Translations under genes and position numbers: made by a program
Source of the DNA: Paludisphaera mucosa
GTDB taxonomy: Bacteria; Planctomycetota; Planctomycetia; Isosphaerales; Isosphaeraceae
Length of the DNA: 64,000 nt
Reading direction: 5' to 3'
NCBI RefSeq assembly: GCF_029589435.1
Contig: NZ_JARRAG010000002.1
Span: 2,480,001-2,544,000, forward strand
The notes under the pieces: generated by a model
What the model was told of the DNA's origin: nothing
Databases searched by the model: none
What the model saw: only the letters and a program-made list of their open reading frames with translations
Shown: positions 1 through 64,000 of the stretch, one piece after another
Layout: every line of letters begins with the position of its first letter
Numbering within the stretch: the stretch's first letter is position 1

Positions 1-896
1 TCTCGCCCCTGATCAGCCTCCGCATCCTGGGCCTATCGGCCACGATCGAGCGGCCGAATACGTACCTCTGGTTCATCACGAGCAACTTGACCGCGGGCAC
101 CCCCGACTTCATCGGGCGGTGCGTCCCGATCCGGCTCCATTACGAGGGGGACCCGAAGGGGCGCATGTTCTCGGGAGACCCCCTGGCGTACGCCGCCGAA
201 CACCGCCTGCCCATCCTCGCCGAGCTGGCCGGGATGGTCCTGCGCTGGGCCCAGCAGGGCCGACGCCCGGGAGACCACAAGCATCGCTGCAGGCGCTGGG
301 CTGCCACCATCGGCGGCATCCTCGACGCCGGCGGCCTGGGCGAGTTCTTCCTGGCCAACGCCGCCGAGGCCGGGGCGGCGATGGACGAGGGCATGCAGGA
401 CCTCGCGACCCTGGCCGAGCACGCCGTCGGTAAGAATCTGGCCGACACCCACGGTCTCGCGGAACGCGATCCGGCCCCCAGGGGGCGGACCCCGGGCGAA
501 TGGGTGGTCCTGTTCGCGGAGACCCAGGTCCTCAAGGACCGGCTCGCGGTGGGCACCGTCAGGGGCAGGGCGACGGTCGTCGGCATCTTCCTGAGCGATA
601 AGGTGGGCCGCACCGTGACCATCGAGACGGCCGACGGCACGCGTGAGGCAACCCTCCGCAGGCGCGACGAGAGCGGCAACACGAAGTTCTACTATTTCTC
701 GATCGCGTTCCAAAAGTCCGCCGTCCCCGGGTCGGCCTCGTCGGCGGCCTCGGCGGCCGCGAGTCACGGAGCCGCAGTACCAGCGCCGGCCGCGGCCGGG
801 GGGGCTGCCCCGACCGCCGCCTCTCCTCCCCCGGCCGACGCGGCCTCGATCGGCGAACCCGCCCCCCCGACCACGGAAGACCTGGAATGGATTTGA
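1..896 (+). CDS. Primase/helicase-like ATPase, C-terminal part (5' end outside window)
   Basis: The reading frame is open from the left edge (first full codon at position 3) to TGA at 894-896, so the gene starts upstream; the TTG at 87 is only an internal codon. The visible residues include FITSNL, then GRCVPIRL, then a helical stretch (LPILAELAGMVLRW) and WAATIGGIL. This order resembles the end of the ATPase domain and the following helical domain of phage and plasmid D5-type primase/helicases, where the core is followed by a GN(N/D)L-like strand and an R-x-VPI-x-L strand. The last ~60 residues are Ala/Pro-rich and low complexity. The next gene is a family A DNA polymerase, which fits a mobile replication module. 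Family assignment is inference from motif order; the Walker motifs are not in the window. Confidence 0.6.
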   Translation, partial: SPLISLRILGLSATIERPNTYLWFITSNLTAGTPDFIGRCVPIRLHYEGDPKGRMFSGDPLAYAAEHRLPILAELAGMVLRWAQQGRRPGDHKHRCRRWAATIGGILDAGGLGEFFLANAAEAGAAMDEGMQDLATLAEHAVGKNLADTHGLAERDPAPRGRTPGEWVVLFAETQVLKDRLAVGTVRGRATVVGIFLSDKVGRTVTIETADGTREATLRRRDESGNTKFYYFSIAFQKSAVPGSASSAASAAASHGAAVPAPAAAGGAAPTAASPPPADAASIGEPAPPTTEDLEWI

Positions 897-946
897 AGCG
901 TGGACCTCCGCGGCGGGCGTGGACCTCGCCCGAACCTCCGAATAGC

Positions 947-1216
947 GAGGTCAACGATTGCAAGACTTCGACACATATAGGTTTAAGGCCTGGCCGTTAA
1001 CCTTGTTAACCTCTCGAGGGCAGCTGCAGCCCCGGGCGTGAAACGTGTCGCCATGGGGCGATTCCCGTGACCTGGCGTGGGGGGCGGCCGAACCCGCACT
1101 CGAGGTCAACGAGGTTAACGGACGCGACGAATGTGTTTGACGTTGAAGCCTCTAAGGCCTGTCGACCTTGTCGGCGAGAGGTCAACTCGAGGTCCACGTG
1201 CAGGCGTGAGGTCCAC
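947..1216. repeat. Iteron-like cluster of a 9-bp motif, GAGGTYAAC
   Basis: The 361-bp gap between the ATPase gene and the polymerase gene contains repeated copies of GAGGT(C/T)AAC or close variants. Forward copies lie at 947-955, 1102-1110, 1111-1119 (directly abutting the previous one) and 1178-1186. Variants GAGGTCCAC lie at 1189-1197 and 1208-1216. Inverted copies GTTAACCTT and GTTAACCTC lie at 996-1004 and 1005-1013. Short repeats of this kind beside replication genes can be initiator-binding iterons or operator sites. No DnaA box cluster or clear AT-rich unwinding region was recognised, so an origin role is only a proposal. Confidence 0.55.
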
Positions 1217-1257
1217 CGGCAAGAGGCCGCACCGCACCGATTCAGGAGCACCCCGCC

Positions 1258-3570
1258 ATGATCGAGATCGTCCTCGGCACCCATCGATGCCCGTTCCGCG
1301 ACTGGACGCCGGAGCAGGGCCGCGTCTTCGGCGGCCTCTTCGCCTACGACGTCGAGACGACCCGGTTCGACGACCGCGTTTACCTGACGCCGTCGCTCGT
1401 CCTGGCCACCGCCTGCGACGGCGGGCGGGGTTGCTTCGTCCCCCGCGACCTGGTCCCGGCGTTCTTCGCCGCCCACGCCGGTCAGGGCTTCATCGCACAC
1501 AACGCCGCCTTCGACCTGAAGGTCACCCAGGCCGTCCTGGGCGACCGGCTCGACCTTTACGACCTCGTCGACGAGGGCAAGATCTGGGACACGCTGATCC
1601 TGAAGCGGCTCCTGTCCCTGGCCACCGCCGGCCACACCGCCCGCAACGAGTGCGGCCTGGACGACTGCGCAAAGGCCCACCTCGGCCTGGAGCTGCCCAA
1701 GGACGTCAAGGACGCCGACGGCTGCGACGTCCGCACCGGCTTCGGCCGCTATCTGGGCCGGCCGTCCCGCGAGATCCCCGAGGAGCACCTCCGCTACGCC
1801 GCCGGCGACTCGCTGGCGACCTGGCACCTGTTCTGGGAGCTGAACCGGCTGATCAAGGTCGTCCTGCAGGACGCCTCCGGGGTCTGGGGCTACGTCGACG
1901 ACGCCTGGCTGCGGGACGCGATCCGCCGCTTCGGCCCCCTGACGCACCACATCCAGCTCCGCGCCAGCATCGTCACCGACGTCCTCAGCGCCACCGGCGT
2001 CGCCCTCGACGCCGCCCGCGGGGCCGAGAAGCTCGCGAGGGTGCGCGAGGTGATGGACGGGGCCAAGGAGCGCATGCGCCGGGGGGGCTACCTCGTCGAC
2101 CAGCCGGGCAACGTCAAGGCGATGCAATCGATCCTGGCGCGGTTCCGCCGCGAGCACCCGGGGGCGGAGCTGTGCCTGACCGAGTCGGGCGAGAGGTTCT
2201 CGACGACCGCGGAGGACCTGGCCGGGCTCGCCGCCGACGACGACTTCTTCGCCGACTACGCCGCCTACCGCGAGGCCGAGAAGCTCGTCTCGACCTTCCT
2301 GGCGAAGATGGGCCAGCCCCGGATCTACCCGAAGTTCAGCTTCCTGATGGAGACGGGGCGGACCAGCTGCTCGGGCTTCAACCTGCAGAACCTGCCGAGG
2401 GCCAAGGGCGGCGAGGGCGTCGCCGACACCATCCGCGGCTGCTTCGTGCCCGGCGAGGGCATGGTCTTCATCGGCAGCGACTACTCGCAGATCGAGCTGG
2501 TCATCCTCGGCTACGCCCTCGACCGCCAGTTCGGGCTGGGAACCTCGCTCCGCGACCTGGTCAACGAGGGCGACGTGCACCGGTTGATCGCCGCCGTCGT
2601 CCTGGGCAAGGAGCCCGGCGAGGTCGCCAGGCCCGAGCGGGACAGCGCCAAGCCGGTCTCCTTCGGCCGGCCCGGCGGCATGGGGGCGGAGAGGCTTCGC
2701 CGGGTCGCCAAGGCGAGCTACGGCAAGGACCTGACCCTCGAGGAGGTGCAGGGACGGATCGACGCCTATCACAAGCTCTGCCCCGAGCTGGACGCTTACC
2801 TGGAAGACGAGGTCGACGGCTCGCGGGTCCTGGCCGAGGCCCTGGACTTGACTCCGGCCCGATACCGCGAAGCCCTCGGCGGTTATTACGCCCGCGACGA
2901 CCCCGAGAACTTCACGCCGCAAGGATGGGTGGCGGGCATGCTCCTGAAGGTGCTCCGCGACCCCGACCCGACCACGAAAGGGCCGGCGGCGCGGCCTTAC
3001 AGGGAGGACGAAAAGGCCGCTCTCTGGGAGCTGGCCCAGCCGCTCTCGGCGCTGCTCGAGCCGAAACTACGCGAGAAGCTCGAAGGTCGCCGCCCGCATA
3101 AGCTCCTCTGGGAGGCCGTCCGCCGCTGGGCCGGCCGCCGCCCGGTGTTCACGGTCACGGGCCGGCTCCGCGCCCACGCCACGTTCAGCAGCAGCCGCAA
3201 CTGCGTCTTCCAGGGCGCCGCGGCCGACGGGGCGATCCTCGGCTTGTGGAAAGTCTGGCGCGCCGGCCACGAGCTCGCGGGTTTCGTGCACGACGAGGTC
3301 GTGAGCAGGTCGCCCGCCGACGACCGGGTCCCCGATCGCGCGGCCGAGATCCAGGGCTTGATGAAGCAGGGCATGTTGACGATCGCGCCCGGCATGGTCG
3401 TCAAGGTCGAGACGGTCGTCACGCGGTCGCTGAACAAGGCGGACCTGGACCCCCGCTACCTCCCCGAGGCCCCTGTGGAGGGGCCGGCGGTCGCGACGGC
3501 GCCGGCCGGTCGCGCACCGGGTGCCGACGTCTCGGGGCGAGGGACGGGATCGCCCGCGACGTCACCCTGA
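1258..3570 (+). CDS. Family A DNA polymerase with 3'-5' exonuclease domain
   Basis: A 770-residue DNA-dependent DNA polymerase of the PolA family, without a 5' nuclease domain. The N-terminal ~200 residues hold a DEDD exonuclease: YDVETT near residue 30, HNAAFDLK near 82 and YAAGDS near 181. The polymerase domain shows GRTSCSGFNLQNLP near 370, motif A (DYSQIEL, Asp near 408), the O-helix RDSAKPVSFGRPGGMG at 461-476 and motif C FVHDEVV near 675. The O-helix reads FGRPGG where cellular Pol I has FGxxYG; a PGG form is, from memory, typical of phage and plasmid-borne family A polymerases. The ATG at 1258 is preceded by GGAG about 10 nt upstream. The primase-like gene upstream and the iteron-like repeats suggest replication of a mobile element rather than chromosomal repair. 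Confidence 0.93.
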   Translation: MIEIVLGTHRCPFRDWTPEQGRVFGGLFAYDVETTRFDDRVYLTPSLVLATACDGGRGCFVPRDLVPAFFAAHAGQGFIAHNAAFDLKVTQAVLGDRLDLYDLVDEGKIWDTLILKRLLSLATAGHTARNECGLDDCAKAHLGLELPKDVKDADGCDVRTGFGRYLGRPSREIPEEHLRYAAGDSLATWHLFWELNRLIKVVLQDASGVWGYVDDAWLRDAIRRFGPLTHHIQLRASIVTDVLSATGVALDAARGAEKLARVREVMDGAKERMRRGGYLVDQPGNVKAMQSILARFRREHPGAELCLTESGERFSTTAEDLAGLAADDDFFADYAAYREAEKLVSTFLAKMGQPRIYPKFSFLMETGRTSCSGFNLQNLPRAKGGEGVADTIRGCFVPGEGMVFIGSDYSQIELVILGYALDRQFGLGTSLRDLVNEGDVHRLIAAVVLGKEPGEVARPERDSAKPVSFGRPGGMGAERLRRVAKASYGKDLTLEEVQGRIDAYHKLCPELDAYLEDEVDGSRVLAEALDLTPARYREALGGYYARDDPENFTPQGWVAGMLLKVLRDPDPTTKGPAARPYREDEKAALWELAQPLSALLEPKLREKLEGRRPHKLLWEAVRRWAGRRPVFTVTGRLRAHATFSSSRNCVFQGAAADGAILGLWKVWRAGHELAGFVHDEVVSRSPADDRVPDRAAEIQGLMKQGMLTIAPGMVVKVETVVTRSLNKADLDPRYLPEAPVEGPAVATAPAGRAPGADVSGRGTGSPATSP

Positions 3571-3593
3571 ACCTGGAATCCACGAGGGCCGCC

Positions 3594-3725
3594 ATGCCGT
3601 CCGTCGCCGAACTGGAACGCCGCCTGCCGGCCGCCCTCGGCGGGCCGTCGCCTGCGGGATCGCCGTCGACGACGACCCGTATCGTCGGCCGAGAGTCGGC
3701 GTGTCGTCCGCGTCGGAAGGCCTGA
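3594..3725 (+). CDS. Small ORF, 43 residues
   Basis: A short ORF begins at ATG 3594 after GAGGG with 5-nt spacing, 24 bp downstream of the polymerase stop, and ends in TGA at 3723-3725. The product starts MPSVAELERRLPAALGG and becomes basic at the C-terminus. Nothing identifies a function. It may be a short hypothetical gene translated with the polymerase, or the remnant of a longer one. Support is limited to the ribosome binding site, position and codon use. Confidence 0.3.
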   Translation: MPSVAELERRLPAALGGPSPAGSPSTTTRIVGRESACRPRRKA

Positions 3726-3854
3726 CGCGCCGCCATCGGATGTCATCTTCACCTGTGCATCGTTACCATGAGTTCTCGGGACCGAGACGGGGCCGCGGGC
3801 ATTCGTCCCAGGACGCCGCGGCCGATCCCGACCAAGCCGAAGGAGCGCGAGCCC

Positions 3855-4664
3855 ATGTCACGGGAAACGATTGCAAAACACGACTCCGAGTCGATCGAGG
3901 GCGAGCGGCCCGCCTGGGGGGAGGACGCCGGGGCCGACGCCGGCGACGGGCGGGCGATGACGCGGATTCGGGGCCTCAGGGCCGTCTCGGCCGAGGAGCG
4001 AGGCGACGCTTTCGATGACGTCCCCCCGGCTCCCGAGGCCCCCGCGCCGATTGGTGCGCGAAGCGCCGAAGCATCGCGGGATGACGCCAGGGCGACCGCG
4101 CCCTCGGCCGGGCAGGTCAGCGACCACTTCGCCGCCCATCTGGCCGATACGAGCGGCGCCGTCTTCATGTACGCGAGCATGGCGTCGGTGCTGCGCCAGG
4201 CCGACCTCACGGCCTTCAAGAAGTTCCGGGACAAGCTCCTGGCCGATTGCGGGGGCCCGACGGACCCGGTCGAGGTGATGCTGGTCGAGCAGCTGGCCCT
4301 GGCCCACCTCAACGTGGGCCGGCTCCACTTCAAGTCCGCCACCGTCGAAGGCCTGGAGGCGGCGAAGGTCTATGGCGGGCTGGCGGTGCTGCTGATGGGC
4401 GAGTTCCGCAGGACGGCCCTGGCGCTGCAGGCCTATCGCGCCCCGGCCAGGGGGCGGGCCGCCTCGGCCGGCGAGGCGGCGATGAGCCCCGGAGCCGTCG
4501 CGCCGGACGGATCGAACGTCGAAGGGGCCGACATCGAACAAGGAAATAACCCCGGGGGCGACGAGCATGGCGACGGCACGATCCCTCTGCCCGAACCCGA
4601 AGCGGGTGGAGGCGGGCCGCAGGAATCGCGGGAGGCGGCTCGGGCTCGGCGACGCCGGGCGTGA
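3855..4664 (+). CDS. Conserved-looking hypothetical protein of the replication module
   Basis: Starting at ATG 3855, which has GGAG about 10 nt upstream, the product is 269 residues; an in-frame ATG at 3768 would add 29. It has a low-complexity acidic/Ala N-terminus. A compact predicted helical core follows (HFAAHLADTSGAVFMYAS, then FKKFRDKLLADCGGP, then MLVEQLALAHLNVGRLH), and a Gly/Glu-rich tail. The helical core looks genuine: it is the only region with regular amphipathic spacing. I do not recognise a family with known function. It lies between the polymerase and two small genes on the same strand and overlaps the next gene by 98 bp. A structural or nucleoprotein role for the element is possible but unsupported. 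Confidence 0.6.
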   Translation: MSRETIAKHDSESIEGERPAWGEDAGADAGDGRAMTRIRGLRAVSAEERGDAFDDVPPAPEAPAPIGARSAEASRDDARATAPSAGQVSDHFAAHLADTSGAVFMYASMASVLRQADLTAFKKFRDKLLADCGGPTDPVEVMLVEQLALAHLNVGRLHFKSATVEGLEAAKVYGGLAVLLMGEFRRTALALQAYRAPARGRAASAGEAAMSPGAVAPDGSNVEGADIEQGNNPGGDEHGDGTIPLPEPEAGGGGPQESREAARARRRRA

Positions 4665-4899
4665 GCGGCTGCGTCAGGCGGCCCTGGCCCGGAGGCCGTG
4701 GGAGCACTCCACCGGGCCGAAGACGGCCGAGGGCAAGGCCCGATCGGCGGCCAACGGCAAGCTCCGCCAGAAAGGGCCGAGGTCGGTGCGCGAGCGGCGG
4801 GCCGAGGCGGCCGGGTTCCGGGCCCTGATCGGGCTCATGCAGGCCGGCCGCAAGTCGTCGGCGACGGGACCGGGGCCCGGCCCGTCGATGGCGGTGTGA
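4567..4899 (+). CDS. Small basic protein with a PWEHSTGPKTAEGKA motif
   Basis: A 110-residue, strongly basic protein. The N-terminal part reads NPKRVEAGRRN and the centre reads RPWEHSTGPKTAEGKARS, followed by NGKLRQKG. From memory, small proteins with the same PW-x-x-STGP-x-T-x-EGKA core occur in many copies in planctomycetes and some cyanobacteria; their function is unknown to me. The gene overlaps the 3' end of the preceding gene by 98 bp in a different frame, so a later start is possible, but the conserved core lies outside most of the overlap. The basic composition would suit nucleic-acid binding; that is inference only. Confidence 0.65.
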   Translation: MATARSLCPNPKRVEAGRRNRGRRLGLGDAGRERLRQAALARRPWEHSTGPKTAEGKARSAANGKLRQKGPRSVRERRAEAAGFRALIGLMQAGRKSSATGPGPGPSMAV

Positions 4900-4920
4900 T
4901 CGTCGTGGAGGGTGAAGGAG

Positions 4921-5091
4921 ATGGCGACCACGAGACGCCGCAGCAAGGAAGTCGAGGACCGGGTTTCGATATCGGCCGACGACGCGACAAGCACCCCGGC
5001 ATACGCGGCGACGATCGCGCGAAACCGGTTCGCCCGCGGTTTTGATGATCCGGGTCGGTTAGAGCGGTTTCCTGTTGATTGTGGCGGTTGA
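4921..5091 (+). CDS. Small ORF interrupted by the IS630 insertion
   Basis: ATG 4921 follows GGAG (4914-4917) at good spacing and encodes a polar peptide beginning MATTRRRSKEVEDRVSISAD, with an AATIARNRFARGFDD segment. The IS630-family element enters at the TA dinucleotide 5060-5061, so the last ~10 residues come from the element and the ORF stops at 5089-5091. If the element and one TA are removed, the frame continues through 6100 for roughly 75 more codons to about 6330. The original gene was therefore probably longer. No family was recognised. Confidence 0.45.
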   Translation: MATTRRRSKEVEDRVSISADDATSTPAYAATIARNRFARGFDDPGRLERFPVDCGG

Positions 5092-6099
5092 CGCGGTTAT
5101 CCCAAGATGGCTATGGAGGGCCACCCGGGATGAAAGCCTACTCGACCGACCTCCGCGAGCGGGTGGTCGCGGCGTGCGACGCCGGCGACGCCACCCGCGA
5201 GCAGGTCGCCGCCCGCTTCTCGGTGAGCGTCGCGTGGATCCGCAAGCTGATCCGCCAGCGTCGCGAGACCGGCTCGATCGCCCCCAAGCCTCGCGGCGGC
5301 GGGCGGGCGCCGGCCTTCGACGCCGACGCCGCCCTGCGGCTCCGAGAGGCGGTCCGGGCCGACGACGACGCCACGCTGCAGCAGTTGGCCCGCGCCGCCG
5401 GCGTGGCGTGCTGCAGCTCGGCCGTGCACCGGGCGCTCGTCCGCCTGGGGATCACTCGCAAAAAAAGTCGCGGCGGGCGGCCGAGCAGGACCGCCCCGGG
5501 CTGAAGGCCGAGCGTGCCGCCTGGCGCGACGAGTTCGCGACGCTCGACCCGACCCGGCTGGTCTTCGTCGACGAGACGGGCTCGAGCACGGCGATGGATC
5601 GGACGCACGGCCGCTCGCCCAGCGGCGTGCGCGTCGACGGCCCGGTCCCGCACGGCCACTGGAAGGTCGTCACGCTCACGGCGGCCGTCCGGCTGGGGGG
5701 CGTCGGGGCCTGCCTGGCGTTCGACGGGGCGACAGACTCGGCCGCCTTCGAGACCTACGTCGAGCGATGCTTGGCGCCGACGCTGAGGCCCGGAGACGTC
5801 GTGATCCTCGACAACCTGTCATGCCACAAGACGGCCGAGGCGGCCCGTCTCATCGCCGCCGCCGGGGCCGAACTGCGGTTCCTGCCGCCGTACAGCCCCG
5901 ACCTCAACCCGATCGAGCGGATGTTCTCGAAGGTCAAGGCCTGGCTCCGATCGGCCAAGGCCCGGACGATCGGCGGCCTGATCGAGGCGATGGGCGACGC
6001 CCTGCGGGCCGTCCGTCCCGCCGACGTGCTGGGCTGGTTCCGCCATAGCGGATATCAGCCCCGCCGATCAAGCGATACACCCGACGAGAAACCGCTCTA
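5060..6099 (+). mobile_element. IS630-family insertion sequence with TA target duplication
   Basis: The inverted ends GAGCGGTTTC (5062-5071) and GAAACCGCTC (6088-6097) are perfect over 10 bp and are each flanked by TA (5060-5061 and 6098-6099). Duplication of a TA target is the hallmark of IS630/Tc1-mariner transposition. The element is about 1.04 kb and carries one transposase encoded in two overlapping frames. It sits inside a small ORF at the end of the replication module, and the copy appears structurally complete. Confidence 0.92.
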
Positions 6100-6100
6100 G
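5130..6100 (+). CDS. IS630-family transposase, two frames joined by a -1 frameshift
   Basis: The first frame (from ATG 5130, MKAYSTDLRERVV, to stop 5504) holds the helix-turn-helix domain, with EQVAARFSVSVAWIRKLI as the recognition region. The second frame holds the DDE catalytic domain: FVDETG, VILDNLSCHK and DLNPIERMFSKVK supply the acidic triad. The frames overlap around a run of seven A (5460-5466), and a -1 slip there continues the HTH frame into the catalytic frame. IS630 elements commonly use such programmed -1 frameshifting. The stop TAG at 6098-6100 uses the TA of the target duplication. An ATG 51 nt upstream in the first frame is possible but less likely. Confidence 0.9.
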
Positions 6101-6116
6101 AACGTCGGGCTGACGC

Positions 6117-6260
6117 CTCGACCTCGACGAACTCGCGATCACCATCCGTTCCCTCGACCTCGCCCCGGACCGCGTCGCCTTCATCGTCGCTTCGACCGTT
6201 TTGCAGGCAGCATGCCCGCGGTGCTGCCACCCATCCGGCCGCTTCCAACGGTCAGCCCTC
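6117..6260 (+). pseudogene. Remnant of an ISL3-type transposase N-terminus
   Basis: In the frame starting at 6117 the translation reads LDLDELAITIRSLDLAPDRV followed by QAACPRCCHPSGRF. A strand-rich segment followed by CPxC-x-x-PS is the pattern of the zinc-binding N-terminus of ISL3 transposases, as in the intact element of this window near 48870-48930 (AACPTCGCSSPRV). The similarity stops after ~48 codons and the rest of the stretch to 6612 holds no recognisable gene. The assignment rests on one short motif. Confidence 0.35.
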
Positions 6261-6623
6261 GGGGGGCCTCGAGGCCCCGGCCCCCGGGGCGGAGACGAAT
6301 CGAGTCCTCGTACGCGCGGAATAGAGGGACTAATCTCGCCTCCCGAAGATCCACGCCCTGCTCTGCGACCCCGGCCGCGGGGAGGAGATGACCCTGCGCT
6401 GCGGATCGTCGGCCGAACGGCTCCGAAGGGCGCTCGCCCGCAAGGCGGCCGGGGGGGTGCCTCCTCGCCCGCGAGTGCGGCGTTGAGGCCGTAACACCAT
6501 CTAACGGAGGCCGCTGACGCCAGCCTCCGGTCCGCTTGCTTCCCGGTGTCTGCGATCCGCCCGGGAGAGTGCGGTCTCCAAGATGACCCGATCCGCGACC
6601 AGCAGTGCGCCGGTCGACCACAC

Positions 6624-8162
6624 GAATGGCACTTAGATTTTGCTAGCTCGTTTGAGGATCTGGAGCTTGATCTCCTTCCGCGGTCGCTTCAGCTCTTCAT
6701 ACCCCCTCGGCCCCTTCTTGGTCATGCGGGGCTCGAACCGGTCGGGTCGGTCGCCGACCCGGTGCACGGCGATGGCCCGCAGCAATCGCTCGTAGAGCGC
6801 CGCAAGCCGGCCCGCGCCGCGGCCGGCCGGGTCGGCGAGCTGCGGCCGGAACGCCTCCAGCACCTGCAGCGACGCCTTGAAGCTGATCGAACGCGGCGCC
6901 ACCCCCACGCCGGCCGCCGCCTGGGCCATGACCGTGCGGATCAGGTTGTACGCCAGGACGTGGGCCCAGATCTCCTTGCGAACAAGTTCCGGGGTCTTGC
7001 AGCGCAACCTGTCCATCTGGAGCGTGATCTTGATCGACCTCAGGTCGAGCTCGTTATTCCACCGGGCCCGGTACAGCCCGGCCAGTTCCTCCCGGCTCGC
7101 CTGCGCCGGGTCCAGCAATGTCGTCACCACCACGATCGACCGCGTCCGGAACCCCGGCTGAACGACGCGGAAGCGGGTCTCGCGCACGGTGATCGAGCCG
7201 GGCAGCTCGTTGTAGGTCTTCCGGTCCACCGAGCGGATCGAGGTCGGCTTCTTCCAGACGACTAGGTGGTCGTCCTTGCCCAGGCGGGCCCCCTTGCGGA
7301 AGTCGGCCCGGCGATGAGCCGAGAGGCGGCTGACGGTGTCCACCCCGCGTTCCTTCAGCAAGTGCATGCCGACCCAGCCCGACATCAGGCGGTCGCCCAG
7401 CAGCACGTCGCCGGGGCGGAGCACGTCCCACAGGCGCCGCAGCAGGCTGACCTCGCCCTGGCCCTTGCCGGCATAGCGGCAGACGCCCAGGTCGAGGATC
7501 GCGCCGCAGGACAGCGAGATGATCGCCCCGATGCGAGCCGGGGCGAAGCTCGTCCCGGGGACCTGGTTGTAGGCCAGAGGGTACTCGCGGCGGTTCTCCG
7601 CCGTGTCGGGCATGGAGACCGTCGAGCCGTCGAAGAGGCAGACGCGGCGGCCCTTCCAGAGCCACCGCCGATCGACCCGGGCGTCCAGCGACTGCCCTAC
7701 CCGGCGGGCCACGGCGGAGAAGAAGCCCTCGGGCAGTCGCTTCCTCGCCTGGCAGTACGCCCCGGTCTCGGAGCTGCAGGGCGGCAACCCCCGCGCGGCG
7801 CGATCGGCGACCAGCCGCGCGACGGCGGCGCGGCAGGAGTGGTCGGCGTTGAGGGCCTGGCCGAGGAAGACCCAGAGCGTCACCAGCGGGGTGTAGATCC
7901 GGTCCTTCCAAGTCGCCTTGATCTCGCGGAGGGCCTCTTGGAGGCAGTCGGCGGTGAGGACGTCGGTGAACGGGAGGCCGCCCTCCTGGAGGAACTGGCG
8001 GCGAAGGGCGTCGACCTGATGGCGGAGGTGACCGTTGGAGGGTAGTCGCATCGCTCGGCCCCGGAATGGTGGAGGATGAATCCCTTACCCATCGGAGCCG
8101 GATCGCCGGCAGATTCCCATCCTGCTCTCGGCGTAAAGCTTACGGAAATCTACGTGCCATTC
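6624..8162 (-). mobile_element. IS4-family insertion sequence, copy A
   Basis: A 1,539-bp element bounded by GAATGGCACTTAGATTT at the left end and its inverted counterpart GAATGGCACGTAGATTT at the right end (one mismatch in 17). It is flanked by the 11-bp direct repeat GTCGACCACAC (6613-6623 and 8163-8173). Its length equals that of copy C at 39018-40556, and the encoded transposases are identical in sequence. Copy B abuts it, separated only by the shared 11-bp repeat. Confidence 0.93.
6633..8051 (-). CDS. IS4-family transposase (copy A)
   Basis: A 472-residue DDE transposase. The first catalytic Asp lies in LFDGSTVSMPD and the second in LLGDRLMSGW. The IS4 signature Y-(2)-R-(3)-E-(6)-K is present as YRARWNNELDLRSIK. 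A helical N-terminal region with LRHQVDALRRQFLQEGG precedes the catalytic domain. No frameshift or stop interrupts it, so it should be functional. It is identical residue for residue to the copy at 39129-40547, and the translations in the other frames also match, which means the DNA is the same. The start at 8051 is kept because copy C begins at the equivalent codon. Confidence 0.95.
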   Translation of the reverse strand: MRLPSNGHLRHQVDALRRQFLQEGGLPFTDVLTADCLQEALREIKATWKDRIYTPLVTLWVFLGQALNADHSCRAAVARLVADRAARGLPPCSSETGAYCQARKRLPEGFFSAVARRVGQSLDARVDRRWLWKGRRVCLFDGSTVSMPDTAENRREYPLAYNQVPGTSFAPARIGAIISLSCGAILDLGVCRYAGKGQGEVSLLRRLWDVLRPGDVLLGDRLMSGWVGMHLLKERGVDTVSRLSAHRRADFRKGARLGKDDHLVVWKKPTSIRSVDRKTYNELPGSITVRETRFRVVQPGFRTRSIVVVTTLLDPAQASREELAGLYRARWNNELDLRSIKITLQMDRLRCKTPELVRKEIWAHVLAYNLIRTVMAQAAAGVGVAPRSISFKASLQVLEAFRPQLADPAGRGAGRLAALYERLLRAIAVHRVGDRPDRFEPRMTKKGPRGYEELKRPRKEIKLQILKRASKI

Positions 8163-8173
8163 GTCGACCACAC

Positions 8174-9710
8174 GAATGGCACTTAGATTTTCACAAACGG
8201 TTCCCCCGCCGCAGGATAGGAAGCCACGGGCATTCTGGCTCTGATGAGGGCGTACAACCCTCACCGGCTCGGAGCCAGATTGATGTTCAACTACGCGCAG
8301 GGACGTCTTCGGCATCAGATCGACCTCCTCCGCCAACAGTTCGTCCAGGAAGGCGGACTCCCCTTCGCCGACGTCCTATCCGCCAGCGGCCTCGAGGAGG
8401 CCCTCCGTGAGATCGAGGCGACCTGGAATGACCGCATCTACGCCCCGTTGGTAACCCTCTGGGTGTTCATCGGACAGGTGCTCAACGCCGACCAGTCCTG
8501 CCGCGCCGCCGTCGCGCGGCTGATCGCCCACCGGGTCTCACAGGGGCTCGAGCCGTGCAGCTCCGAGACGGGGGCGTATTGCCAGGCGCGGAAGCGCCTG
8601 CCCGAGCGGTTCTTCGCCGCCGTGGCCCGCCTCGTGGGGCGGAACCTGGACGCGCGAGTCGACCCGCAGTGGCTTTGGAAGGGCCGCCGCGTCTGCCTGT
8701 TCGACGGCTCGACGGTCTCCATGCCCGACACCCCGGAGAACCGCCGGGAATACCCTCTGGCCTACAACCAAGTGCCCGGGACGAGCTTCGCCCCCGCCCG
8801 GATCGGGGCGATCATCTCGCTGTCCTGCGGCGCGATCCTCGACCTGGGCGTCTGCCGCTACGCCGGCAAGGGCCAGGGCGAGGTCAGCCTGCTGCGCCAG
8901 CTGTGGGACGTGCTCCGCCCCGGCGACGTGCTGCTGGGCGACCGCCTGATGTCGGGCTGGGTCGGAATGTACCTGCTCAAGCAACGCGGGGTCGACACCG
9001 TCAGCCGCCTGTCGGCGCACCGCCGGGCCGACTTCCGCAAGGGGACCCGCCTGGGCAAGGACGATCACGTGGTCGTGTGGAAGAAGCCGTCGTCGATCCG
9101 CTCGGTGGACCGGGCGACGTACAACGCGCTGCCCGAGGCGATCACCGTCCGCGAGGTTCGCTTCCGCGTAGTGCAGCCCGGGTTCCGGACGCGGTCGGTC
9201 GTCGTCGTGACGACCATCCTGGACCCCGGGCTGGCGAGTGCGGAGGAGCTGGCTTCGCTCTACCGGGCCAGGTGGAACAACGAGTTGGATTTGCGTTCGA
9301 TCAAAATCACCTTGCAGATGGATGTTTTGCGGTGCAAGACGCCGGAGCTGGTGCGCAAGGAGATCTGGGCCCACGTCCTGGCGTACAACCTGATCCGCAC
9401 GGTGATGGCACAGGCGGCGACCATCGAAAATGTGGAACCTCGCTCGATCAGCTTCAAAGCGACGCTCCAGGTTCTCGAAGCGTTCCGGCCGCTGATCGCC
9501 TACCGGGCGCACAGCGGTGCGGACGACCAAGAGGAACTCTACGAGCAACTGCTCGGGGCCATCGCCGTGCATCGCGTGGCCGACCGGCCCGACCGGTTCG
9601 AGCCCCGCATGACCAGGAAGGGGCCGAGAGGGTATGAGGAATTGAAGCGGCCGCGAAGGGAGATCAAACTCCATATGCTCAAACGAGCTAGCAAAATCTA
9701 AGTGCCATTC
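8174..9710 (+). mobile_element. IS4-family insertion sequence, copy B (diverged relative)
   Basis: A 1,537-bp element with perfect 18-bp ends beginning GAATGGCACTTAGATTTT on both sides. It is flanked by GTCGACCACAC at 8163-8173 and 9711-9721. It belongs to the same subgroup as copies A and C, but its protein differs at many positions and its internal ends differ: CACAAACGG follows the left terminal repeat instead of the CCGTAAGC seen at the matching end of A and C. It lies in the opposite orientation to copy A, with its transposase reading away from it. Confidence 0.92.
8283..9701 (+). CDS. IS4-family transposase (copy B)
   Basis: A 472-residue relative of copies A and C with the same catalytic motifs: LFDGSTVSMPD, LLGDRLMSGW and YRARWNNELDLRSIK. 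The ATG at 8283 (MFNYAQGRLRHQ) aligns with the start of the other copies; an upstream in-frame start at 8244 would add 13 residues that they lack. Differences from copy A are spread over the whole protein, most clearly in the C-terminal third (for example IAYRAHSGADDQEELYEQL against LADPAGRGAGRLAALYERL), so this is an older, separate lineage. The frame is intact. Confidence 0.94.
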   Translation: MFNYAQGRLRHQIDLLRQQFVQEGGLPFADVLSASGLEEALREIEATWNDRIYAPLVTLWVFIGQVLNADQSCRAAVARLIAHRVSQGLEPCSSETGAYCQARKRLPERFFAAVARLVGRNLDARVDPQWLWKGRRVCLFDGSTVSMPDTPENRREYPLAYNQVPGTSFAPARIGAIISLSCGAILDLGVCRYAGKGQGEVSLLRQLWDVLRPGDVLLGDRLMSGWVGMYLLKQRGVDTVSRLSAHRRADFRKGTRLGKDDHVVVWKKPSSIRSVDRATYNALPEAITVREVRFRVVQPGFRTRSVVVVTTILDPGLASAEELASLYRARWNNELDLRSIKITLQMDVLRCKTPELVRKEIWAHVLAYNLIRTVMAQAATIENVEPRSISFKATLQVLEAFRPLIAYRAHSGADDQEELYEQLLGAIAVHRVADRPDRFEPRMTRKGPRGYEELKRPRREIKLHMLKRASKI

Positions 9711-9712
9711 GT

Positions 9713-10084
9713 CGACCACACCGAAGCAGGTTACGACGTCTCGAAGCAAGTGATCGAGGTCGATGGTCTGAGGCGACAAGGTTGGATGCCGGCGGGTTTG
9801 GCAGGCGATGGCATCTTCGCCGCGAGCGGTGGGAATTGCAGGAGAGGTCCGAAAGTCGCAACGCGAAGCACCAAAAGGAATTGCGTCGCGGTGATTCGGA
9901 GACTGCAGCAGATTGGGAGTGCGCACATGGGGCTGATTGTCAGCGGATGACTCTGACTGACTCTCGGCTTGCCAGCCTCGTAGAGGCTTGGCCCTCGCTC
10001 CCCGAGCACGTCATCCTGGCGATCGTCGCCTTGGTCGATTCCTCTCGTCTAGTGGGGTCAGATCGCCTCCAACCCCCGTCCTGA
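9713..10084 (+). pseudogene. 3' fragment of a gene, possibly an integrase-associated ORF
   Basis: The frame is open from the right edge of the IS4 pair to TGA at 10082-10084. Its last part, LTDSRLASLVEAWPSLPEHVILAIVALVDS, has regular hydrophobic spacing. It resembles, from memory, the tail found on many planctomycete phage-type integrases (a LV-x-AWP-x-LP motif followed by a short helix). The upstream part is basic and featureless. The gene has probably lost its 5' part through the insertions. The identity is a guess from one motif, and the tyrosine recombinase at 33742 does not carry this tail. Confidence 0.3.
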
Positions 10085-10289
10085 GAATCCAAATTGCTCC
10101 GAATGTCGCCGGTGAGCCAAAGGACGGCCCGGGCCCGACGGCCTCGGATAGAGGTGAAGCATCCGATCGCCTCGTCGGCGTTACGCCGGAGAGACCATGA
10201 TACAGGCACCAAAGATAGGCCGGAGGGCGAGCGTGGTTGGTGGCTCTGAGCCCGACCGAATAGCTCGACCTGCCACGCGAGCCCCGCGA

Positions 10290-10877
10290 CAATTGATCGT
10301 CGGAGCAGGATCGGAGGACCAGCCTCTCGACGAGCGTCCGGATGGCTGTTCGCCGCCGGTTCACCGTCATGGCGAAGACCCCCAGCATCCGGGCGGCCTC
10401 GGCCTGCGACAGCCTCTGAATCCTCACCAAGTCCAACGCTTCCCGTTCGTCCTCCGGCAGGTGGCCGATCGCCTCGAGGATTCGAAGGCTGTCCCTGTTG
10501 AGGCCCGAGTCGCTGACGGCGGGGCGGGCACCAGCCCCTCGAGCAACTCCACGGCGGCCGGCTCCCCATCTAAGCGTCGGGCCATATCAGCGAGCTCCCA
10601 CCTCCTGTGCCGGGCGGCCAGGGCGAAGAGCTCGCGGACGGTCGCCGGCGGGCCTTGAGCAGCGGCTCGATCACCGCGCCGAGCATCTCGTCCGCCCGGA
10701 GGTTCATCGGCGGCCGGGTCAGCCGGGGGTAGCTGCGGTAAAGGAACTGGCGCAGAGGCGGTGCGGTCAGCGGACGGCTCGGTCCAGCAGGGCGTGGACC
10801 ACGGGCTCGGCCGGCGCGTCGCCGGCGAACTCGTCCAGGTAGCGCTGGACGACGGCCGTGGTGCGCTCGTCGGTCAT
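10290..10877 (-). pseudogene. Degenerate ECF sigma factor gene
   Basis: On the - strand from ATG 10875-10877 the three frames together spell a decayed relative of the sigma factor at 23066-23683. One frame gives MTDERTTAVVQRYLDEFAGD, another YRSYPRLTRPPMNLRADEML, and a third the region-4 helix-turn-helix DLVRIQRLSQAEAARMLGV. The matching pieces of the intact gene are VVVQRYLDELGED, HRSYPRLTRPPSNLDADELL and DLVRIQGMTQAEAAQLLGV. At least two frameshifts, including one just after LLDRAVR, destroy the frame. It lies upstream of a truncated cytochrome gene, as the intact sigma gene lies upstream of the intact cytochrome gene. No kinase partner remains. Confidence 0.8.
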
Positions 10878-11051
10878 GCGGATCCCCCGCGAGGGCTCGG
10901 CGGCGCCGACCTGATGCTCCCAATTTTGGTGTTAGCACGCCACGCTTATTCAGATTGGCCGGGGAGAGAAAGTCAGGATCGCCGCGGGCGGATCGGCCGG
11001 GGCCATCGTCGTCGACTTCCCGCACCGTTGCTGCACGCAGGAGTCCCCGTC

Positions 11052-11270
11052 ATGAAGGTCGTCAGAGCGGCTGAGCGGCTCGCGTTGCTCGTGGCGCTGG
11101 TCGCCCCCGGGCGGCCCGCGGACAGCAGCCCGACGCGACGGAGTCCAGATACCTCCCGGTCGCGGTCGAGGAGCCCCCCTTGATCATCCGGGAGCGGATG
11201 GAAGCCGCGAAGCCGGAGGTCATGCGCCGTCAGCGGGACATCCTCCGCGACCACTACGACCCGGGGTGAG
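11052..11270 (+). pseudogene. 5' fragment of a cytochrome c gene (decayed paralogue of 25139-26533)
   Basis: ATG 11052 begins MKVVRAAERLALLVALV, a signal-peptide-like start matching MKVIGAGGWIASLMVAV of the intact cytochrome gene at 25139. Shared stretches continue as YLPVAV, RMEAAKPEVMRRQRDILRDHYD (intact: RMEAEKPAVMRRQLDLLRDRYD). A frameshift lies in the first 40 codons and the similarity ends abruptly near 11262, before either haem motif. Immediately downstream is the back half of a universal stress protein gene, so a deletion joined the two fragments. Confidence 0.75.
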
Positions 11271-11281
11271 CCGAAGGACGG

Positions 11282-11584
11282 GTGGGTGGAACCGCGGAAG
11301 ATCCGGCAGAAGGCCCGTCGGTCCGCGTCGAACACGAGGTGATCTTGGCCGGCCAGCCCGATGCCGAGCCTGTCCTCCGGCTCCTGCAGGAACGGGGGTG
11401 CGACCTGATCGTGGTGGGGACGCACGGGCGTTCGGGCCTGCGGCACTTGCTCATCGGCGGCGAGTCGGGGGACGTGGTCCGCGAGGCGGAATGTCCGGTG
11501 ATGGTCGTTAAGGCTGCCGTTCCTGAGGGCGAGGCGGCCTCTCGGCCGATGGTCGGACGGACGATGTCGAGGGGAGCAACATGA
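11282..11584 (+). pseudogene. 3' half of a universal stress protein gene
   Basis: The readable product contains VILAGQPDAEPVLRLLQERGCDLIVVGTHGRSGLRHLLIGG and then CPVMVVKA. This is the second half of a UspA domain, with the GTHG-x-x-G-(9)-G ATP-loop pattern. The first half, including the initial strand and PTDFS-like segment seen in the intact copy at 12220, is absent and replaced by the end of a cytochrome fragment. The stop TGA at 11582-11584 overlaps the ATG of the next gene (ATGA). It may still be expressed as a truncated protein, but a complete fold is unlikely. Confidence 0.7.
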
Positions 11585-12196
11585 GCGAGACGCTGCCGGA
11601 AGTCTACCTGGTGCGGCACGGCGAGACGCTGTGGACCATCAGCCAGCAGCACACCGGACGGACGGACCTTCCCCTGACCGCTCGAGGCGAGGACAACGCC
11701 CGGGGCCTGCACGATCGGCTCCGGGGCCTCGCTTTCGATCGGGTCTTCGTCAGCCCATTGCGGCGGGCGCGGCAGACGTGCCAGCTGGCGGGATACGCCG
11801 AGCAGGCCGTGAGCATCGCTGCCCTGGCCGAGTGGGATTATGGCGAGTACGAGGGCCTGACGGCGGTCGAGATCCGCCGTCGGCGACCGGGCTGGTACCT
11901 CTTCCATGACGGCTGCCCAGGGGGGCGAATCGGTCGCCGAGGTCGGCACCCGCGCCGACCGCGTGATCGCCCGCCTGCAGGCGGCCGGCGGCCACGCCCT
12001 CCTGTTCGGCCACGGCCACTTCTTCCGCGTCCTGGCGGCCCGCTGGATCGGCTTGCCCGCCGCGGATGCGTGCCACCTGTTGCTCGGCACGGCGTCCCTC
12101 AGCGTGCTGGGCTACGAACACACACGCGACGACCCGGTGGTCCGCCTCTGGAATGACGACCGGCACGTTCCGAACTGCTCTACCGTTGATATCTAG
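11581..12196 (+). pseudogene. Histidine phosphatase (phosphoglycerate-mutase-like), frameshifted
   Basis: The first frame starts at ATG 11581 with YLVRHGETLW, the RHG catalytic motif of histidine phosphatases, followed by LTARGEDNARGL and VFVSPLRRARQTC. At residue ~113 the frame turns into nonsense. The correct continuation (GGESVAEVGTRADRVI, then HALLFGHGHFFRVLAARWI with the second catalytic His) is in another frame that ends at 12196. The switch lies at a run of six G (11920-11925), where one extra base explains everything. Joined, the product is ~204 residues, normal for the family. Substrate is unknown; a sugar-phosphate or phosphoglycerate substrate is plausible from the glycogen genes downstream. 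Either a real null allele or a base-calling error. Confidence 0.85.
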
Positions 12197-12219
12197 AAAC
12201 CTTTTCGGGAGATAAATTC

Positions 12220-12738
12220 ATGGGACCCATCCGGAAGATCTTCGTGCCGACCGATTTCTCGCGGCACGCCCTCGAGGCGTTTCGCCAGGCGGTCGCCCTG
12301 GCTAGGGCCGCCGGGGCGGGTGTCGTGGTCCTGCACGTGGCCCGGCCCCCGGCGGTGGTGGTCGACGGCGGCCGACTGTCGGCGGCCACGGCGTCAGGGG
12401 AGTCGGGCGACCTCTGGGCCGAACTCCGCAAGATCAAGGCCGAGGAACCCGAGGTCGCCGTCGAGCTCGAAGTGATCGTGGCCGACCGGCCGGACGTCGC
12501 GCACGTCCTGGACATGGTCGAGTCGGCGGGGTGCGACCTGATCGTGATGGGTACCCACGGACTCACAGGCTTGAAACACCGGTTGTTCGGCGGCCTCACC
12601 GAAGAGGTGGTCCGTCGCGCCCGGTGTCCCGTGATGGTGGTGAAGGCCCACGATGACGAGGCCCCTGCCGGCGAAACGGGGGACCACGGTGGGGAACTGG
12701 TCGCGGGGACCACGGGGGACGCAACGACCTCGACGTAG
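12220..12738 (+). CDS. Universal stress protein (UspA family)
   Basis: A 172-residue single Usp domain. It opens with IRKIFVPTDFSRHALEAFRQAV, the first strand and helix of the fold. It contains CDLIVMGTHGLTGLKHRLFGGLTEEVVRRARCPVMVVKA near residues 106-144, with the G-x2-G-x9-G nucleotide-binding pattern, so it is probably an ATP-binding type. The last ~25 residues are a polar tail. GGGAG precedes ATG 12220 at suitable spacing. It sits 90 bp before glgP on the same strand and likely shares its transcript, linking a stress or energy-status sensor to glycogen mobilisation; that link is inferred from position. Confidence 0.93.
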   Translation: MGPIRKIFVPTDFSRHALEAFRQAVALARAAGAGVVVLHVARPPAVVVDGGRLSAATASGESGDLWAELRKIKAEEPEVAVELEVIVADRPDVAHVLDMVESAGCDLIVMGTHGLTGLKHRLFGGLTEEVVRRARCPVMVVKAHDDEAPAGETGDHGGELVAGTTGDATTST

Positions 12739-12827
12739 TTGCGCCGTGTCGGTGCGGCGCCGGCCCCGAGTGCAGAGGTTTATCGGGAACCACGACGGAG
12801 GTCCGTGGTCTCCAAGGAGCTACTCTG

Positions 12828-15341
12828 ATGAGTTCCGTCCTCAAGAAGACCGCGACCGACGCCCGAGCCGAGCGAACGCTTCGCACGGAGCTTTTCGAGC
12901 GGTACGGGTGCGGGCCAGTTCAGTTCTCGGGCAACCCCAACGCCTCTTACGAGCGGCATCTGGTGCTCGACCACGTCGTGAAGCCCGGTAACGCCAGCGC
13001 ACGCGAGGTGTTCGAGGCACTGGCGCGGTCGCTCCGCGACCTGATTGCACAGCGCTGGCTGAAGACCGGCGAGACCTGCGACCGCGAGAACCCCAAGCAG
13101 GTCTATTATCTGTCGATGGAATTCCTGATCGGCCGGTCGACCTCCAACAACCTCCTCAACCTGCTCGTCGAGCCGTTCGTGCGCGAGGAGATGGCCAGAC
13201 GGGGCGTGGACCTCGACCGGCTCGACGACGAGGAGCCCGACGCGGGGCTCGGCAACGGCGGCCTCGGGCGGCTCGCCGCATGCTTCATCGACTCGATGGC
13301 CACGCTCGCCATCCCCGCGATCGGGTACGGCTTGCGCTACGAGTACGGGATTTTCCGACAGGAGATCCAGGGCGGCCGCCAGGTCGAACGCCCCGACAAC
13401 TGGCTCCGACGACCTGACCCGTGGGAGGTCGACCGCCCCGCGGAGGCGGTGGACGTCCGCCTGCAATGCGCGGTCCAGTCCCGCCGGGGCACCCCGGTCC
13501 TTGTCGCCGACCGCCCGACCCTCCTCCGGGGGGTCCCCTACGACAGGCCGGTCGTCGGCCACGGCGGCAGGACCGTCAACACGCTGCGACTCTGGGGTGC
13601 GGCGGCGACGGACGCCTTCGATTTCGCCGAGTTCAGCGCCGGCGACTTCTTCGGCGCCGTGCACGAGAAGGTCGTGGCCGAGAACCTGACGCGCGTCCTC
13701 TACCCGGACGACTCCACCACGGCCGGCAGGGGGCTGCGGTTCGCGCAGGAGTACTTCCTCGTCTGCTGCTCGCTGGCCGACATCGTCCGGCGCTTCCGCG
13801 CCCGCGGCAACGACTGGGGCGCGCTCCCCGACAAGGTGGCGGTCCAGCTCAACGACACCCACCCCGCGCTGGCCGTCGCCGAACTGATGCGCATCCTCCT
13901 GGACGGGGCCGGGCTGGGCTGGGACGAGTCGTGGGACCTCACCGTGCGGACGCTGGCCTACACCAACCACACGCTCCTCCCGGAGGCGCTGGAGACGTGG
14001 CCCGTCCGTCGCTTCGAGCTGGTGGCCCCGAGGTTGCTGGAGATCGTCTACGAGATCAACCGCCGGTTCCTCGACGAGGTACGGGCGAAGTCCCCCGGCG
14101 ACGACGGTCTGGCCGCGCGGGTCAGCCTGATCGAGGAGGGCCCGGAGAAGAAGGTCCGGATGGCCCACCTGGCGGTCGTCGGTTCGTACAGCACCAACGG
14201 CGTCGCGGCGCTCCACTCCCGGCTGCTGCGGGAGACCGTGTTGAAGGACCTCGCCGGGCTCTTCCCCGGGCGGTTCAACAACAAGACCAACGGCGTCACC
14301 CCGCGTCGCTGGCTACTCCTGGCGAATCCCGGCCTGGCCGCGCTCCTGACCAAGGCGGTCGGCGACGGCTGGGTCACCGAACTCGAGCGGCTCGGGGCCA
14401 TCGCCCCGCTCGCGGATGACCCGGCCTTCCGGGAGCGCTTCCGGGCGGCGAAGCGCGCGGCCAAGGTCAGGTTTGCCGACTGGCTGCGGTCGGCCACCGG
14501 GGAGGTGGTCGAGCCCGCCTCGCTCTTCGACGTCCAGATCAAGCGGATCCACGAGTACAAGCGGCAGCTCTTGAACGTCCTCCACGTCCTGGTCCTCTAC
14601 AACCGCCTGCGCGAGAACCCGGCGCTCGACGCGCCTCCGCGCACGGTCTTCTTCGCCGGCAAGGCGGCGCCGGCTTGCCACCTGGCCAAGGTGATCATCC
14701 ACCTGGTCAACAACGTCGCCGCGGTGATCGACGCCGACCCGGCCGCCCGCGGGCGGCTCAAGGTGCTGTTCCTCCCCGAGTACAACGTCACCCTCGCCCA
14801 ACGGCTGATCCCCGCGGCCGACCTGTCCGAGCAGATCTCGACCGCCGGTTACGAGGCCAGCGGAACGAGCAACATGAAGTTCATGATGAACGGGGCCCTG
14901 ACCGTCGGCACCCGCGACGGGGCGACGATCGAGATGGCCGAGGCGTCCGGCGAGCAGAACTTCTTCCTGTTCGGCCTCACCGCGGAGCAGGTCGCGAACA
15001 GCCGGGGCTGGTACAGCCCGTTCTGGCACGTCGAGCACGACCCCGAGACGCGCCTGGCCCTCGACCTGATCCGCTCCGGCACGTTCGACCTGGGCGAGCC
15101 GGGTGTGTTTGCTCCGGTCCTCGACGCGCTCCTCGCCCAGGGCGACCGGTACATGCACCTGGCGGACCTGACGTCCTACGTGAACGCCCAGGAGCAGGTC
15201 GTCGCCCTCTACGGGCAGCCAGACGCGTGGGCGCGGAAGGCGATACTGAACGTCGCACACTCCGGCCGGTTCTCGAGCGACCGCACGATTGCCGAGTACG
15301 CGGCCGACGTCTGTGGCGCCGGGCCGTGCCCGGTTGACTGA
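12828..15341 (+). CDS. glgP: Glycogen/starch/alpha-glucan phosphorylase
   Basis: An 837-residue GT35 phosphorylase, the usual length. It releases glucose 1-phosphate from alpha-1,4-glucans in the cytoplasm. Diagnostic stretches are YYLSMEFLIGRS near residue 90, DAGLGNGGLGRLAACFIDS near 140, NDTHPALAVAELMR near 340, RFNNKTNGVTPRRWL near 485, and the pyridoxal-phosphate site EASGTSNMKFMMNG near 680 with the Schiff-base lysine. The start ATG 12828 opens a typical N-terminus. The segment around residues 190-240 (NWLRRPDPWEVDRPAEAVDV) is slightly irregular but in frame. The next genes encode debranching enzyme and phosphoglucomutase, forming a complete glycogen-to-glucose-6-phosphate route. Confidence 0.97.
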   Translation: MSSVLKKTATDARAERTLRTELFERYGCGPVQFSGNPNASYERHLVLDHVVKPGNASAREVFEALARSLRDLIAQRWLKTGETCDRENPKQVYYLSMEFLIGRSTSNNLLNLLVEPFVREEMARRGVDLDRLDDEEPDAGLGNGGLGRLAACFIDSMATLAIPAIGYGLRYEYGIFRQEIQGGRQVERPDNWLRRPDPWEVDRPAEAVDVRLQCAVQSRRGTPVLVADRPTLLRGVPYDRPVVGHGGRTVNTLRLWGAAATDAFDFAEFSAGDFFGAVHEKVVAENLTRVLYPDDSTTAGRGLRFAQEYFLVCCSLADIVRRFRARGNDWGALPDKVAVQLNDTHPALAVAELMRILLDGAGLGWDESWDLTVRTLAYTNHTLLPEALETWPVRRFELVAPRLLEIVYEINRRFLDEVRAKSPGDDGLAARVSLIEEGPEKKVRMAHLAVVGSYSTNGVAALHSRLLRETVLKDLAGLFPGRFNNKTNGVTPRRWLLLANPGLAALLTKAVGDGWVTELERLGAIAPLADDPAFRERFRAAKRAAKVRFADWLRSATGEVVEPASLFDVQIKRIHEYKRQLLNVLHVLVLYNRLRENPALDAPPRTVFFAGKAAPACHLAKVIIHLVNNVAAVIDADPAARGRLKVLFLPEYNVTLAQRLIPAADLSEQISTAGYEASGTSNMKFMMNGALTVGTRDGATIEMAEASGEQNFFLFGLTAEQVANSRGWYSPFWHVEHDPETRLALDLIRSGTFDLGEPGVFAPVLDALLAQGDRYMHLADLTSYVNAQEQVVALYGQPDAWARKAILNVAHSGRFSSDRTIAEYAADVCGAGPCPVD

Positions 15342-15422
15342 GGAACATGACCCCCACGCCCGGAGGGGGGCAGTACCCACGGTGCCGAGCGGCCGTCCGT
15401 GATGTCGGCGCAGGAGGGTTTC

Positions 15423-17600
15423 GTGAAGGAAGTGATCATCACCCACAGGACAACACCCGAAGTCGCGGACGGGCCTTCGACCCGTCGCCCGATGCCGTCG
15501 GTCGCCCGGATCGCACCGGAGACCCGACCCTCGGCCGGGGGCTGGGCCTCGAAGGAGGGGAGCGTGCTCCCCCCGGGAGCGGCCTGGATCGAGCAGCAGC
15601 GCGCCCATAACTTCATGCTTTATTCCCGGCGATCCGAACGGGTGACGCTCCTCCTCTTCGGCGAGGCCGACCCGGCCCGCCCGCTCTTAGCGCTCGATCT
15701 CGACCCCCGCGTGCACAAGACCTGGGACATCTGGCATTGCCGGGTGGAGGAGGAGCGGGCCCGTGGCGCCCGCTACTACGCCTACTCGGTCGACGGACCG
15801 CGGGCCGGTGGGTCAGACCGCCACCCCGGTTTCGACCCGGACAAGGTCCTCCTGGACCCGTACGCGCGGGACGTCTTCTTCCCGCCGTCCTTCGACCGGG
15901 AGGCCGCCCGCAGGCCGGGACCCAACGCGGGCATGGCCCCCCTGGGCGTCTTGCCGCGCCGCGAGGCGCCGTTCGACTGGGAGGACGACCGGCCGCCGCG
16001 GCACGACTCGGAAGCGGTGATCTACGAGATGCACGTCCGCGGGTTCACCAATGCCCCTGCGAGCGGCGTCGCAGCCGGACGCCGCGGCACCTTCGCGGGG
16101 GTCGTCGACAAGATCCCTCATTTGAGGGACCTCGGGGTCACGATCGTCGAGCTGCTCCCCGTGCAGCAGTTCGACCCCCAGGAGGGGAACTACTGGGGGT
16201 ACATGACGCTCAACTTCTTCGCCCCCCACCACTCCTTTGCGGCCGACGTCCGGGACGCGCGCCGCGAGTTCAAGGAGATGGTCAAGGCCCTCCACCGGGC
16301 GGGGATCGAGGTCGTCCTGGACGTCGTCTACAACCACACGGCCGAGGGAGACCAGGCGGGTCCGACGTACAGCTTCAAGGGGATCGACAGCGCCACCTAC
16401 TACCTCGCGTCCGACGACCCCGCGCGACCCTACCTCGACTACTCCGGCTGCGGCAACACGCTCGCCTGTCATACGGGGGCCGTCCGAACGCTGATCCTCG
16501 AGAGCCTGCGCTACTGGGTCACCGAGATGCACGTCGACGGGTTCCGCTTCGACCTCGCCTCGGTGCTCGCCCGAAACGCCGACGGCAGCTTCGCCGGCCC
16601 GGACGTTCCCCTCCTGACCGCCATCCGCACCGACCCGGTGCTCAGGGACGTCCGGCTGATCGCCGAGCCCTGGGATGCGGCCGGAGCCTATCAACTCGGC
16701 GTGCGGTTCCCCGGCGCGCTCTGGCACCAGTGGAACGGCCGCTTCCGCGACGACGTCCGCCGGTTCGTCCGCGGCGACCGTGGCACCGTGCCGGCCCTGA
16801 TGATGCGGTTGTACGGCAGCGATGACCTCTTCCCCGATACCCCGCGCGACGCCCGCCGACCGTCTCAGAGCATCAACTACGTCACCTGTCACGACGGGTT
16901 CACGCTGTACGATCTGGTCTCGTACGACCGCCGCCACAACGAGGCGAACGGCCACGACAACATCGACGGCGCGGCGGACAACCTGAGCTGGAATTGCGGC
17001 TGGGAGGGAGACGACGGATTACCCGCCGAGGTCGCCGCGCTGCGGCGCCGGCAGGCGAAGAACCTCTGCTGTCTGCTCCTGCTGGCCAACGGCGTGCCCA
17101 TGATCTCCGCCGGCGACGAGCTCTTGCAGACCCAGCGGGGCAACAACAACCCGTACAACCAGGACAACGGGACGACCTGGCTCGACTGGGGCCGCCTGAC
17201 GACCCACGCGGACCACTTCCGCTTCGTCCGGCTGATGATCGCGTTCCGCAAGGCGCACCCGACGCTCGGCCGCAGCCGGTTCTGGCGCGACGACGTCCGC
17301 TGGTACGGGGTCGGCCCGTCTGCCGACACGGGCGACGACTCGCACAGTCTCGCTTACGCCCTGCGCGGGGCCTCGCAGGGGGACGGCGACCTGTACGTCA
17401 TGATCAACGCCTACCACGAGCCCCTGACGTTCACGGTGCAGGAAGGCAGTCCGGGGTGCTGGGGTCGGGTGATCGACACCGCGCTGCCGAGCCCCGACGA
17501 CATCGTCGACACCATGCCCGGTCCGCCGGTCCCGTCGATGGAATACCGCGTCCAGGCCCGTTCCGTGGTCGTCCTGCTGAGGCGGGCGGCCGACGCATGA
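15423..17600 (+). CDS. glgX: Glycogen debranching enzyme, GlgX/isoamylase type (GH13)
   Basis: Hydrolyses alpha-1,6 branches left by phosphorylase. An N-terminal early-set domain is followed by the GH13 barrel: [25 protein letters not shown] (region I), [12 protein letters not shown] with the nucleophile Asp (region II), [10 protein letters not shown] with the acid/base Glu (region III) and [16 protein letters not shown] (region IV). [11 protein letters not shown] and [19 protein letters not shown] are typical of GlgX. The GTG at 15423 is preferred because AGGAGG (15412-15417) precedes it by 5 nt; an in-frame ATG at 15402 lacks such a site. The product is 725 residues. Its stop overlaps an ATG in the pgm frame (ATGA, 17597-17600). 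Confidence 0.95.
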
Positions 17601-17644
17601 ATCATCCCCGTCCGGTGCCCAGGTCTTACCGAGGAGGCGATGCC

Positions 17645-19339
17645 GTGGCGACTCACACCCTGGCGGGTCAGCCCGCACCCGCCGACATGTTGATTGACGT
17701 GAGCGAGTTGCAGAGGGCCTACCACGAGCGCGTGCCGGACCCGCATGACCCGCGCCAGCGCGTCGCCTTCGGTACCAGCGGCCACCGGGGTACCCCCGGC
17801 GACGGCACGTTCACCGAGGCGCACATCCTCGCCATCACGCAGGCCATCTGCGATTACCGGCAATCCCACGGGATCGAGGGCCCATTGTTCCTGGGGAAAG
17901 ACACCCACGCCCTCTCGGATCCGGCCCAGAGGACGGCGCTCGAGGTTCTGGCGGCCAACGGCGTTGAGACCGTGCTGCAGCGCGACGACGGCGTGACCCC
18001 GACCCCCGTCATCTCCCGCGCGATCCTGGTGCATAATCGACAACAGGGTGCGCGCCGCGCCGACGGGATCGTGGTCACCCCGTCGCAAAACCCGCCGGCA
18101 GACGGCGGGTTCAAGTACAACCCGCCCCACGGCGGGCCCGCCGAGACGGACGTTACCTCCTGGATCCAGGACCGCGCCAACGCCCTCCTTCGGTCGGACA
18201 ACGCCGGGACCAAGCGCGTCTCCTATCTTGGGGCCCTTCGGGCCGCGACGACCCACCCGACCGACCTCGTCCTGCCCTACGTCAATGACCTGTCCTCCGT
18301 GATCGACCTGGACGCGATCCGCTCCGCCGGACTGAAGATCGGCGTCGACCCGCTCGGTGGCGCGGCGGTCCACTACTGGGGGCAGGTCGCCGACCGGTAC
18401 CGCCTGGACATCACCGTCACGAACCAGGCGGTCGACCCGACCTTCCGCTTCATGACGCTGGACCACGACGGCAAGATCCGCATGGACTGCTCCAGCCCCT
18501 ACGCGATGGCCGGCCTGGTCCGGCTCAAGGACCGGTTCGACGTCGCCTTCAGCAACGACCCGGACAGCGACCGCCACGGGATCGTGACCCGGTCGTCCGG
18601 CCTGATGAACCCGAACCACTACCTCGCCGTCGCGGTCCGCTACCTCCTGGGGCACCGACCCGGCTGGCCCGCCGGGGCGGCGGTGGGCAAGACCGTGGTG
18701 AGCGGCTCGATCATCGACCGGGTCGTGTCGGGGTTGCACCGGACGCTCGCCGAGGTGCCGGTCGGCTTCAAGTGGTTCGGGCCGGGCCTCTCCGAAGGCT
18801 CCTACTGCTTCGGCGGCGAGGATAGCGCCGGGGCGAGCTTCCTGCGGCGCGATGGGGCATGGACCACCGACAAGGACGGCCTGATCCTCGGCCTGCTGGC
18901 GGCGGAGATCACCGCGAGGACCGGCAAGGACCCGGGTGAACTCTACCGCGAAATCACCGCCGAGCATGGGTCGCCGCTATACACCCGGATCGACACGCCG
19001 GCGACTCCCGCCGAGAAGGCACGGTTGCAGAACTTATCGGCCGGCGCGGTCAAGGCGACGGAACTGGCCGGCGAGCCGATCGTCGCCCGGCTGACCCGGG
19101 CCCCGGGGAACGGGGCCGCGATCGGCGGCCTCAAGGTCGTCGCCCGGAGTGGCTGGTTCGCGGCGCGGCCATCGGGGACCGAGGACCTCTACAAGCTCTA
19201 CGCCGAGAGCTTCCGCGACCAGGCCCACCTCGAGGCCATCGTCGACGAGGCGCGGCGGATCGTCGACCCCGTGCTGCGGGAGGCGGCCGCGCCCCACGAA
19301 TATCAGCCGGGAACCTGGGGCCCGCCCGCGGCAGCGTAG
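17645..19339 (+). CDS. pgm: Phosphoglucomutase (alpha-D-glucose phosphate-specific)
   Basis: Interconverts glucose 1-phosphate and glucose 6-phosphate, feeding the phosphorylase product into glycolysis. GTG 17645 is chosen because AGGAGG precedes it and [16 protein letters not shown] aligns with the known N-terminus of the E. coli enzyme (MAIHNRAGQP). An ATG at 17597 overlapping the glgX stop would add 16 residues. Motifs: AFGTSGHRG near 40, the phosphoserine loop [11 protein letters not shown] near 145, the Mg2+ loop [10 protein letters not shown] near 305, GGEDSAGAS near 395 and [16 protein letters not shown] near 510. In the serine loop the usual His after Ser is Gln. At 564 residues the length is normal for this type. 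Confidence 0.96.
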
Positions 19340-19594
19340 AAGGTCGCACCCCCGGGAGGGTGGCTCGACCCGAGCACGACGGGCTGACCCCGGTTGACCG
19401 GCGTCGAGCAGGGGATGTGCCTGATGATGTTTACATGTCCAATCATAAGGCAATCAATGCGCATCTCGTGGCCAGTGACCGGGCGCGAAAAGCGCACCAT
19501 GCGTGGTCGTCGTAACAGTGAACACCCGGCGAAAGGGGACGTTTGCGTGCTGCGAAGGCCCTGATCATGAGTCCCCGGCGAGCTCAGACGGAGT
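19340..19594. other. Convergent intergenic region after pgm
   Basis: This 255-bp gap separates the convergent pgm and kinase genes. A short hairpin-capable stretch, CACCCCCGGGAGGGTG, lies just after the pgm stop near 19348 and could help terminate transcription, but no U-tract follows. I see no other gene or site. Confidence 0.3.
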
Positions 19595-22500
19595 TCAGTC
19601 CGGCGTCGCGCCGCGTCCCGGGCTTTGCGTACCGCCTCTGAGATCCTTGGACGGAATCACCGCTTCCGCCTCGCGGCGCAGCACGTAGGCTTCCAGCCAG
19701 TTGTGCAGGTGCAGCCCGAGCTTCTCTTCGCCAGGGGCCGGCATCCCGTCGCCGTACTGATCGAGCCACGCCTGGGCCTTGCCCAGCCAGCGTCGCGCCT
19801 CCTCGGACTTCCCGAGGCGCTGATCGGCCAGGGCCAGCCACAGCCAGTTGAGCACCGCCGTACCCGCTCTCGAGTCAGCCCGCAGGCTCTGCTCGAAAAA
19901 GAGAACCGACTGTTGGAACTTTCCGGCCCGGTACGCCAGGGCCCCTTGCTCGGTCAGCGACCAGAATTCTCGGGCGAAGTCCTGGAGTTCCTTTTCGGCG
20001 AGGCGGCCGGGCAGCGATGACTCCGCGACGGAATCGGGGGCGAGGGTGCAGGCGCGGGCCACGTGGTAGGCTCGCGGGCCACCCTCCTTGCCGCTCGCCT
20101 GAATCATGTGGGCGCAGGTCCTCGCGTAGCCCTGGAGGTCGCCGGAGAGCAGCAACAGGCCGGCGTACTCGAACCAGAATTCGCCGTCTTCCGTCGGGCC
20201 GCGCGCCAGGGCCCGCGCGTAGTCGGCGGCCGCCCTGTCCCACTCTCGTCGGGCGGCGTGGGCCCGGCCCTGCTCCAGCGGGTTGGCGGCGGACAGCGTC
20301 GCCACGTCCGCCCAGAGTCGGTGCCACTCCTTGCGCTCGGCCTCGGGCAAGGTCGCCAGGGCGGTCGCGTCACGCACGCCGGCCAGAGCAGGATCCGTTT
20401 GCCAGTCGGAGAGCGGCCTCGTGCTCAAGGACGACCAGTCCACCACCCTGCCGATTTCGAGCTGCTCGGCCCTCCGCTCCAGGTTCGCCCGCAGCCAGTC
20501 CAGCGATCGCCTGCGCAGGTCAACTCGCTCCGTTTCACCCAGCGTTCGGGCCCGCGATTCCAGGCTGGCGGCGGCCTGGACTGCGACACAGGCGGCGGCG
20601 TAGCGGCAGGTGAAAAGGTTATCAGCGGTGCCCGCCCTCTTCGGGTCGAGCCTGATAGCTTCCTCGTAGTGCTTGATGGCTTCGTCGTGCCGGCCCTTCG
20701 CCCATAGGGCCAGCCCGAGATTACTGTGCGCCGCGCCCGCCCTCTTCGGGTCGAGCCTGATGGCTTCCTCGTAGTGCTTGATGGCTTCGTCGTGCCGGCC
20801 CTTCGCCCATAGGGCCAGCCCGAGATTAGTGTGCGCCGCGCCCGCCCTCTTCGGGTCGAGCCTGATGGCTTCCTCGTAGTGCTTGATGGCTTCGTCGTGC
20901 CGGCCCTTGTTGCTTAGGACCCAGCCGAGGTTATGGTGGGCGATCGCAAAATTGGGGTCGATCCTCAGCGCTTCCTGCAGATAGCGGATGGCTTCGTCCG
21001 CACGGCCCATGGTACCGAGGCTGACGCCGACGCTGTTGTGGGCCGGGAGGGCCTCGGGCCGCAGGGCCAGCGCCGCACGGAAGAAACCCAGGGCTTCCTC
21101 GTTCCGCCCGGACTCGACCAAGGCCAAGCCCAGCTCGAAGTTGAGCCAGAAGTCCTGCGGACGACGTGCCTGCGCCGCGCCCAGCAGGTGCACCGCATCG
21201 TCCCCCTTCTTGCGCAAGACCCGGCCCAGTGCGGTCGCCAACTGAGGGGACAGATCATCTAGTCCCGTCTCCTGGAAGAGCCTCGTCAACCTGGCACCAT
21301 CCTCCCACAATTCCGGCTGGCGCAAGCGGTCCCGCGACGGGTCGGGGTCTGCCTCTCGGGCCAACGCCAACAGCCAGGCCCGTCGCGCCGGATCCCGGGT
21401 GATGCTGGCCCAGTCATCAAGGGCCGGGACGATCTCCTCGCGCACGGCCGAGTCCCGTACACGCGCCGCCACATCCTGGACGTCTTCCCACTGGCGGCCG
21501 AACGCCTTCGCCCATGTCTTCTCGTACAGCAGCTCAGCCCCGGAGGTCTCGAACTTCCCTTTAATGAGTGTCGCCGCTTGCAACCGGGCCCGGTCCAGAT
21601 CCTCCACGAGCTCCAGGTCGGCCCGCGCCCGGGCCACCCGCCGGCGCAAGTCGTCCGGCCCGGACGGCTCGAGCCGCAGCCTGGCCTGCTCCAGCAGGTG
21701 CCGCGCCTCGCGGAAGTGGAACCCCTGGCGGAGGTTGATGGCCTCAGCCACGGAAGTGCCGATCTCGTCGCGCAACTCCCGGAGGCGCCAGGCCGCTTCC
21801 TCCCGCCGCTCGGCCCGCTGCTGCACGAGCCAGACCCCGCCGCCGCTCGCCAGCCCGACCAGGGCAAGCGCCGTGACCAAGAGCGCCGCCCCTGTCGGGT
21901 TGCGCCGGCCCCAGCGCCATAGCCGCTCTCCCCAGCCCAGGGGCCGGGCCTGGATTGCCCGCCCCTCCCCGAAGCGCTTCAGATCGTCGGCCAGCGCCGC
22001 GGCGCCGGCGTAGCGGCGATCCGGCTCCTTGGAGATGCATTTCAGGCAAATCGTCTCCAGATCGCGCGGCACATTCGTGTTTAACCGTGAGGGGGCCACG
22101 GGCTCGTCATTGACCATCTGCCGCTCCGTCTCGGCCGTCGTCACTCCTCGGAAAGGCGGCCTCCCTGTGAGCATTTCATAAAGGAGGGCGCCGAGCGCGT
22201 AGACGTCCGCGGCGGGCCCGATCGAGCTCGCCTCTCCGAGCACCTGCTCGGGTGCCATGTAGCTCGGGGTCCCGATCCGGGCGCCGCTTAGCGTGAGGGC
22301 CGAGTCTGCGTCGAAATGCCGCGCCAGCCCGAAGTCGGCGACCTTCGGGGTGCCCGATGCGGTGAGCAGGATATTGGCTGGCTTGAGGTCGCGGTGAACG
22401 ATCCCGGCCTGGTGCGCCGCATGCACGGCCTCGGCGAGCGTGGTCACGAGCGCAGCCGCCTGGCGGGCGGGCTGCGGAGTCCCTGCCAGGGAATGAGCCA

Positions 22501-22993
22501 GACTGCCCCCCTCGACGAGCTCCATCGTGAAATAGGGGCATCCGCCGTGGTCTCCCACATCGTAGACATGGACGATGTTCGCGTGGCGCAGGCCGGCCAC
22601 CGCCTCCGCCTCGCGTTGGAACCGGGCCCGCTCGTGGGGCCCGGCGTACGGGCCGGCGAGCATCATCTTGAGGGCGACCGGGCGGTTGAGGCGCAGGTGC
22701 CTGGCCCTATAGACGACCCCCATGCCCCCGCGGCCGAGCACCGCCTCGACGTCATAGCCCGGAATTCGCAGCGACTCGGCGCTCGCATGCCAGGGAGCGG
22801 AGGGCTCGGCGTCGGGGTCGGGATCCGACGCCGGAAACAGCGCGTCGAGCTCCCCCTTGAGGATGCGCATCTGCTGCCAGCGCCGACGGACCTCCGGCAG
22901 CAGCTCAGGGCAGGCGCCGCAGGCCTCTTCCGGCGTACACCCGGAGTCCGCGATCTCGTCGAGCAGTTCTTGCACCCGCGATTCTGCGGACAT
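19595..22993 (-). CDS. Membrane Ser/Thr protein kinase with C-terminal TPR region
   Basis: The start MSAESRVQELLDEI at 22993 has GGGGAG 7 nt upstream; a longer frame reaches 23065. Layout of the ~1,132-residue product: a helical N-terminal segment with EEACGACPELLPEVRRRW; a Hanks-type kinase domain (~80-350) with LGRGGMGVVYRA, VALK (K109), VHRDLKPANILL, VADFGLA and GTPSYMAPEQ; one transmembrane helix (ALLVTALALVGLASGGGVWLV, ~385-405); then a long TPR-rich sensor part. Three TPR units are nearly identical in DNA. The kinase catalytic residues are intact. It follows the ECF sigma gene on the same strand, a pairing common in planctomycetes, suggesting kinase control of that sigma factor. The extracytoplasmic side would carry the TPR part. 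Confidence 0.92.
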   Translation of the reverse strand: MSAESRVQELLDEIADSGCTPEEACGACPELLPEVRRRWQQMRILKGELDALFPASDPDPDAEPSAPWHASAESLRIPGYDVEAVLGRGGMGVVYRARHLRLNRPVALKMMLAGPYAGPHERARFQREAEAVAGLRHANIVHVYDVGDHGGCPYFTMELVEGGSLAHSLAGTPQPARQAAALVTTLAEAVHAAHQAGIVHRDLKPANILLTASGTPKVADFGLARHFDADSALTLSGARIGTPSYMAPEQVLGEASSIGPAADVYALGALLYEMLTGRPPFRGVTTAETERQMVNDEPVAPSRLNTNVPRDLETICLKCISKEPDRRYAGAAALADDLKRFGEGRAIQARPLGWGERLWRWGRRNPTGAALLVTALALVGLASGGGVWLVQQRAERREEAAWRLRELRDEIGTSVAEAINLRQGFHFREARHLLEQARLRLEPSGPDDLRRRVARARADLELVEDLDRARLQAATLIKGKFETSGAELLYEKTWAKAFGRQWEDVQDVAARVRDSAVREEIVPALDDWASITRDPARRAWLLALAREADPDPSRDRLRQPELWEDGARLTRLFQETGLDDLSPQLATALGRVLRKKGDDAVHLLGAAQARRPQDFWLNFELGLALVESGRNEEALGFFRAALALRPEALPAHNSVGVSLGTMGRADEAIRYLQEALRIDPNFAIAHHNLGWVLSNKGRHDEAIKHYEEAIRLDPKRAGAAHTNLGLALWAKGRHDEAIKHYEEAIRLDPKRAGAAHSNLGLALWAKGRHDEAIKHYEEAIRLDPKRAGTADNLFTCRYAAACVAVQAAASLESRARTLGETERVDLRRRSLDWLRANLERRAEQLEIGRVVDWSSLSTRPLSDWQTDPALAGVRDATALATLPEAERKEWHRLWADVATLSAANPLEQGRAHAARREWDRAAADYARALARGPTEDGEFWFEYAGLLLLSGDLQGYARTCAHMIQASGKEGGPRAYHVARACTLAPDSVAESSLPGRLAEKELQDFAREFWSLTEQGALAYRAGKFQQSVLFFEQSLRADSRAGTAVLNWLWLALADQRLGKSEEARRWLGKAQAWLDQYGDGMPAPGEEKLGLHLHNWLEAYVLRREAEAVIPSKDLRGGTQSPGRGATPD
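20631..20908 (-). repeat. 105-bp tandem repeats encoding TPR units
   Basis: The sequence CCCGCCCTCTTCGGGTCGAG recurs with a spacing of 105 bp (starting at 20631, 20736 and 20841), and the DNA between is nearly identical; only a few positions differ, such as TGATAGC against TGATGGC. Each unit encodes the 35 residues GRHDEAIKHYEEAIRLDPKR plus AGAAHxNLGLALWAK. The low divergence points to recent unequal recombination. The neighbouring upstream TPR units are clearly more diverged. Confidence 0.92.
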
Positions 22994-23065
22994 GTCCGGG
23001 CTCCCCGAGGCTGCTGCGTGCCGGGACACCGGCACCCGGAAGACCCACGTCCTGCCGGAGGGCAC

Positions 23066-23683
23066 CTAGATCGCGTCCGGGGGATCCTCGCCCGGGCGGA
23101 GGTCGGCCAGTTGCTCGGCCAAAAGCCGCAAGCCGCGGTTCAACCGCCGCTTCACCGTGACCGCCGCGACGCCGAGCAACTGGGCGGCCTCCGCCTGCGT
23201 CATCCCCTGGATGCGCACCAGGTCGAAGACTTCCCGCTCGTCGGCCGGGAGCTGGTCGATCGCCCGGAGCATGCGGAGTCCGGCCGGGGTGAGCCCGGAG
23301 ACGCTGCTGGCAGGCGCCGGCACGCCCCCCTCGTCCAGCGCCGCGACGGTCGGCTGATGATCTAAGCGTCGGGCCAGGTCATTGAGCTCCCAGCGGATGT
23401 GCTGATTGGCCAGCGCGAACAGTTGACGCACGGTCTGGGGCCGGGCCTCGCGCAAGGACTTGAGCAGCCGTTCCGCCACGGCGCCGAGCAACTCGTCGGC
23501 ATCCAGGTTCGACGGCGGCCGCGTCAGGCGCGGGTAACTCCGGTGCAGCATCGTGCTGCAGAGCAGGTGCAGGCGGCGGACGGCCCGATCGAGCAGGGCC
23601 CGGACGACCGGCTCGGCGGGCGAATCTTCGCCCAGCTCGTCCAGGTAGCGCTGGACCACCACGGTGGTGTTCTCTTCGCTCAT
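23066..23683 (-). CDS. ECF-type RNA polymerase sigma factor
   Basis: From ATG 23683 (MSEENTTVVVQRYLDEL) the product is 205 residues; an in-frame start at 23719 would add 12. Region 2 is seen around HLLCSTMLHRSYPRLTRP and the region after it (LDADELLGAVAERLLKSL). Region 4 reads LPADEREVFDLVRIQGMTQAEAAQLLGVAAVTVKRRLNRGLRLL, a clear helix-turn-helix. This form, with YLDEL..DSPAEPVVRALLDR at the N-terminus and a preference for a kinase neighbour, matches the planctomycete ECF group I know from kinase-linked loci. The downstream kinase gene begins 72 bp after the stop. No anti-sigma gene is present. A frameshifted relative lies at 10290-10877. Confidence 0.9.
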   Translation of the reverse strand: MSEENTTVVVQRYLDELGEDSPAEPVVRALLDRAVRRLHLLCSTMLHRSYPRLTRPPSNLDADELLGAVAERLLKSLREARPQTVRQLFALANQHIRWELNDLARRLDHQPTVAALDEGGVPAPASSVSGLTPAGLRMLRAIDQLPADEREVFDLVRIQGMTQAEAAQLLGVAAVTVKRRLNRGLRLLAEQLADLRPGEDPPDAI

Positions 23684-23722
23684 GGGGCAAGCCCTCGGCA
23701 GGCGCGATGTCGGTCTCATGCG

Positions 23723-23822
23723 AATTCTACTTCAGCAGGGTGTGCCCCCGCCACGCTCAGTATGACGGCGGGCAGAGATGAGATCGAGTCGGCACCAACG
23801 GCCGGAACGGTGTCTTTGAATA
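23723..23822. repeat. Upstream region duplicated at 28840-28940
   Basis: AATTCTACTTCAGCAGGGTG at 23723 recurs as AATTCCACTTCAGCAGGGTG at 28840, and the match continues through GTGC(C/G)CCCGCC(A/G)CGCTCAG. Beyond that it fades but can be followed to a shared GGTGTC at about 100 bp. Here the repeat lies between the divergent sigma gene and the cupin gene, so it probably contains promoter elements. The second copy lies in front of a truncated FMN reductase gene. Confidence 0.75.
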
Positions 23823-23924
23823 CCGTTCCGGCACCCCCTCCGGATTGCGGTCGTTGCGGTGGGGCGGTGTGTGCCATGTGTCTGCACCGGAGGCATCCGG
23901 ACGGCATGACGACGGGAGGCGAAG

Positions 23925-24407
23925 ATGGACGGACCGAGGATCGCGGTGGAGCCGGGCGAGGGCCGTTCGGTCTGGCTCGGCGGCATGGGAGTCGTGTTCA
24001 AGGTCTCCGGGGCGGACACCGGCGGGGCCTTCGCCGTCGTGGAACACCCTATCGAGCCGGGGCGGCTCGTGCTGCCCCATGTCCACCTCCACGAGGACGA
24101 ATACTCCTACGTCCTGGAGGGGACGATCGGCGCGCGGGTCGGAGACCGGGAGGTCGTCGCGGGGCCGGGCAGCTACCTGATCAAGCCCCGCGGACTGATG
24201 CACACGTTCTGGAACGCCGGCCCCGGCCCGGCGCGGCTGCTGGAAGTCATCTCCCCGGCCGGCTTCGAGGTTTACTTCACCGAGCTCGCCGAGGCCGGGG
24301 ACCCGGACCGGAGGCAGGAGCTGGCGACAAAATACGGCGTAGCCTACTCCGCCGACTGGGTCGCCGAGCTGACCTCCAGGTACAACCTGAAGTTACTCGG
24401 CCACTGA
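23925..24407 (+). CDS. Cupin-domain protein
   Basis: A 160-residue single-cupin protein. The first cupin motif is LPHVHLHEDEYSYVLEG (~45-62), giving His, His and Glu metal ligands, and the second is SYLIKPRGLMHTFWNAG (~85-102) with the last His. Such proteins range from dioxygenases to binding proteins; the arrangement is closest to quercetin-dioxygenase-like cupins without assigned substrate. The C-terminal 50 residues form a helical tail (DPDRRQELATKYGVAYSADW). The FMN reductase gene begins 28 bp downstream on the same strand, so the two are likely co-transcribed, and both lie behind the duplicated promoter-like segment. Confidence 0.88.
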   Translation: MDGPRIAVEPGEGRSVWLGGMGVVFKVSGADTGGAFAVVEHPIEPGRLVLPHVHLHEDEYSYVLEGTIGARVGDREVVAGPGSYLIKPRGLMHTFWNAGPGPARLLEVISPAGFEVYFTELAEAGDPDRRQELATKYGVAYSADWVAELTSRYNLKLLGH

Positions 24408-24435
24408 CTGAGACTGATGAAGGGGGACAGGAACG

Positions 24436-25011
24436 ATGACACCGCGCATCCTGGCTTTCGCCGGCAGCCTCCGCAGGGAGTCCTTCAACAAGAAGCTCGT
24501 GCGCATCGCCGCGAACGCGGCCCGGGATGCCGGCGCCGAGGTCGCGCTGATCGACCTCGAGGACTACCCGCTACCGCTTTTCGACCAGGACCTCGAAGCC
24601 GAACAGGGGATGCCGGGGAACGGCGCGAAGCTCAAGCAGATCTTCATCGACCATGATGGCCTGCTGGTCGCCTCGCCCGAATACAACACCTCGATCACCG
24701 CAGACCTCAAGAACGCCATCGACTGGGTGTCGCGACCGGCTCCGTGCGAGCCGCCGCTGGCGGCCTTCCGGGGCAAGGTCGCCGCCCTGATGAGCGCCTC
24801 GCCGGGTGCCCTCGGGGGCCTGCGCGGGCTCGTGCACCTGCGGTCGATCCTCGGCAACATCGGCGTCGTCGTCCTGCCGGACCAGATCGCCGTGGCCAGG
24901 GCCCACGAGGCGTTCCGCGCCAACGGTTCTCTGACGGACCCCAAGCAGCAGGAGGGCATCGATACGCTCGGCAGGACGCTCGCCTCGTTCCTGATGAAAA
25001 TCAAGGCGTAG
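24436..25011 (+). CDS. NADPH-dependent FMN reductase (flavodoxin fold)
   Basis: A 191-residue protein starting MTPRILAFAGSLRRESFNKKL; the GS-x-R-x2-S-x-N motif binds the FMN phosphate. SPEYNTSITADLKNAIDWVSR near residue 80 is the second signature, and MSASPGALGGLRG near 115 the flavin-facing loop. These define the NADPH-dependent FMN reductase (ArsH/ChrR/AzoR-like) family, which reduces quinones, chromate or azo compounds. The gene sits between a cupin and a di-haem cytochrome, suggesting a redox or detoxification unit. A truncated copy of the first ~16 codons is at 28981. Confidence 0.93.
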   Translation: MTPRILAFAGSLRRESFNKKLVRIAANAARDAGAEVALIDLEDYPLPLFDQDLEAEQGMPGNGAKLKQIFIDHDGLLVASPEYNTSITADLKNAIDWVSRPAPCEPPLAAFRGKVAALMSASPGALGGLRGLVHLRSILGNIGVVVLPDQIAVARAHEAFRANGSLTDPKQQEGIDTLGRTLASFLMKIKA

Positions 25012-25138
25012 GGGTGAGTCGTGGCTGAATCGGCATTTCAGCCGCCCCGGCGCCGCCTCGGTGCAAGGGCCCCGTCGATCGATCCCAAACATCGAGCCCG
25101 GACGCCCCTTTGAGCTGTGACACGAAGGAGATCCAATC

Positions 25139-26533
25139 ATGAAGGTCATCGGAGCAGGCGGATGGATCGCTTCTCTCATGGTAGCCGTCGCCTCCACGGC
25201 GGTACGAGGCCAGCAGCCCGGCGCGACGGAGACGAGCTACCTGCCCGTCGCGGTCCGAGAATCCCCCCGAACCATCCAGTTGCGAATGGAGGCCGAGAAG
25301 CCGGCGGTCATGCGCCGCCAATTGGACCTCCTCCGCGATCGCTATGACCTGGAGGACCGGCCGGCGGCCGGCGTCACCATGTCCCGCGGCAAGCCGGTCC
25401 AGGGGGGCGTGCGGGTTAGACTGGCGGCAGGCACCACCTGGGACGCGCTCGTCGCGATGACTCCCGAGGAGATTCGTGACAAGGACCTTCTCCCGAGAGG
25501 CTTCTTGCCCCTGCCACACCCGAACCACCCGGAAGGGGGGATGGTCTTCCCTCGGTTCCACGTCGTCGAGATCAAGCGGCAGGAGGGCCGCGACCTCACC
25601 CGTTACGACCTGGATTTCGACCTGCCGGACCACTTCCTCCCCGAGTTCCCCGCACCCATCTATCTGACGACTCGGTCCGACCTCGGCGACGTCTCGCGGG
25701 GCAAGCTCGTCACGCTGGAGAACTACTTCGAGCTCTTCGACGGCGTCCTCAACCCCAAGCAGCTCGAGGGGCTGAGGCTGCTCGTCACCCCGTTCCCGCA
25801 GCAGCAGTTCAACGCGACCGAAGACCGACGCTCCGCCCAGCCGAGCCGGGGGGTCACCTGCTTCGACTGCCACGCCAACGGGCACTCGAATGGGGCGACG
25901 CACCTCGCCCCCGACGTGCGCCCCCAGTCCCATCGGCACAGGATCGACACCCCGACGCTGCGGGGCGTCCACATCGAACGCCTCTTCGGATCACAGCGGG
26001 CCCTGCGTAGCATCGAGGACTTCACCGAATTCGAGCAGGGCGGGGCCTATTTCGACGGGGATCATGTGATCGCCGCCAAGAAGGGTGTGAACCACCTCGA
26101 CCGCTCCACGCAGGTCTCGTTCATGTCCGAGTTCCAGGAGCTACTCGACTTTCCGCCGGCCCCGAAGCTCGGGATCGACGGCAAGCTCGACCCGCGTAAG
26201 GCCACGCCCGAGGAGATGCGCGGGCAGGAGATCTTCTTCGGGAAGGCGAACTGTGCGAGCTGCCATTCCCCGCCCTATTACACCGACAACCTCATGCACA
26301 ACCTGAAGACGGAGAGATTCTTCGAGTCGCGAGTGATCAACAACCACACCGCCGTCGGCGACGGGCCGATCAAGACCTTCCCTCTGCGCGGGATCAAGGA
26401 CACGCCGCCGTACCTGCACGACGGCCGGCTGCTGACGCTGGAAGACACGGTCGAGTTCTTCAACCTGATCCTCGAGCTCAAGCTCAACGATCGGGAGAAG
26501 CGCGACCTCGTCGCCTTCATGCGGCAGCTCTGA
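25139..26533 (+). CDS. Exported di-haem cytochrome c (MauG/peroxidase-related)
   Basis: A 464-residue protein with a signal peptide (IASLMVAVASTAVRG, cleavage near 22) and two CxxCH haem sites: CFDCHANGHS near 241 and CASCHSPPYY near 377. The order resembles di-haem cytochrome c peroxidase/MauG-like proteins often annotated as cytochrome B6. TFPLRGIKDTPPYLHDGRLLTLEDTVEFFN is the typical C-terminal signature. It would act in the periplasm. AGGAGATCCAATC precedes ATG 25139. The gene lies 127 bp downstream of the FMN reductase on the same strand. A decayed copy of the first ~70 codons exists at 11052. Confidence 0.9.
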   Translation: MKVIGAGGWIASLMVAVASTAVRGQQPGATETSYLPVAVRESPRTIQLRMEAEKPAVMRRQLDLLRDRYDLEDRPAAGVTMSRGKPVQGGVRVRLAAGTTWDALVAMTPEEIRDKDLLPRGFLPLPHPNHPEGGMVFPRFHVVEIKRQEGRDLTRYDLDFDLPDHFLPEFPAPIYLTTRSDLGDVSRGKLVTLENYFELFDGVLNPKQLEGLRLLVTPFPQQQFNATEDRRSAQPSRGVTCFDCHANGHSNGATHLAPDVRPQSHRHRIDTPTLRGVHIERLFGSQRALRSIEDFTEFEQGGAYFDGDHVIAAKKGVNHLDRSTQVSFMSEFQELLDFPPAPKLGIDGKLDPRKATPEEMRGQEIFFGKANCASCHSPPYYTDNLMHNLKTERFFESRVINNHTAVGDGPIKTFPLRGIKDTPPYLHDGRLLTLEDTVEFFNLILELKLNDREKRDLVAFMRQL

Positions 26534-26663
26534 GGCCGGCGGATCGGCGCTTACGGTCAGAGCCATCCAGGAGGGCATCGTCCACGTCCCGCACTGTGTC
26601 ATGGTCCTGCCGGAGCACGTGACGCGTTCGTCTTTGGAATCACCATTTTTTCGGAGTCGAATC

Positions 26664-27302
26664 ATGGCTGAAGTCATCGCGGGGATCCGGATCCCCGACA
26701 GCAAGCTGGCCCGGGAAGCGACCGATCTCGTGCGTGAGCACGGCAGCCCACTGCTCGTCGCCCACTCCCTGAGGGTCTACCTGTTCGGGGAAATCCAGGG
26801 CCGCCACCGGGGCTGGTCGATCGATCACGAGCTGTTCTACGTCGGGGCCATGTTCCACGACCTGGGGTTGACCGCGAGGTATCGCAGCCCCGACCACCGG
26901 TTCGAGGTCGACGGGGCGAATGCAGCCCGGGACTTTCTGCGAGCCAACGGCATCGATGAGGGATCGGCCGGAATCGTGTGGGACGCCATCGCCCTCCACA
27001 CGACGCCGGAGATCCCCTGGCACAAGCGGCCGGAGATCGCACTCATGAACGGCGGGACCGCGGCGGACGTCGTCGGCCGTGGGCTCGACGAGATTTCGGC
27101 CGGCGACCGCGAGGCCGTCCTCGCCGCTTACCCGCGGGTCGACTTTGCGTGCGGAATCACTCGCACCTTCGTGGACGGCCTCGCGGACCGGCCCGCGACC
27201 GCATTCGGGACATTCAACGCCGACCTGCTGGAGCGGAACCTACCCGGCTACCACCGGCCGAACTTCTGCGACCTGATCGCCGCCAACCCGCTGGGAGGTT
27301 GA
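26664..27302 (+). CDS. HD-domain hydrolase, cyanamide-hydratase-like, copy 1
   Basis: A 212-residue protein of the HD phosphohydrolase fold. Metal ligands visible: HSLRVYLFG near residue 33 (first His), FHDLGL near 70 (the HD pair) and ALHTTPEIPW near 112. The combination RFEVDGANAARDFL with HTTPEIPWHKRPEIAL is that of cyanamide-hydratase-like HD proteins, which hydrate cyanamide or isonitriles; the actual substrate is unknown. ATG 26664 is chosen because a second copy starts at the same point (MSEMIAGIRIPDSKLA against MAEVIAGIRIPDSKLA). The two copies have the same length and lie 98 bp apart. Confidence 0.88.
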   Translation: MAEVIAGIRIPDSKLAREATDLVREHGSPLLVAHSLRVYLFGEIQGRHRGWSIDHELFYVGAMFHDLGLTARYRSPDHRFEVDGANAARDFLRANGIDEGSAGIVWDAIALHTTPEIPWHKRPEIALMNGGTAADVVGRGLDEISAGDREAVLAAYPRVDFACGITRTFVDGLADRPATAFGTFNADLLERNLPGYHRPNFCDLIAANPLGG

Positions 27303-27400
27303 CCGATACCAATCGGTGCGACCACGCCTCACGGCCCCGCCGAACCTCATACACGGATCTTCTTCGAAACCACCCACGCTCACCCAAACCGAGGCCACAC

Positions 27401-28039
27401 ATGTCCGAGATGATTGCCGGAATTCGGATCCCCGACAGCAAGCTGGCCCGCGAGGCGACCGGCCTGCTTCGGGAGCACGGCACGCCCTTGCTGCACGCTC
27501 ATTCGATCAGGGTCTTCCTCTTCGGGTCGCTCCGCGGCCGCCATCGAGGGCTGCGAGTCGATCACGAGCTGCTCTACGTCGGGGCCGTGTTCCACGACTT
27601 CGGGCTCACCCCGAACTATCGGAGCCGGGACCATCGGTTCGAGGTGGACGGGGCCAACGCGGCCCGCGACTTCCTCCGGGCCAACGGCATCGATGACGAG
27701 TCGGCCGGGGTCGTGTGGGACGCGATCGCGCTGCACACGACCCCGGAGATCCCCTGGCACAAGCGCCCGGAGATCGCGCTGGTCACCGGCGGCGTCGAGG
27801 CCGACGTCCTCGGCGACGGGCTCGACGAGATCGCCGAGGAGGACCGGGCGAGCGTCCTCGCCGCGTACCCGCGGGTCGACTTCAAGGAGGGGATCGTCCG
27901 GGCGTTTGCGGAGGGCTTCGGTTACCGGCCGGAGACGGCGTTCGGGACCATGAACACGGACATCCTGGAGCGGACGCAGCCCGGCTATCGCCGGCCGAAC
28001 TTCTGCGACCTGATCGCCGCCAACCCGCTGGGAGGGTGA
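27401..28039 (+). CDS. HD-domain hydrolase, cyanamide-hydratase-like, copy 2
   Basis: A 212-residue tandem duplicate of the preceding gene, with the same ligands (HSIRVFLFG, FHDFGL, ALHTTPEIPW) and an identical last segment RPNFCDLIAANPLGG. Differences are scattered, most in the helices around residues 140-175 (GVEADVLGDGLDEIAEEDRAS against GTAADVVGRGLDEISAGDREA), so the copies may differ in substrate or regulation. The start ATG 27401 follows a weak GAGG. The frame is also open far upstream, but that part has no coding logic. Confidence 0.88.
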   Translation: MSEMIAGIRIPDSKLAREATGLLREHGTPLLHAHSIRVFLFGSLRGRHRGLRVDHELLYVGAVFHDFGLTPNYRSRDHRFEVDGANAARDFLRANGIDDESAGVVWDAIALHTTPEIPWHKRPEIALVTGGVEADVLGDGLDEIAEEDRASVLAAYPRVDFKEGIVRAFAEGFGYRPETAFGTMNTDILERTQPGYRRPNFCDLIAANPLGG

Positions 28040-28297
28040 GGACCCCGGAGACGGAGCATCCCCCGGATGTCTCTGCCGGCCGCGGTCAGGGACTAGCGGG
28101 GTGGTGTGACGTTTCCCGGTTCCGCCCATCCGGGCCGAGACCTTGGAGGTCCGGCGCATCCTCGTCGAGCACGACTCCGATCACGTCGAGGGCCGCCCAC
28201 CCGCGAGCGCAGGGCGAGCCCCCGGCCCCACCGCGCACCGTCGCTGACCCGAATCGTCTCCTTCACATGACTTCGCACCTCCCGGAAGGACGAACCC
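28040..28297. other. Intergenic region before the acyl carrier protein gene
   Basis: This 258-bp gap contains no recognisable gene. GGAAGG at its end serves ATG 28298. No clear promoter or terminator could be assigned. Confidence 0.3.
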
Positions 28298-28768
28298 ATG
28301 GCCACACCGGACCCGATCCTCGTGCGCGTGACGACCGTGCTCGTGCAATCGCTCGGCGTCGACGAGGACGACGTCACGCCAGCCGCCTCCCTGCTCGGGG
28401 ACCTTGGCGCAGAGTCGATCGACTTGCTCGACATCGTGTTCCGCCTGGAGCGCGAGTTCGGGTTCGCGATCCCGCGCGGGGAACTCTTCATCGAGCTCGC
28501 CTCGCCGGACGAGGCGGATTTCCTGCACGACGGCCGGGTGACCGTCGAGGGCCTCGCCGCCCTGCGTGCCCGGATGCCCTATGCCGACCTGAGCGGCCTG
28601 GAGCGGGACCGGCGGTTGGGCAGCGTTGCGGACCTGTTCACCGTCGACCTGCTCGTCCGCTACGTCGCCTGGAAGCTCAGGGTCGGTCGAGGCGCGGCCG
28701 TCGGCGTCCTGGCGGCGGCCAGAGTCTCCCGGAGCCCCCTCGATCGCCCGACGATCGTTGGGAATTGA
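28298..28768 (+). CDS. Acyl carrier protein with C-terminal extension
   Basis: A 156-residue protein. Residues 1-80 form a carrier-protein domain: helix I (ILVRVTTVLVQSLG), then LLGDLGAESIDLLDIVFRLEREFGF, with Ser40 as the phosphopantetheine site in the (D/E)S-x-D/L context. The remaining ~75 residues form an extra segment with ELASPDEADFLHDGRVTVEGLAAL and VADLFTVDLLVRYVAWKL, partly helical, not found in housekeeping ACP. No synthase or acyltransferase gene is near, so it probably works in a specialised pathway or with enzymes encoded elsewhere. It follows the HD-domain genes by 258 bp. Confidence 0.85.
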   Translation: MATPDPILVRVTTVLVQSLGVDEDDVTPAASLLGDLGAESIDLLDIVFRLEREFGFAIPRGELFIELASPDEADFLHDGRVTVEGLAALRARMPYADLSGLERDRRLGSVADLFTVDLLVRYVAWKLRVGRGAAVGVLAAARVSRSPLDRPTIVGN

Positions 28769-28839
28769 CGGACGCTTTCAAGGATGAGGGACCAACCCGG
28801 GGCACCGACACCCGGAGGGCCCTCAGTCGGTCACAGGCC

Positions 28840-29040
28840 AATTCCACTTCAGCAGGGTGTGCGCCCGCCGCGCTCAGAATGGAGTCCGGCAAAGAAGCGG
28901 GCGAGTCACCAACAATCGCAGGTTCGGTGTCCCATGTCACAACTGCTCGGGCACCGACCAAGGATAGGGGGGACGGGGACGATGACACCGCGGATTTTGG
29001 CCTTCGCCGGCAGCCTCCGGAGAGAGTCCGCCAGAGCTTC
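28840..29040 (+). pseudogene. Duplicated promoter-like segment and truncated FMN reductase gene
   Basis: 28840-28940 repeats the region upstream of the cupin gene (23723-23822). At 28982 the sequence ATGACACCGCGGATTTTGGC matches the start of the FMN reductase at 24436, giving MTPRILAFAGSLRRES, after which the similarity ends within ~20 codons. The cupin gene that separates promoter and reductase in the intact copy is missing. This is a duplicate of the promoter-cupin-reductase unit from which the cupin and most of the reductase were deleted. Confidence 0.75.
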
Positions 29041-29187
29041 TTCTCACGAGACGCATGCGCGGTGGCTAACTTCGATTCCTCCCGCCTGCTGCGGTGGGGA
29101 TGATCGCCGGTCCTCGCTCAACCGGGTGGACGTCTCGATCTCTTCCATACCCATCCACGCGGCCGGACGGCCGAGAAAGGACTTGTC

Positions 29188-30135
29188 GTGAAAGCGGCAC
29201 GGTTACATGCCCGCGGCGGCCCGGAACTGCTGGTGTATGAGGATGCACCGCGGCCCGACCCGGCGGCCGGCGAGGCGCTAATCCGCGTTTACGCCGCCGG
29301 CATCACGCCGACGGAACTCACCTGGCCGGAGACCTACCGGACGCCCGACGGGCACGAGCGCCTCCCCACAATCCCGGGCCACGACGTCTCCGGCGTCGTG
29401 GAGGCGCTCGGCCCCGGCGTCTCGGAGGTCTCCCCCGGCGACGCCGTCTATGGCCTGGTCGCATTCCCGCGCGACGGCAGCGCCGCGGAGTACGTCGCCG
29501 TGCGGGCTGCGGACCTGGCACCCAAGCCGCCGACCCTCGACCACGTCCACGCCGCGGCGGTCCCCCTCTCGGCCCTCGCCGCCTGGCAGGCGCTCTTCGT
29601 CCACGCCGGCCTGGCGGCCGGGCAGCGGATCCTTATCCACGGCGCGGCCGGGGGCGTCGGCGCCTTCGCGGCCCAGCTCGCCCGCTGGCGGGGTGCCCAC
29701 GTCAGCGCAACGGCCTCGGTGCGCCACCACGACTTCTTGCGCGAGCTGGGCGTCGAGGCGGCGATCGATTATCGGACGACCCGGTTCGAGGAGGTGCTCC
29801 GCGACGTGGACGTCGTGCTGGACACCATCGGCGGAGACACGATGGAACGCTCCTGGCGCGTCTTGCGGCGCGGCGGGACGCTCGTCTCCGTCGCGGCCCC
29901 ACCCCCTCCCGAGCCGGCCCGGGACGCCGGTGTCCGCGGGATCTATTTCATCGTGGAGCCGAGCCGGGTCCAGCTCGTCGAAATCGCGCGGCTGCTCGAC
30001 GCCGGCGAGGTCCGGCCGGTCCTGGACGCGGTGCTGCCGCTGGCCCGGGCGCGTGAGGCGTTCGAGCGGGGGCTGGCCGGGCACGTCCGGGGGAAGATCG
30101 TCCTCCGGGTTGACGAAACCGAGGCGATCCCCTGA
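29188..30135 (+). CDS. NADP-dependent oxidoreductase, zinc-independent MDR (quinone oxidoreductase-like)
   Basis: A 315-residue medium-chain dehydrogenase/reductase. The N-terminal GroES-like domain has GEALIRVYAAGITPTEL and PGHDVSGVVEALGPGVSEV; the Rossmann domain has ILIHGAAGGVGAFAAQLARW near residue 150 (AAxGGVG nucleotide site). The cysteine and histidine zinc ligands of alcohol dehydrogenases are absent, placing it with quinone oxidoreductase-like enzymes. It starts with GTG 29188. It lies just after the truncated reductase fragment, which suggests the rearrangement joined it to this redox region. Confidence 0.92.
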   Translation: MKAARLHARGGPELLVYEDAPRPDPAAGEALIRVYAAGITPTELTWPETYRTPDGHERLPTIPGHDVSGVVEALGPGVSEVSPGDAVYGLVAFPRDGSAAEYVAVRAADLAPKPPTLDHVHAAAVPLSALAAWQALFVHAGLAAGQRILIHGAAGGVGAFAAQLARWRGAHVSATASVRHHDFLRELGVEAAIDYRTTRFEEVLRDVDVVLDTIGGDTMERSWRVLRRGGTLVSVAAPPPPEPARDAGVRGIYFIVEPSRVQLVEIARLLDAGEVRPVLDAVLPLARAREAFERGLAGHVRGKIVLRVDETEAIP

Positions 30136-30193
30136 AGGACGCTCGCCGCCCGCGCCGCGCCTCGAGCAAAGGGTTCTCCAGGAGGCATCCACC

Positions 30194-30604
30194 ATGGTAC
30201 GACCGGTCGTGACGACTGAGCAGACTGCCCAGCTCGAGCACGTGCGGGAACGGCCTCGCGATCCGGGCGTGACGCCCCCTGAGGCCGCCGGGCTCCGCTC
30301 CCGGCTGCTCTCTCTGCTCCTCGAGACGGAAGGCGGCGTATCGACGCCGATGGTCGGCCCCGAGAACGTCATGGCCGGACAGATCCCGAGCCAGGACGAG
30401 CCGCCGGGCCCCCTCCCCGAACTGTTGCGGAGCCGGCTCGGCAGCCGCTCGCGGGACGTCCTGGTGGCCCGCCGCGGCGGGGGCCTGGTCCTGAGCGGGC
30501 GCTGCCCCAGCTTCCACGCGAAGCAAGTCGTCCAGCACGAAGTGGCCGAGTTCTTCGGCCTCCCCGTCCTCTACAACGCGATCGATGTCCGCCAACCCTC
30601 ATGA
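30194..30604 (+). CDS. Small protein with a BON-like C-terminal segment
   Basis: ATG 30194 has an excellent AGGAGG 10 nt upstream. The 136-residue product has a polar N-terminus and a C-terminal part (LLRSRLGSRSRDVLVARRGGGLVLSGRCPSFHAKQVVQHEVAEF, ~75-120) with the alternation of a BON domain: helix, then strands containing LxGxxxSxxxKxxxxxxA. BON domains bind lipids or periplasmic partners, but no signal peptide is present here. The family call is weak. It follows the oxidoreductase by 58 bp and may be co-transcribed. Confidence 0.6.
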   Translation: MVRPVVTTEQTAQLEHVRERPRDPGVTPPEAAGLRSRLLSLLLETEGGVSTPMVGPENVMAGQIPSQDEPPGPLPELLRSRLGSRSRDVLVARRGGGLVLSGRCPSFHAKQVVQHEVAEFFGLPVLYNAIDVRQPS

Positions 30605-30713
30605 ATCGGGCCCTGTCCGGGCTCCCGAGCACGCAAGCCCGGGTCGGCTTCGACCGGTCATGTAATTCTCCAGATTGACGTCGAAATCATTCCAACCCTC
30701 GCGGGAGTCAGCC

Positions 30714-31151
30714 ATGAATCGGAAGTCGCTTGCGCTGGCAGTTTGCGCCGCCGTCGGGGCCGGCGGGATGGTATTGGCCCGGCACGACGAGAGGGGCAGG
30801 ACCGAGGTGACCCGGCTCTCACGGCGGGACATCGTCGAGAAGCTGGACGGGAAGGATGCCACGGCGACCGTGGAGGAGGTGTCGATCGGACCAGGCGAAC
30901 GGGTCCCCCCGCACCGCCACACCGGGCCGGTGTTCGGATACGTCTTGGACGGCGAGTATGAGCACGCCATCAACGCCGAGCCCGTGAAGACCTACAAGGC
31001 AGGCGACACGTTCTACGAGCCGTCCGGCTGCCTCCACCGGGTGACGAGGAATCCCAGCGCGAAGGCGAGGACGCGCCTCCTCGCGGTGATCCTGCACCCA
31101 CGCGACGCCGAGAAGGTCACGGTCCCGGGGGAGGCCGCGAAGAAGGGCTGA
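30714..31151 (+). CDS. Exported cupin-domain protein
   Basis: A 145-residue protein from ATG 30714, which has GGGAG upstream; the frame is open to 30675. The N-terminus (MNRKSLALAVCAAVGAGGMVLA) is a signal peptide. The cupin has GERVPPHRHTGPVFGYVLDGEYEHAI (~55-80) and GDTFYEPSGCLHRVTRNPS (~92-110), supplying His, His, Glu-like and His ligands. This is the pattern of small periplasmic cupins without known substrate. A role in oxidative or metal stress fits the neighbouring redox genes, but is inference. Confidence 0.88.
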   Translation: MNRKSLALAVCAAVGAGGMVLARHDERGRTEVTRLSRRDIVEKLDGKDATATVEEVSIGPGERVPPHRHTGPVFGYVLDGEYEHAINAEPVKTYKAGDTFYEPSGCLHRVTRNPSAKARTRLLAVILHPRDAEKVTVPGEAAKKG

Positions 31152-31556
31152 TCTGACGCCTCCGGGGGATGGCACGCCGGGCCGGCCATTCATCCCACGG
31201 CACGAGGTCTCCGGGAAGATGGCCCCCCCGGTGGGCGTCTCGGGCATCGGCGCCGGCGAACCCGTCGACGCGATGAACGACCGGTCCGGGCCTGGCTCGC
31301 CGACCAACTCCAAGGGGGAAAGTCAAGCCGTCGCGCTGGAGACGGATCGCTGAGCTGTTCGCCCGTGCGATCCGGATGGGGCCCGCCGGGATCGCGACCT
31401 GGCCCAAGCAGGCCTCCGGCGACGCCTTACAGCCGCAGGTCGGCCTCCTCAACGAGGACGAACGGGCGGAGAGACGGGCGGGCCAGAGGCCGCAGGAGCC
31501 GCCATGCCGAGGGCTCGAAGTGACGGCCACGCGGCCCGCGCCCGCGCCGGAGCGTT
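31152..31556. other. No recognisable gene
   Basis: The 405 bp between the cupin and the membrane kinase gene contain short open frames on both strands without ribosome binding sites or familiar motifs. I see no terminator, RNA gene or repeat. Confidence 0.4.
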
Positions 31557-33209
31557 GTGGGTCTCACCGACACGATCGACTATGCACGGCCCGGATCGCT
31601 CGGCCGCCCCCGCGTGTTCACGCCGAGGACGGCGATCGCCGACGGCCGCGAGCCATTCGCGACGGCAGAGATCTCCCCGCTGGTTCGGACCCGGCTGTGG
31701 GCCCTGGCGATTCTCTACCTCGCGATCTTCGCGATCCTGCCCGGCTGGCGGTTCGCGGTCCATAGGGAGACCGACGGGACGACCTCGGTAGTCAACGCCC
31801 CGGCCGTCGTGGGGCTCGGCGCCGTCCTCGCCCTGCTCTCCGCCCGTCGACTCGATAAGTCGTCCCGGCTCAGGGCCGTGGAACTCGGCATGGCCGGGTT
31901 GATCGCCGGCGTATTGGGTGTGATCTACTACCGCGCGATGCTGCGGTCTTCGCTGCGGGGCGACGTGACGTCGGTGCAGCTCGTGATGAAGAACCTCGTG
32001 CTGTACGCCGCCGTCCTCATCGTCACCTTCGGGGTGGCCACCCCGAAGAGCGGCCTCCACGCGGCGCTGATCGTCGGCCCGCTGGCACTCCTGCCGTTCG
32101 CGATCCTGCTGGCCCTCTGCCTGGTCCATCCGGGAGCGATGGGGGGGCTGGCGCGCTTGACGATGCCCCTCGCCCAGCTCAGCTTCGACGCCCTGTTCCT
32201 CGCGATCCTGGCCGTCGGGTCCGCCTGCCAGGCCGGGGCGCTCCACCGCCCGCGACGGGAGGTCGCAGACGCCCGTCGGCTCGGGCCGTATCGCCTGCGT
32301 GAGCGGCTCGGCGCCGGCGGGATGGGCGAGGTCTACCTGGCCGAGCACCGGCTCCTCAAGCGCCCCTGCGCCATCAAGCTCATCCGGCCCGAGGCCGTGG
32401 CCGACCCGGGCGCCCGGGCCCGGTTCGAGCGCGAGGTCCAGATCACCGCGGCGATGACGCACCCGAACGTCGTCGAGGTCTACGACTACGGCCGGGCCGA
32501 GGACGGGGCCAACTACTACGTCATGGAGTACCTGCCGGGGCTGACCCTGAAGCAACTCGTCGAGCGGCACGGCCCCCTGCCGCCGGGTCGGGCGGTCCGC
32601 CTCCTGCGCCAGCTCTGCCAGGCCCTGCGCCTGGCCCACGCCGAGGGCCTGATCCACCGCGACATCAAGCCCTCAAACGTCATCGTCGCGGGCTCCGGGG
32701 GCCTCGAGGACCAGGCCAAGCTGCCCGACTTCGGCCTGGTCCTGCCGCCGGCGGGGTCTGGCGCGCCGGGGCTGACCCGGGAGGGCCAGGTGCTCGGGAC
32801 GCCGCTGTTCATGTCGCCGGAGCAGGCGTCGGGCGACGGCCATGCGGTGGACGGGCGGAGCGACCTCTACGCGCTGGGGGCGGTGGCCTACTATCTGCTG
32901 ACCGGCCGGCCGCCGTTCGAGGGAGATGATGGGATCGCAGTGGTGATCACGCACGCCCGCAACCCTGTGGAGCCGCCGTCGCGGGCCCGCCCCGACATCC
33001 CCGAGGACCTTGAGCGCGTCGTGCTGCGCTGCCCGGCCAAGGACCCGGACGAGCGCTACGCCCACGCCGCGGGCCTGGAGCGGGCCCTGGGCGAATGCGC
33101 CTGCTCCGGCGACTGGGGCCAGGAGCACGCCACACGGTGGTGGCGAGACGTCGACGCGAGCGACTCCCGGCCCATCAGGCCAAACAGCAGCTTCGCGCGC
33201 GATCTCTGA
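31557..33209 (+). CDS. Ser/Thr protein kinase with N-terminal multi-pass membrane domain
   Basis: The 550-residue product begins at GTG 31557. About 230 residues at the N-terminus hold five or six hydrophobic segments: LWALAILYLAIFAILPGW, VVGLGAVLALLSA, MAGLIAGVLGVIYY, LVLYAAVLIVTFGVA, LALLPFAILLALCLV and ALFLAILAVGSACQAG. The kinase domain follows (~240-510), with LGAGGMGEVYLAEH, CAIKLIRPE, LIHRDIKPSNVIV, LPDFGLVL and GTPLFMSPEQA. This order (membrane part first, kinase last) is the reverse of the other two kinases here. The catalytic residues are present; the residue before DFG is Pro, which is uncommon. The ligand is unknown. It stands alone, with no sigma gene beside it. Confidence 0.9.
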   Translation: MGLTDTIDYARPGSLGRPRVFTPRTAIADGREPFATAEISPLVRTRLWALAILYLAIFAILPGWRFAVHRETDGTTSVVNAPAVVGLGAVLALLSARRLDKSSRLRAVELGMAGLIAGVLGVIYYRAMLRSSLRGDVTSVQLVMKNLVLYAAVLIVTFGVATPKSGLHAALIVGPLALLPFAILLALCLVHPGAMGGLARLTMPLAQLSFDALFLAILAVGSACQAGALHRPRREVADARRLGPYRLRERLGAGGMGEVYLAEHRLLKRPCAIKLIRPEAVADPGARARFEREVQITAAMTHPNVVEVYDYGRAEDGANYYVMEYLPGLTLKQLVERHGPLPPGRAVRLLRQLCQALRLAHAEGLIHRDIKPSNVIVAGSGGLEDQAKLPDFGLVLPPAGSGAPGLTREGQVLGTPLFMSPEQASGDGHAVDGRSDLYALGAVAYYLLTGRPPFEGDDGIAVVITHARNPVEPPSRARPDIPEDLERVVLRCPAKDPDERYAHAAGLERALGECACSGDWGQEHATRWWRDVDASDSRPIRPNSSFARDL

Positions 33210-33741
33210 CGATTCGCCAATCCTTGGGCCGGTATCGAGTCACCCTCTCCCGGGTTATCGCATCTCATCCTTAATGAATGCACGCCGTCGAAAGCTCAGG
33301 TTGGCGGGACCCGCACCCGCACATTTGAAAGTCATGTCCAGCCGGGAGATGGGCCGACTCTGAGGGCCGACTTCAGCGACGCGGAAGCTGGTCAGATGTC
33401 ATCGGATGTCAGCGAGTCGCGGCAACGGAATTGTCCGTCCGCGGTCCGGCTCTCGGTTCTGCCTGTCCCGAAGCGACTAGCGGGTAAGCAGCGTCGTGTC
33501 TTTGTCCCCGGCCCCACCCTGGCGAGCTGGTCTCACCTGGCGTGCCGGTCTCCAACCGAGGTCGGATCCTACGCGCGTCGGTCCGCCAGGCCGTGTCCTC
33601 GTGCAACTCGCCCCAGCAGGAACCTTCTGCAGGCTCGGTTGCCCTCGCTGCGATTTTCACGATCGTTCCATACGCCATCGCCCGATTCAGAGGTCTGGAA
33701 CTTACGTGATCGTGAGATTCCCCGTTCGGCGAACGGACCTC
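33210..33741. other. No recognisable gene; region before the integrase
   Basis: Open frames run through this 532-bp stretch but lack family features. Because it precedes a tyrosine recombinase gene it would be the natural place for an attachment site or a small excisionase gene; I could find neither a tRNA end nor a direct repeat to support this. Confidence 0.35.
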
Positions 33742-34806
33742 ATGGATGGGGGCCGAGGAATGTCGACGACGTTCAGGTCGGCGGCCGAGAGCTATGCCCG
33801 CGCCAAGGGCTTATCCCGCGGGACGCGCAACGAGTACGCCTCGACCATCCGGAAGTGGGAGCGGTGGGGCGGCGCGGGGCCGATCGAGCAGCTGAGGCGT
33901 AAGGACGTCCGCGAGTTCCTCGACTGGGTCCACGAGCAGGCCGTCAATGACGAGGGGACCAACCCGGGTCGTACCGCAAACAAGGCCCGCGAGCACCTCA
34001 GGGCCGTGCTCTCCTGGGCCTGGGAGCAGGAGTTGATCGAGGTGCCGCCGCGATTCCCCGGTCCCAGGGACCAGCGCGACGTCGCCGGCCGCCACTACCT
34101 GACCAAGGCGGAGATGAACGCCCTCTACTTTGCGACCCATGCGATGGGCCGGCCCCGGGGCTGGGAAGCGCCCCTGTCGATCGGCCGTTACTGGCGGGCC
34201 GCCCTCGTCGTCTTCTTCAACTACGGAGTGGACACCGGGACCGTCTGGGAGTCGACGCCGGCCCACGAGCCGATCCTCTGGCGGCACGTCTCGTGGGACC
34301 GGGACTCGCCCGACCGCGAGGTCAAGGAGCGGTCGCCTTGGGGCTGGCTGTTCTACCGAAGGGTGAAGACGGGCAAGCCGTTTCACCGGCCGATGAACCG
34401 GGTGGTCCACGCGCACCTTCGGGACATCATGCCGATAGACTCGCAGCCGGCCGACCCGGTCTTCCTCGGCGGCGGGGCCCGGCCGAACGCCCGCTTCCAA
34501 TCCCTGTGCAAGCTCGCCGGCATCAAGCCGAGGCTGGACGTCGAGACCGGCCGGGAGGAGCCGTGGGAGCTGAAGGACCTCCGCAAGACGTGCGCGACGT
34601 ACCACGACGAGCACGTGCCCGAGTCGTCGGTGGAGATCCTGGGCCACTCGATCGGCGGGATCACCTATCGCCACTACGCCCACCGGGCGCCGCTGGCGTT
34701 CCGGGCGATCATCACGCTGCCGCAGCCGACGGCGTTCCAGGCGTTGGTCAAGGGAAGCGGCAGCGAGTGCCCGTGCTGCCGCCGAAGATACGCCGATGCC
34801 GGTTGA
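33742..34806 (+). CDS. Tyrosine recombinase / phage-type integrase
   Basis: From ATG 33742 the product is 354 residues (ATG 33760, MSTTF, is an alternative; a spurious frame extends to 33496). The N-terminal SAM-like domain reads AAESYARAKGLSRGTRNEYASTI and continues to RAVLSWAWEQELIEVP. In the catalytic domain the second Arg box is LKDLRKTCATYHDEH, and the last box ILGHSIGGITYRHYAHRAP supplies His and the Tyr nucleophile. At the position of the first Arg box (usually G-x-R-x-x-E) I read FFNYGVDTGTVWEST, with no Arg. The C-terminus ends with a short Cys cluster ECPCCRRRY. No attachment site was found. It could belong to the mobile block at 42196-48150 or be an isolated remnant. Confidence 0.88.
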   Translation: MDGGRGMSTTFRSAAESYARAKGLSRGTRNEYASTIRKWERWGGAGPIEQLRRKDVREFLDWVHEQAVNDEGTNPGRTANKAREHLRAVLSWAWEQELIEVPPRFPGPRDQRDVAGRHYLTKAEMNALYFATHAMGRPRGWEAPLSIGRYWRAALVVFFNYGVDTGTVWESTPAHEPILWRHVSWDRDSPDREVKERSPWGWLFYRRVKTGKPFHRPMNRVVHAHLRDIMPIDSQPADPVFLGGGARPNARFQSLCKLAGIKPRLDVETGREEPWELKDLRKTCATYHDEHVPESSVEILGHSIGGITYRHYAHRAPLAFRAIITLPQPTAFQALVKGSGSECPCCRRRYADAG

Positions 34807-35240
34807 ATCGGGCGACCACGCCGAGGCGAGCCGAGCTGTTTCCTGGAGAGGGACGATCCTTCGGGCCCTCCGCCAAGGGCGCAGGGCTGAAGGGTCCGTC
34901 TTCCGCGCCCGATCAGAGACGAGAGGGGGCGGGTCGGTCGGCTCGCTCGGATGGAAACCATCGACGGGGAGCCGGTTTTGTAGGATCGTTGACATTCCCG
35001 ATGGCTCCTGAGAAGTTGAGCCGACCAGGGTCGGAGCGACTCCTCGGAGGCGACCGGCCGGGTCACGACCCAGAGCAGGATCGAGACGGTCTCGCGATCC
35101 CGGGCTGTCCAGTTCGATCAGGGCCGGGCCCGCGCCGAGGGCCGATCGCTTCGGTCGCCCCTGAGGCCTGGCATGTGAGTTCAATGCGGTTTCCGTCCGT
35201 CGCAACCGACGGCCGATCGATGATCCGGGAGTGCTGATCG
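34807..35240. other. No recognisable gene
   Basis: This 434-bp gap separates the integrase and the histidine kinase, both on the + strand. It carries no family-like ORF, RNA gene or clear repeat. Confidence 0.4.
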
Positions 35241-37787
35241 ATGCTCGGGGATGTGGACGAGGGCATGCGGGAGCAGCTGGTCGAACTGGAAGCCGCCAAT
35301 GAGGCCCTGAGGAGGGAGGTCGATCGGAGCCGGCGAGACGAGGAGGGCCTGCGTCTCGGCGAGCGGCGCTACCGTTCCCTGGTCGAGGCCACCACGGCCA
35401 TCGTGTGGAACACGCCGGCCTCGGGCGAGTTCGAGGTCGAGCAGCCCCGCTGGAGCGACTTCACGGGCCAGCCCTTCGAGCAGCTCAGGGGATGGGGCTG
35501 GCTCGACGCGGTCCACCCCGTCGACCGGCCGAATACGGCGCGCGTGTGGTCGGAGGCGGTCGCCGGCCGGTCCCTGTACCATGTCGAGCACCGCTTGCGC
35601 CGGCACGACGGCGCGTACCGGAACATGCTGGTCCGCGCCGTGCCCATCGTCGACGATCGCGGCTCGATCCGCGAATGGGTGGGCGTGCACGCCGACGTCA
35701 CGGCCCAGAAGGAGGCCGAGACGACGCTGCGCGAGGCGAAGGCGCTGGCCGAGGCCGCCGACCGGGCCAAGAGCGACTTCCTCGCCAACATGTCGCACGA
35801 GATCCGCACGCCGATGAACGGCATCCTCGGCATGACCGAGTTGGCCCTCGACACCGACCTGACCCCGGAGCAACGGCGCTACCTGGAGCTGGTGAAGAGC
35901 TCGGCGGACTCGCTGCTGACCATCGTGAACGACATCTTGGACTTCTCCAAGATCGAGGCGGGGAAGGTCGAGCTGGAAACGATCCCTTTCTCGCTGCGCG
36001 ACCGGCTGGGGGACGTGCTGAAGTCCCTCGCCCTCCGGGCGCACGCGAAGGGCCTGGAACTGGCCTGCGACGTCGCCGCCGAGGTCCCCGACGCCCTGGC
36101 GGGCGACCCCGGGCGCCTGGGCCAGGTCCTCATGAATCTGGTGGGCAACGCCATCAAGTTCACGGCGAGCGGCGAGGTGGTCCTGTCCGTCCGCCCGACT
36201 GATCGGGCAGCCGCGACCGGCGAGCTCGTCGATCTGTCGTTCGCGGTGTCGGACACGGGCCCCGGCATCCCCCCGGACGAGGGATGCCGACTCTTCCAGC
36301 CCTTCACCCAGGCGGACGCATCGACGACGCGACGGTTCGGCGGCACAGGCCTGGGGCTGACCATCGCGAAGCGGATCGTGGAGCTCATGGGCGGCCGCAT
36401 CTGGTTCGAGAGCGAGCCCGGCAGAGGCAGCGTCTTCCGCTTCACCGCCCGCCTGGCCCTCCGGCGGGCGGGGACGCAGGAGGCCGACCCCGACCCCGCC
36501 GGCCTCCGCGGCCTGGGCGTGCTGGTCGTGGACGACAACGCCACCAACCGCATGGTGCTCCACGAAATCCTGACGCGTTGGGGCATGAGGCCCGTACTGG
36601 CCGATGGCGCGGAGGATGCGCTCGCGGCCATGCGCAGGGCGGCCGAGTCGGGGGCGCCGTTCACCCTGGTCCTGTCCGACGTGATGATGCCGGGGGTCGA
36701 CGGCTACCGGTTCGCCGAGCAGGTACGGCGGAGACCGGACCTGGCCGGGGCGGCGCTGATCTTGCTGTCGTCCGCCGACCGGCGGCATGACGCCGCTCGT
36801 TGCCGGCAGATGGGAATAGCCGCCTGCCTCACCAAGCCGGTCAAGCAGTCGGAGCTCCTGGACGCCATCATCAAGGCCCTCGACGGGTCGCCGGACGGCG
36901 CGACCGCGGGGCCGATCGGGCGTGATCGCCGCCCGAGGCCGGGCCCGGCCTCGCGACCGGGCGCCTTGTCGATCTTGCTCGTCGAAGACAATGCCACCAA
37001 CCGGCTCCTGGCCGAGACGTTGTTGGAGAGGTGGGGCCACACCGTGGCGACGGCCCGCAACGGCAAGGAGGCGCTGGCCGCCCTGGCGGAGCGGTCGTTC
37101 CAGGTGGTGCTGATGGACGTCCAGATGCCCGAGATGGACGGCTTCGAGGCGACGGCCCACATCCGCGACCGCGAGAAAGGGACCGGGGGGCACGTCCCCA
37201 TCGTGGCCATGACGGCCCATGCTATGAAGGGCGACCGCGAGCGCTGCCTCGAAGCCGGCATGGACGGCTACGTCACCAAGCCGATCCGGTCCGAAGAGCT
37301 GTACCTGGCCCTGGCCTCGTTCGCGCCGGCCGACGTCCTAGATCCCCGAGGGCCGGAGGCGGGCCGTCCGGTCGCCCCCGCCGAGGCCGGAGCCGAACTC
37401 CTCCCCGCGGGGACGCCGGCCGGCGTGGTGGACGGGACGGCCCTCCTGGCCCGGGTCGGCGGCCGGGAGGACCGGCTGCGGACGATCATCCAGGTCTTCC
37501 GGGACGAGTCGGCGGGGCTCATGGCCGAACTGCGGGCGGCCATCGCGGGCGGCCAGGCCACGGGGCTGAAGCTGGCGGCCCATTCGCTCAAGGGCGCGGT
37601 CGGCCTCTTCGGGGCGCCGGCCGTCGTGGAGAACGCCCAGAGGTTGGAATCGCTCGGCCAGGCCGGTGAGCTGACGGGCGCGATGGAGCTGTACGGTCGG
37701 TTGGAAGAAGAGATCCGGAAGCTGAATGCGGCTCTTGCGGGCGTGCTGTCCGCTTTGCCCGCGCCCTTCCAGCAGCCTCGCCCTTGA
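35241..37787 (+). CDS. Hybrid sensor histidine kinase (PAS-HisKA-HATPase-REC-REC-HPt)
   Basis: An 848-residue phosphorelay protein without transmembrane segments. Layout: short coiled coil ([19 protein letters not shown]), PAS domain (~40-155), HisKA with [19 protein letters not shown] (His186), HATPase_c with [18 protein letters not shown] and GGTGLGLTI, first receiver ([10 protein letters not shown]; Asp480 in LSDVMMPG), second receiver ([10 protein letters not shown]; Asp626 in [11 protein letters not shown]) and an HPt domain with [13 protein letters not shown] (His781). All phosphorelay residues are present. It is soluble, so it probably senses a cytoplasmic signal through PAS. It faces a convergent response regulator, its likely partner; position is the only evidence. 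Confidence 0.96.
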
Positions 37788-37891
37788 GTCGGCGGTCGCC
37801 CCACGTCTATGCCGAGCCATGGCCGGCGGGATCGGGCCGCAGCCGGCGAGGTCGTCGTCGACGTCCCGCACGACTCGCGACTCGTCTCGGA

Positions 37892-38812
37892 TCAACGATC
37901 CGCCGGACCACCCTCGTCGACCTGGCCCGGCGCCCGGCGGTGCTTGACGAGGGTGATCTCGTTGCCCTTCTCGTTGAACCGGACCTCGTCCATCAGCGTA
38001 CGGATCAGCATCACGCCGCGGCCCCCGATGCGGCAGAGATTCGCCGGGTCGCTCGGGTCCGGGAGCGTCGAAGGGTCGAAGCCCGGTCCCTCGTCGCGGA
38101 TCGTGAAGGTCGCCTCGGAGCGCGTCAGGCCGACGTCGATCCGGACCCGTCGCTCGCGATAGGGCGACTGCTCGCGGCGCTCCCGCCCGAGACTGTGGTA
38201 GACCCGTTCGTCGTCCTGACGCAGCTCGGAGTCGAGTTCCAGGTTGCCGTGATCGATCGCGTTGACGATCGCCTCGCGCAGCGCCACCGCCAGGCGGATA
38301 AGCTCGGCCCGGCCGCACAAGCCCATCTCGAAGACGGCCCCTTCGAGGCGTCGCACCAGCGGCGCGACGAGCGACTCGTCGTTCGGGAGGGTGAATCGGG
38401 ATCGCGCCTCGTCGAGGCTGTCGCTGATCCGTTCCTGCCCGGGGGCGGGCGCGGCCATTGAAACGACCTGATGGACGACCCGGGCGAGGTCCCGGGCGAG
38501 GTCCCGCTTGGGGACGTAGCTGGCCGCCCCGCAGCGCAAGGCGCGCGCCGCGACCTCCTCGCTGCCGTGCGCCGTGATGAGGACGACCGGGACGATCGGG
38601 TATCTTCCCCGGACGGCCTCGACCAGGGCTAATCCGTCCATGCGGGGCATCTGCAGGTCGGTCACCACGAGGTCCGGGAGGCCCTCCTGCAGCGAGGCCA
38701 GGGCGGCGTAGCCGTCGCCGGCGAGGTCGACGTCGACCCCGGCATCCTCCAGCAGGAATCGGATCTCCGCCGCCTGAGTGGGGCTGTCCTCGACGACGAG
38801 CACGCGCGCCAT
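37892..38812 (-). CDS. Response regulator fused to an RsbW-like ATPase domain
   Basis: A 306-residue protein. Residues 1-120 are a receiver: MARVLVVEDSPTQAAE, Asp52 in VTDLQMPRMDG, Thr/Lys positions in LITAHGS and SYVPKRD. Residues ~150-290 form a GHKL ATPase domain of the anti-sigma factor (RsbW/SpoIIAB) type: LAVALREAIVNAIDHGNLEL (N box), IRDEGPGFDPSTLPDP (G1) and GGRGVMLIRTLMDEV (G2). Such fusions couple phosphorylation to partner-switching regulation. Neither an anti-anti-sigma (STAS) gene nor a PP2C phosphatase is in the window. It converges with the hybrid kinase, with 104 bp between the stops. Confidence 0.94.
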   Translation of the reverse strand: MARVLVVEDSPTQAAEIRFLLEDAGVDVDLAGDGYAALASLQEGLPDLVVTDLQMPRMDGLALVEAVRGRYPIVPVVLITAHGSEEVAARALRCGAASYVPKRDLARDLARVVHQVVSMAAPAPGQERISDSLDEARSRFTLPNDESLVAPLVRRLEGAVFEMGLCGRAELIRLAVALREAIVNAIDHGNLELDSELRQDDERVYHSLGRERREQSPYRERRVRIDVGLTRSEATFTIRDEGPGFDPSTLPDPSDPANLCRIGGRGVMLIRTLMDEVRFNEKGNEITLVKHRRAPGQVDEGGPADR

Positions 38813-38898
38813 CTTCGGCCTCCTCCGGGAATCGGTCGGTGCCGGGATAGCCCGGATTCGCTACGTCCATACGGGACGCGTAGTTGGTTTTGAGGCCT

Positions 38899-38926
38899 AT
38901 TATACTGGCCTCGTACCGCCAGTCGA
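38899..38926 (-). promoter_or_regulatory. Predicted promoter of the response regulator gene, within a palindrome
   Basis: On the - strand a perfect -10 box TATAAT (38904-38899) lies 16 bp from a -35-like TCGACT (38926-38921), with the start codon ~87 bp downstream. The -10 lies in the loop of the inverted repeat GAGGCC (38892-38897) and GGCCTC (38907-38912). The palindrome could be an operator. A sequence this AT-rich stands out in a region of such high GC. Confidence 0.5.
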
Positions 38927-39017
38927 CCCGGTAGTGCATCACGCCCCGTCGGACGCGGGTTCGGAAGTCGCTCGCCGACCTGCGGCGCGAGCAGTTGCGC
39001 GCTTCGGTCCGGCATAC

Positions 39018-40556
39018 GAATGGCACGTAGATTTCCGTAAGCTTTACGCCGAGAGCAGGATGGGAATCTGCCGGCGATCCGGCTCCGATGGGTAAGGGAT
39101 TCATCCTCCACCATTCCGGGGCCGAGCGATGCGACTACCCTCCAACGGTCACCTCCGCCATCAGGTCGACGCCCTTCGCCGCCAGTTCCTCCAGGAGGGC
39201 GGCCTCCCGTTCACCGACGTCCTCACCGCCGACTGCCTCCAAGAGGCCCTCCGCGAGATCAAGGCGACTTGGAAGGACCGGATCTACACCCCGCTGGTGA
39301 CGCTCTGGGTCTTCCTCGGCCAGGCCCTCAACGCCGACCACTCCTGCCGCGCCGCCGTCGCGCGGCTGGTCGCCGATCGCGCCGCGCGGGGGTTGCCGCC
39401 CTGCAGCTCCGAGACCGGGGCGTACTGCCAGGCGAGGAAGCGACTGCCCGAGGGCTTCTTCTCCGCCGTGGCCCGCCGGGTAGGGCAGTCGCTGGACGCC
39501 CGGGTCGATCGGCGGTGGCTCTGGAAGGGCCGCCGCGTCTGCCTCTTCGACGGCTCGACGGTCTCCATGCCCGACACGGCGGAGAACCGCCGCGAGTACC
39601 CTCTGGCCTACAACCAGGTCCCCGGGACGAGCTTCGCCCCGGCTCGCATCGGGGCGATCATCTCGCTGTCCTGCGGCGCGATCCTCGACCTGGGCGTCTG
39701 CCGCTATGCCGGCAAGGGCCAGGGCGAGGTCAGCCTGCTGCGGCGCCTGTGGGACGTGCTCCGCCCCGGCGACGTGCTGCTGGGCGACCGCCTGATGTCG
39801 GGCTGGGTCGGCATGCACTTGCTGAAGGAACGCGGGGTGGACACCGTCAGCCGCCTCTCGGCTCATCGCCGGGCCGACTTCCGCAAGGGGGCCCGCCTGG
39901 GCAAGGACGACCACCTAGTCGTCTGGAAGAAGCCGACCTCGATCCGCTCGGTGGACCGGAAGACCTACAACGAGCTGCCCGGCTCGATCACCGTGCGCGA
40001 GACCCGCTTCCGCGTCGTTCAGCCGGGGTTCCGGACGCGGTCGATCGTGGTGGTGACGACATTGCTGGACCCGGCGCAGGCGAGCCGGGAGGAACTGGCC
40101 GGGCTGTACCGGGCCCGGTGGAATAACGAGCTCGACCTGAGGTCGATCAAGATCACGCTCCAGATGGACAGGTTGCGCTGCAAGACCCCGGAACTTGTTC
40201 GCAAGGAGATCTGGGCCCACGTCCTGGCGTACAACCTGATCCGCACGGTCATGGCCCAGGCGGCGGCCGGCGTGGGGGTGGCGCCGCGTTCGATCAGCTT
40301 CAAGGCGTCGCTGCAGGTGCTGGAGGCGTTCCGGCCGCAGCTCGCCGACCCGGCCGGCCGCGGCGCGGGCCGGCTTGCGGCGCTCTACGAGCGATTGCTG
40401 CGGGCCATCGCCGTGCACCGGGTCGGCGACCGACCCGACCGGTTCGAGCCCCGCATGACCAAGAAGGGGCCGAGGGGGTATGAAGAGCTGAAGCGACCGC
40501 GGAAGGAGATCAAGCTCCAGATCCTCAAACGAGCTAGCAAAATCTAAGTGCCATTC
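39018..40556 (+). mobile_element. IS4-family insertion sequence, copy C (identical to copy A)
   Basis: A 1,539-bp element with the same ends as copy A, in the opposite orientation in the window. It is flanked by the 11-bp target duplication GTCCGGCATAC at 39007-39017 and 40557-40567. The encoded proteins in all frames match copy A, so the two are recent sister copies. Both transposase genes are intact. Confidence 0.95.
39129..40547 (+). CDS. IS4-family transposase (copy C)
   Basis: A 472-residue protein identical to the one at 6633-8051, with the catalytic motifs LFDGSTVSMPD, LLGDRLMSGW and YRARWNNELDLRSIK. It is intact. It inserted into non-coding DNA between the response regulator and a small hypothetical gene, so no gene was broken. 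An alternative frame beginning at 39088 (MGKGFILHHSG) is only a shadow. Confidence 0.95.
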   Translation: MRLPSNGHLRHQVDALRRQFLQEGGLPFTDVLTADCLQEALREIKATWKDRIYTPLVTLWVFLGQALNADHSCRAAVARLVADRAARGLPPCSSETGAYCQARKRLPEGFFSAVARRVGQSLDARVDRRWLWKGRRVCLFDGSTVSMPDTAENRREYPLAYNQVPGTSFAPARIGAIISLSCGAILDLGVCRYAGKGQGEVSLLRRLWDVLRPGDVLLGDRLMSGWVGMHLLKERGVDTVSRLSAHRRADFRKGARLGKDDHLVVWKKPTSIRSVDRKTYNELPGSITVRETRFRVVQPGFRTRSIVVVTTLLDPAQASREELAGLYRARWNNELDLRSIKITLQMDRLRCKTPELVRKEIWAHVLAYNLIRTVMAQAAAGVGVAPRSISFKASLQVLEAFRPQLADPAGRGAGRLAALYERLLRAIAVHRVGDRPDRFEPRMTKKGPRGYEELKRPRKEIKLQILKRASKI

Positions 40557-40801
40557 GTCCGGCATACCGGCGCATTCTCGGGCTCATCCTGGCCGGATGC
40601 GAAATCCTGCCTGGGCTGCTCCGTGGCAGGCCCCCGATCATGCGAGGTTTTCGGTCCAGGAATCGAGGTTCAGCTGGTTGGCCGTCGTCACACCTGCCCT
40701 GCCCCTTACCATAAAGACGGCAATTCGTCGGTTCAATTCCGGCAGCCCCGGAGTCGAGCCCACCGGGCTCGAGCGGCGCCTTGACGGAAGGGGAGCAGGC
40801 C

Positions 40802-41167
40802 ATGGCGATCACGCTCAACCACAGGACCACGAAAGACGCGGTCGACAAGCTCCTCGCCGAGGGTTTCAAGGCAGGGCCGAGAGGCGACGTCTGGGTGTCG
40901 AAATACCTCGATTCCATGGGTGAGATGGGCAGGCATCTGCTCGAACTGAATCTTGAGCTTAATGAGGACGAACTGGAAGCTTTCTGGATAGACGCCTCCA
41001 TCGAAATCATGAACGAGGACAAGGAGTGGGTGAAGTGCCCCTTCGACGGGCTCGACACTCTCCACTGGTACGAGATACCGCCCGAGTTGGTGAATGAATC
41101 CGCGACGGTCCGAGCCGTGTCACACGAGGAGGTGGCGGAGATCGCGTGCGAGATGGGTTGTGATTGA
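40802..41167 (+). CDS. Hypothetical protein, 121 residues
   Basis: ATG 40802 follows GGGGAG at suitable spacing. The product starts MAITLNHRTTKDAVDKLLAEGFKAG, continues with MGRHLLELNLELNEDELEAFWIDAS and ends HEEVAEIACEMGCD. It is acidic, predicted largely helical and soluble, with lower GC than its surroundings. No family was recognised. A 7-bp-stem hairpin (CGAGCCC at 40755-40761, GGGCTCG at 40765-40771) precedes it. The lower GC and position beside an insertion sequence suggest acquisition from elsewhere. Confidence 0.6.
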   Translation: MAITLNHRTTKDAVDKLLAEGFKAGPRGDVWVSKYLDSMGEMGRHLLELNLELNEDELEAFWIDASIEIMNEDKEWVKCPFDGLDTLHWYEIPPELVNESATVRAVSHEEVAEIACEMGCD

Positions 41168-42195
41168 ATCGCTCGTCAGGCTCGCTTCGCCGGAGCGGCT
41201 TGCCTCCGGCTGCCGGCCAGCATGTCCCATGTAACAACGACCGCCAGACCACATTATCTCGTCGAGGGTCGCATCGCGGCCTGAGGTCCTGCCGTTCCAG
41301 GTACGCGTGATCCTCGTTCAACACTCGCGATGGACCGGGCCGACGAAACCGGCGCTCGGTCAGACCGGATGCTGGCGTGACAGGGCTTTTCGCGATTCAT
41401 GCGCCCCATGCGGTCGGATTGAATCGTTCGTGGGGCGAGGCCTGGATTCCTACGTCCGTCGGGCCGACCGCAGGATCGTGAGCCTCTCCGGCTCGCTCCT
41501 CAACAGCGCCCAAAACGCCGCTCGTCGACCAGACCCGCGACAGGCCGGCCGGCCCAACTCGGCCGCGAGTCGCGCCCTGGACGGATCACCGACGGGGTGA
41601 CGGCGCGCGGCGCCTCCCTGCGGCCGAACTCTCGGTTCGGCCCGATCGACTCGCGGGCCCGGGCTCGGTCGCGGCGTGATCGATCGCCGACCGACCGCTC
41701 CATACGGCGATCAGGTAGCCCCGCGCCGTCGCGTCGGAACCTTCCGCTTTGAGGGCGGTCGAGTCGACGACGATCTTGCTCTCGGTTAGGGCTGCGACGG
41801 CCGTCGGGACGGCCGAGTCGATCGAGAGGACGGTCCGCCCGTCGCCGCGGAGTGGACGCCTCGGACCTCCTCGGGCATGTTCAAGGTCGCGGCGATCCGA
41901 GGCGTCGCCATGCAGGCCGACGGCCCCCCCGAACATGGCGACGACGACCGTCGCCTCGACGTCCCGAGGGTCCACGCCGAACGGCTCGTCCGGATGACGA
42001 CGGTCGCCCAGGCCGAGGCGGACGCGCGGATCGCCCGGCCATCTCGTCGCCATCGGAAGAGTTGCATGCCGATGCTCGGCCGCGGGGGGGCGTCTTCATC
42101 TCCACGCGGCCTTGCCGAGCCTTCGTGCATCGACGGCTAAAAGGAGAGGGAGTGCCCAGCCGCGGCCGAAGCCGCGGCTGGCGCGATCTCTTCGA
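41168..42195. other. About 1 kb without a recognisable gene
   Basis: Between the 121-residue hypothetical gene and the mobile block I find open frames on both strands (such as 41586-42053 on the -), but none has a plausible start, motif or consistent composition. Fragments such as ESKIVVDSTALKAEG hint at a decayed gene, but not enough to name it. Confidence 0.4.
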
Positions 42196-42366
42196 TCACC
42201 GGCCTCGGGGGCGGAGGCGGATGTCGCCCTTGGCGACGCCGGCCGCCGCCAGAGCCGCGGCGGCCAGCAGGAAGGCGTGCCAGCTTCCGGCCGCGGCCCC
42301 GACGAAGATGGCGATGAGCAGGCAGCCGTTGACGTAGGCGACGTTCAGCTTGTTGCGGGCGTTCAA
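42196..42366 (-). CDS. Small membrane protein, 56 residues
   Basis: TTG 42366 overlaps the TGA of the preceding gene (TTGA), and GGGAGG lies upstream. The product starts MNARNKLNVAYVNGCLLIAIFVGAAAG and has a second hydrophobic stretch (WHAFLLAAAALAAAGVA), then a basic end KGDIRLRPRGR. This predicts two short transmembrane helices. It closes the - strand gene block. Similar tiny proteins accompany such blocks in other planctomycetes, as I remember; no function is known. Confidence 0.6.
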   Translation of the reverse strand: MNARNKLNVAYVNGCLLIAIFVGAAAGSWHAFLLAAAALAAAGVAKGDIRLRPRGR

Positions 42367-42809
42367 GGGCGGTCGCCTCCCGGCTGGAGTTTTCTCGGCG
42401 GTGCGGAGGACGGCGTCCGCAGCTCGGCGATCAGTCGGCTCGCCTCGACGACGGAGAGGGCCTCGGGGCCGTCGACGCCGAACCGCTCCGAGACGAGCCC
42501 TGAGAGGTCGAGGCTCCTACGGTCGCAGGCGGCCCGGAGGGCGCGGAGCTGCGAGACGGTGGCGGGCCGAATGCGTCGCCCGCGGCGGGCTTCGGGACGA
42601 GCGACGGCGCCGTCCTCCCGGCGTCGGTCCAGCTCCTCCTGCACCGCGCCGGCGCAGGCGGCGAAGGCGGCGCGGGCCCTCCGATCGAACGCCCCGGCCG
42701 CGGCGTGAGGGTCGGGGTCGGGCAGCTCGACCTCCAGGCCGCAGGTCGCGCCGAACGACCCGTAGTCAGCCAGGCCGATCTTCTTGCTGTATCCAATCGT
42801 CAGCTTCAT
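42363..42809 (-). CDS. Conserved-looking hypothetical protein of the mobile block
   Basis: A 148-residue protein from ATG 42809. The N-terminus (MKLTIGYSKKIGLADYGSFGATCGLEVEL) looks like a beta-rich domain. The middle (FDRRARAAFAACAGAVQEELDRR) is helical, and the C-terminal half carries RPATVSQLRALRAACDRRSLDL followed by a helical end. The latter segment recalls the small helical domain (A-T-x-x-Q-x-R-A) seen in ssDNA-binding Rad52-like and phage recombination proteins, but that is a loose resemblance. It overlaps the next gene by 4 bp. Likely part of the same operon as the sliding-clamp-like gene. Confidence 0.65.
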   Translation of the reverse strand: MKLTIGYSKKIGLADYGSFGATCGLEVELPDPDPHAAAGAFDRRARAAFAACAGAVQEELDRRREDGAVARPEARRGRRIRPATVSQLRALRAACDRRSLDLSGLVSERFGVDGPEALSVVEASRLIAELRTPSSAPPRKLQPGGDRP

Positions 42810-42836
42810 GGCGGTGAAGGCCCCCCGGATGATATA

Positions 42837-44267
42837 TCAAAATCGGTGAATGAGTTGGTCGGTCGAGCCGGGGCTACCCCCGGCGATTTCATGGAGCCGC
42901 GGCTCCTTGATGGAGCGGAGGGTCGAGGCGACGAGCCTGGACCGCCTCCGGTCGCGACGCAGGGCTGCGATCAGGCGGCCCGTGCGCGACCGGGCGTCGG
43001 CGAGGGCTCTGTGGAGCGCCTCGGCCTCCTGGAGCGCGGAGGCGACGCCGGCCGAGCCTTCCGGGGCGGGCTCAGGTACGGGGGCCGGGGCAGGTTCGCA
43101 CGTGAGGGGAGCCGACCTCCTCTTCTCGGTCCGATCCGCCCCGGCGGGCTCGACGACCACGGCGTCGTCGGACGGGCCGATCGCCGACTCCTTCGACAGC
43201 GGCTGCCAGGCGAACGACCTGAGGCCGTCGCGGCAGAGCGCGGGGGCGTCCGGGCCGAAGAGGCGGACCTCGTCGAAGCCGAGTCGCAAAGCCCTCGCCA
43301 GGTACTCGCGGTTCGTGTGCAGCCGGACCGGCTCGCCGGCGCAGCGCGAGCGGGCCAGGACCAGCTCGGTCGTCGGCCCCCCGCCGGACGCGCGGGCCCG
43401 CACGGCGACGCGGCCGTTGCAGTCGAGCGTCGCGGGCGCGTGCGGATCGTCGCCGCCGGGGAGGCGGTCGATCGCGGCGGCCAGGAACGCGGCGTCGCCC
43501 GGGTCGATCGCCAGCCGGGTCGAGGCCGAACCCGGGTCGGGGACGGCGTGCTCGACGTGCGGGAATCGGGCGTCGGCCTGGATCGCCGGGTGCAGCGTCC
43601 AGGCCCCGGCCCTCAGCACGACGTGTGACCCCGTCCGGCCGATCGCGACGGGGGCGTCGCGCGGCAGGGCCTTGGACGCGAAGAGCGGGACGGCGCGTAC
43701 GAGGAGGTCGTCGTCCCAGGGCAGGCCGAAGCCCCCCTGGACCAGGACCTGCCGGCCGTCGGTGGCGATCACCTCCGAGGTCGAGCCCCGCAGCAGGATG
43801 CAGTCGAGGGCGTGGCGGGCCGACCGCTCTCCGGCCGTCTGGGCGGCCTCGGACAGGGCCTCCAGGAGGCCGGGTGGACGCTCGACGAGGTCGGCGGGCA
43901 CCTCCGGGAAGGCTTGCTTCGCGACGTCCGGGACGGCGTACTCGCGGGACTGCGGGACGCCCCGGTCGTCCCAGTGCGCGGTCGAGCGTCCGGGCGAGGG
44001 GGACTCCAGGGTCACCGGCGATTCGTCGCGGCCTTCAAAGTCGGCCAGGGCCTCCATCGGGATCATGACCGACCCGTCGGCCCGGCCGTCGCCCTCCAGG
44101 AGGCATTCGACGGCCAGGTGGTCGAAGTGCAGTCGGACGAGCAGGCCGCCCGTCGGGGCCGCCTGGAGGGTGACCGGGGGGGCCGGGCCGTTGCGGGCGA
44201 GGCCCAGGGTGCGGCGGCGGAGGACGGCCCGCAGGCGGCGGGCCTCGCGACGGGTCAGGACGATCAT
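42837..44267 (-). CDS. DnaN-like (sliding clamp-related) protein
   Basis: From ATG 44267, with GGAG 8 nt upstream, the product is 476 residues. Its middle resembles DNA polymerase III beta: ALDCILLRGSTSEVIATDGRQVLVQGGF (~153-180) matches the clamp segment with ATDGHRLA, RFPHVEHAVPDP (~234-245) matches FPDYxxVIP, and VRLHTNREYLARALRLGFDEVRL matches the NPxYLxDAL segment near the end of the clamp. A ~100-residue polar tail with a basic helix is added at the C-terminus. The N-terminal domain is diverged. It may tether the element's polymerase to DNA or be a decoy clamp. The call is inference from motif spacing, not a search result. Confidence 0.6.
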   Translation of the reverse strand: MIVLTRREARRLRAVLRRRTLGLARNGPAPPVTLQAAPTGGLLVRLHFDHLAVECLLEGDGRADGSVMIPMEALADFEGRDESPVTLESPSPGRSTAHWDDRGVPQSREYAVPDVAKQAFPEVPADLVERPPGLLEALSEAAQTAGERSARHALDCILLRGSTSEVIATDGRQVLVQGGFGLPWDDDLLVRAVPLFASKALPRDAPVAIGRTGSHVVLRAGAWTLHPAIQADARFPHVEHAVPDPGSASTRLAIDPGDAAFLAAAIDRLPGGDDPHAPATLDCNGRVAVRARASGGGPTTELVLARSRCAGEPVRLHTNREYLARALRLGFDEVRLFGPDAPALCRDGLRSFAWQPLSKESAIGPSDDAVVVEPAGADRTEKRRSAPLTCEPAPAPVPEPAPEGSAGVASALQEAEALHRALADARSRTGRLIAALRRDRRRSRLVASTLRSIKEPRLHEIAGGSPGSTDQLIHRF

Positions 44268-44366
44268 AGCGGTCGACTCCATACATGGCATGTTATTGAT
44301 TAACGTTGATCGATTCGGCGTGGCCTCGGCTGGGCGGGCCTCGAAGTTCGCCCGCCGCACGGCCCG

Positions 44367-44672
44367 CTACGCCGCGTGGACGCGGCGGTGGGGCCGCCTC
44401 CCGGGCCCGGGGCCCGCGGCGTAGACGTCGGCGGCGGCGAACTCGAACTCGACGTCGCAGCCGCAGCATTCGGCGAGGGGGCGCGGGCCGGCGGGGCCGG
44501 TGATCATGGCGACTCCGCCGCCGCAGAACGGGCAGTCGACGGCCAGGTGGAGGTCCTCGGCCTCCAGGTCGTCGGGCCGCCCGGAGCGGGCCTGGAAGCC
44601 GAGGCGGCGGATCACGGCGAGCGGCTCGCCGGTGCGGCGGGAGACGGTGCGGTCGAGCTGGGACTGGGTCAC
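44367..44672 (-). CDS. Small zinc-ribbon protein
   Basis: GTG 44672 has GAGGAG upstream. The 101-residue product contains VDCPFCGGGVAM and LAECCGCDVEFEF, so two CxxC pairs ~20 residues apart that should bind Zn2+. The N-terminus (TQSQLDRTVSRRTGEPLAVIRRLGF) looks helical. Small proteins with this start and a CPFCGG centre recur in planctomycete islands, as I recall. Function unknown. It sits between the clamp-like gene and the 81-residue gene on the same strand. Confidence 0.7.
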   Translation of the reverse strand: MTQSQLDRTVSRRTGEPLAVIRRLGFQARSGRPDDLEAEDLHLAVDCPFCGGGVAMITGPAGPRPLAECCGCDVEFEFAAADVYAAGPGPGRRPHRRVHAA

Positions 44673-44770
44673 GGGTGGCTCCTCATGGGTGGGAGGACGG
44701 ATCCGGGCCGCACGACGCGCCCGGCGGCTTGGGGTCTGGTGGGTCTTGGTCGGTCACGCGCGGCGCGCGA

Positions 44771-45016
44771 TCAGCAGGGGGGCGCGAGCCGGTTGGATTC
44801 CAGCCACGCGAGCTCGGCCGCCACGGCCTCGCTGCGACGGGCGAACGGCCCGAGCGTCGGGCCGCCGGAGGGGCTCAGGTCGGCCGTCCAGCGGCCCTCG
44901 GCGTCGGGCTCGACATGGCTGGCGCGGGCGATCGTCGGGCGGCCGAGGGCCGCCAGGTCGACGGCCTCGGCGTAGACGGCCCGGACGACGCCGCGGGAGT
45001 CGACGATCAGCCGCAT
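44771..45016 (-). CDS. Small conserved hypothetical protein, 81 residues
   Basis: The start ATG shares one base with the stop of the upstream gene (TGATG, 45014-45018), a sign of translational coupling. The product begins MRLIVDSRGVVRAVYAEAVDLAALGR, has IARASHVEPDAEGRWTADLSP and ends with a helix EAVAAELAWLESNRLAPP. The layout suggests a small beta sheet plus one helix. I remember closely similar proteins in several planctomycetes, always uncharacterised. Real by position and composition; function unknown. Confidence 0.7.
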   Translation of the reverse strand: MRLIVDSRGVVRAVYAEAVDLAALGRPTIARASHVEPDAEGRWTADLSPSGGPTLGPFARRSEAVAAELAWLESNRLAPPC

Positions 45017-45996
45017 CAGGCGTCCCCCGGAGCGGCCGCCTGCCGCAGGATGCGGCGGCGGGGCCGCTCGACCAGCATCCCGTCCAACGCCGACTGCACC
45101 CGGGACAGCTGCGTCGCCACCCGCCGCCGCAGGTCAGGGGCCTCTCGCAGGTCCCTCGGGCCCACGCCCCGCACGGCCGACCGGGCCCGATCCACCAGCT
45201 CGTCGAGCTGGGCGTCGCTGCGGACGTTCAGGGCGCGGAAGCGGTCGAAGAAGTTGCAGAGGTTGTCCACGGCGGAGTCGCGGAAGACCTTGGGCCGGCC
45301 GTCGTCGCCGACGCCGTCGAGCCGCTCGGCGAGGCGCTCGACCAGGCGGGCGAACTCCTCGGCGAACGCCCGCTCGGCCAGCTCGACCGCCTCCTCGAAC
45401 CGCGACTCCATCCGCGCCCGCTCGCGTTCGTACAGGGCCGGGCTGAGCCGCGACAGATACTCGGGCGGCTCGACCGACGGGAAGTCGCACGAGACCGCGA
45501 ACAGGCCGACGAGCGTCGCCGGGTAGTCGGCCGGGTCGTACAGGCTGCCCAGGCGCTCGGCGGCGGCCCGCCGCAGGTCGCCGTAGCGGCGGTCGAGCTC
45601 GGCGACCGCCTCGTCCAGCTCCCCCTGGAAGTCGACGATCCGGCGGGCGAAGTCGTCGACCTGGTTCTTGCGGATCAGGCGCACGCCCGGCTCGGGGAAG
45701 GGCAGCGACGTCTCGCGCCAGTACGACCGGATGCGACCCCGGACGGCCGTGACGGCGCGGAAGGCGGGGTGGCCGACGTCGAGCAGCCGCTTGCCGGCGC
45801 TGAGGCAGGAGCCCTCGGCGTCGAAGGCCTCGGCGGCGCGGTCGCGCTGCGGGGCGGTGAGCGCCTTGCGGGTGCCCAGCCAGGTGAAGGAGACGCGGGC
45901 GGCGGCCGTCTCGGTTCGCAACCGTCGGGCCGGGGCGGCGAGGTCGTCGGGAGGGGCCGCGGGCGGCCCGTCGGCGAGGTTGAGCAAGGTGGTCAT
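45016..45996 (-). CDS. DUF3150-like protein
   Basis: A 326-residue, largely helical protein. Recognisable stretches are WLGTRKALTAPQRDRAAEAF, LSAGKRLLDVGHPAFRAVTAVRGRIRSYW, LPFPEPGVRLIRKNQVDDFARRIV, LYDPADYPATLVGLFAVSCDFPSVEPPEYL and VDNLCNFFDRFRALNVRS. This combination is what I associate with DUF3150, found in phages and islands next to AAA+ ATPases. Function is unknown. ATG 45996 has GGAG upstream. The neighbouring AAA+ gene ends 48 bp upstream; co-occurrence suggests the two proteins work together. Confidence 0.6.
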   Translation of the reverse strand: MTTLLNLADGPPAAPPDDLAAPARRLRTETAAARVSFTWLGTRKALTAPQRDRAAEAFDAEGSCLSAGKRLLDVGHPAFRAVTAVRGRIRSYWRETSLPFPEPGVRLIRKNQVDDFARRIVDFQGELDEAVAELDRRYGDLRRAAAERLGSLYDPADYPATLVGLFAVSCDFPSVEPPEYLSRLSPALYERERARMESRFEEAVELAERAFAEEFARLVERLAERLDGVGDDGRPKVFRDSAVDNLCNFFDRFRALNVRSDAQLDELVDRARSAVRGVGPRDLREAPDLRRRVATQLSRVQSALDGMLVERPRRRILRQAAAPGDA

Positions 45997-46043
45997 GGCG
46001 ACTCCGGTGGTGATGAAGAAATGGAGGGATGCGAAAGTGACAA

Positions 46044-47534
46044 TCAGTTATCCGACGGCGCGCCCCGGCGGACCTCGCGGCGAGGGCCGTCGAGCGTCGA
46101 CCCGCCGCGCGTGTAGACGCCGGGCCGGTCGGCGGCCAGGCAGCGGCCCGAGGCCCACGACCGCAGCCGCTCGACCGACTCGCCGGCCGTGACCGCCACC
46201 GGCACGACGTTGAGAGCCGCGTCGACCAGGGGGACGTCGAGGAGGGCCGCGAGCCGGCAGCAGGCCCGGATCTCGGCGCCGGTCCAGTCCTGGTCGCGGG
46301 GACGGCGCTGGGCGGGGTCGAGCCCGAACCGCTCCGAGTGCAGCCGCCAGATCAGCTCCCGCTCGCGGGCGTCGGGCAGGTCGATGAAGTAGACGGCGTC
46401 AAATCTCTCCGCCCGACTGAACTCCGGCGGCAGCCTCGAGACGTCGTTGCAGGTGCCGATGAAGAAGACGTCCGACATATGATCGGACAGCCACGTCAGC
46501 AGCGAGCCGAACAGCCGGGCGCCGACGCCCGAGTCGCCGTGGGAGCCCGAGGCCGCGCCGCCCAGGGCCTTCTCGACCTCGTCACAGAACAGAATGCACG
46601 GCGCCATCGCGTCGGCGATCCGCAGCGACTGCCGGACGTTCCGCTCGGTCTCGCCCACGAGCGACCCGAGCAGCGCCCCGACGTCGAGCGAAAGCGTGGG
46701 CCGGCCCGTCTCGGCGCCCAGCGCCTTCGCGAACTGCGACTTGCCCGTGCCCGGCACGCCCAGCAGGAGGATCCCGCGGGCGCCGACGCCTGCCTCGCGG
46801 CCGGGCCGAAGGGCCTTCGAGCAGAACGCCTTGAGGGCGCTCAGCCCGCCCAGGTCGGCGAACGTCCCGCCGCCGCGCTGCAGCGTCAGCAGGCCGGACT
46901 TCTTGAGCACGCCCGACTTCAGCTCCCAGAGCGGCCCGGCCGCGACCCGGCCGTGGCGCACGAGCGAGAGGCTGACCGCCCCCTCGGCCTCGAACCGCGT
47001 GAGCCCGGCGGCCGCGTCCAGGACGCGGCCCAGCTCGTCCTCGGGCATCTCGCCCGGCTCGGAGGCGATCGAGCGGGCGATCGCCTCGAGCTGGCCGAGG
47101 CCGGGCAGGTCGTGCTCGATCACGACGAACTGCTTCTCCAGTTCGACCGGGATCTGCACCACCGGCGACAGCACGACCACGAAGGTCCTGGCCTGCTTGC
47201 CCGAATGGATCCGCGCGTCGAGGGCCTGGACGACCTCGGGGCTCGCCAGGAAGCGGTGGAAGTTGACGAGCACCAGCAGCGCCGCGCCGTCGGGCGCGGC
47301 CATGGCATCCAGCGACCGGATCGCCGTCAGCGGGTCGGCGGCGTCGACGCCGGCGACGGCCGCGCCGGCGAGGGCCCGCAGCCCGCCGTCGACGTCCCAG
47401 GCGGCCAGCGACCAGCCCTCGGAGCGGCAGAGGTCGGCGATCTCGGCCAGGGCGTCCTGGTGCTCGGCCGACCGGATCCACAGGCCGGTGAAGCAGGCGC
47501 GCACGTGCTCCGCGAGGCGCTCGGCGAGCGTCAT
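46044..47534 (-). CDS. AAA+ ATPase of the Ycf46-like type
   Basis: From ATG 47534, with GAGGAG upstream, the product is 496 residues; the frame is open to 47792 without a sensible start. The N-terminal ~240 residues form a degenerate ATPase-like domain (DALAEIADLCRSEGW, LLVLVNFHRFL, VVIEHDLPGLGQLEAI). The AAA+ core has Walker A LLLGVPGTGKSQFAKAL, Walker B CILFCDEVEKALGG, sensor 1 FFIGTCNDVSRLPPEF and RAERFDAVYFIDLP with the arginine finger. This two-part layout matches Ycf46-like ATPases. All key residues are present, so it should hydrolyse ATP. DUF2997 and DUF1257 genes lie immediately upstream. Confidence 0.85.
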   Translation of the reverse strand: MTLAERLAEHVRACFTGLWIRSAEHQDALAEIADLCRSEGWSLAAWDVDGGLRALAGAAVAGVDAADPLTAIRSLDAMAAPDGAALLVLVNFHRFLASPEVVQALDARIHSGKQARTFVVVLSPVVQIPVELEKQFVVIEHDLPGLGQLEAIARSIASEPGEMPEDELGRVLDAAAGLTRFEAEGAVSLSLVRHGRVAAGPLWELKSGVLKKSGLLTLQRGGGTFADLGGLSALKAFCSKALRPGREAGVGARGILLLGVPGTGKSQFAKALGAETGRPTLSLDVGALLGSLVGETERNVRQSLRIADAMAPCILFCDEVEKALGGAASGSHGDSGVGARLFGSLLTWLSDHMSDVFFIGTCNDVSRLPPEFSRAERFDAVYFIDLPDARERELIWRLHSERFGLDPAQRRPRDQDWTGAEIRACCRLAALLDVPLVDAALNVVPVAVTAGESVERLRSWASGRCLAADRPGVYTRGGSTLDGPRREVRRGAPSDN

Positions 47535-47590
47535 CGGATTCTCCTCGATGGTGAAGGTGAAGTGGGGTGGAGAAGTGTGAAGGGGCGGCG

Positions 47591-47785
47591 TCAGGTGGAC
47601 TGCTCGAGCCGCGGCGCGGCCTGCAGGCCCTGGTGGAACTCGGCCGTCAGCGTCTCGGCCGTCCTGAGGCCCAGGGCCTGCTCGACGAACCGACTCGCCT
47701 CGCGGCAAGCCGCCCCGGCGAAGCCCTTCGTCCGCACCGTCGCCCCGCCCTTGGAATCGACGACGATCTCGATGGTCTTGCTCAT
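47591..47785 (-). CDS. DUF2997 protein
   Basis: A 64-residue protein starting MSKTIEIVVDSKGGATVRTKGFAGAAC and continuing REASRFVEQALGLRTAETLTAEF. This is the DUF2997 pattern: a short beta hairpin, a conserved G-F-x-G-x-x-C and a helix. The ATG (47783-47785) overlaps the stop of the DUF1257 gene (ATGA), so the two are coupled. DUF2997 and DUF1257 occur as neighbours in cyanobacteria, phages and planctomycetes; neither has a proven role. Confidence 0.85.
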   Translation of the reverse strand: MSKTIEIVVDSKGGATVRTKGFAGAACREASRFVEQALGLRTAETLTAEFHQGLQAAPRLEQST

Positions 47786-48150
47786 GACGCACCCCCGACC
47801 GCGATCGTGAGCTTGATCGAGCCGTCGGCCAGGGCGTGCTCGACGACGCTGCAGCCCCGCTTCCTCGCCTCGATCTTGGCCTTCTCCACCGCGTAGAACT
47901 GGACCAGGCGGTCCAGGTGCTCCGGCGCCCCCCAGGCCCCGTCGAAGTTGTCGTAGCGGACCCGGCCGGCGGCCGCGTCGACCACCACCGGATAGAGCCA
48001 TCCGGGCAGCCTCACGAGCAGCCCGGCGGCCTCGCCGGAATAGAGCTTGGCGACGCCCTGCACCGGCTCGGCCAGGCCGAGCCGCCGGCAGGCGGCCGCG
48101 ACCGCCGCCGGGTCGCGCAGCTGGGTCATGATCGTCACGATGTGGCTCAC
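47782..48150 (-). CDS. DUF1257 (Ycf35-like) protein
   Basis: A 122-residue protein starting MSHIVTIMTQLRDPAAVAAACRRLGL, with LPGWLYPVVVDAAAGRVRYDNFDGAWG and the ending ADGSIKLTIAVGG. This is the Ycf35/DUF1257 pattern. It is the first gene of the - strand block, transcribed towards DUF2997 and the AAA+ ATPase, and probably carries the operon promoter upstream in 48151-48250. Ycf35 is also encoded in some algal plastids; its biochemical role is unknown to me. Confidence 0.87.
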   Translation of the reverse strand: MSHIVTIMTQLRDPAAVAAACRRLGLAEPVQGVAKLYSGEAAGLLVRLPGWLYPVVVDAAAGRVRYDNFDGAWGAPEHLDRLVQFYAVEKAKIEARKRGCSVVEHALADGSIKLTIAVGGAS

Positions 48151-48689
48151 GGATCACCCTCTCGAAGTAAGTGAAGCAAGGCGTCGGATCGGCTCGCCCG
48201 GCGGGCAAGGCTAAGTCCTTCGGCATGGGTCTATGACGCGATATCGGCGGAAATTCAGTGACGTCGACTTTCTCGACGTCTCCAACGCCGCTCCACGAGC
48301 GATCGAGCCATGCAAGGACGTTCATGGCCCCCCTGCCCTCTCGGCTCCGAGTCGGCAGACGGAGCCGGTCCATCGTCGCGACGGGGCGGCCCCCTGTTCC
48401 GCCGACGGAGGTCGGTCGCGAGCCCCCGGATGTGAAAGCTCGCCGCTCCGACGAGGACGACCTGCTCCCGGGGGGCCGACTCGCCTCGGCCGTACGGCCC
48501 CACGGCGAGGTGCCGGAAGGGCCGGGCTTCGCCGAGCTCAAAGCGATTTAACCGATCGTTCTGGGACTCGACGTCGAGTCTTCCTGCGTCGAGGATGGCC
48601 GCTCGTCCGCACCGACCGCCTGCCGCCCGAGCGAGCAGCGAGATCCATGCTGGCCAGGGATGCGGTCATGTGAACGGCGGTGAGAAAAC
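48151..48689. other. No recognisable gene; upstream region of the mobile block
   Basis: This 539-bp stretch between the DUF1257 gene and the ISL3 element holds the likely promoter of the - strand operon. I cannot point to -10 and -35 boxes with confidence. Open frames in it carry no family features. Confidence 0.35.
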
Positions 48690-50424
48690 GGTTCTCCCGC
48701 ACTTTCGGTGGCCGAGTCGCGTATCACCGATGGCCCGAAGGCGACGGTCGTCTTCGGTGAGATCAATCGCGGAGCTTCTCGCTGACATCGTCCGGCCCCT
48801 CTTTCCTCCTACCGGAGGGCTTCCGCCTCGACCACCTCGCCCTCGAGGGCGACTCGATCATCGCCCACATTACGCCGACCTCGCCGACCGCCGCATGTCC
48901 GACCTGCGGCTGCTCCTCCCCGCGGGTCCGCAGCCGGTACGTCCGACGGCTGGCCGACCTGCCCTGCCGGGGGAGTGAGGTCCGGCTGCTCCTGACGGTC
49001 CGGCGGTTCGTCTGCACGGTCGAGACCTGCCCGAGACGCATCTTCGCCGAACGACTTCCCGGCCTCGCGGGATCCCGGGCGAGGGCGACGGAGTCGCTCA
49101 GGAACGCTCAGGAGGCCATCGGCGACGCCCTCGGCGGCGAGGCCGGCTCTCGTCTCGCCGGCCGCCTGGCGATGTCCGCCAGCCCCGACACGCTGCTACG
49201 CCGGGTCAGGCTCCGGTCCCGCGAAGTGCCCACGACCCCCCGGGCCCTCGGCGTGGACGACTTCGCATTCCGAAAGGGGGCCCGCTACGGCACGATCCTG
49301 GTCGACCTGGAGACCCGCCGCGTCATCGACCTGCTCCCCGACCGCGAGGCGACGACGCTGTCCGCCTGGCTGCGGGCTCGCCCCGGGATCGAGGTCGTCG
49401 CCCGGGATCGGTCCAACGCCTACGCCCTGGCTGCCGGCGAGGCCGCCCCGGCCGCCGTGCAGGTGGCCGACCGGTGGCACCTGCTCAAGAACATCCGGGA
49501 GGCCCTTCAGCGGGCCCTGCAGCAGCGATCGAGGGCGATCCGGGAGCTGCCGGGCGGTGCGACCGGTAGCCCGGAGCCGGGTGGTGGATCCGACCCGCCG
49601 GCGAGCCGGCCGGAGGCGGGGCGGTCCGCGAACCAGGAGGCGCGGCGATCCCGATTCGAGGAGGTCCGGCGGCTCCACCGCGAGGGGGCGTCGCTGCGGG
49701 CGATCACCCGCGCCGTCGGCGTGCATTACCGGACCGTCGAGCGCTACGTCCGGTCCGAAGCGTGCCCCGACTGGCGGCCCGGCCGCCGGGGGCCGAGCCG
49801 GCTAGACCGGTTCGCCGGCCACATCCTCCGACGGCTGGACGAGGGGTGCCGGAATGCGCGGCAGATCCGCCGCGAGCTGCTCGCGAAGGGCTACAGAGGG
49901 GCGATCAGCACGGTCCGGGAGTACGTCCGGCGGATCGAGGGCGAGCGGGGCGCGGCCCCGCCGGCGGCGGCCCCGGCGACCGACGCTCCCCGCGCCGAGA
50001 CGCCCTCGCCGCGCCGGCTCGCGGCCCTTGCGGTGATCCGGCCGAGCGACCGCCCCGAGGACGGGCAACGGGCCCTCGACGCGCTGCGCGAGGGGGATGA
50101 GGCGCTGCGGGAGTCGCTGGAGTTGACCGAGGGGTTTGCCGCCGTCATCCGCGGCCGCCGCCCGGATGACCTGACCGGGTGGCTGGCCCGGGCCGAGGGC
50201 TCGTCGGTGCCGGAGATGCGGTCGTTCGCCCGCGGTCTGCGCGGGGACGAGGCGGCGATCCGTGCCGGGATCGAGCTGCCGTGGAGCAACGGCCCGACCG
50301 AGGGGCACGTCAACCGCCTCAAGGCGATCAAGCGGTCGATGTACGGGCGGGCCCGATTCGACCTCCTTCGGGCACGCGTTCTCGCAGCCGGATAGGACCC
50401 GATCACCGAAAGTGCGGGAGAACC
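48690..50424 (+). mobile_element. ISL3-family insertion sequence
   Basis: Perfect 21-bp terminal inverted repeats: the left end begins GGTTCTCCCGCACTTTCGGT (48690-48710) and the right end is its exact complement (50404-50424). The element is 1,735 bp and contains one transposase gene. No matching 8-bp target duplication is seen: the left flank is GAGAAAAC and the right flank ACTATCCC. A flank may therefore have been rearranged after insertion. Confidence 0.9.
48757..50395 (+). pseudogene. ISL3-family transposase with an N-terminal frameshift
   Basis: The main frame runs from ~48760 to TAG 50395 and contains the ISL3 zinc-binding domain (AACPTCGCSSPRVRSRYVRR, then VCTVETCPRRIFAERLPGL). The catalytic region follows: LGVDDFAFRKGARYGTILVD, VVARDRSNAYALAA, QVADRWHLLKNI, and near the end WSNGPTEGHVNRLKAIKRSMYGRA with the catalytic Glu. 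The first ATG in that frame is 49172, which would lose the zinc domain. The expected N-terminus, VRSIAELLADIVRPLFP from GTG 48757, is in another frame, with the shift near 48800. Either a broken gene, an unusual start or a sequencing slip. The helix-turn-helix insert (LREGASLRAITRAVGVHYRTV-like) is present at ~49690. Confidence 0.8.
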
Positions 50425-50650
50425 ACTATCCCGCCGCCGTTCACACGTGACACCGGCGGGGCCAGGGTGACCGTATCGACGCGGCAATTTCCTGATAGTG
50501 CGGCATGGCACGCGACGACGAATAACCGATTATCGTCGTCGCCGAAGTCAGGGCGATTGCGCCACGATGGGTGATCTGCGAAGATCTTGAGGATCGGCCT
50601 GTGGCGGCCGGGCCGGTGCCCGGTGGACAGGCCGGCCGAGACCCTCGATC

Positions 50651-51580
50651 ATGCCGACGCCCGGAACCGATCCTGCCCCTTCCATCCGCCTCCAGGACCA
50701 TTTCGCGAGCCTCGCCGATCCGCGACGCCGCAAGGTCACGTATCCGCTGATCAACGTCGTCGTCATCGCGGTCTGCGCCGTCGTCGCGGGTGCCGACGAT
50801 TTCGTCTCGATCGCCTTGTGGGGCCGCGAGCGGCGCGACTGGCTGTCGAAGTTCCTCGACCTCTCGGCGGGCGTACCCTCGCACGACCGCTTCAACGCGA
50901 TCTTCCGCGCCCTCGACCCGCGCGCCTTCGAGGCGTGCCTGCTGAGTTGGATCGCCGCCCTTCACGAGGCGACCGCCGGGCAGGTCGTGGCGATCGACGG
51001 CAAGACGCTGCGGGGGAGCTTCGACCGGGCCTCGGGCAAGTCGGCGATCCACATGGTCTCGGCCTGGGCGACGGCCGCCAGGCTGAGCCTGGGCCAGGTG
51101 GTCGTCGACGAGAAGTCCAACGAGATTACGGCGATCCCCGAGCTGCTGCGCCTGCTGGAGTTGGAGGGCTGCCTGGTGACGATCGACGCGATGGGCTGCC
51201 AGGTCGAGATCGCCCGGGCGATCCGCGGACGCAAGGCCGACTACGTCCTGGCGGTGAAGGACAACCAGCCGACGCTGCATAGCGGGGTCGAGGACTTCTT
51301 CCTGGGGCACATGGAGGACGACTTCGCCCGCGTGAAGGTCGGCCGGCACGAGACGAAGGAGAAGGGCCACGGCCGGACCGAACATCGGTCGTACTACGTC
51401 TGCGTTGCCCCGGCCGACCTCCCGGACCGCGAGCGGTGGCCGGACTTGGCGGCCATCGGCGTGGCGATCAACGTCTCGACGCGCGACGGCAGGCCGAGCG
51501 ACGCCGTGCGGTATTAAATCCTCAGCCGCCGCCTGGACGCCGAGGCGTTCGCGGATGCGGTCCGAGGCCACTGGGGGATC
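50651..51580 (+). pseudogene. ISAs1-family transposase, truncated and with an in-frame stop (copy 1)
   Basis: From ATG 50651: LQDHFASLADPRRRKVTYPLIN, VVAIDGKTLRGSFD (first catalytic Asp), CLVTIDAMGCQVEIA (second) and YVLAVKDNQPTL identify an ISAs1 (H-repeat-type) transposase. TAA at 51514-51516 replaces a Tyr codon in the expected RYYILS. The frame beyond it continues ILSRRLDAEAFADAVRGHWGI and then stops matching at ~51580, where the inverted second copy begins. The usual last ~75 residues, including the catalytic Glu in a WxIEN context, are missing. It cannot be active. Confidence 0.85.
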
Positions 51581-52485
51581 TCGATGTCCCAGTGACCCCG
51601 GACGAAGCCCGCGATCTCCGCCGCCGTCCCCGCGTAGCTCGTCAGGTAGTAGTGGCTGGTGCTGGTTCGCTCCCCGCCTACCTCCCGCTCCCGATTCACC
51701 AGGACCACGGCCGACGCGTCCGGCCAATCGGGCGGTAACCCCGACGGGTCGTGAATGACCGTCACGTAGCGCTCCTCGTGCCGCCCGTGGCCGTCCTCCA
51801 CGTCCTCGTGCCCGTCGGACCGGACCCCGACGAAGTCGGCCTCACAGGCACGGTCGAGCACCGCCTCGACGGCCACCCGCAGCGTCGGCTGGTTGTCCTT
51901 GACCGCCAGCAGGTAGTGCCCCTCCTGCTGGCGGATGATCCGGGCGTTCTCGATCTGGCATCCGGCCGCGTCGATGGTCACGATGGCCCCGGCGAGGTCC
52001 AGCGTTCGGAGCAGCTCCGGGATCGCGGCGATCTCGTTCGAGCCTTCCGCCACGCTCGCCGTGCCGAGGACCAGGCGGTTCTCGGCGGCCCACGCCGTGA
52101 CCACGTGCAGGCATCCCGTGGCCGTGTTCCTCTTGGCCCCCCGGGCCGACTTCCCATCGATGGCAACGGGGATCAGCCCGTTCGCCTCGCATGCCGCCGT
52201 CATCCACCGGCCAAACGCCTCGGCGAACGACACGGGGTCGAGCTTGGCGAACACCCGCTCGAACGTGTCCGGGCTGGGGATGCCGTTGTCGAGCGGGAGG
52301 AACCGGCGGAAGAACTCGGCCTTGGTCCGCCCGTACTCGGCGATCGCCTCCCACGACTCGGCCCCGCCGATCACCGCACACGTAGCGATCACGAGGATGT
52401 CGGTGAGGCGATGGAGCTTGTTCTTGGTCTGGCGACGCGGGTCGGGCAGGTCGTCAAACACGGCCGTGAGAGGCATGTGCGGCAT
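51581..52485 (-). pseudogene. ISAs1-family transposase lacking its C-terminus (copy 2)
   Basis: From ATG 52485, with GGAGGAG upstream, the frame reads MPHMPLTAVFDDLPDPRRQTKNKL, LIPVAIDGKSARGAKR, AIVTIDAAGCQIENA and FVRGHWDIE, then runs into the copy 1 sequence in reverse (nonsense from ~51580 to a stop at 51514). The true C-terminus with the end of the catalytic domain is absent. It is about as different from copy 1 as two members of one family, so the two came from different elements. Confidence 0.85.
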
Positions 52486-52557
52486 GGGGCTCCTCCCGAT
52501 GACGGCCGCTGAATCCCTCGCTGTTGTCGCGTCGCGGCCCAGGCAGGTGGGATGCCT

Positions 52558-53322
52558 TCAATCGGATTGGTTGGTCGTTCGGATGGCGGAGCAAGCGGGA
52601 CAGATCTGGTAGAGGATCTGGAGGCTGCCGCAGTTCGGGCCCCAGAGGTCCCGCGCCTCGGGACGGCCCTCCTGGAAAATCGCGAACGTCCGCAGCGACG
52701 ACGCCCGGCCGTGGTTGCGACACCCGGGGTCCGGACAATCATCGACCGGGGAGCCCTGAGTAAACGGGAGGGAATTACCTTCCCTGAGATAGCTGTCCGG
52801 GGTCTCCCAATCGCTGATGTCAGGGTCGAAGATCCCCTCCTCGACGACGAAGCGAGCCAGGTCGGCGAACTGCTCCTGCGAGAGGGCGTCGTACCCGAAG
52901 ACTCCGGCGTAGAAGCAGGCGTGTTTGGGGTTGCTCGGGTCGTACGCGCGTTCCTCGAGCACGAGCGGCGAAGCGGGAAGGCGCTCCGGATATTTGTCGT
53001 AGGGAAAGCCATCCCACGCTTTCGTTTCGCCTTGGTGGAGGATCTTCACCTCCCGGTCGGAGATGACCCGATAGCCCAGGTTGCAGGCCCCGTACCGGAT
53101 GGCACAGAGTAGGGGGAGCCATTGCACCCCCGGGATGGTGACGCCGACGGCCGGATCGGTGGTGTTGAGGCGGAGTAGAAGATGGACCGCCGGCTCGCCG
53201 CTGAAAGCCGCCAGGCCTGCGTAGTCGCTCGCACCGCCGAACACGTGCCCGTATTCCGAACCGTGGCCACGTTTGCCACGGAAGACCTGCCTACTCGCGG
53301 GGTGGTACAGTTCCAGGAACAT
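52558..53322 (-). CDS. Hypothetical protein with C-terminal zinc-binding cysteines
   Basis: From ATG 53322 (MFLELYHPASRQVFRGKRGHGSEYGH) the product is 254 residues; a longer frame reaches 53373. It has FSGEPAVHLLLRLNTTDPAVGV, an acidic middle and, near the C-terminus, CPDPGCRNHGRA and ICPACSAI, so two cysteine pairs that could bind Zn2+. It is not a transposase by any motif I know. It lies between the ISAs1 pair and the SDR genes. The frame is clean and the composition ordinary, so it looks like a real gene of unknown function. Confidence 0.65.
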   Translation of the reverse strand: MFLELYHPASRQVFRGKRGHGSEYGHVFGGASDYAGLAAFSGEPAVHLLLRLNTTDPAVGVTIPGVQWLPLLCAIRYGACNLGYRVISDREVKILHQGETKAWDGFPYDKYPERLPASPLVLEERAYDPSNPKHACFYAGVFGYDALSQEQFADLARFVVEEGIFDPDISDWETPDSYLREGNSLPFTQGSPVDDCPDPGCRNHGRASSLRTFAIFQEGRPEARDLWGPNCGSLQILYQICPACSAIRTTNQSD

Positions 53323-53422
53323 CGCTTTCTCCCGAGTGTGCGAGGGCAGGCACCGCCAGGATAGCGGCAGCACCTCGGCTAGCTGAGGGAGAAGGCCAGA
53401 TTAGCCGAAAACCGTTACGGCG

Positions 53423-54166
53423 TCAGCCTTTCATAGTGCGGTAACCCTGCGGAAGGGAGTGGCCGGTTGTGAAACCGGCATCCTCACCGGCCAGGAACGC
53501 GATCGTCTTGGCGACATCGTCGGGACGGACCAGCCGTCGCATCGGCGTTGCCGCGGCGAACTCGCGCATCCGCTCGGCCGTGAATTGCTCGGTCACCCTG
53601 GTTCCCTCCACCGTGGCCGGTGCGACGAGGTTGGCGGTGATCGCGTGCGGCGCCAGTTCCAGAGCGACGTACCGTACGAACTGGTCCAGGGCCGCCTTGG
53701 CGGTGCCCAGCGTGATCATCCCATCGCGCGCATGACGCGACAACCCCGTGCTCATATAGATCAACCGACCATATCCGCGCGATATCATTCCAGGGACGAC
53801 GGCCTTCGTCCTCAGGAACGCGGCGCGCAGCTCGCTGTCCAGCTTGCCGCCGAGCTGTTCCCAGCTCAGTTTGGCGAACGAGGTGATGGCGAACGGCGTC
53901 ATCGCATTGTGCACGAGCACGTCCGTCCCACCCCATCGCCGATCGATCTCATCGACCATGGCCGTGACGTCGTCAGGCACGGTGACGTCGGCCTTGATCG
54001 CCACGGCTTGAGCACCGGACGCGGCGATCGTCGCCACCACCTCCTCGGCCTGTGGTGCACTGGCGCGGTGATTGACGACCACCCGGTATCCCTGTTCGGC
54101 CAGCTCCAATGCGGTCGCCGCACCGATTCCCCGGCTGGCTCCCGTGATCAGGGCCACTCGAACCAT
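53423..54166 (-). CDS. Short-chain dehydrogenase/reductase, variant without the YxxxK tyrosine
   Basis: A 247-residue classical SDR. ATG 54166 follows AGGAGGTGAGG. The cofactor loop is ALITGASRGIGAATALELA, and VLVHNAMTPFAIT is the NNAG-equivalent (HNAM). The catalytic Ser lies in YMSTGLSRHARDG. The tetrad Lys is in TLGTAKAALDQF, but four residues before it is Leu where Tyr is expected. From memory, SDRs with GTAKAALDQ at this place form a recognisable subgroup, so this is probably genuine rather than damage. The last gene of this - strand run; substrate unknown. Confidence 0.85.
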   Translation of the reverse strand: MVRVALITGASRGIGAATALELAEQGYRVVVNHRASAPQAEEVVATIAASGAQAVAIKADVTVPDDVTAMVDEIDRRWGGTDVLVHNAMTPFAITSFAKLSWEQLGGKLDSELRAAFLRTKAVVPGMISRGYGRLIYMSTGLSRHARDGMITLGTAKAALDQFVRYVALELAPHAITANLVAPATVEGTRVTEQFTAERMREFAAATPMRRLVRPDDVAKTIAFLAGEDAGFTTGHSLPQGYRTMKG

Positions 54167-54278
54167 GATCCTCACCTCCTCGCAGGGCTGGCCTCTGTTC
54201 TGGACTGGGACAGGTCCACACGATCGGGATCGGTTCGGTCATGGTGAGGATCGCGTGGGCGGACGCCGGGCTGTCCGA

Positions 54279-55814
54279 TCACGCCCATCCCTCCTTCGGC
54301 CCCTCGGCGCCGAACCAGCGTTCCGTGATCACTTTCTTCCGCGTGTAGAAGGCGACGGCGTCGGCGCCCTGCGTGTTGTGATAGCCGTAGATGGAATCCT
54401 TCCAGCCGCCGAACGGGAAGAACCCCATCGGTGCCGGCACGCCGACGTTGACGCCGAGCATCCCGGCCTGGATGCGTTCGCGGAATGTGCGGGCCGCCGC
54501 CCCGGATTGCGTGAACAGGCAGGCCGTGTTGCCGTATCGGCTGCGGTTCGTCAGCGTGATCGCCGCGTCCAGGTCCGGGGCGCGCATGACGCTCACCACC
54601 GGGCCGAAGATCTCCTCCCGGCCGACGAACATCTCCGGCGTCACGTCGTCGAAGATCGTCGGCCCGAGGAAGCAACCTCGAGGCCTGTGGGATGCGGTTC
54701 GGGAACGGCCGTCGAGGCGAAGCCGGGCTCCTTCCGCCACCCCTCGCTCGATCGCAGCCCGGATCCGCTTCTCCTGCTCCGGGTTCACCACGGGGCCGAG
54801 CGTCGCGGCGTCGTCCAGGCCGTCTCCCAGCTTGAGTTCGCCCGCCGCGCGGAGGAAGGCGTCGACGACCGCGTCCTGCCGCGCCCGATCGCCGACCGCC
54901 ACCAGCACGCTCCCGGCGAGGCAGCGCTGTCCCGCGGAGCCGAAGCACGACCCGATCAGGTCGGGCAGGATGCGTTCCAGGTCGGCGTCGGGCAGGACGA
55001 GCAGGTGGTTCTTCGCCCCGCCGTGCGCCTGGACGCGCTTGCCGTGGGCCGCCGCGGTGCGGTAGACCGATTCCGCCGCGGCGGACGTCCCGACGAAGGA
55101 GACCGCCTGGACGTGCGGGTCGGCGACGAGCCGCTCGCTGACGTCCTTGCTCCCCTGCACGACGCCGACGACGCCCGGCGGCAATCCGGCGTCGGCGAAC
55201 ATCTCCACGAGCCTGGTGCCGGTGAGCGGCGCCTTCTCGGCGGGCTTGAGGATGAACGTGTTTCCGCAGGCGACGGCGACCGACATCATCCACAGGGGAA
55301 TCAGGGCCGGGAAGTTGAACGGCGGGATGCCGACCACCACGCCCATCGGTTCGCGGAAGGTGAGGCAGTCGACGTCCCGCGAGACGTCGGACAGGGTCTG
55401 GCCCATCATCTGCGAGGGGATGCCGCAGGCGAAGTCGACGACGTCGAGCCCGCGTCGCAGCGAGCCGCGGGCCTCGCTCAACAGCTTGCCGTTCTCGCGG
55501 ACGATGCCGTGCGCCACGTCCGAGAAGTTCCTCTCCAGCAGCTCCCGGAACTTGAACAGGACGTGGGCCCGATCCGGCGCCGGGGTGGCGCGCCAGCCGG
55601 GGAAGGCCCGGGCGGCGGCGGCGCATGCCTCGTCCACCTGCTCCGGCGCGGCCTCGCGCACCGGCGCCAGCATCTCGGCCGCGTCTGCTGGATCGTAGAT
55701 GTCGCGGCTCGTCACCCCGCGGCCCTCGACCCAGTTCCCGCCGATCAGGTTCAGCGCGGAAGCCGGACGCGAGGGTGTTGCAGGCGAACGATCGGCGGAA
55801 GCGATGGGGCTCAT
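54279..55814 (-). CDS. mmsA: CoA-acylating methylmalonate-semialdehyde dehydrogenase
   Basis: A 511-residue aldehyde dehydrogenase. ATG 55814 has GGAGG 6 nt upstream; an in-frame start at 55916 would add 34 residues. Motifs: NLIGGNWVEGRG at the N-terminus, VGIPPFNFPALIPLWM, FILKPAEKAPLTG, VSFVGTSAAAE, and the catalytic Cys in FGSAGQRCLAGSV. The later EEIFGPVVSVMR and MGFFPFGGWKDSIYGYHNTQGADAVAFYT are typical of MmsA rather than general ALDH. It converts methylmalonate semialdehyde to propionyl-CoA in valine and inositol breakdown. Flanked by two SDR genes, which may encode the preceding dehydrogenase steps. Confidence 0.94.
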   Translation of the reverse strand: MSPIASADRSPATPSRPASALNLIGGNWVEGRGVTSRDIYDPADAAEMLAPVREAAPEQVDEACAAAARAFPGWRATPAPDRAHVLFKFRELLERNFSDVAHGIVRENGKLLSEARGSLRRGLDVVDFACGIPSQMMGQTLSDVSRDVDCLTFREPMGVVVGIPPFNFPALIPLWMMSVAVACGNTFILKPAEKAPLTGTRLVEMFADAGLPPGVVGVVQGSKDVSERLVADPHVQAVSFVGTSAAAESVYRTAAAHGKRVQAHGGAKNHLLVLPDADLERILPDLIGSCFGSAGQRCLAGSVLVAVGDRARQDAVVDAFLRAAGELKLGDGLDDAATLGPVVNPEQEKRIRAAIERGVAEGARLRLDGRSRTASHRPRGCFLGPTIFDDVTPEMFVGREEIFGPVVSVMRAPDLDAAITLTNRSRYGNTACLFTQSGAAARTFRERIQAGMLGVNVGVPAPMGFFPFGGWKDSIYGYHNTQGADAVAFYTRKKVITERWFGAEGPKEGWA

Positions 55815-56159
55815 GAAATCCTCCGGAAGCTGAAGAGCCAGCTCACGGCCGGCGTCGCCGACGAATTGATCGCGATCGCTGGTCAGACGCCGGCCGGTTT
55901 CCATGCCCATCGGCACCGTCTCCTTTCGGCTCCTCCCGATTCATCAGCTCGAGTATTCGCGTCTCAAAATCGGCGCTGGCGCCTACCGATTAGAGCTTTC
56001 CTTTCCGGTCGACCAGATTCAAGGGAAATGCTGCGTTTCCGGCGGAGCCTGGTTCACCGGTCCAGGGGTCGAGTGCAGCTCGATTGTCGGGAGCAGGCGT
56101 TCGAGCCTCACTCGGTCGTCGGCGGCGTTGGGCCGTTCGATCCAGGCCGTCCCTCGGCC
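55815..56159. other. No recognisable gene
   Basis: A 345-bp gap between mmsA and the next SDR gene, both on the - strand. It would contain the mmsA promoter. I see no family-like ORF or clear site. Confidence 0.4.
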
Positions 56160-56873
56160 TCACCAATGGCCGGCGTGCGCGCCGCCGTCGACGTGCAAGG
56201 TCTCGCCGGTCACGAAAGCGGCCGACTCCAGATACAGGACGGCGTCGACGATCTCCTGGATCTCGCCCATCCGCCCCAGCGGGTGCATCGCGGCGAGGGC
56301 GGCGAGGGTCTCGGCGGCGTGCATCGGCGTCTTAATGTTGCCCGGCGCCACTGCGTTCACGCGGATGCCCCGATCCGCGTATTCGATCGCCAGCGACCTG
56401 GTCGCGGCGTCCAGCCCTCCCTTGGTGAGCGAGGCCAGCACCGACGGGACTCCCTTGACCGGCTGGCCGACGAGCGTCGTCGTCATGTTCACGATGTGTC
56501 CGCCGCCCTGCGCGAGCATCTGCCGGACGACCCGTTGCGAGACGTAGAAGAATCCGGCCAGGTTCACCGAGATCATCCGGGCCAAGTCGGCCTCAGTGTA
56601 GTCGGTGAACGGCCTGGAGATGAAGATTCCGGCGTTGTTGACCAGCGTGTCGACGCGGCCGAACTTCGCGACGGCGCCCTCGATCACCCGGTCCGCGACC
56701 TCCGGATCGGCGATGTCGCCCGCGATCGTCAGCATGTCCGCCGAGTCGGAGAGCTCGATGGAACGCGAGTTGGCCACGACCCGATAGCCGCGGTCGAGGA
56801 ACCCTCGGACGAGGGCCGCTCCGATCCCCTGCGACGCGCCGGTGATCACGGCGACCCTGGGCGATGAACTCAT
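56160..56873 (-). CDS. Short-chain dehydrogenase/reductase
   Basis: A 237-residue SDR from ATG 56873, with GGAGG upstream; a longer frame reaches 56933. It has VAVITGASQGIGAALVRGF, TLVNNAGIFISRP and, at the C-terminus, GETLHVDGGAHAGHW. The region of the active site reads VNMTTTLVGQPVKGVPSVLASLTKGGLDAA; the Lys is present, but the residue four before it is Ala instead of Tyr. The ASLTKGGL form is, as I recall, frequent in one SDR subgroup. Substrate unknown. Neighbours suggest catabolism. Confidence 0.88.
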   Translation of the reverse strand: MSSSPRVAVITGASQGIGAALVRGFLDRGYRVVANSRSIELSDSADMLTIAGDIADPEVADRVIEGAVAKFGRVDTLVNNAGIFISRPFTDYTEADLARMISVNLAGFFYVSQRVVRQMLAQGGGHIVNMTTTLVGQPVKGVPSVLASLTKGGLDAATRSLAIEYADRGIRVNAVAPGNIKTPMHAAETLAALAAMHPLGRMGEIQEIVDAVLYLESAAFVTGETLHVDGGAHAGHW

Positions 56874-57484
56874 GGCGGACCTCCATCTGCTGAAGACGAA
56901 CCGCAATCCTGATGCCCCAAGAACCGATCGCAATCAACATGGCGACCTCAAGCCGCGTGACGCCGACACGGTCCTTCCTGCTCCGATCAAGGGTCGGACC
57001 AGAACACGACCCCGGGCGGCGCATCCGGCTCGTCCACTTCGGAGTCGAACTGGACGGCCGCCTCGGTACTCTTGGCCCAGCCCGGCATCTCGCCTCCCGA
57101 TGTCGGCGGAAGGATGTCCGTGGCCTCCAGCCGGCTTATGCGGGCCGGCTTCTTCTTCCGTGGAAGGTCATCCGCCGTAATCGGGCAGGACGTCGGAAGA
57201 GCGCTGATCCTGAATCTCGTCCGTTCGCAGCTCGCCGAACCGCCCGGCTTGCTCGAAAAACCGCGCGTCGTGGCGATCCGTCGCCTCCTGAAGACGGGCC
57301 TCGCGACGGGCCGCCAGAAGGATCAGGGCGAGCGTGACCAAGAGAACCGTCGAGGCTCGGGGCTGGGGGCGGCTATCCCGGTCGGCTCGATCCGCGACCT
57401 TCGCATCGAGGTTTCATGTATATTCGACGATTGGAGAAGCCGATGAAGGGCCGCGCCTTCGATTGCGACCCGGGATATCCGAGG
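56874..57484. other. No recognisable gene
   Basis: About 610 bp between the SDR and the catalase-like gene. An ORF at 57072-57446 (+) is open but lacks a ribosome binding site and any motif. I see no RNA gene or repeat. Confidence 0.35.
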
Positions 57485-58596
57485 CTATTCTCCCTGTTTG
57501 ACCTCTGCCGGAGAGATCGCGCTCGGCTGCTTCTTCTCCCCGGCGCGTCGGGCGTGCGATTCCGAATAGACGGGGGAACGGACGCGGAGCACCGGATCGT
57601 CCGAAGGCGCCATACCCTTCGGCAACACCAATGGGTCGAAGAAGATGTCCGTTGCGGCGCTGGACTCCTCCGCCTCGACTCGATCGAGCGTCAACAAGCC
57701 GACGTCCACCTGCTCGCGGTCCGCCGGCCAGCCGATGCTGGGGTCGTTGGTGGGATCGCCCGGTCTCCCGACGATCACGATCAAACGCCATCGAAGCGGT
57801 CCCCGATGGATCTGCTTGATGAGCTCGTCGAACAGGTAATTCCTGTCGGGGGGGGGTCGCCGGCCGCCTCGAACGGTTGCGTCGGCCTCAGGATCCACCG
57901 CACCGGAGTCGTCTCGCCCGCCTTGTTCGTGAAGAGAAACGTATTCAGGCCGTGGAAGGTCGTGTCGCCGAATCCGGAGGAACGCGGCTCGGCGGCGATC
58001 TTCCTGAGCACCTCGACCGATTCCGGGTGGCGTTCTTCGAAAGCCTTCACCCGTTCGGGATCGGGCTTGCCGGTCGCGGGATCCTGCTTGAACGCGAGCA
58101 GCCGCTCGAAGAAGATCTCCGGCGTGCGGACGGGAAACAGCGGGAAGTTGATCAGCGCGGTCCGCCACACCTCGCCGTCGGGCGCCGAGAACTGGAGCCC
58201 GAGGCCGCGCCTGGTGGTCGACCTGTCGGGCTGGTACGGCTGCCCGCCATCGAGGGAGAAACGCCCGATCACGGGCACGCGTCCCGGTTCGAATACGGCG
58301 GCCCTGCAAAGGCGGCCGCCGGTGCCGTTGCTCTCGAAGACGCCGGAAACCCCGAGCCCTTTCGCATGATTGCGCCGGAAACCGGGATGGACGCCGTCGA
58401 CCTGCTCGAACCGATCGACGATCCGCGCGGGCGTGACTGCGCCCTGGCCGAACGCTTCGCCGACTTCGGCGAAGGACCCCGCGACGGCCGCGACGGCGAC
58501 GCTTATGAAGGTCGATCGCAGCGGCGATCCGATCACGCTTCGTCGCTCGGTCCCCTCTGGCTTTCCAACAAGTTGCGACACGATATGCTCCTCCAA
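57485..58596 (-). pseudogene. Catalase-like peroxidase (SrpA type), frameshifted in a C9 tract
   Basis: The first frame from ATG 58596 carries a signal-like segment (FISVAVAAVAGSFAEVGEAFG) and the catalase-fold core: VFESNGTGGRLCRAAVF, RFSLDGGQP, RGLGLQFSAPDGEVWRTALIN, FGDTTFHGLNTFLFTN. It then hits a run of nine C on the coding strand (57856-57848), after which it becomes nonsense. The matching continuation (DRNYLFDELIKQIHRGPLRWRLIVIVG, then DRVEAEESSAATDIFFDPLVLP) lies in the other frame and ends at 57485. Joined, the product is ~370 residues, usual for small catalase-related peroxidases. A homopolymer slip (biological or technical) is the likely cause. Confidence 0.85.
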
Positions 58597-58666
58597 TCGA
58601 ATCGTTCGTCGTGCTGAGATTTCGAAGTGGTCGGCCGTTCGTCGCGATCGCGGCCGCCGGCGTCGC

Positions 58667-59341
58667 TCAGGCCAGGAGTTTCAGCAGCGCCACGGCCCCC
58701 GCACCGGACGAGGCCGGGTTCTGGCCGGTGACGAGCCTCCCGTCGGTGACGGCGAAGCTCGCCCAGTCCGCCGCCTTCTCGTAGAGGCCGCCGAGGCGCT
58801 TCAGCTCGTCCTCCACGAGGAAGGGCACGACCTTGGTCAGGTGGACCGCCTCCTCCTCGCCGTTGGTGAAGCCCGTCACACGCTTGCCCTCCACGAGCGG
58901 CCGGCCCTCGAACCGGACGCGGTGGAGCACGCCGGGCGCGTGGCAGACCGCGGCGACCGGCTTGCCGGCGTTGTAGAAGGCCTCGATGAGGGCGATCGAG
59001 GTCGGATCCTCGGCCAGGTCCCACATCGGGCCGTGGCCGCCGGGATAGAAGACCGCATCGTAGTCGTCGGCCGAGACGTCGGCGAGGCGCGTGGTGTTCG
59101 CGAGGACGGCCTGGGCCGCGGGATCCTGCTTGAAACGCCGGGTCCGGTCGGTCTGGCCTTCCGGCGTGTCGCTGACCGGGTCGATGGGCGGCTGCCCGCC
59201 TTTGGGGGAGGCGAGGGTCAGGGCCGCCCCGGCGTCGAGGAACGTGTAGTACGGCGCGGCGAACTCCTCGAGCCAGAAGCCGGTCTTGCGGCCCGTGTCG
59301 CCGAGCGTGTCGTGGGAGGTCAGGACCATGAGGATCTTCAT
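58667..59341 (-). CDS. DJ-1/PfpI family protein (type 1 glutamine amidotransferase-like)
   Basis: A 224-residue protein starting MKILMVLTSHDTLGD at 59341 (an ATG directly upstream at 59344 is equivalent). The nucleophile Cys lies in VAAVCHAPGVL near residue 132, with YDAVFYPGGHGPMWDL before it and the Glu in KTGFWLEEFAAPY near 27. FTNGEEEAVHLTKVVPFLVED is typical of the Hsp31/HchA-like branch, whose members act as chaperones or glyoxalase-like enzymes. It would be a cytoplasmic stress protein. The catalase-like gene lies 70 bp downstream on the same strand. Confidence 0.93.
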   Translation of the reverse strand: MKILMVLTSHDTLGDTGRKTGFWLEEFAAPYYTFLDAGAALTLASPKGGQPPIDPVSDTPEGQTDRTRRFKQDPAAQAVLANTTRLADVSADDYDAVFYPGGHGPMWDLAEDPTSIALIEAFYNAGKPVAAVCHAPGVLHRVRFEGRPLVEGKRVTGFTNGEEEAVHLTKVVPFLVEDELKRLGGLYEKAADWASFAVTDGRLVTGQNPASSGAGAVALLKLLA

Positions 59342-59557
59342 CATATGGATCCCTGAGTTCGTGAAATGAGATCGTCGGCTCGTCGCCGAAACTCAGGCGT
59401 TCGAGTTTCGTCTCGCCGTGAAGTCTTTTCAATCTTTAAGTCGTGCGAAGGCGGTGCTCGTTTCCCCGGTCGGATAGAATCGAGCCCCGATAGCGACCCC
59501 CGGAAACCTCCGGGACTGGAGCGGCCCGCTCCGTGCCTGGTCGAAGAGCCCGAGCCT

Positions 59558-62500
59558 ATGCCGGACGACGCATCCGTCGATGACGAGGACGCGACGGGCG
59601 CGTTCGCCCCGGGAGGGCCCGGCGGCCCGCTCGCCGCGCTGGCCGCCCCGATCGGGCCGCTCTCGCGCGTCCACCTGCCGGACGCGGAGGCCGCGGGCGC
59701 CGTCACGCCCGTGGTCCAGCCGTCCTCGCCGGAGATGCCGGCGCCGGCCGACCGCTCGGCGAGGGTCCAGCTCCTCGGCGAGATCGCCCGCGGCGGCATG
59801 GGGGCCGTCCTCAAGGGCTGCGACCCCGATCTCGGTCGCGACCTGGCCGTCAAGGTCCTCCTGGAGAAGCACCGCGACGAGCCGGACCTGATCCGGCGGT
59901 TCGTCGAGGAGGCGCAGATCGCCGGCCAGCTCCAGCATCCGGGCGTCGTGCCCGTCTACGAGCTGGGGTGCTTCTCCGACGCCCGGCCGTACTTCACCAT
60001 GAAGCTGGTCAAAGGCCGCACCCTCGCCCAGCTCCTGGCCGACCGCCCGACGGTCGACGACGATCGGCCGCGGTTCCTGGCCATCTTCGGCCAGGCCGCC
60101 CAGACGGCGGCGTACGCCCACGCCCGCGGGGTGATCCACCGCGACCTGAAGCCGTCGAACGTGATGGTCGGCAGCTTCGGGGAGGTCCAGGTGATGGACT
60201 GGGGCCTGGCCAAGGTCCTGCCGCGCGGCGGCGCTGCCGACGACGCCGCGGCCGGCCGCGAAGCGCCGCCGGGGCAGGAGACCGTCATCGCCACAGCCCG
60301 CAGCGCGGCCGATCCCGCCGAGGACTTATCACGCGCCGGCTCGGTCCTGGGCACGCCGAGCTACATGGCGCCGGAGCAGGCGCGCGGCGAGGTCGAGGAC
60401 GTCGACGCGCGGGCCGACGTCTTCGCCCTGGGCTGGATCCTCTGCGAGATCCTCACCGGGCGGCCGGCCTTCACCGGTCGGACCTCCGCCGAGATCCAGC
60501 GCAAGGCGGCCCGGGCCGACCTGGCCGACGCCTCGGCGCGGCTGGACGCCTGCGGGGCCGACGGCGAGCTGGTCGAGCTGGCCCGCGCCTGCCTCGCCGC
60601 CCGGGCCGACGACCGGCCGTCCGATGCCGGCGTCGTGGCCGACCGCCTGGGGACGTATCTGGCCGGCGTCGAGGAGCGACTGCGGGCCGCCGAACTGGCC
60701 CGCGCCGCCGAAGCGGCCCGCGCCGAGGAGGCCCTGCGCACGGCCGAGGCTTCGGAGGCGCGAGCCCGGGCCGAGCGTCGGGCCCGGCGTACGACCGCCG
60801 CCCTGGCCGCCTCGGTCGTCGCCCTCGGCGTCCTGAGCGGCGGCGGCGCGGCATGGATGCAGGGCCAGCGGGCGCTGCGAGCGGCTGCCGTCAATCGGGC
60901 CGTCAACGAGGCCCTCGGCGAGACGATGCGGCTCCGGGGCGTCGCCCAGTCCGCCGGGCCCGACCCGGGCCGTTGGGAGGCCGCGCTGGCCGAGGCCCGC
61001 CGCGCCGCCGACCTGCTGGAGCAGGGCGAGGCCGACGCCTCGCTGCGGCCCCGCGTCGAGGCCGCGCTCCAATTCCTGCGACGCTCCCGCGACGAGGCGG
61101 CGGCCCTCGTCGAGCGCGATCGAGTCGACCGCCTGCTCCTGGCCGACCTGACCGACGCCCGGCTCCACGGCTCGACGGCTCATTACGAGGCGTTCGACGA
61201 CACTTACGCGCGGGCGTTCCGCGCCGCAGGGATCGACGTCGACCGGAGTCCTCCCGAGGCGGTCGGGGCCTGGATCGCCGCCCGATCGAGGCCGGCCGAG
61301 ATCGCGTCCTACCTCGACGCCTGGTCGATCCCCCGGGCCCAGGTCGGGCCCAAGGACGGGCGCCGGCCGAAGGGCCATCTCATCAAGGCGGCGCGGCTCG
61401 CCGACCCGGACCCGTGGCGCGACGTCCTCCGCGTGGGGCATCTGGGCGATCTCGCGGCGCTCCGCGCGCTGGCCGACGACGCGGCCGGCCTGGAGCGACG
61501 ATCGGTGGTGGATCTCAATCTCCTGATCCTCCTCCTGAAGAGCTTCGACGAAGCCCGCGCCGACCGCGTCCGCGACATCGCCTGGCGGCTCCATCCCGGC
61601 GACTTCTGGCTGAACATCGAGCTGCTCCACCGCCATGGGGAAGCCAGGCCCGCCTCGCCCGAGCAGGAACGCTGGCGGCTCGAAGACCGGCTCCGATACC
61701 AGAGCATCCTCCTGTCCATGAGCCCGGGCCCCGGCGGCTTCCAACTCCTCGGAGACACGCTGCGCTCGCTCGGACGCCGGGCCGAGGCCGTCGGCGCGTA
61801 CCGCGAGGCGATTCGCAGGGATCCGAACCACGGCGAGGCGCTGGTCCGCCTGGGCCCGCCGCTCGCCGACGACGGCGAACGCGAGGAGGGCCTGGCGATG
61901 ATCCGCCGCGCCGCGCATCCGGGGGCCTCGGCGGTGACCTACTTCTACGTCGGCAATGCGCTCGCCCACCTGGGCCTCCTGGAGGAGGCCGCGGAGGCCA
62001 ATTGCGAGGCCGTCCGCCTCGACGGGGACCGCCTCGGCTCGTCCATCTTCAACCTGGGCTACCTCCTTCGCGACCTCGGCCGGTACGAGGAGGCGGCCGA
62101 GACGTTCCGCCGCGCCTCGCATCTGGCCCGGGCCGAAGACCGGCCCGATCAGGTCCGACTGGCCGAGGACGGCCTGCGCGGCGTCGACGTCAGGCGGTCG
62201 CTCGTCGCGAGGCTGCCGGGCCTCCACGCCGGCGCCGACCGGCCGAAGGACGACGCCGAACTCTTCGAACTGGCGGGGGTCTTCCACGATCGCGGCCTGA
62301 ACGCCGCGGGTGCCCGGTTCTTCGAGGCGGCGCTCGGGGCGGCCCCGGGCCCACGGGGGAGCCGAGGGACGTGGAGGGCGACTTCGTCAATCGCCGGAAC
62401 GCCGCCCGCCTCGCGGCTATGGCCGGTTGCGGACGAGGAAAGGATGAACCGCCTCCGGGACCGTCCGAGCGTGAACGATTGCGATCCCTGGCCATGGATT

Positions 62501-62730
62501 GGCTCCGGGATCTCGTCCGGCTCGGCCGCGAGCGCCTCGAACACGGCTCGCCCGACGAGCGTGGGCGGCTGATCCAACGCCTGGGCGAGGTCCGCAATGA
62601 CGACGACCTCGCCGCCGTTCGCCTCCCGCTCTCGCTGGAGAAACTCCCCGCCCCCGAGCGAGAACGATGGAAGGCCCTCTGGGCCGACGTCGACGCCCTG
62701 TCGTCCGCGGCCGGTCCGGGAAAGCCGTGA
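59558..62730 (+). CDS. Ser/Thr protein kinase with transmembrane helix and TPR region; frame break near the 3' end
   Basis: ATG 59558 (MPDDASVDDEDATG) is chosen over the open frame from 59366. The kinase domain (~60-360) has LGEIARGGMGAVLKGC, LAVKVLLEK, VIHRDLKPSNVMVG, VMDWGLAKVL and GTPSYMAPEQ; DWG replaces DFG, common in this kinase subgroup. An Ala/Arg/Glu coiled coil and one transmembrane helix (ALAASVVALGVLSGGGAAW) follow, then a TPR-like part (LLGDTLRSLGRRAEAVGAYREAIRRDPNHGEAL). Between 62336 and 62370 the frame changes: the expected continuation, RRNAARLAAMAG... to LEKLPAPERERWKALWADVDALSSA, is in another frame and ends at 62730. The same WADV-x-x-LSAA ending occurs in the kinase at 19595. 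Read as one gene with a single indel. Confidence 0.85.
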
Positions 62731-63229
62731 GCACCCTCGGTGGCGAAGACCAACCAGATGTCCCGGATCGCCGTACGACGGCCGCCCGTTCGTGCTGGCT
62801 CGCACCGTGAAGTATCTCCGAAGCCCTCGCGACGTCCTTGCGGTCCGCGTCGGCACGGGTGCCTACGCCCGATGCGCGATATTCATCGACGCGACCCCGC
62901 AGGAGCCCGAGTGGGAACGCCGCGTAACGTGCACGAAGCTCCTTCTCGCCCGGACGCAAGGGGATGATGGGGACGTGACACGACCTCTTCCTCAAGGCCG
63001 ATACGCCGTGCGAGGTCTCCGAGGCTGACCGAGATGAGTAGGACGGGTGACGTCGCCGATGGTCGAGCCGGCGAGTGGCGGGCGAGGGCTCGACTCAACC
63101 TCCCCCAGGTCATCCCGGCCCTGACCTCTCCCTGCGCCGAGCACCGCTCCCGCCTCCGCAGGACTACCCCGGCGACGGTGTCAGGTCGCAAGGGAAAGCC
63201 TCGATGGAGTGATTACTGTCTCAACCTCC
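62731..63229. other. No recognisable gene
   Basis: A 499-bp gap between the convergent kinase and aldo/keto reductase genes. No ORF with family features, RNA gene or clear terminator. Confidence 0.4.
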
Positions 63230-64000
63230 CTATCCTCTCGGGATGAACCCGGGGACGCCGGTCTCCACGACGGCGTTGAACCTGACCCGCGTCGTGATTC
63301 TTTCGCTGATCTCCCGCACGGCCTCTTCAGGAAGGGCGGAGACCTCGAAATTCTCCTTGATCCGACTTGGGGTCTTCGAGGTGGTCAGGAGGGCCGTCCC
63401 GCGCTGGATGGCCCAGCCGAGCAGGACCTGCGCCGGGGTCTTGCCGACTCGCCTGGCGATCGCGGTGATGACGGGATCTTCCAGCAAGTTGGGCTTGCTG
63501 CTATGTCCCAGCGCAGCGAAGGCCTGCATCACGATGCCATTCTTCGAGCAATAATCCAAAAGGTCCCATTCCGGAAGATAGGGATGGGATTCGACGTGAA
63601 CGATCGCGGGCTTGATCCTCGCTGCTTCGAAGATCTCGCTCGCCTGGGCGAGGTTGACGTCGGATAATCCGATGGCCTTGCACCTGCCCTCATCCACCAG
63701 GCTTTCCAACGCCCTCCATGTATCCAGCAACGTCACCCCTTCGTCATAAATCATATTGCCGTGCGAATCCCTCGGGTCCTGCTCGTCCCCGGGTTGGAAG
63801 GCGAAGGGCGTGTGGATGAGATAGAGATCGACGTAGTCGAGCCGGAGCTTCTCGAGGCTGGCCTCGAATGCCGGCTTGACGCGCTCGGGACGATGGTTGT
63901 TGTTCCAGAGCTTCGTCGCGACGAACACGTCCTCCCGCTTGATCTCCCCCGCCTTGAAGACCTCCTCCATCGCCTCGCCGACCTGCACTTCATTTCGGTA
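63230..64000 (-). CDS. Aldo/keto reductase, C-terminal part (5' end outside window)
   Basis: The frame is open from the right edge (YRNEVQVGEAMEEVF) to the stop at 63230, so the first ~60-70 residues lie beyond the window; the internal ATG at 63988 is not the start. Visible motifs: FVATKLWNNNHRPERV with the catalytic Lys, LRLDYVDLYLIHTPF, CKAIGLSDVNLAQ (family: GVSNF), VHVESHPYLP, IVMQAFAALG, ITAIARRVGKTPAQVLLGWAIQRG and TTSKTPSRIKENFEV, which bind NADPH. It is a normal member of the NADPH-dependent aldo/keto reductase superfamily; substrate unknown. Confidence 0.95.
   Translation of the reverse strand, partial: YRNEVQVGEAMEEVFKAGEIKREDVFVATKLWNNNHRPERVKPAFEASLEKLRLDYVDLYLIHTPFAFQPGDEQDPRDSHGNMIYDEGVTLLDTWRALESLVDEGRCKAIGLSDVNLAQASEIFEAARIKPAIVHVESHPYLPEWDLLDYCSKNGIVMQAFAALGHSSKPNLLEDPVITAIARRVGKTPAQVLLGWAIQRGTALLTTSKTPSRIKENFEVSALPEEAVREISERITTRVRFNAVVETGVPGFIPRG

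Follow-up and report, generated by a model that had tools for sequence, protein, structure and literature searches.

What kind of unit, if any, is formed by the nine genes on the minus strand at positions 42196–48150 of the window, a 64,000-nucleotide stretch of the Paludisphaera mucosa genome? An earlier, sequence-only reading had described them as a tightly packed block and suggested that they make up a conserved cassette, belonging either to a mobile replicon or to a nucleic-acid-handling system. All nine open reading frames are present, and the coupled starts that had been noted were each found again: ATGA at 47785–47782 (g1 stop overlapping g2 start), TGATG at 45018–45014 (g4 stop, g5 start) and TTGA at 42366–42363 (g8 stop, g9 start). 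The start codon of g1 is the GTG at 48150, so the end of the block had been placed correctly. The start of g3 is the ATG at 47534, and that of the clamp-like g7 is probably the ATG at 44267. The genes, in transcriptional order, are:

47782–48150, minus strand: g1, distantly DUF1257-like (122 aa, GTG start, begins MSHIV)
47591–47785, minus strand: g2, DUF2997 protein (64 aa; Pfam PF11211, 9e-12)
46044–47534, minus strand: g3, AAA+ ATPase (496 aa; Pfam AAA, 6.7e-26)
45016–45996, minus strand: g4, DUF3150-like (326 aa), the signature gene of the cassette
44771–45016, minus strand: g5, conserved protein (81 aa)
44367–44672, minus strand: g6, small zinc-ribbon-like protein (two CxxC-type motifs)
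42837–44267, minus strand: g7, beta-clamp (DnaN)-like protein of the clamp-type tail
42363–42809, minus strand: g8, clamp-type tail protein (148 aa)
42196–42366, minus strand: g9, protein with a hydrophobic stretch (56 aa, TTG start)

The first five genes (DUF1257-like, DUF2997, AAA+, DUF3150-like and the 81-aa protein) form a conserved core on one strand. Of 95 planctomycete-type loci, 62 have the full set on the same strand, and contig ends truncate many of the others; of 14 viral contigs, 13 have it. Order 1-2-3-4-5 is kept in 61 of the 62 complete planctomycete-type loci (the remaining one has an extra g2) and in 11 of the 13 complete viral cores, two having 3-4-1-2-5. Where at least 3.5 kb lie upstream of g4, g1 is present in 57/69 loci, g2 in 57/69 and g3 in 64/69, while g5 is present in 85 of the 86 that extend 1.5 kb or more downstream of g4. 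Gaps of 50 nt or less between profile matches separate g1 from g2 in 59/62 genome pairs and 14/14 viral pairs, and g4 from g5 in 91/94 genome pairs. The idea of a conserved mobile cassette holds up, in that its genes usually occur together across planctomycete-type and viral loci.

Its location is not fixed, and on this point too the idea stands. The core is patchy, occurring in 19 of 294 genomes of the phylum, and multi-copy, with three copies in the P. mucosa genome and seven in another; copies within one genome occupy different sites. It is also carried by large plasmids, including Nitrospirota plasmids, and by viral contigs; a portal gene or a terminase-like one is present on most of the latter. 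A terminase-like gene (cluster 13) lies 7.5–9.7 kb from the core in 11 of 14 viral loci. Transposase genes surround the copy in the window:

39129–40547, plus strand: DDE_Tnp_1 transposase (Pfam, 9.6e-15)
49172–50395, plus strand: ISL3-type transposase (Pfam, 7.5e-33)
51514–52485, minus strand: DDE_Tnp_1-associated transposase (Pfam, 5e-32)

The G+C fraction at 42–46 kb (0.745–0.754) is higher than in the adjacent DNA; values up to 0.757 also occur in the window at 60–62 kb. In copy 2 of the P. mucosa genome, the AAA+ gene is interrupted by a 2.4-kb insertion. An alignment overlap there seemed to mark an 8-base target-site duplication, yet the junction sequences differ.

The assignment of g3 as an AAA+ ATPase is secure, its Pfam match being over the curated cut-off. 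The protein consists of an N-terminal region of about 220 aa and a single AAA domain, in which Walker A reads GVPGTGKS, Walker B contains DE and an R-x-E-R-F-D box is present, so that it has both Walker motifs and the second region of homology of classic AAA ATPases. Residues 4–474 match PHROG_8638 (3.6e-78). Among the best 60 of 269 matches of the AAA+ profile, the closest solved structures are AFG2/Cdc48/VCP; from Cdc48/p97 and AFG2, g3 differs in having one AAA domain, another N-terminal region and other partner proteins. Across cassette AAA+ proteins, the Walker A pattern is present in 60/60, Walker B in 49/60, R-x-ERFD in 52/60 and a pore-loop-like motif in 55/60. Between the copies in P. 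mucosa, dN/dS is 0.18 for g3 and 0.20–0.23 for g4, showing purifying selection on the core; one comparison of g1 copies gives 0.63, and g6 is nearly neutral (0.91–0.98).

Names given to the smaller proteins fared unevenly. That of g2 as DUF2997 is well founded (45.1 bits against a cut-off of 24.1), and a G-x-x-C motif occurs in 58/58 collected cassette DUF2997 sequences and in 10/10 of the annotated plasmid members listed. For g1, the DUF1257 label survives in weakened form: the protein scores below the cut-off of PF06868 (15.5 against 22.2 bits, 0.021) and can be aligned with annotated DUF1257 proteins, so we call it DUF1257-like only. Its DUF3288 match (0.00024) is likewise below the Pfam cut-off, and a Thermovibrio protein encoded beside DUF2997 is 40% identical to it. 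Similarly, g4 of the window does not match PF11348, but a Manganitrophus relative with 31% identity does (1e-8, 35.3 bits against a cut-off of 24.9), and it is named DUF3150-like for this reason. Sequence searches gave no usable solved relatives of g1 or g4. The match of g6 to Lar is weak (0.015) and below the Pfam cut-off.

Further families recur beside the core. One, between g2 and the AAA+ gene, had been a candidate ubiquitin-like protein (Ubl), and alignment shows it to be an unrelated family (VEGxHDxxFL ... ENYL), presumably Toprim-like by motif; the one member tested has no Pfam match. The mixed neighbour cluster in question separates into 14 Ubl and 8 other proteins, and the tail counts are unaffected by the split used. 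Family c6, upstream in 17 loci, has a strongly hydrophobic stretch in 17/17 members, and c16, encoded between g3 and g4 at 11 loci, in 7/11. These recurrent membrane-protein neighbours are unaccounted for by the AAA+ remodeller reading given below.

Downstream of the core, the window has a clamp-type tail. The DnaN-like label of g7 is upheld by its family profile, which matches solved beta clamps (1.6e-8) in an alignment restricted to some 110 residues of the centre, and by a match of g7 to the PHROG family ‘DNA polymerase processivity factor’ (7e-7); window g7 by itself has no Pfam match. Of the 23 clamp loci whose downstream sequence reaches 7 kb, 12 have g8 along with g7, and in some related loci a Cas4-like nuclease is added.

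Related loci carry another tail of four genes: a Ubl, an E2-like/RING-like protein, a JAB protein and an E1. The E1 matches ThiF (3.8e-24), while the Pfam matches of JAB (1e-4) and the ThiS-like Ubl (6e-4) are below cut-off. JAMM residues of the JAB protein are invariant in 18 sequences, and among solved structures it matches Rpn11 (0.004). In the E2-like protein HPHV-x5-C is invariant; it has no Pfam match, and its structure-database matches include no solved E2. RING-like cysteine pairs follow the E2-like region, with weak matches to RING, other zinc-binding and unrelated proteins (best 0.0016), and sequence searches gave no usable solved relatives of the Ubl. E1-like, Ubl, JAB and E2-like proteins are encoded together, as in ubiquitin-like conjugation pathways, and as judged from their sequences this is a predicted conjugation set. 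When the 294 genomes were searched with the E2-like/RING profile alone, itself built from g4-linked loci, 15 near-full-length places were found, and 12 of these have a g4 less than 3 kb away; the Ubl profile recovers the identical 15. Of the three places without g4, two keep the flanking c6 and g6 without g1–g5, and the third has none of c6, g6 and g1–g5 within 20 kb. A gene annotated ‘JAB domain-containing’ beside the core on the Manganitrophus plasmid has sub-threshold matches to RadC models, and was therefore discounted as evidence for deubiquitination.

The two tails tend to replace each other. Among the 53 genome loci that extend 7 kb or more downstream, the clamp alone is present in 21, the E2-like protein alone in 18, both in 2 and neither in 12; the complete four-gene Ubl set is present in 19. 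Parsimony on the g4 tree requires at least 14 changes of tail label over 45 labelled rows; this is a quick tree with branch support under 80 in 21/83, and the ubl label clusters equally or more strongly in 148 of 500 shuffles. Of the 13 viral loci that extend 7 kb downstream, 12 lack both tails, so the core can do without one. The proposed nucleic-acid handling finds partial support in the clamp-like tail of the window and the Cas4-like nuclease of some loci, but about as many relatives carry the ubiquitin-like set instead.

On plasmids and phages of other phyla, the AAA+/DUF1257/DUF2997 trio is also co-located, the plasmid neighbours being 4Fe-4S/radical-SAM or Hsp70/GrpE genes. The 4Fe-4S neighbours are on Paenibacillus, Paenarthrobacter, Rhodococcus, Treponema and Bacillus plasmids, and the single one tested also matches Radical_SAM. 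In Synechocystis, the available part of PMC4284462 describes a cluster DUF2997 – ycf35 (DUF1257) – fed7 ferredoxin, where DUF2997 adjoins DUF1257 as in the cassette. Relative to the cluster as described there, the cassette adds AAA+, DUF3150-like and g5 genes, has no ferredoxin gene that we could see, and is found on mobile elements.

The reading we tentatively prefer, as possible and short of probable, is that of a cassette of large mobile replicons in which a Cdc48-like AAA+ protein and partners of its own serve as a remodeller that takes protein or protein-DNA complexes apart. Single-domain, Cdc48/AFG2-like g3 would probably form a ring and unfold or separate protein complexes, with g1, g2, g4 and g5 as its dedicated partners, either substrate adaptors or assembly subunits. 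Whichever of the two tails is joined to the core would select its targets. A tail of g7 and g8, to which some loci add the Cas4-like nuclease, may bring the machine to DNA under replication or recombination, and the Ubl, E2-like/RING-like, JAB and E1 set may tag substrates for it. The likely benefit would be upkeep of the mobile element through the clearing or remodelling of protein-DNA complexes. Counted against this remodeller are the core-less Ubl sets, the tail-less viral loci, the weak g4 tree with its little-clustered ubl label, the lack of solved E2 matches for the E2-like region, near-neutral g6 and the one g1 comparison at 0.63, and also the 4Fe-4S/radical-SAM or Hsp70/GrpE neighbours of the trio in other phyla.

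Other explanations draw on the same observations. That these are chance neighbours in an IS-rich region, forming no functional unit, is hardly credible: three unlike transposases do lie nearby, but the gene order is preserved across the phylum and beyond, starts overlap, and dN/dS for g3 and g4 is well under 1. Somewhat unlikely is a system of defence or inter-element conflict, in which the AAA+ core would act as sensor or as chaperone and the tails, being interchangeable, as effectors, the clamp/Cas4-like tail acting on invading DNA and ubiquitin-like tagging on invader proteins. It would accord with the patchy, multi-copy distribution, the exchanged tails with a Cas4-like nuclease in some loci, the membrane-bound appearance of c6 and c16 (often an effector trait) and the similarity of the g3 AAA domain to that of IetA; PADLOC matches of g3 are to IetA and TRIP13, confined to this domain. 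Bil operons act in defence. A bacterial Ubl-type conjugation step, according to the available part of PMC10097602, boosts anti-phage defence. Speaking against a defence role, the core itself is found on plasmids and on viral contigs, there mostly near the terminase-like gene, and PADLOC yields only generic matches (AAA, E1, JAB, Cas4), with no system match for g1, g2, g4 or g7.

A maturation or redox chaperone, in which AAA+, DUF1257 and DUF2997 proteins would insert or activate a cofactor with the DUF2997 cysteine as chemical site, is distinctly unlikely. The uniform G-x-x-C motif, the fed7 cluster and the 4Fe-4S neighbours on plasmids of other phyla point in its direction, but among 22 representatives of recurrent neighbours (10 of them Pfam-tested) there is no ferredoxin or radical-SAM protein, and the planctomycete tails are DNA- or Ubl-related. 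Lower still in probability is an accessory role in the replication or DNA packaging of large phages and plasmids, the chromosomal copies being no more than decaying remnants of such elements. The terminase-like gene of the viral loci, the clamp-like and Cas4-like tail and the broken AAA+ gene of one P. mucosa copy could be explained in this way; the low dN/dS of g3 and g4, the gene order preserved over deep divergence and the lack of an obvious packaging role for a Ubl tail speak against it.

The remodeller reading can be widened to a bacterial counterpart, on mobile DNA, of the eukaryotic ubiquitin-Cdc48 segregase axis, which is unlikely when all of its parts are taken jointly. The AAA+ core and fixed adaptors would be steered either by a Ubl tag or by a sliding-clamp-like protein. 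The tag side would comprise a dedicated E1, an E2-like/RING-like protein, the Ubl and a JAB protein as deconjugase, and the clamp side would include a nuclease in some loci. Steered in either way, the core would strip proteins off DNA for replication and spread of the element. The AAA+/DUF1257/DUF2997 heart would be an ancient module that the cassette shares with cyanobacteria and plastids. Through the cassette, three unexplained families (DUF1257/Ycf35, DUF2997 and DUF3150), two of which co-occur in cyanobacteria too, gain a context and a testable list of partners. A Cdc48-like AAA+ protein is tied to a multi-component ubiquitin-like pathway in bacteria, the same core occurring alternatively with a sliding-clamp-like protein. 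Should its substrates be proteins that carry the tag or are bound by the clamp, the machine would offer a compact model for the targeting of AAA+ segregases outside eukaryotes and archaea.

A description of the cassette was not found in the open-licence papers searched. An earlier account of the Ubl/E2-RING tail is most likely to be that of Burroughs et al. 2011, reportedly on prokaryotic RING fingers. Bacterial E1-E2-JAB-Ubl operons, in the available parts of Iyer et al. 2006 (PMC1779556) and of the Bil report (PMC11354881), have components in common with this tail, namely Ubl, E1 (ThiF), JAB with complete JAMM and an E2-like protein (HPHV-x5-C in the cassette tail). Compared with the operons as described there, the tail has separate genes, RING-like cysteine pairs after the E2-like region and linkage to the core; the term ‘AAA+’ is absent from the available text of Iyer et al. 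2006. MoxR-AAA+/VWA pairs (RavA-ViaA, NorQ-NorD), as far as the sources at hand describe them, resemble the cassette in joining AAA+ to a dedicated partner and differ in that g3 is a classic, Cdc48-like AAA and that the planctomycete core showed no VWA gene. On a Paraburkholderia plasmid, a g4 relative is flanked by an ATP-binding gene and a VWA-like gene. The PRTRC plasmid system (NCBIfam), like the Ubl tail, has E1-like and Ubl-like proteins, on plasmids; the planctomycete E1 tested scores 36.7 bits against a PRTRC_ThiF cut-off of 144.75, far below it, and the tested Ubl has no PRTRC match. One core-bearing Nitrospirota plasmid also has an annotated PRTRC protein C.

The sequence-only reading placed nine genes on the - strand at 42196-48150; nine open reading frames are found there, and all three start/stop overlaps that it listed are present when the sequence is read. 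In order these are:

g1, - strand, most upstream of the nine: DUF1257-like
g2, - strand, second from the upstream end: DUF2997
g3, - strand, third from the upstream end: AAA+ ATPase
g4, - strand, fourth from the upstream end: DUF3150-like
g5, - strand, fifth from the upstream end: 81 aa
g6, - strand, sixth from the upstream end: two CxxC-type motifs
g7, - strand, seventh from the upstream end: beta-clamp-like
g8, - strand, eighth from the upstream end: 148 aa
g9, - strand, ninth and most downstream: 56 aa

Among the window's own proteins, only DUF2997 and AAA passed the Pfam cut-offs; the label of g1 comes from alignment with annotated DUF1257 members, that of g4 from a relative, and that of g7 from a family profile. 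The top solved-structure matches of the AAA+ profile are AFG2, Cdc48 and VCP (best 60 of 269 matches). Among 60 AAA+ sequences, all have the Walker A pattern, 49 Walker B, 52 R-x-ERFD and 55 a pore-loop-like pattern, and since the search patterns were strict, the misses are not necessarily losses.

Comparison across loci supports a mobile cassette that encodes an AAA+ motor, small conserved partners and a tail that can be exchanged. The fetched loci were searched with profiles of the nine genes; seven were removed by eye as repeats (L069, L071, L072, L078, L091, L093, L157), and plasmid loci, phage Tunturi_3 and the other region from the window's own genome were kept out of the counts. This left 14 viral loci and 95 planctomycete-type ones, the window among them, although a few of their records are named otherwise or vaguely, e.g. 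L130 'bacterium' and L133 'Emcibacter'. The near-identical pairs L057/L080 (97.7%) and L153/L154 (99.97%) were retained. All five core genes (g1-g5) lie on the same strand in 62 of the 95, many of the others ending at contig edges, and the order is 1-2-3-4-5 in 61 of these 62, the remaining one having an additional g2. The same holds for strand in 13 of 14 viral loci (11 as 1-2-3-4-5, two as 3-4-1-2-5), while two Manganitrophus plasmids show 3-1-2-4-5. Where at least 3.5 kb upstream is available, g1, g2 and g3 occur in 57, 57 and 64 of 69 genome loci, and with at least 1.5 kb downstream g5 occurs in 85 of 86. Profile matches lie no more than 50 nt apart for g1-g2 in 59/62 genome pairs and for g4-g5 in 91/94; the g2-g3 and g3-g4 gaps tolerate insertions. 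In viral loci g1-g2 are close in 14/14, and the g4-g5 gap exceeds 500 nt in 12/13.

Several neighbours recur. Small proteins of cluster c6, whose genes precede the core in 17 loci, have a strongly hydrophobic stretch in 17/17 cases, and those of c16 (11 loci, between g3 and g4) in 7/11; judged by sequence, both are probably membrane-bound. Between DUF2997 and the AAA+ gene, a family with the motif VEGxHDxxFL, which by that motif we take to be Toprim-like, occurs in L080, L101, L109, L114, L117, L133, L144 and L147; its profile was found in 17 loci, and the one member searched had no Pfam match.

The part downstream of the core, defined by neighbour clustering and family searches, is of two main kinds. 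With a clamp tail, g8 accompanies g7 in 12/23 loci and a Cas4-like PD-(D/E)XK nuclease is present in 7/23 (at least 7 kb downstream available). The alternative is a set of four genes, for Ubl, E2-like, JAB and E1 proteins. In 13 sequences the Ubl has 73 residues with a C-terminal motif KIEGA (KIDGA once, KIEGG once), followed by 0-35 further residues; the E2-like protein has an invariant HPHV-x5-C and then RING-like cysteine pairs, the JAMM motif of the JAB protein is invariant, and the E1 is ThiF-type. Of the 53 genome loci that extend 7 kb or more downstream, 21 carry the clamp without the E2-like gene, 18 the E2-like gene without the clamp, two both and 12 neither (two of these with g8), giving Fisher p = 1.5e-4 with relatedness ignored. 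On a quickly made g4 tree (88 proteins; 45 rows labelled, 'clamp' also covering loci with g8 or Cas4 alone; support below 80 on 21/83 branches), at least 14 changes of the clamp/ubl label are required. The clamp label is somewhat clustered (2/500 shuffles as low), the ubl label unclustered (148/500), and L081 and L098, from one Schlesneria MAG, are supported sisters with one tail each.

Searched alone in 294 phylum genomes, the E2-like/RING profile, built from g4-linked loci, found 15 near-full-length places in 8 genomes, with g4 within 3 kb at 12, and six extra weak matches, chiefly over the cysteine-rich part. The Ubl profile recovers the same 15 places. Two of the three places without g4 (L194 in G281, L195 in G287) read c6-g6-Ubl-E2-like-JAB-E1 and lack g1-g5, an arrangement that would fit loss of the core from between c6 and g6; these two genes flank the core at other loci. 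The third has no c6, g6 or g1-g5 within 20 kb, so the Ubl set is able to exist alone. Profile searches found no match to the Ubl or E2-like family in the window's genome.

The cassette is patchily distributed. A g4 match was found in 25/59 genomes (own and 58 relatives), with up to five per genome, fragments among them, and in 19/294 genomes of a phylum draw (own included; weak or partial only in G076 and G136). The maximum, seven copies in G266, represents seven separate chromosomal sites, and most of the DNA common to them consists of the cassette plus a few flanking kilobases. Scanning one genome per species (84,980 species) with a profile of g4 gave 169 genome-contig relatives, the best 80 of which were taken further, and viral contigs gave 15. 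The own genome has two more g4 copies, 91 and 92% identical to that of the window, both retaining g1-g6 and g9; g7 and g8 were found at neither. In copy 2 (G000:C2:1795919-1801835) a 2.4-kb insertion, with no exact target-site duplication found, splits the AAA+ gene. In copy 3, at G000:C2 about 1838678-1839414, a second DUF1257-like stretch lies immediately upstream of g1; L050 shows a similar doubled arrangement. When the window copy is compared with the genome's other copies, dN/dS is 0.18 for g3, 0.20-0.23 for g4, 0.22 and 0.63 for g1, 0.41-0.54 for g5 and 0.91-0.98 for g6.

Three dissimilar transposases lie near the window copy. A ~1.55-kb repeat at 8165-9730, 99.6-99.9% identical in at least three other places within 160 kb fetched from the contig, is probably a recently active insertion sequence. 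Serine recombinases occur in 14/95 genome loci, many fetched loci being too short to reveal them. In 11/14 viral loci a terminase-like gene lies ~7.5-9.7 kb off on the opposite strand. A Pfam search of nine viral records matched a GpA-type terminase in five and a portal protein in two others; L147 matched neither, and L150 gave no match at record level, its terminase-like protein passing the GpA cut-off when searched singly. One family (DUF6915, PF21866, by the one member searched) is common to viral contigs and cassette genome loci, hinting at exchange between them:

L149 14532-14957: DUF6915-family gene (also in L057, L080, L109, L121, L129, L136, L144)

On the Manganitrophus plasmids, which measure about 199 and 329 kb, the AAA+, DUF1257, DUF2997, DUF3150 and g5 genes are adjacent, and a third plasmid has matches to g4 and g5. 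The record CP114554 annotates its DUF1257 gene in two pieces, and its DUF3150 gene likewise. The DUF3150-like gene of Tunturi_3 (L066, 12396-13355) is annotated 'HNH endonuclease', a label that looks wrong because the product aligns over its full length with g4 and has no HNH domain by Pfam.

From gene linkage we infer a physical partnership of the core proteins, and any substrate likewise. The reading we rank highest, though tentatively, is that the cassette encodes a machine that remodels protein-DNA complexes of the element itself. A role in defence is possible and comes second; cofactor or redox maturation seems unlikely, and slightly less probable still is a phage or plasmid accessory now decaying in chromosomes. 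AAA+ remodellers, Ubl conjugation operons and sliding clamps are all familiar kinds of system, and no description of their combination into one core with interchangeable tails was found in the open-licence papers searched.

The AAA+/DUF1257/DUF2997 trio extends further. Neighbourhoods in 14 plasmids and four phages were picked among the best-scoring AAA+ matches (best 40 of 1239 plasmid and of 110 phage records). DUF2997 lies near the AAA+ gene, by annotation or by detection, in 11/14 plasmids (two being Manganitrophus; not found in those of Treponema, Microcystis and Calditerrivibrio) and in three of four phages (Catdawg without), always with a DUF1257-like protein, the match being weak in two actinobacterial plasmids and Tunturi_3 (E 0.0025 to 0.00014). 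In Thermovibrio this protein, unnamed in the record and put into the profile by the analyst, forms a pair with DUF2997 on the opposite strand to the AAA+ gene. The trio is interrupted by other genes in Pseudanabaena and Geminocystis. Its partners vary: Manganitrophus has DUF3150, Tunturi_3 a g4 relative, actinobacteria have helix-hairpin-helix proteins, Pseudanabaena has Hsp70 and GrpE, and several records have 4Fe-4S proteins. A passage of a ferredoxin paper gives the cluster DUF2997 - ycf35 - fed7 in Synechocystis (PMC4284462). A 4Fe-4S single-cluster protein adjoins the trio in Paenibacillus (L162), Paenarthrobacter (L164) and Rhodococcus (L186) plasmids, and that of L162, the one of the three searched, also matches Radical_SAM.
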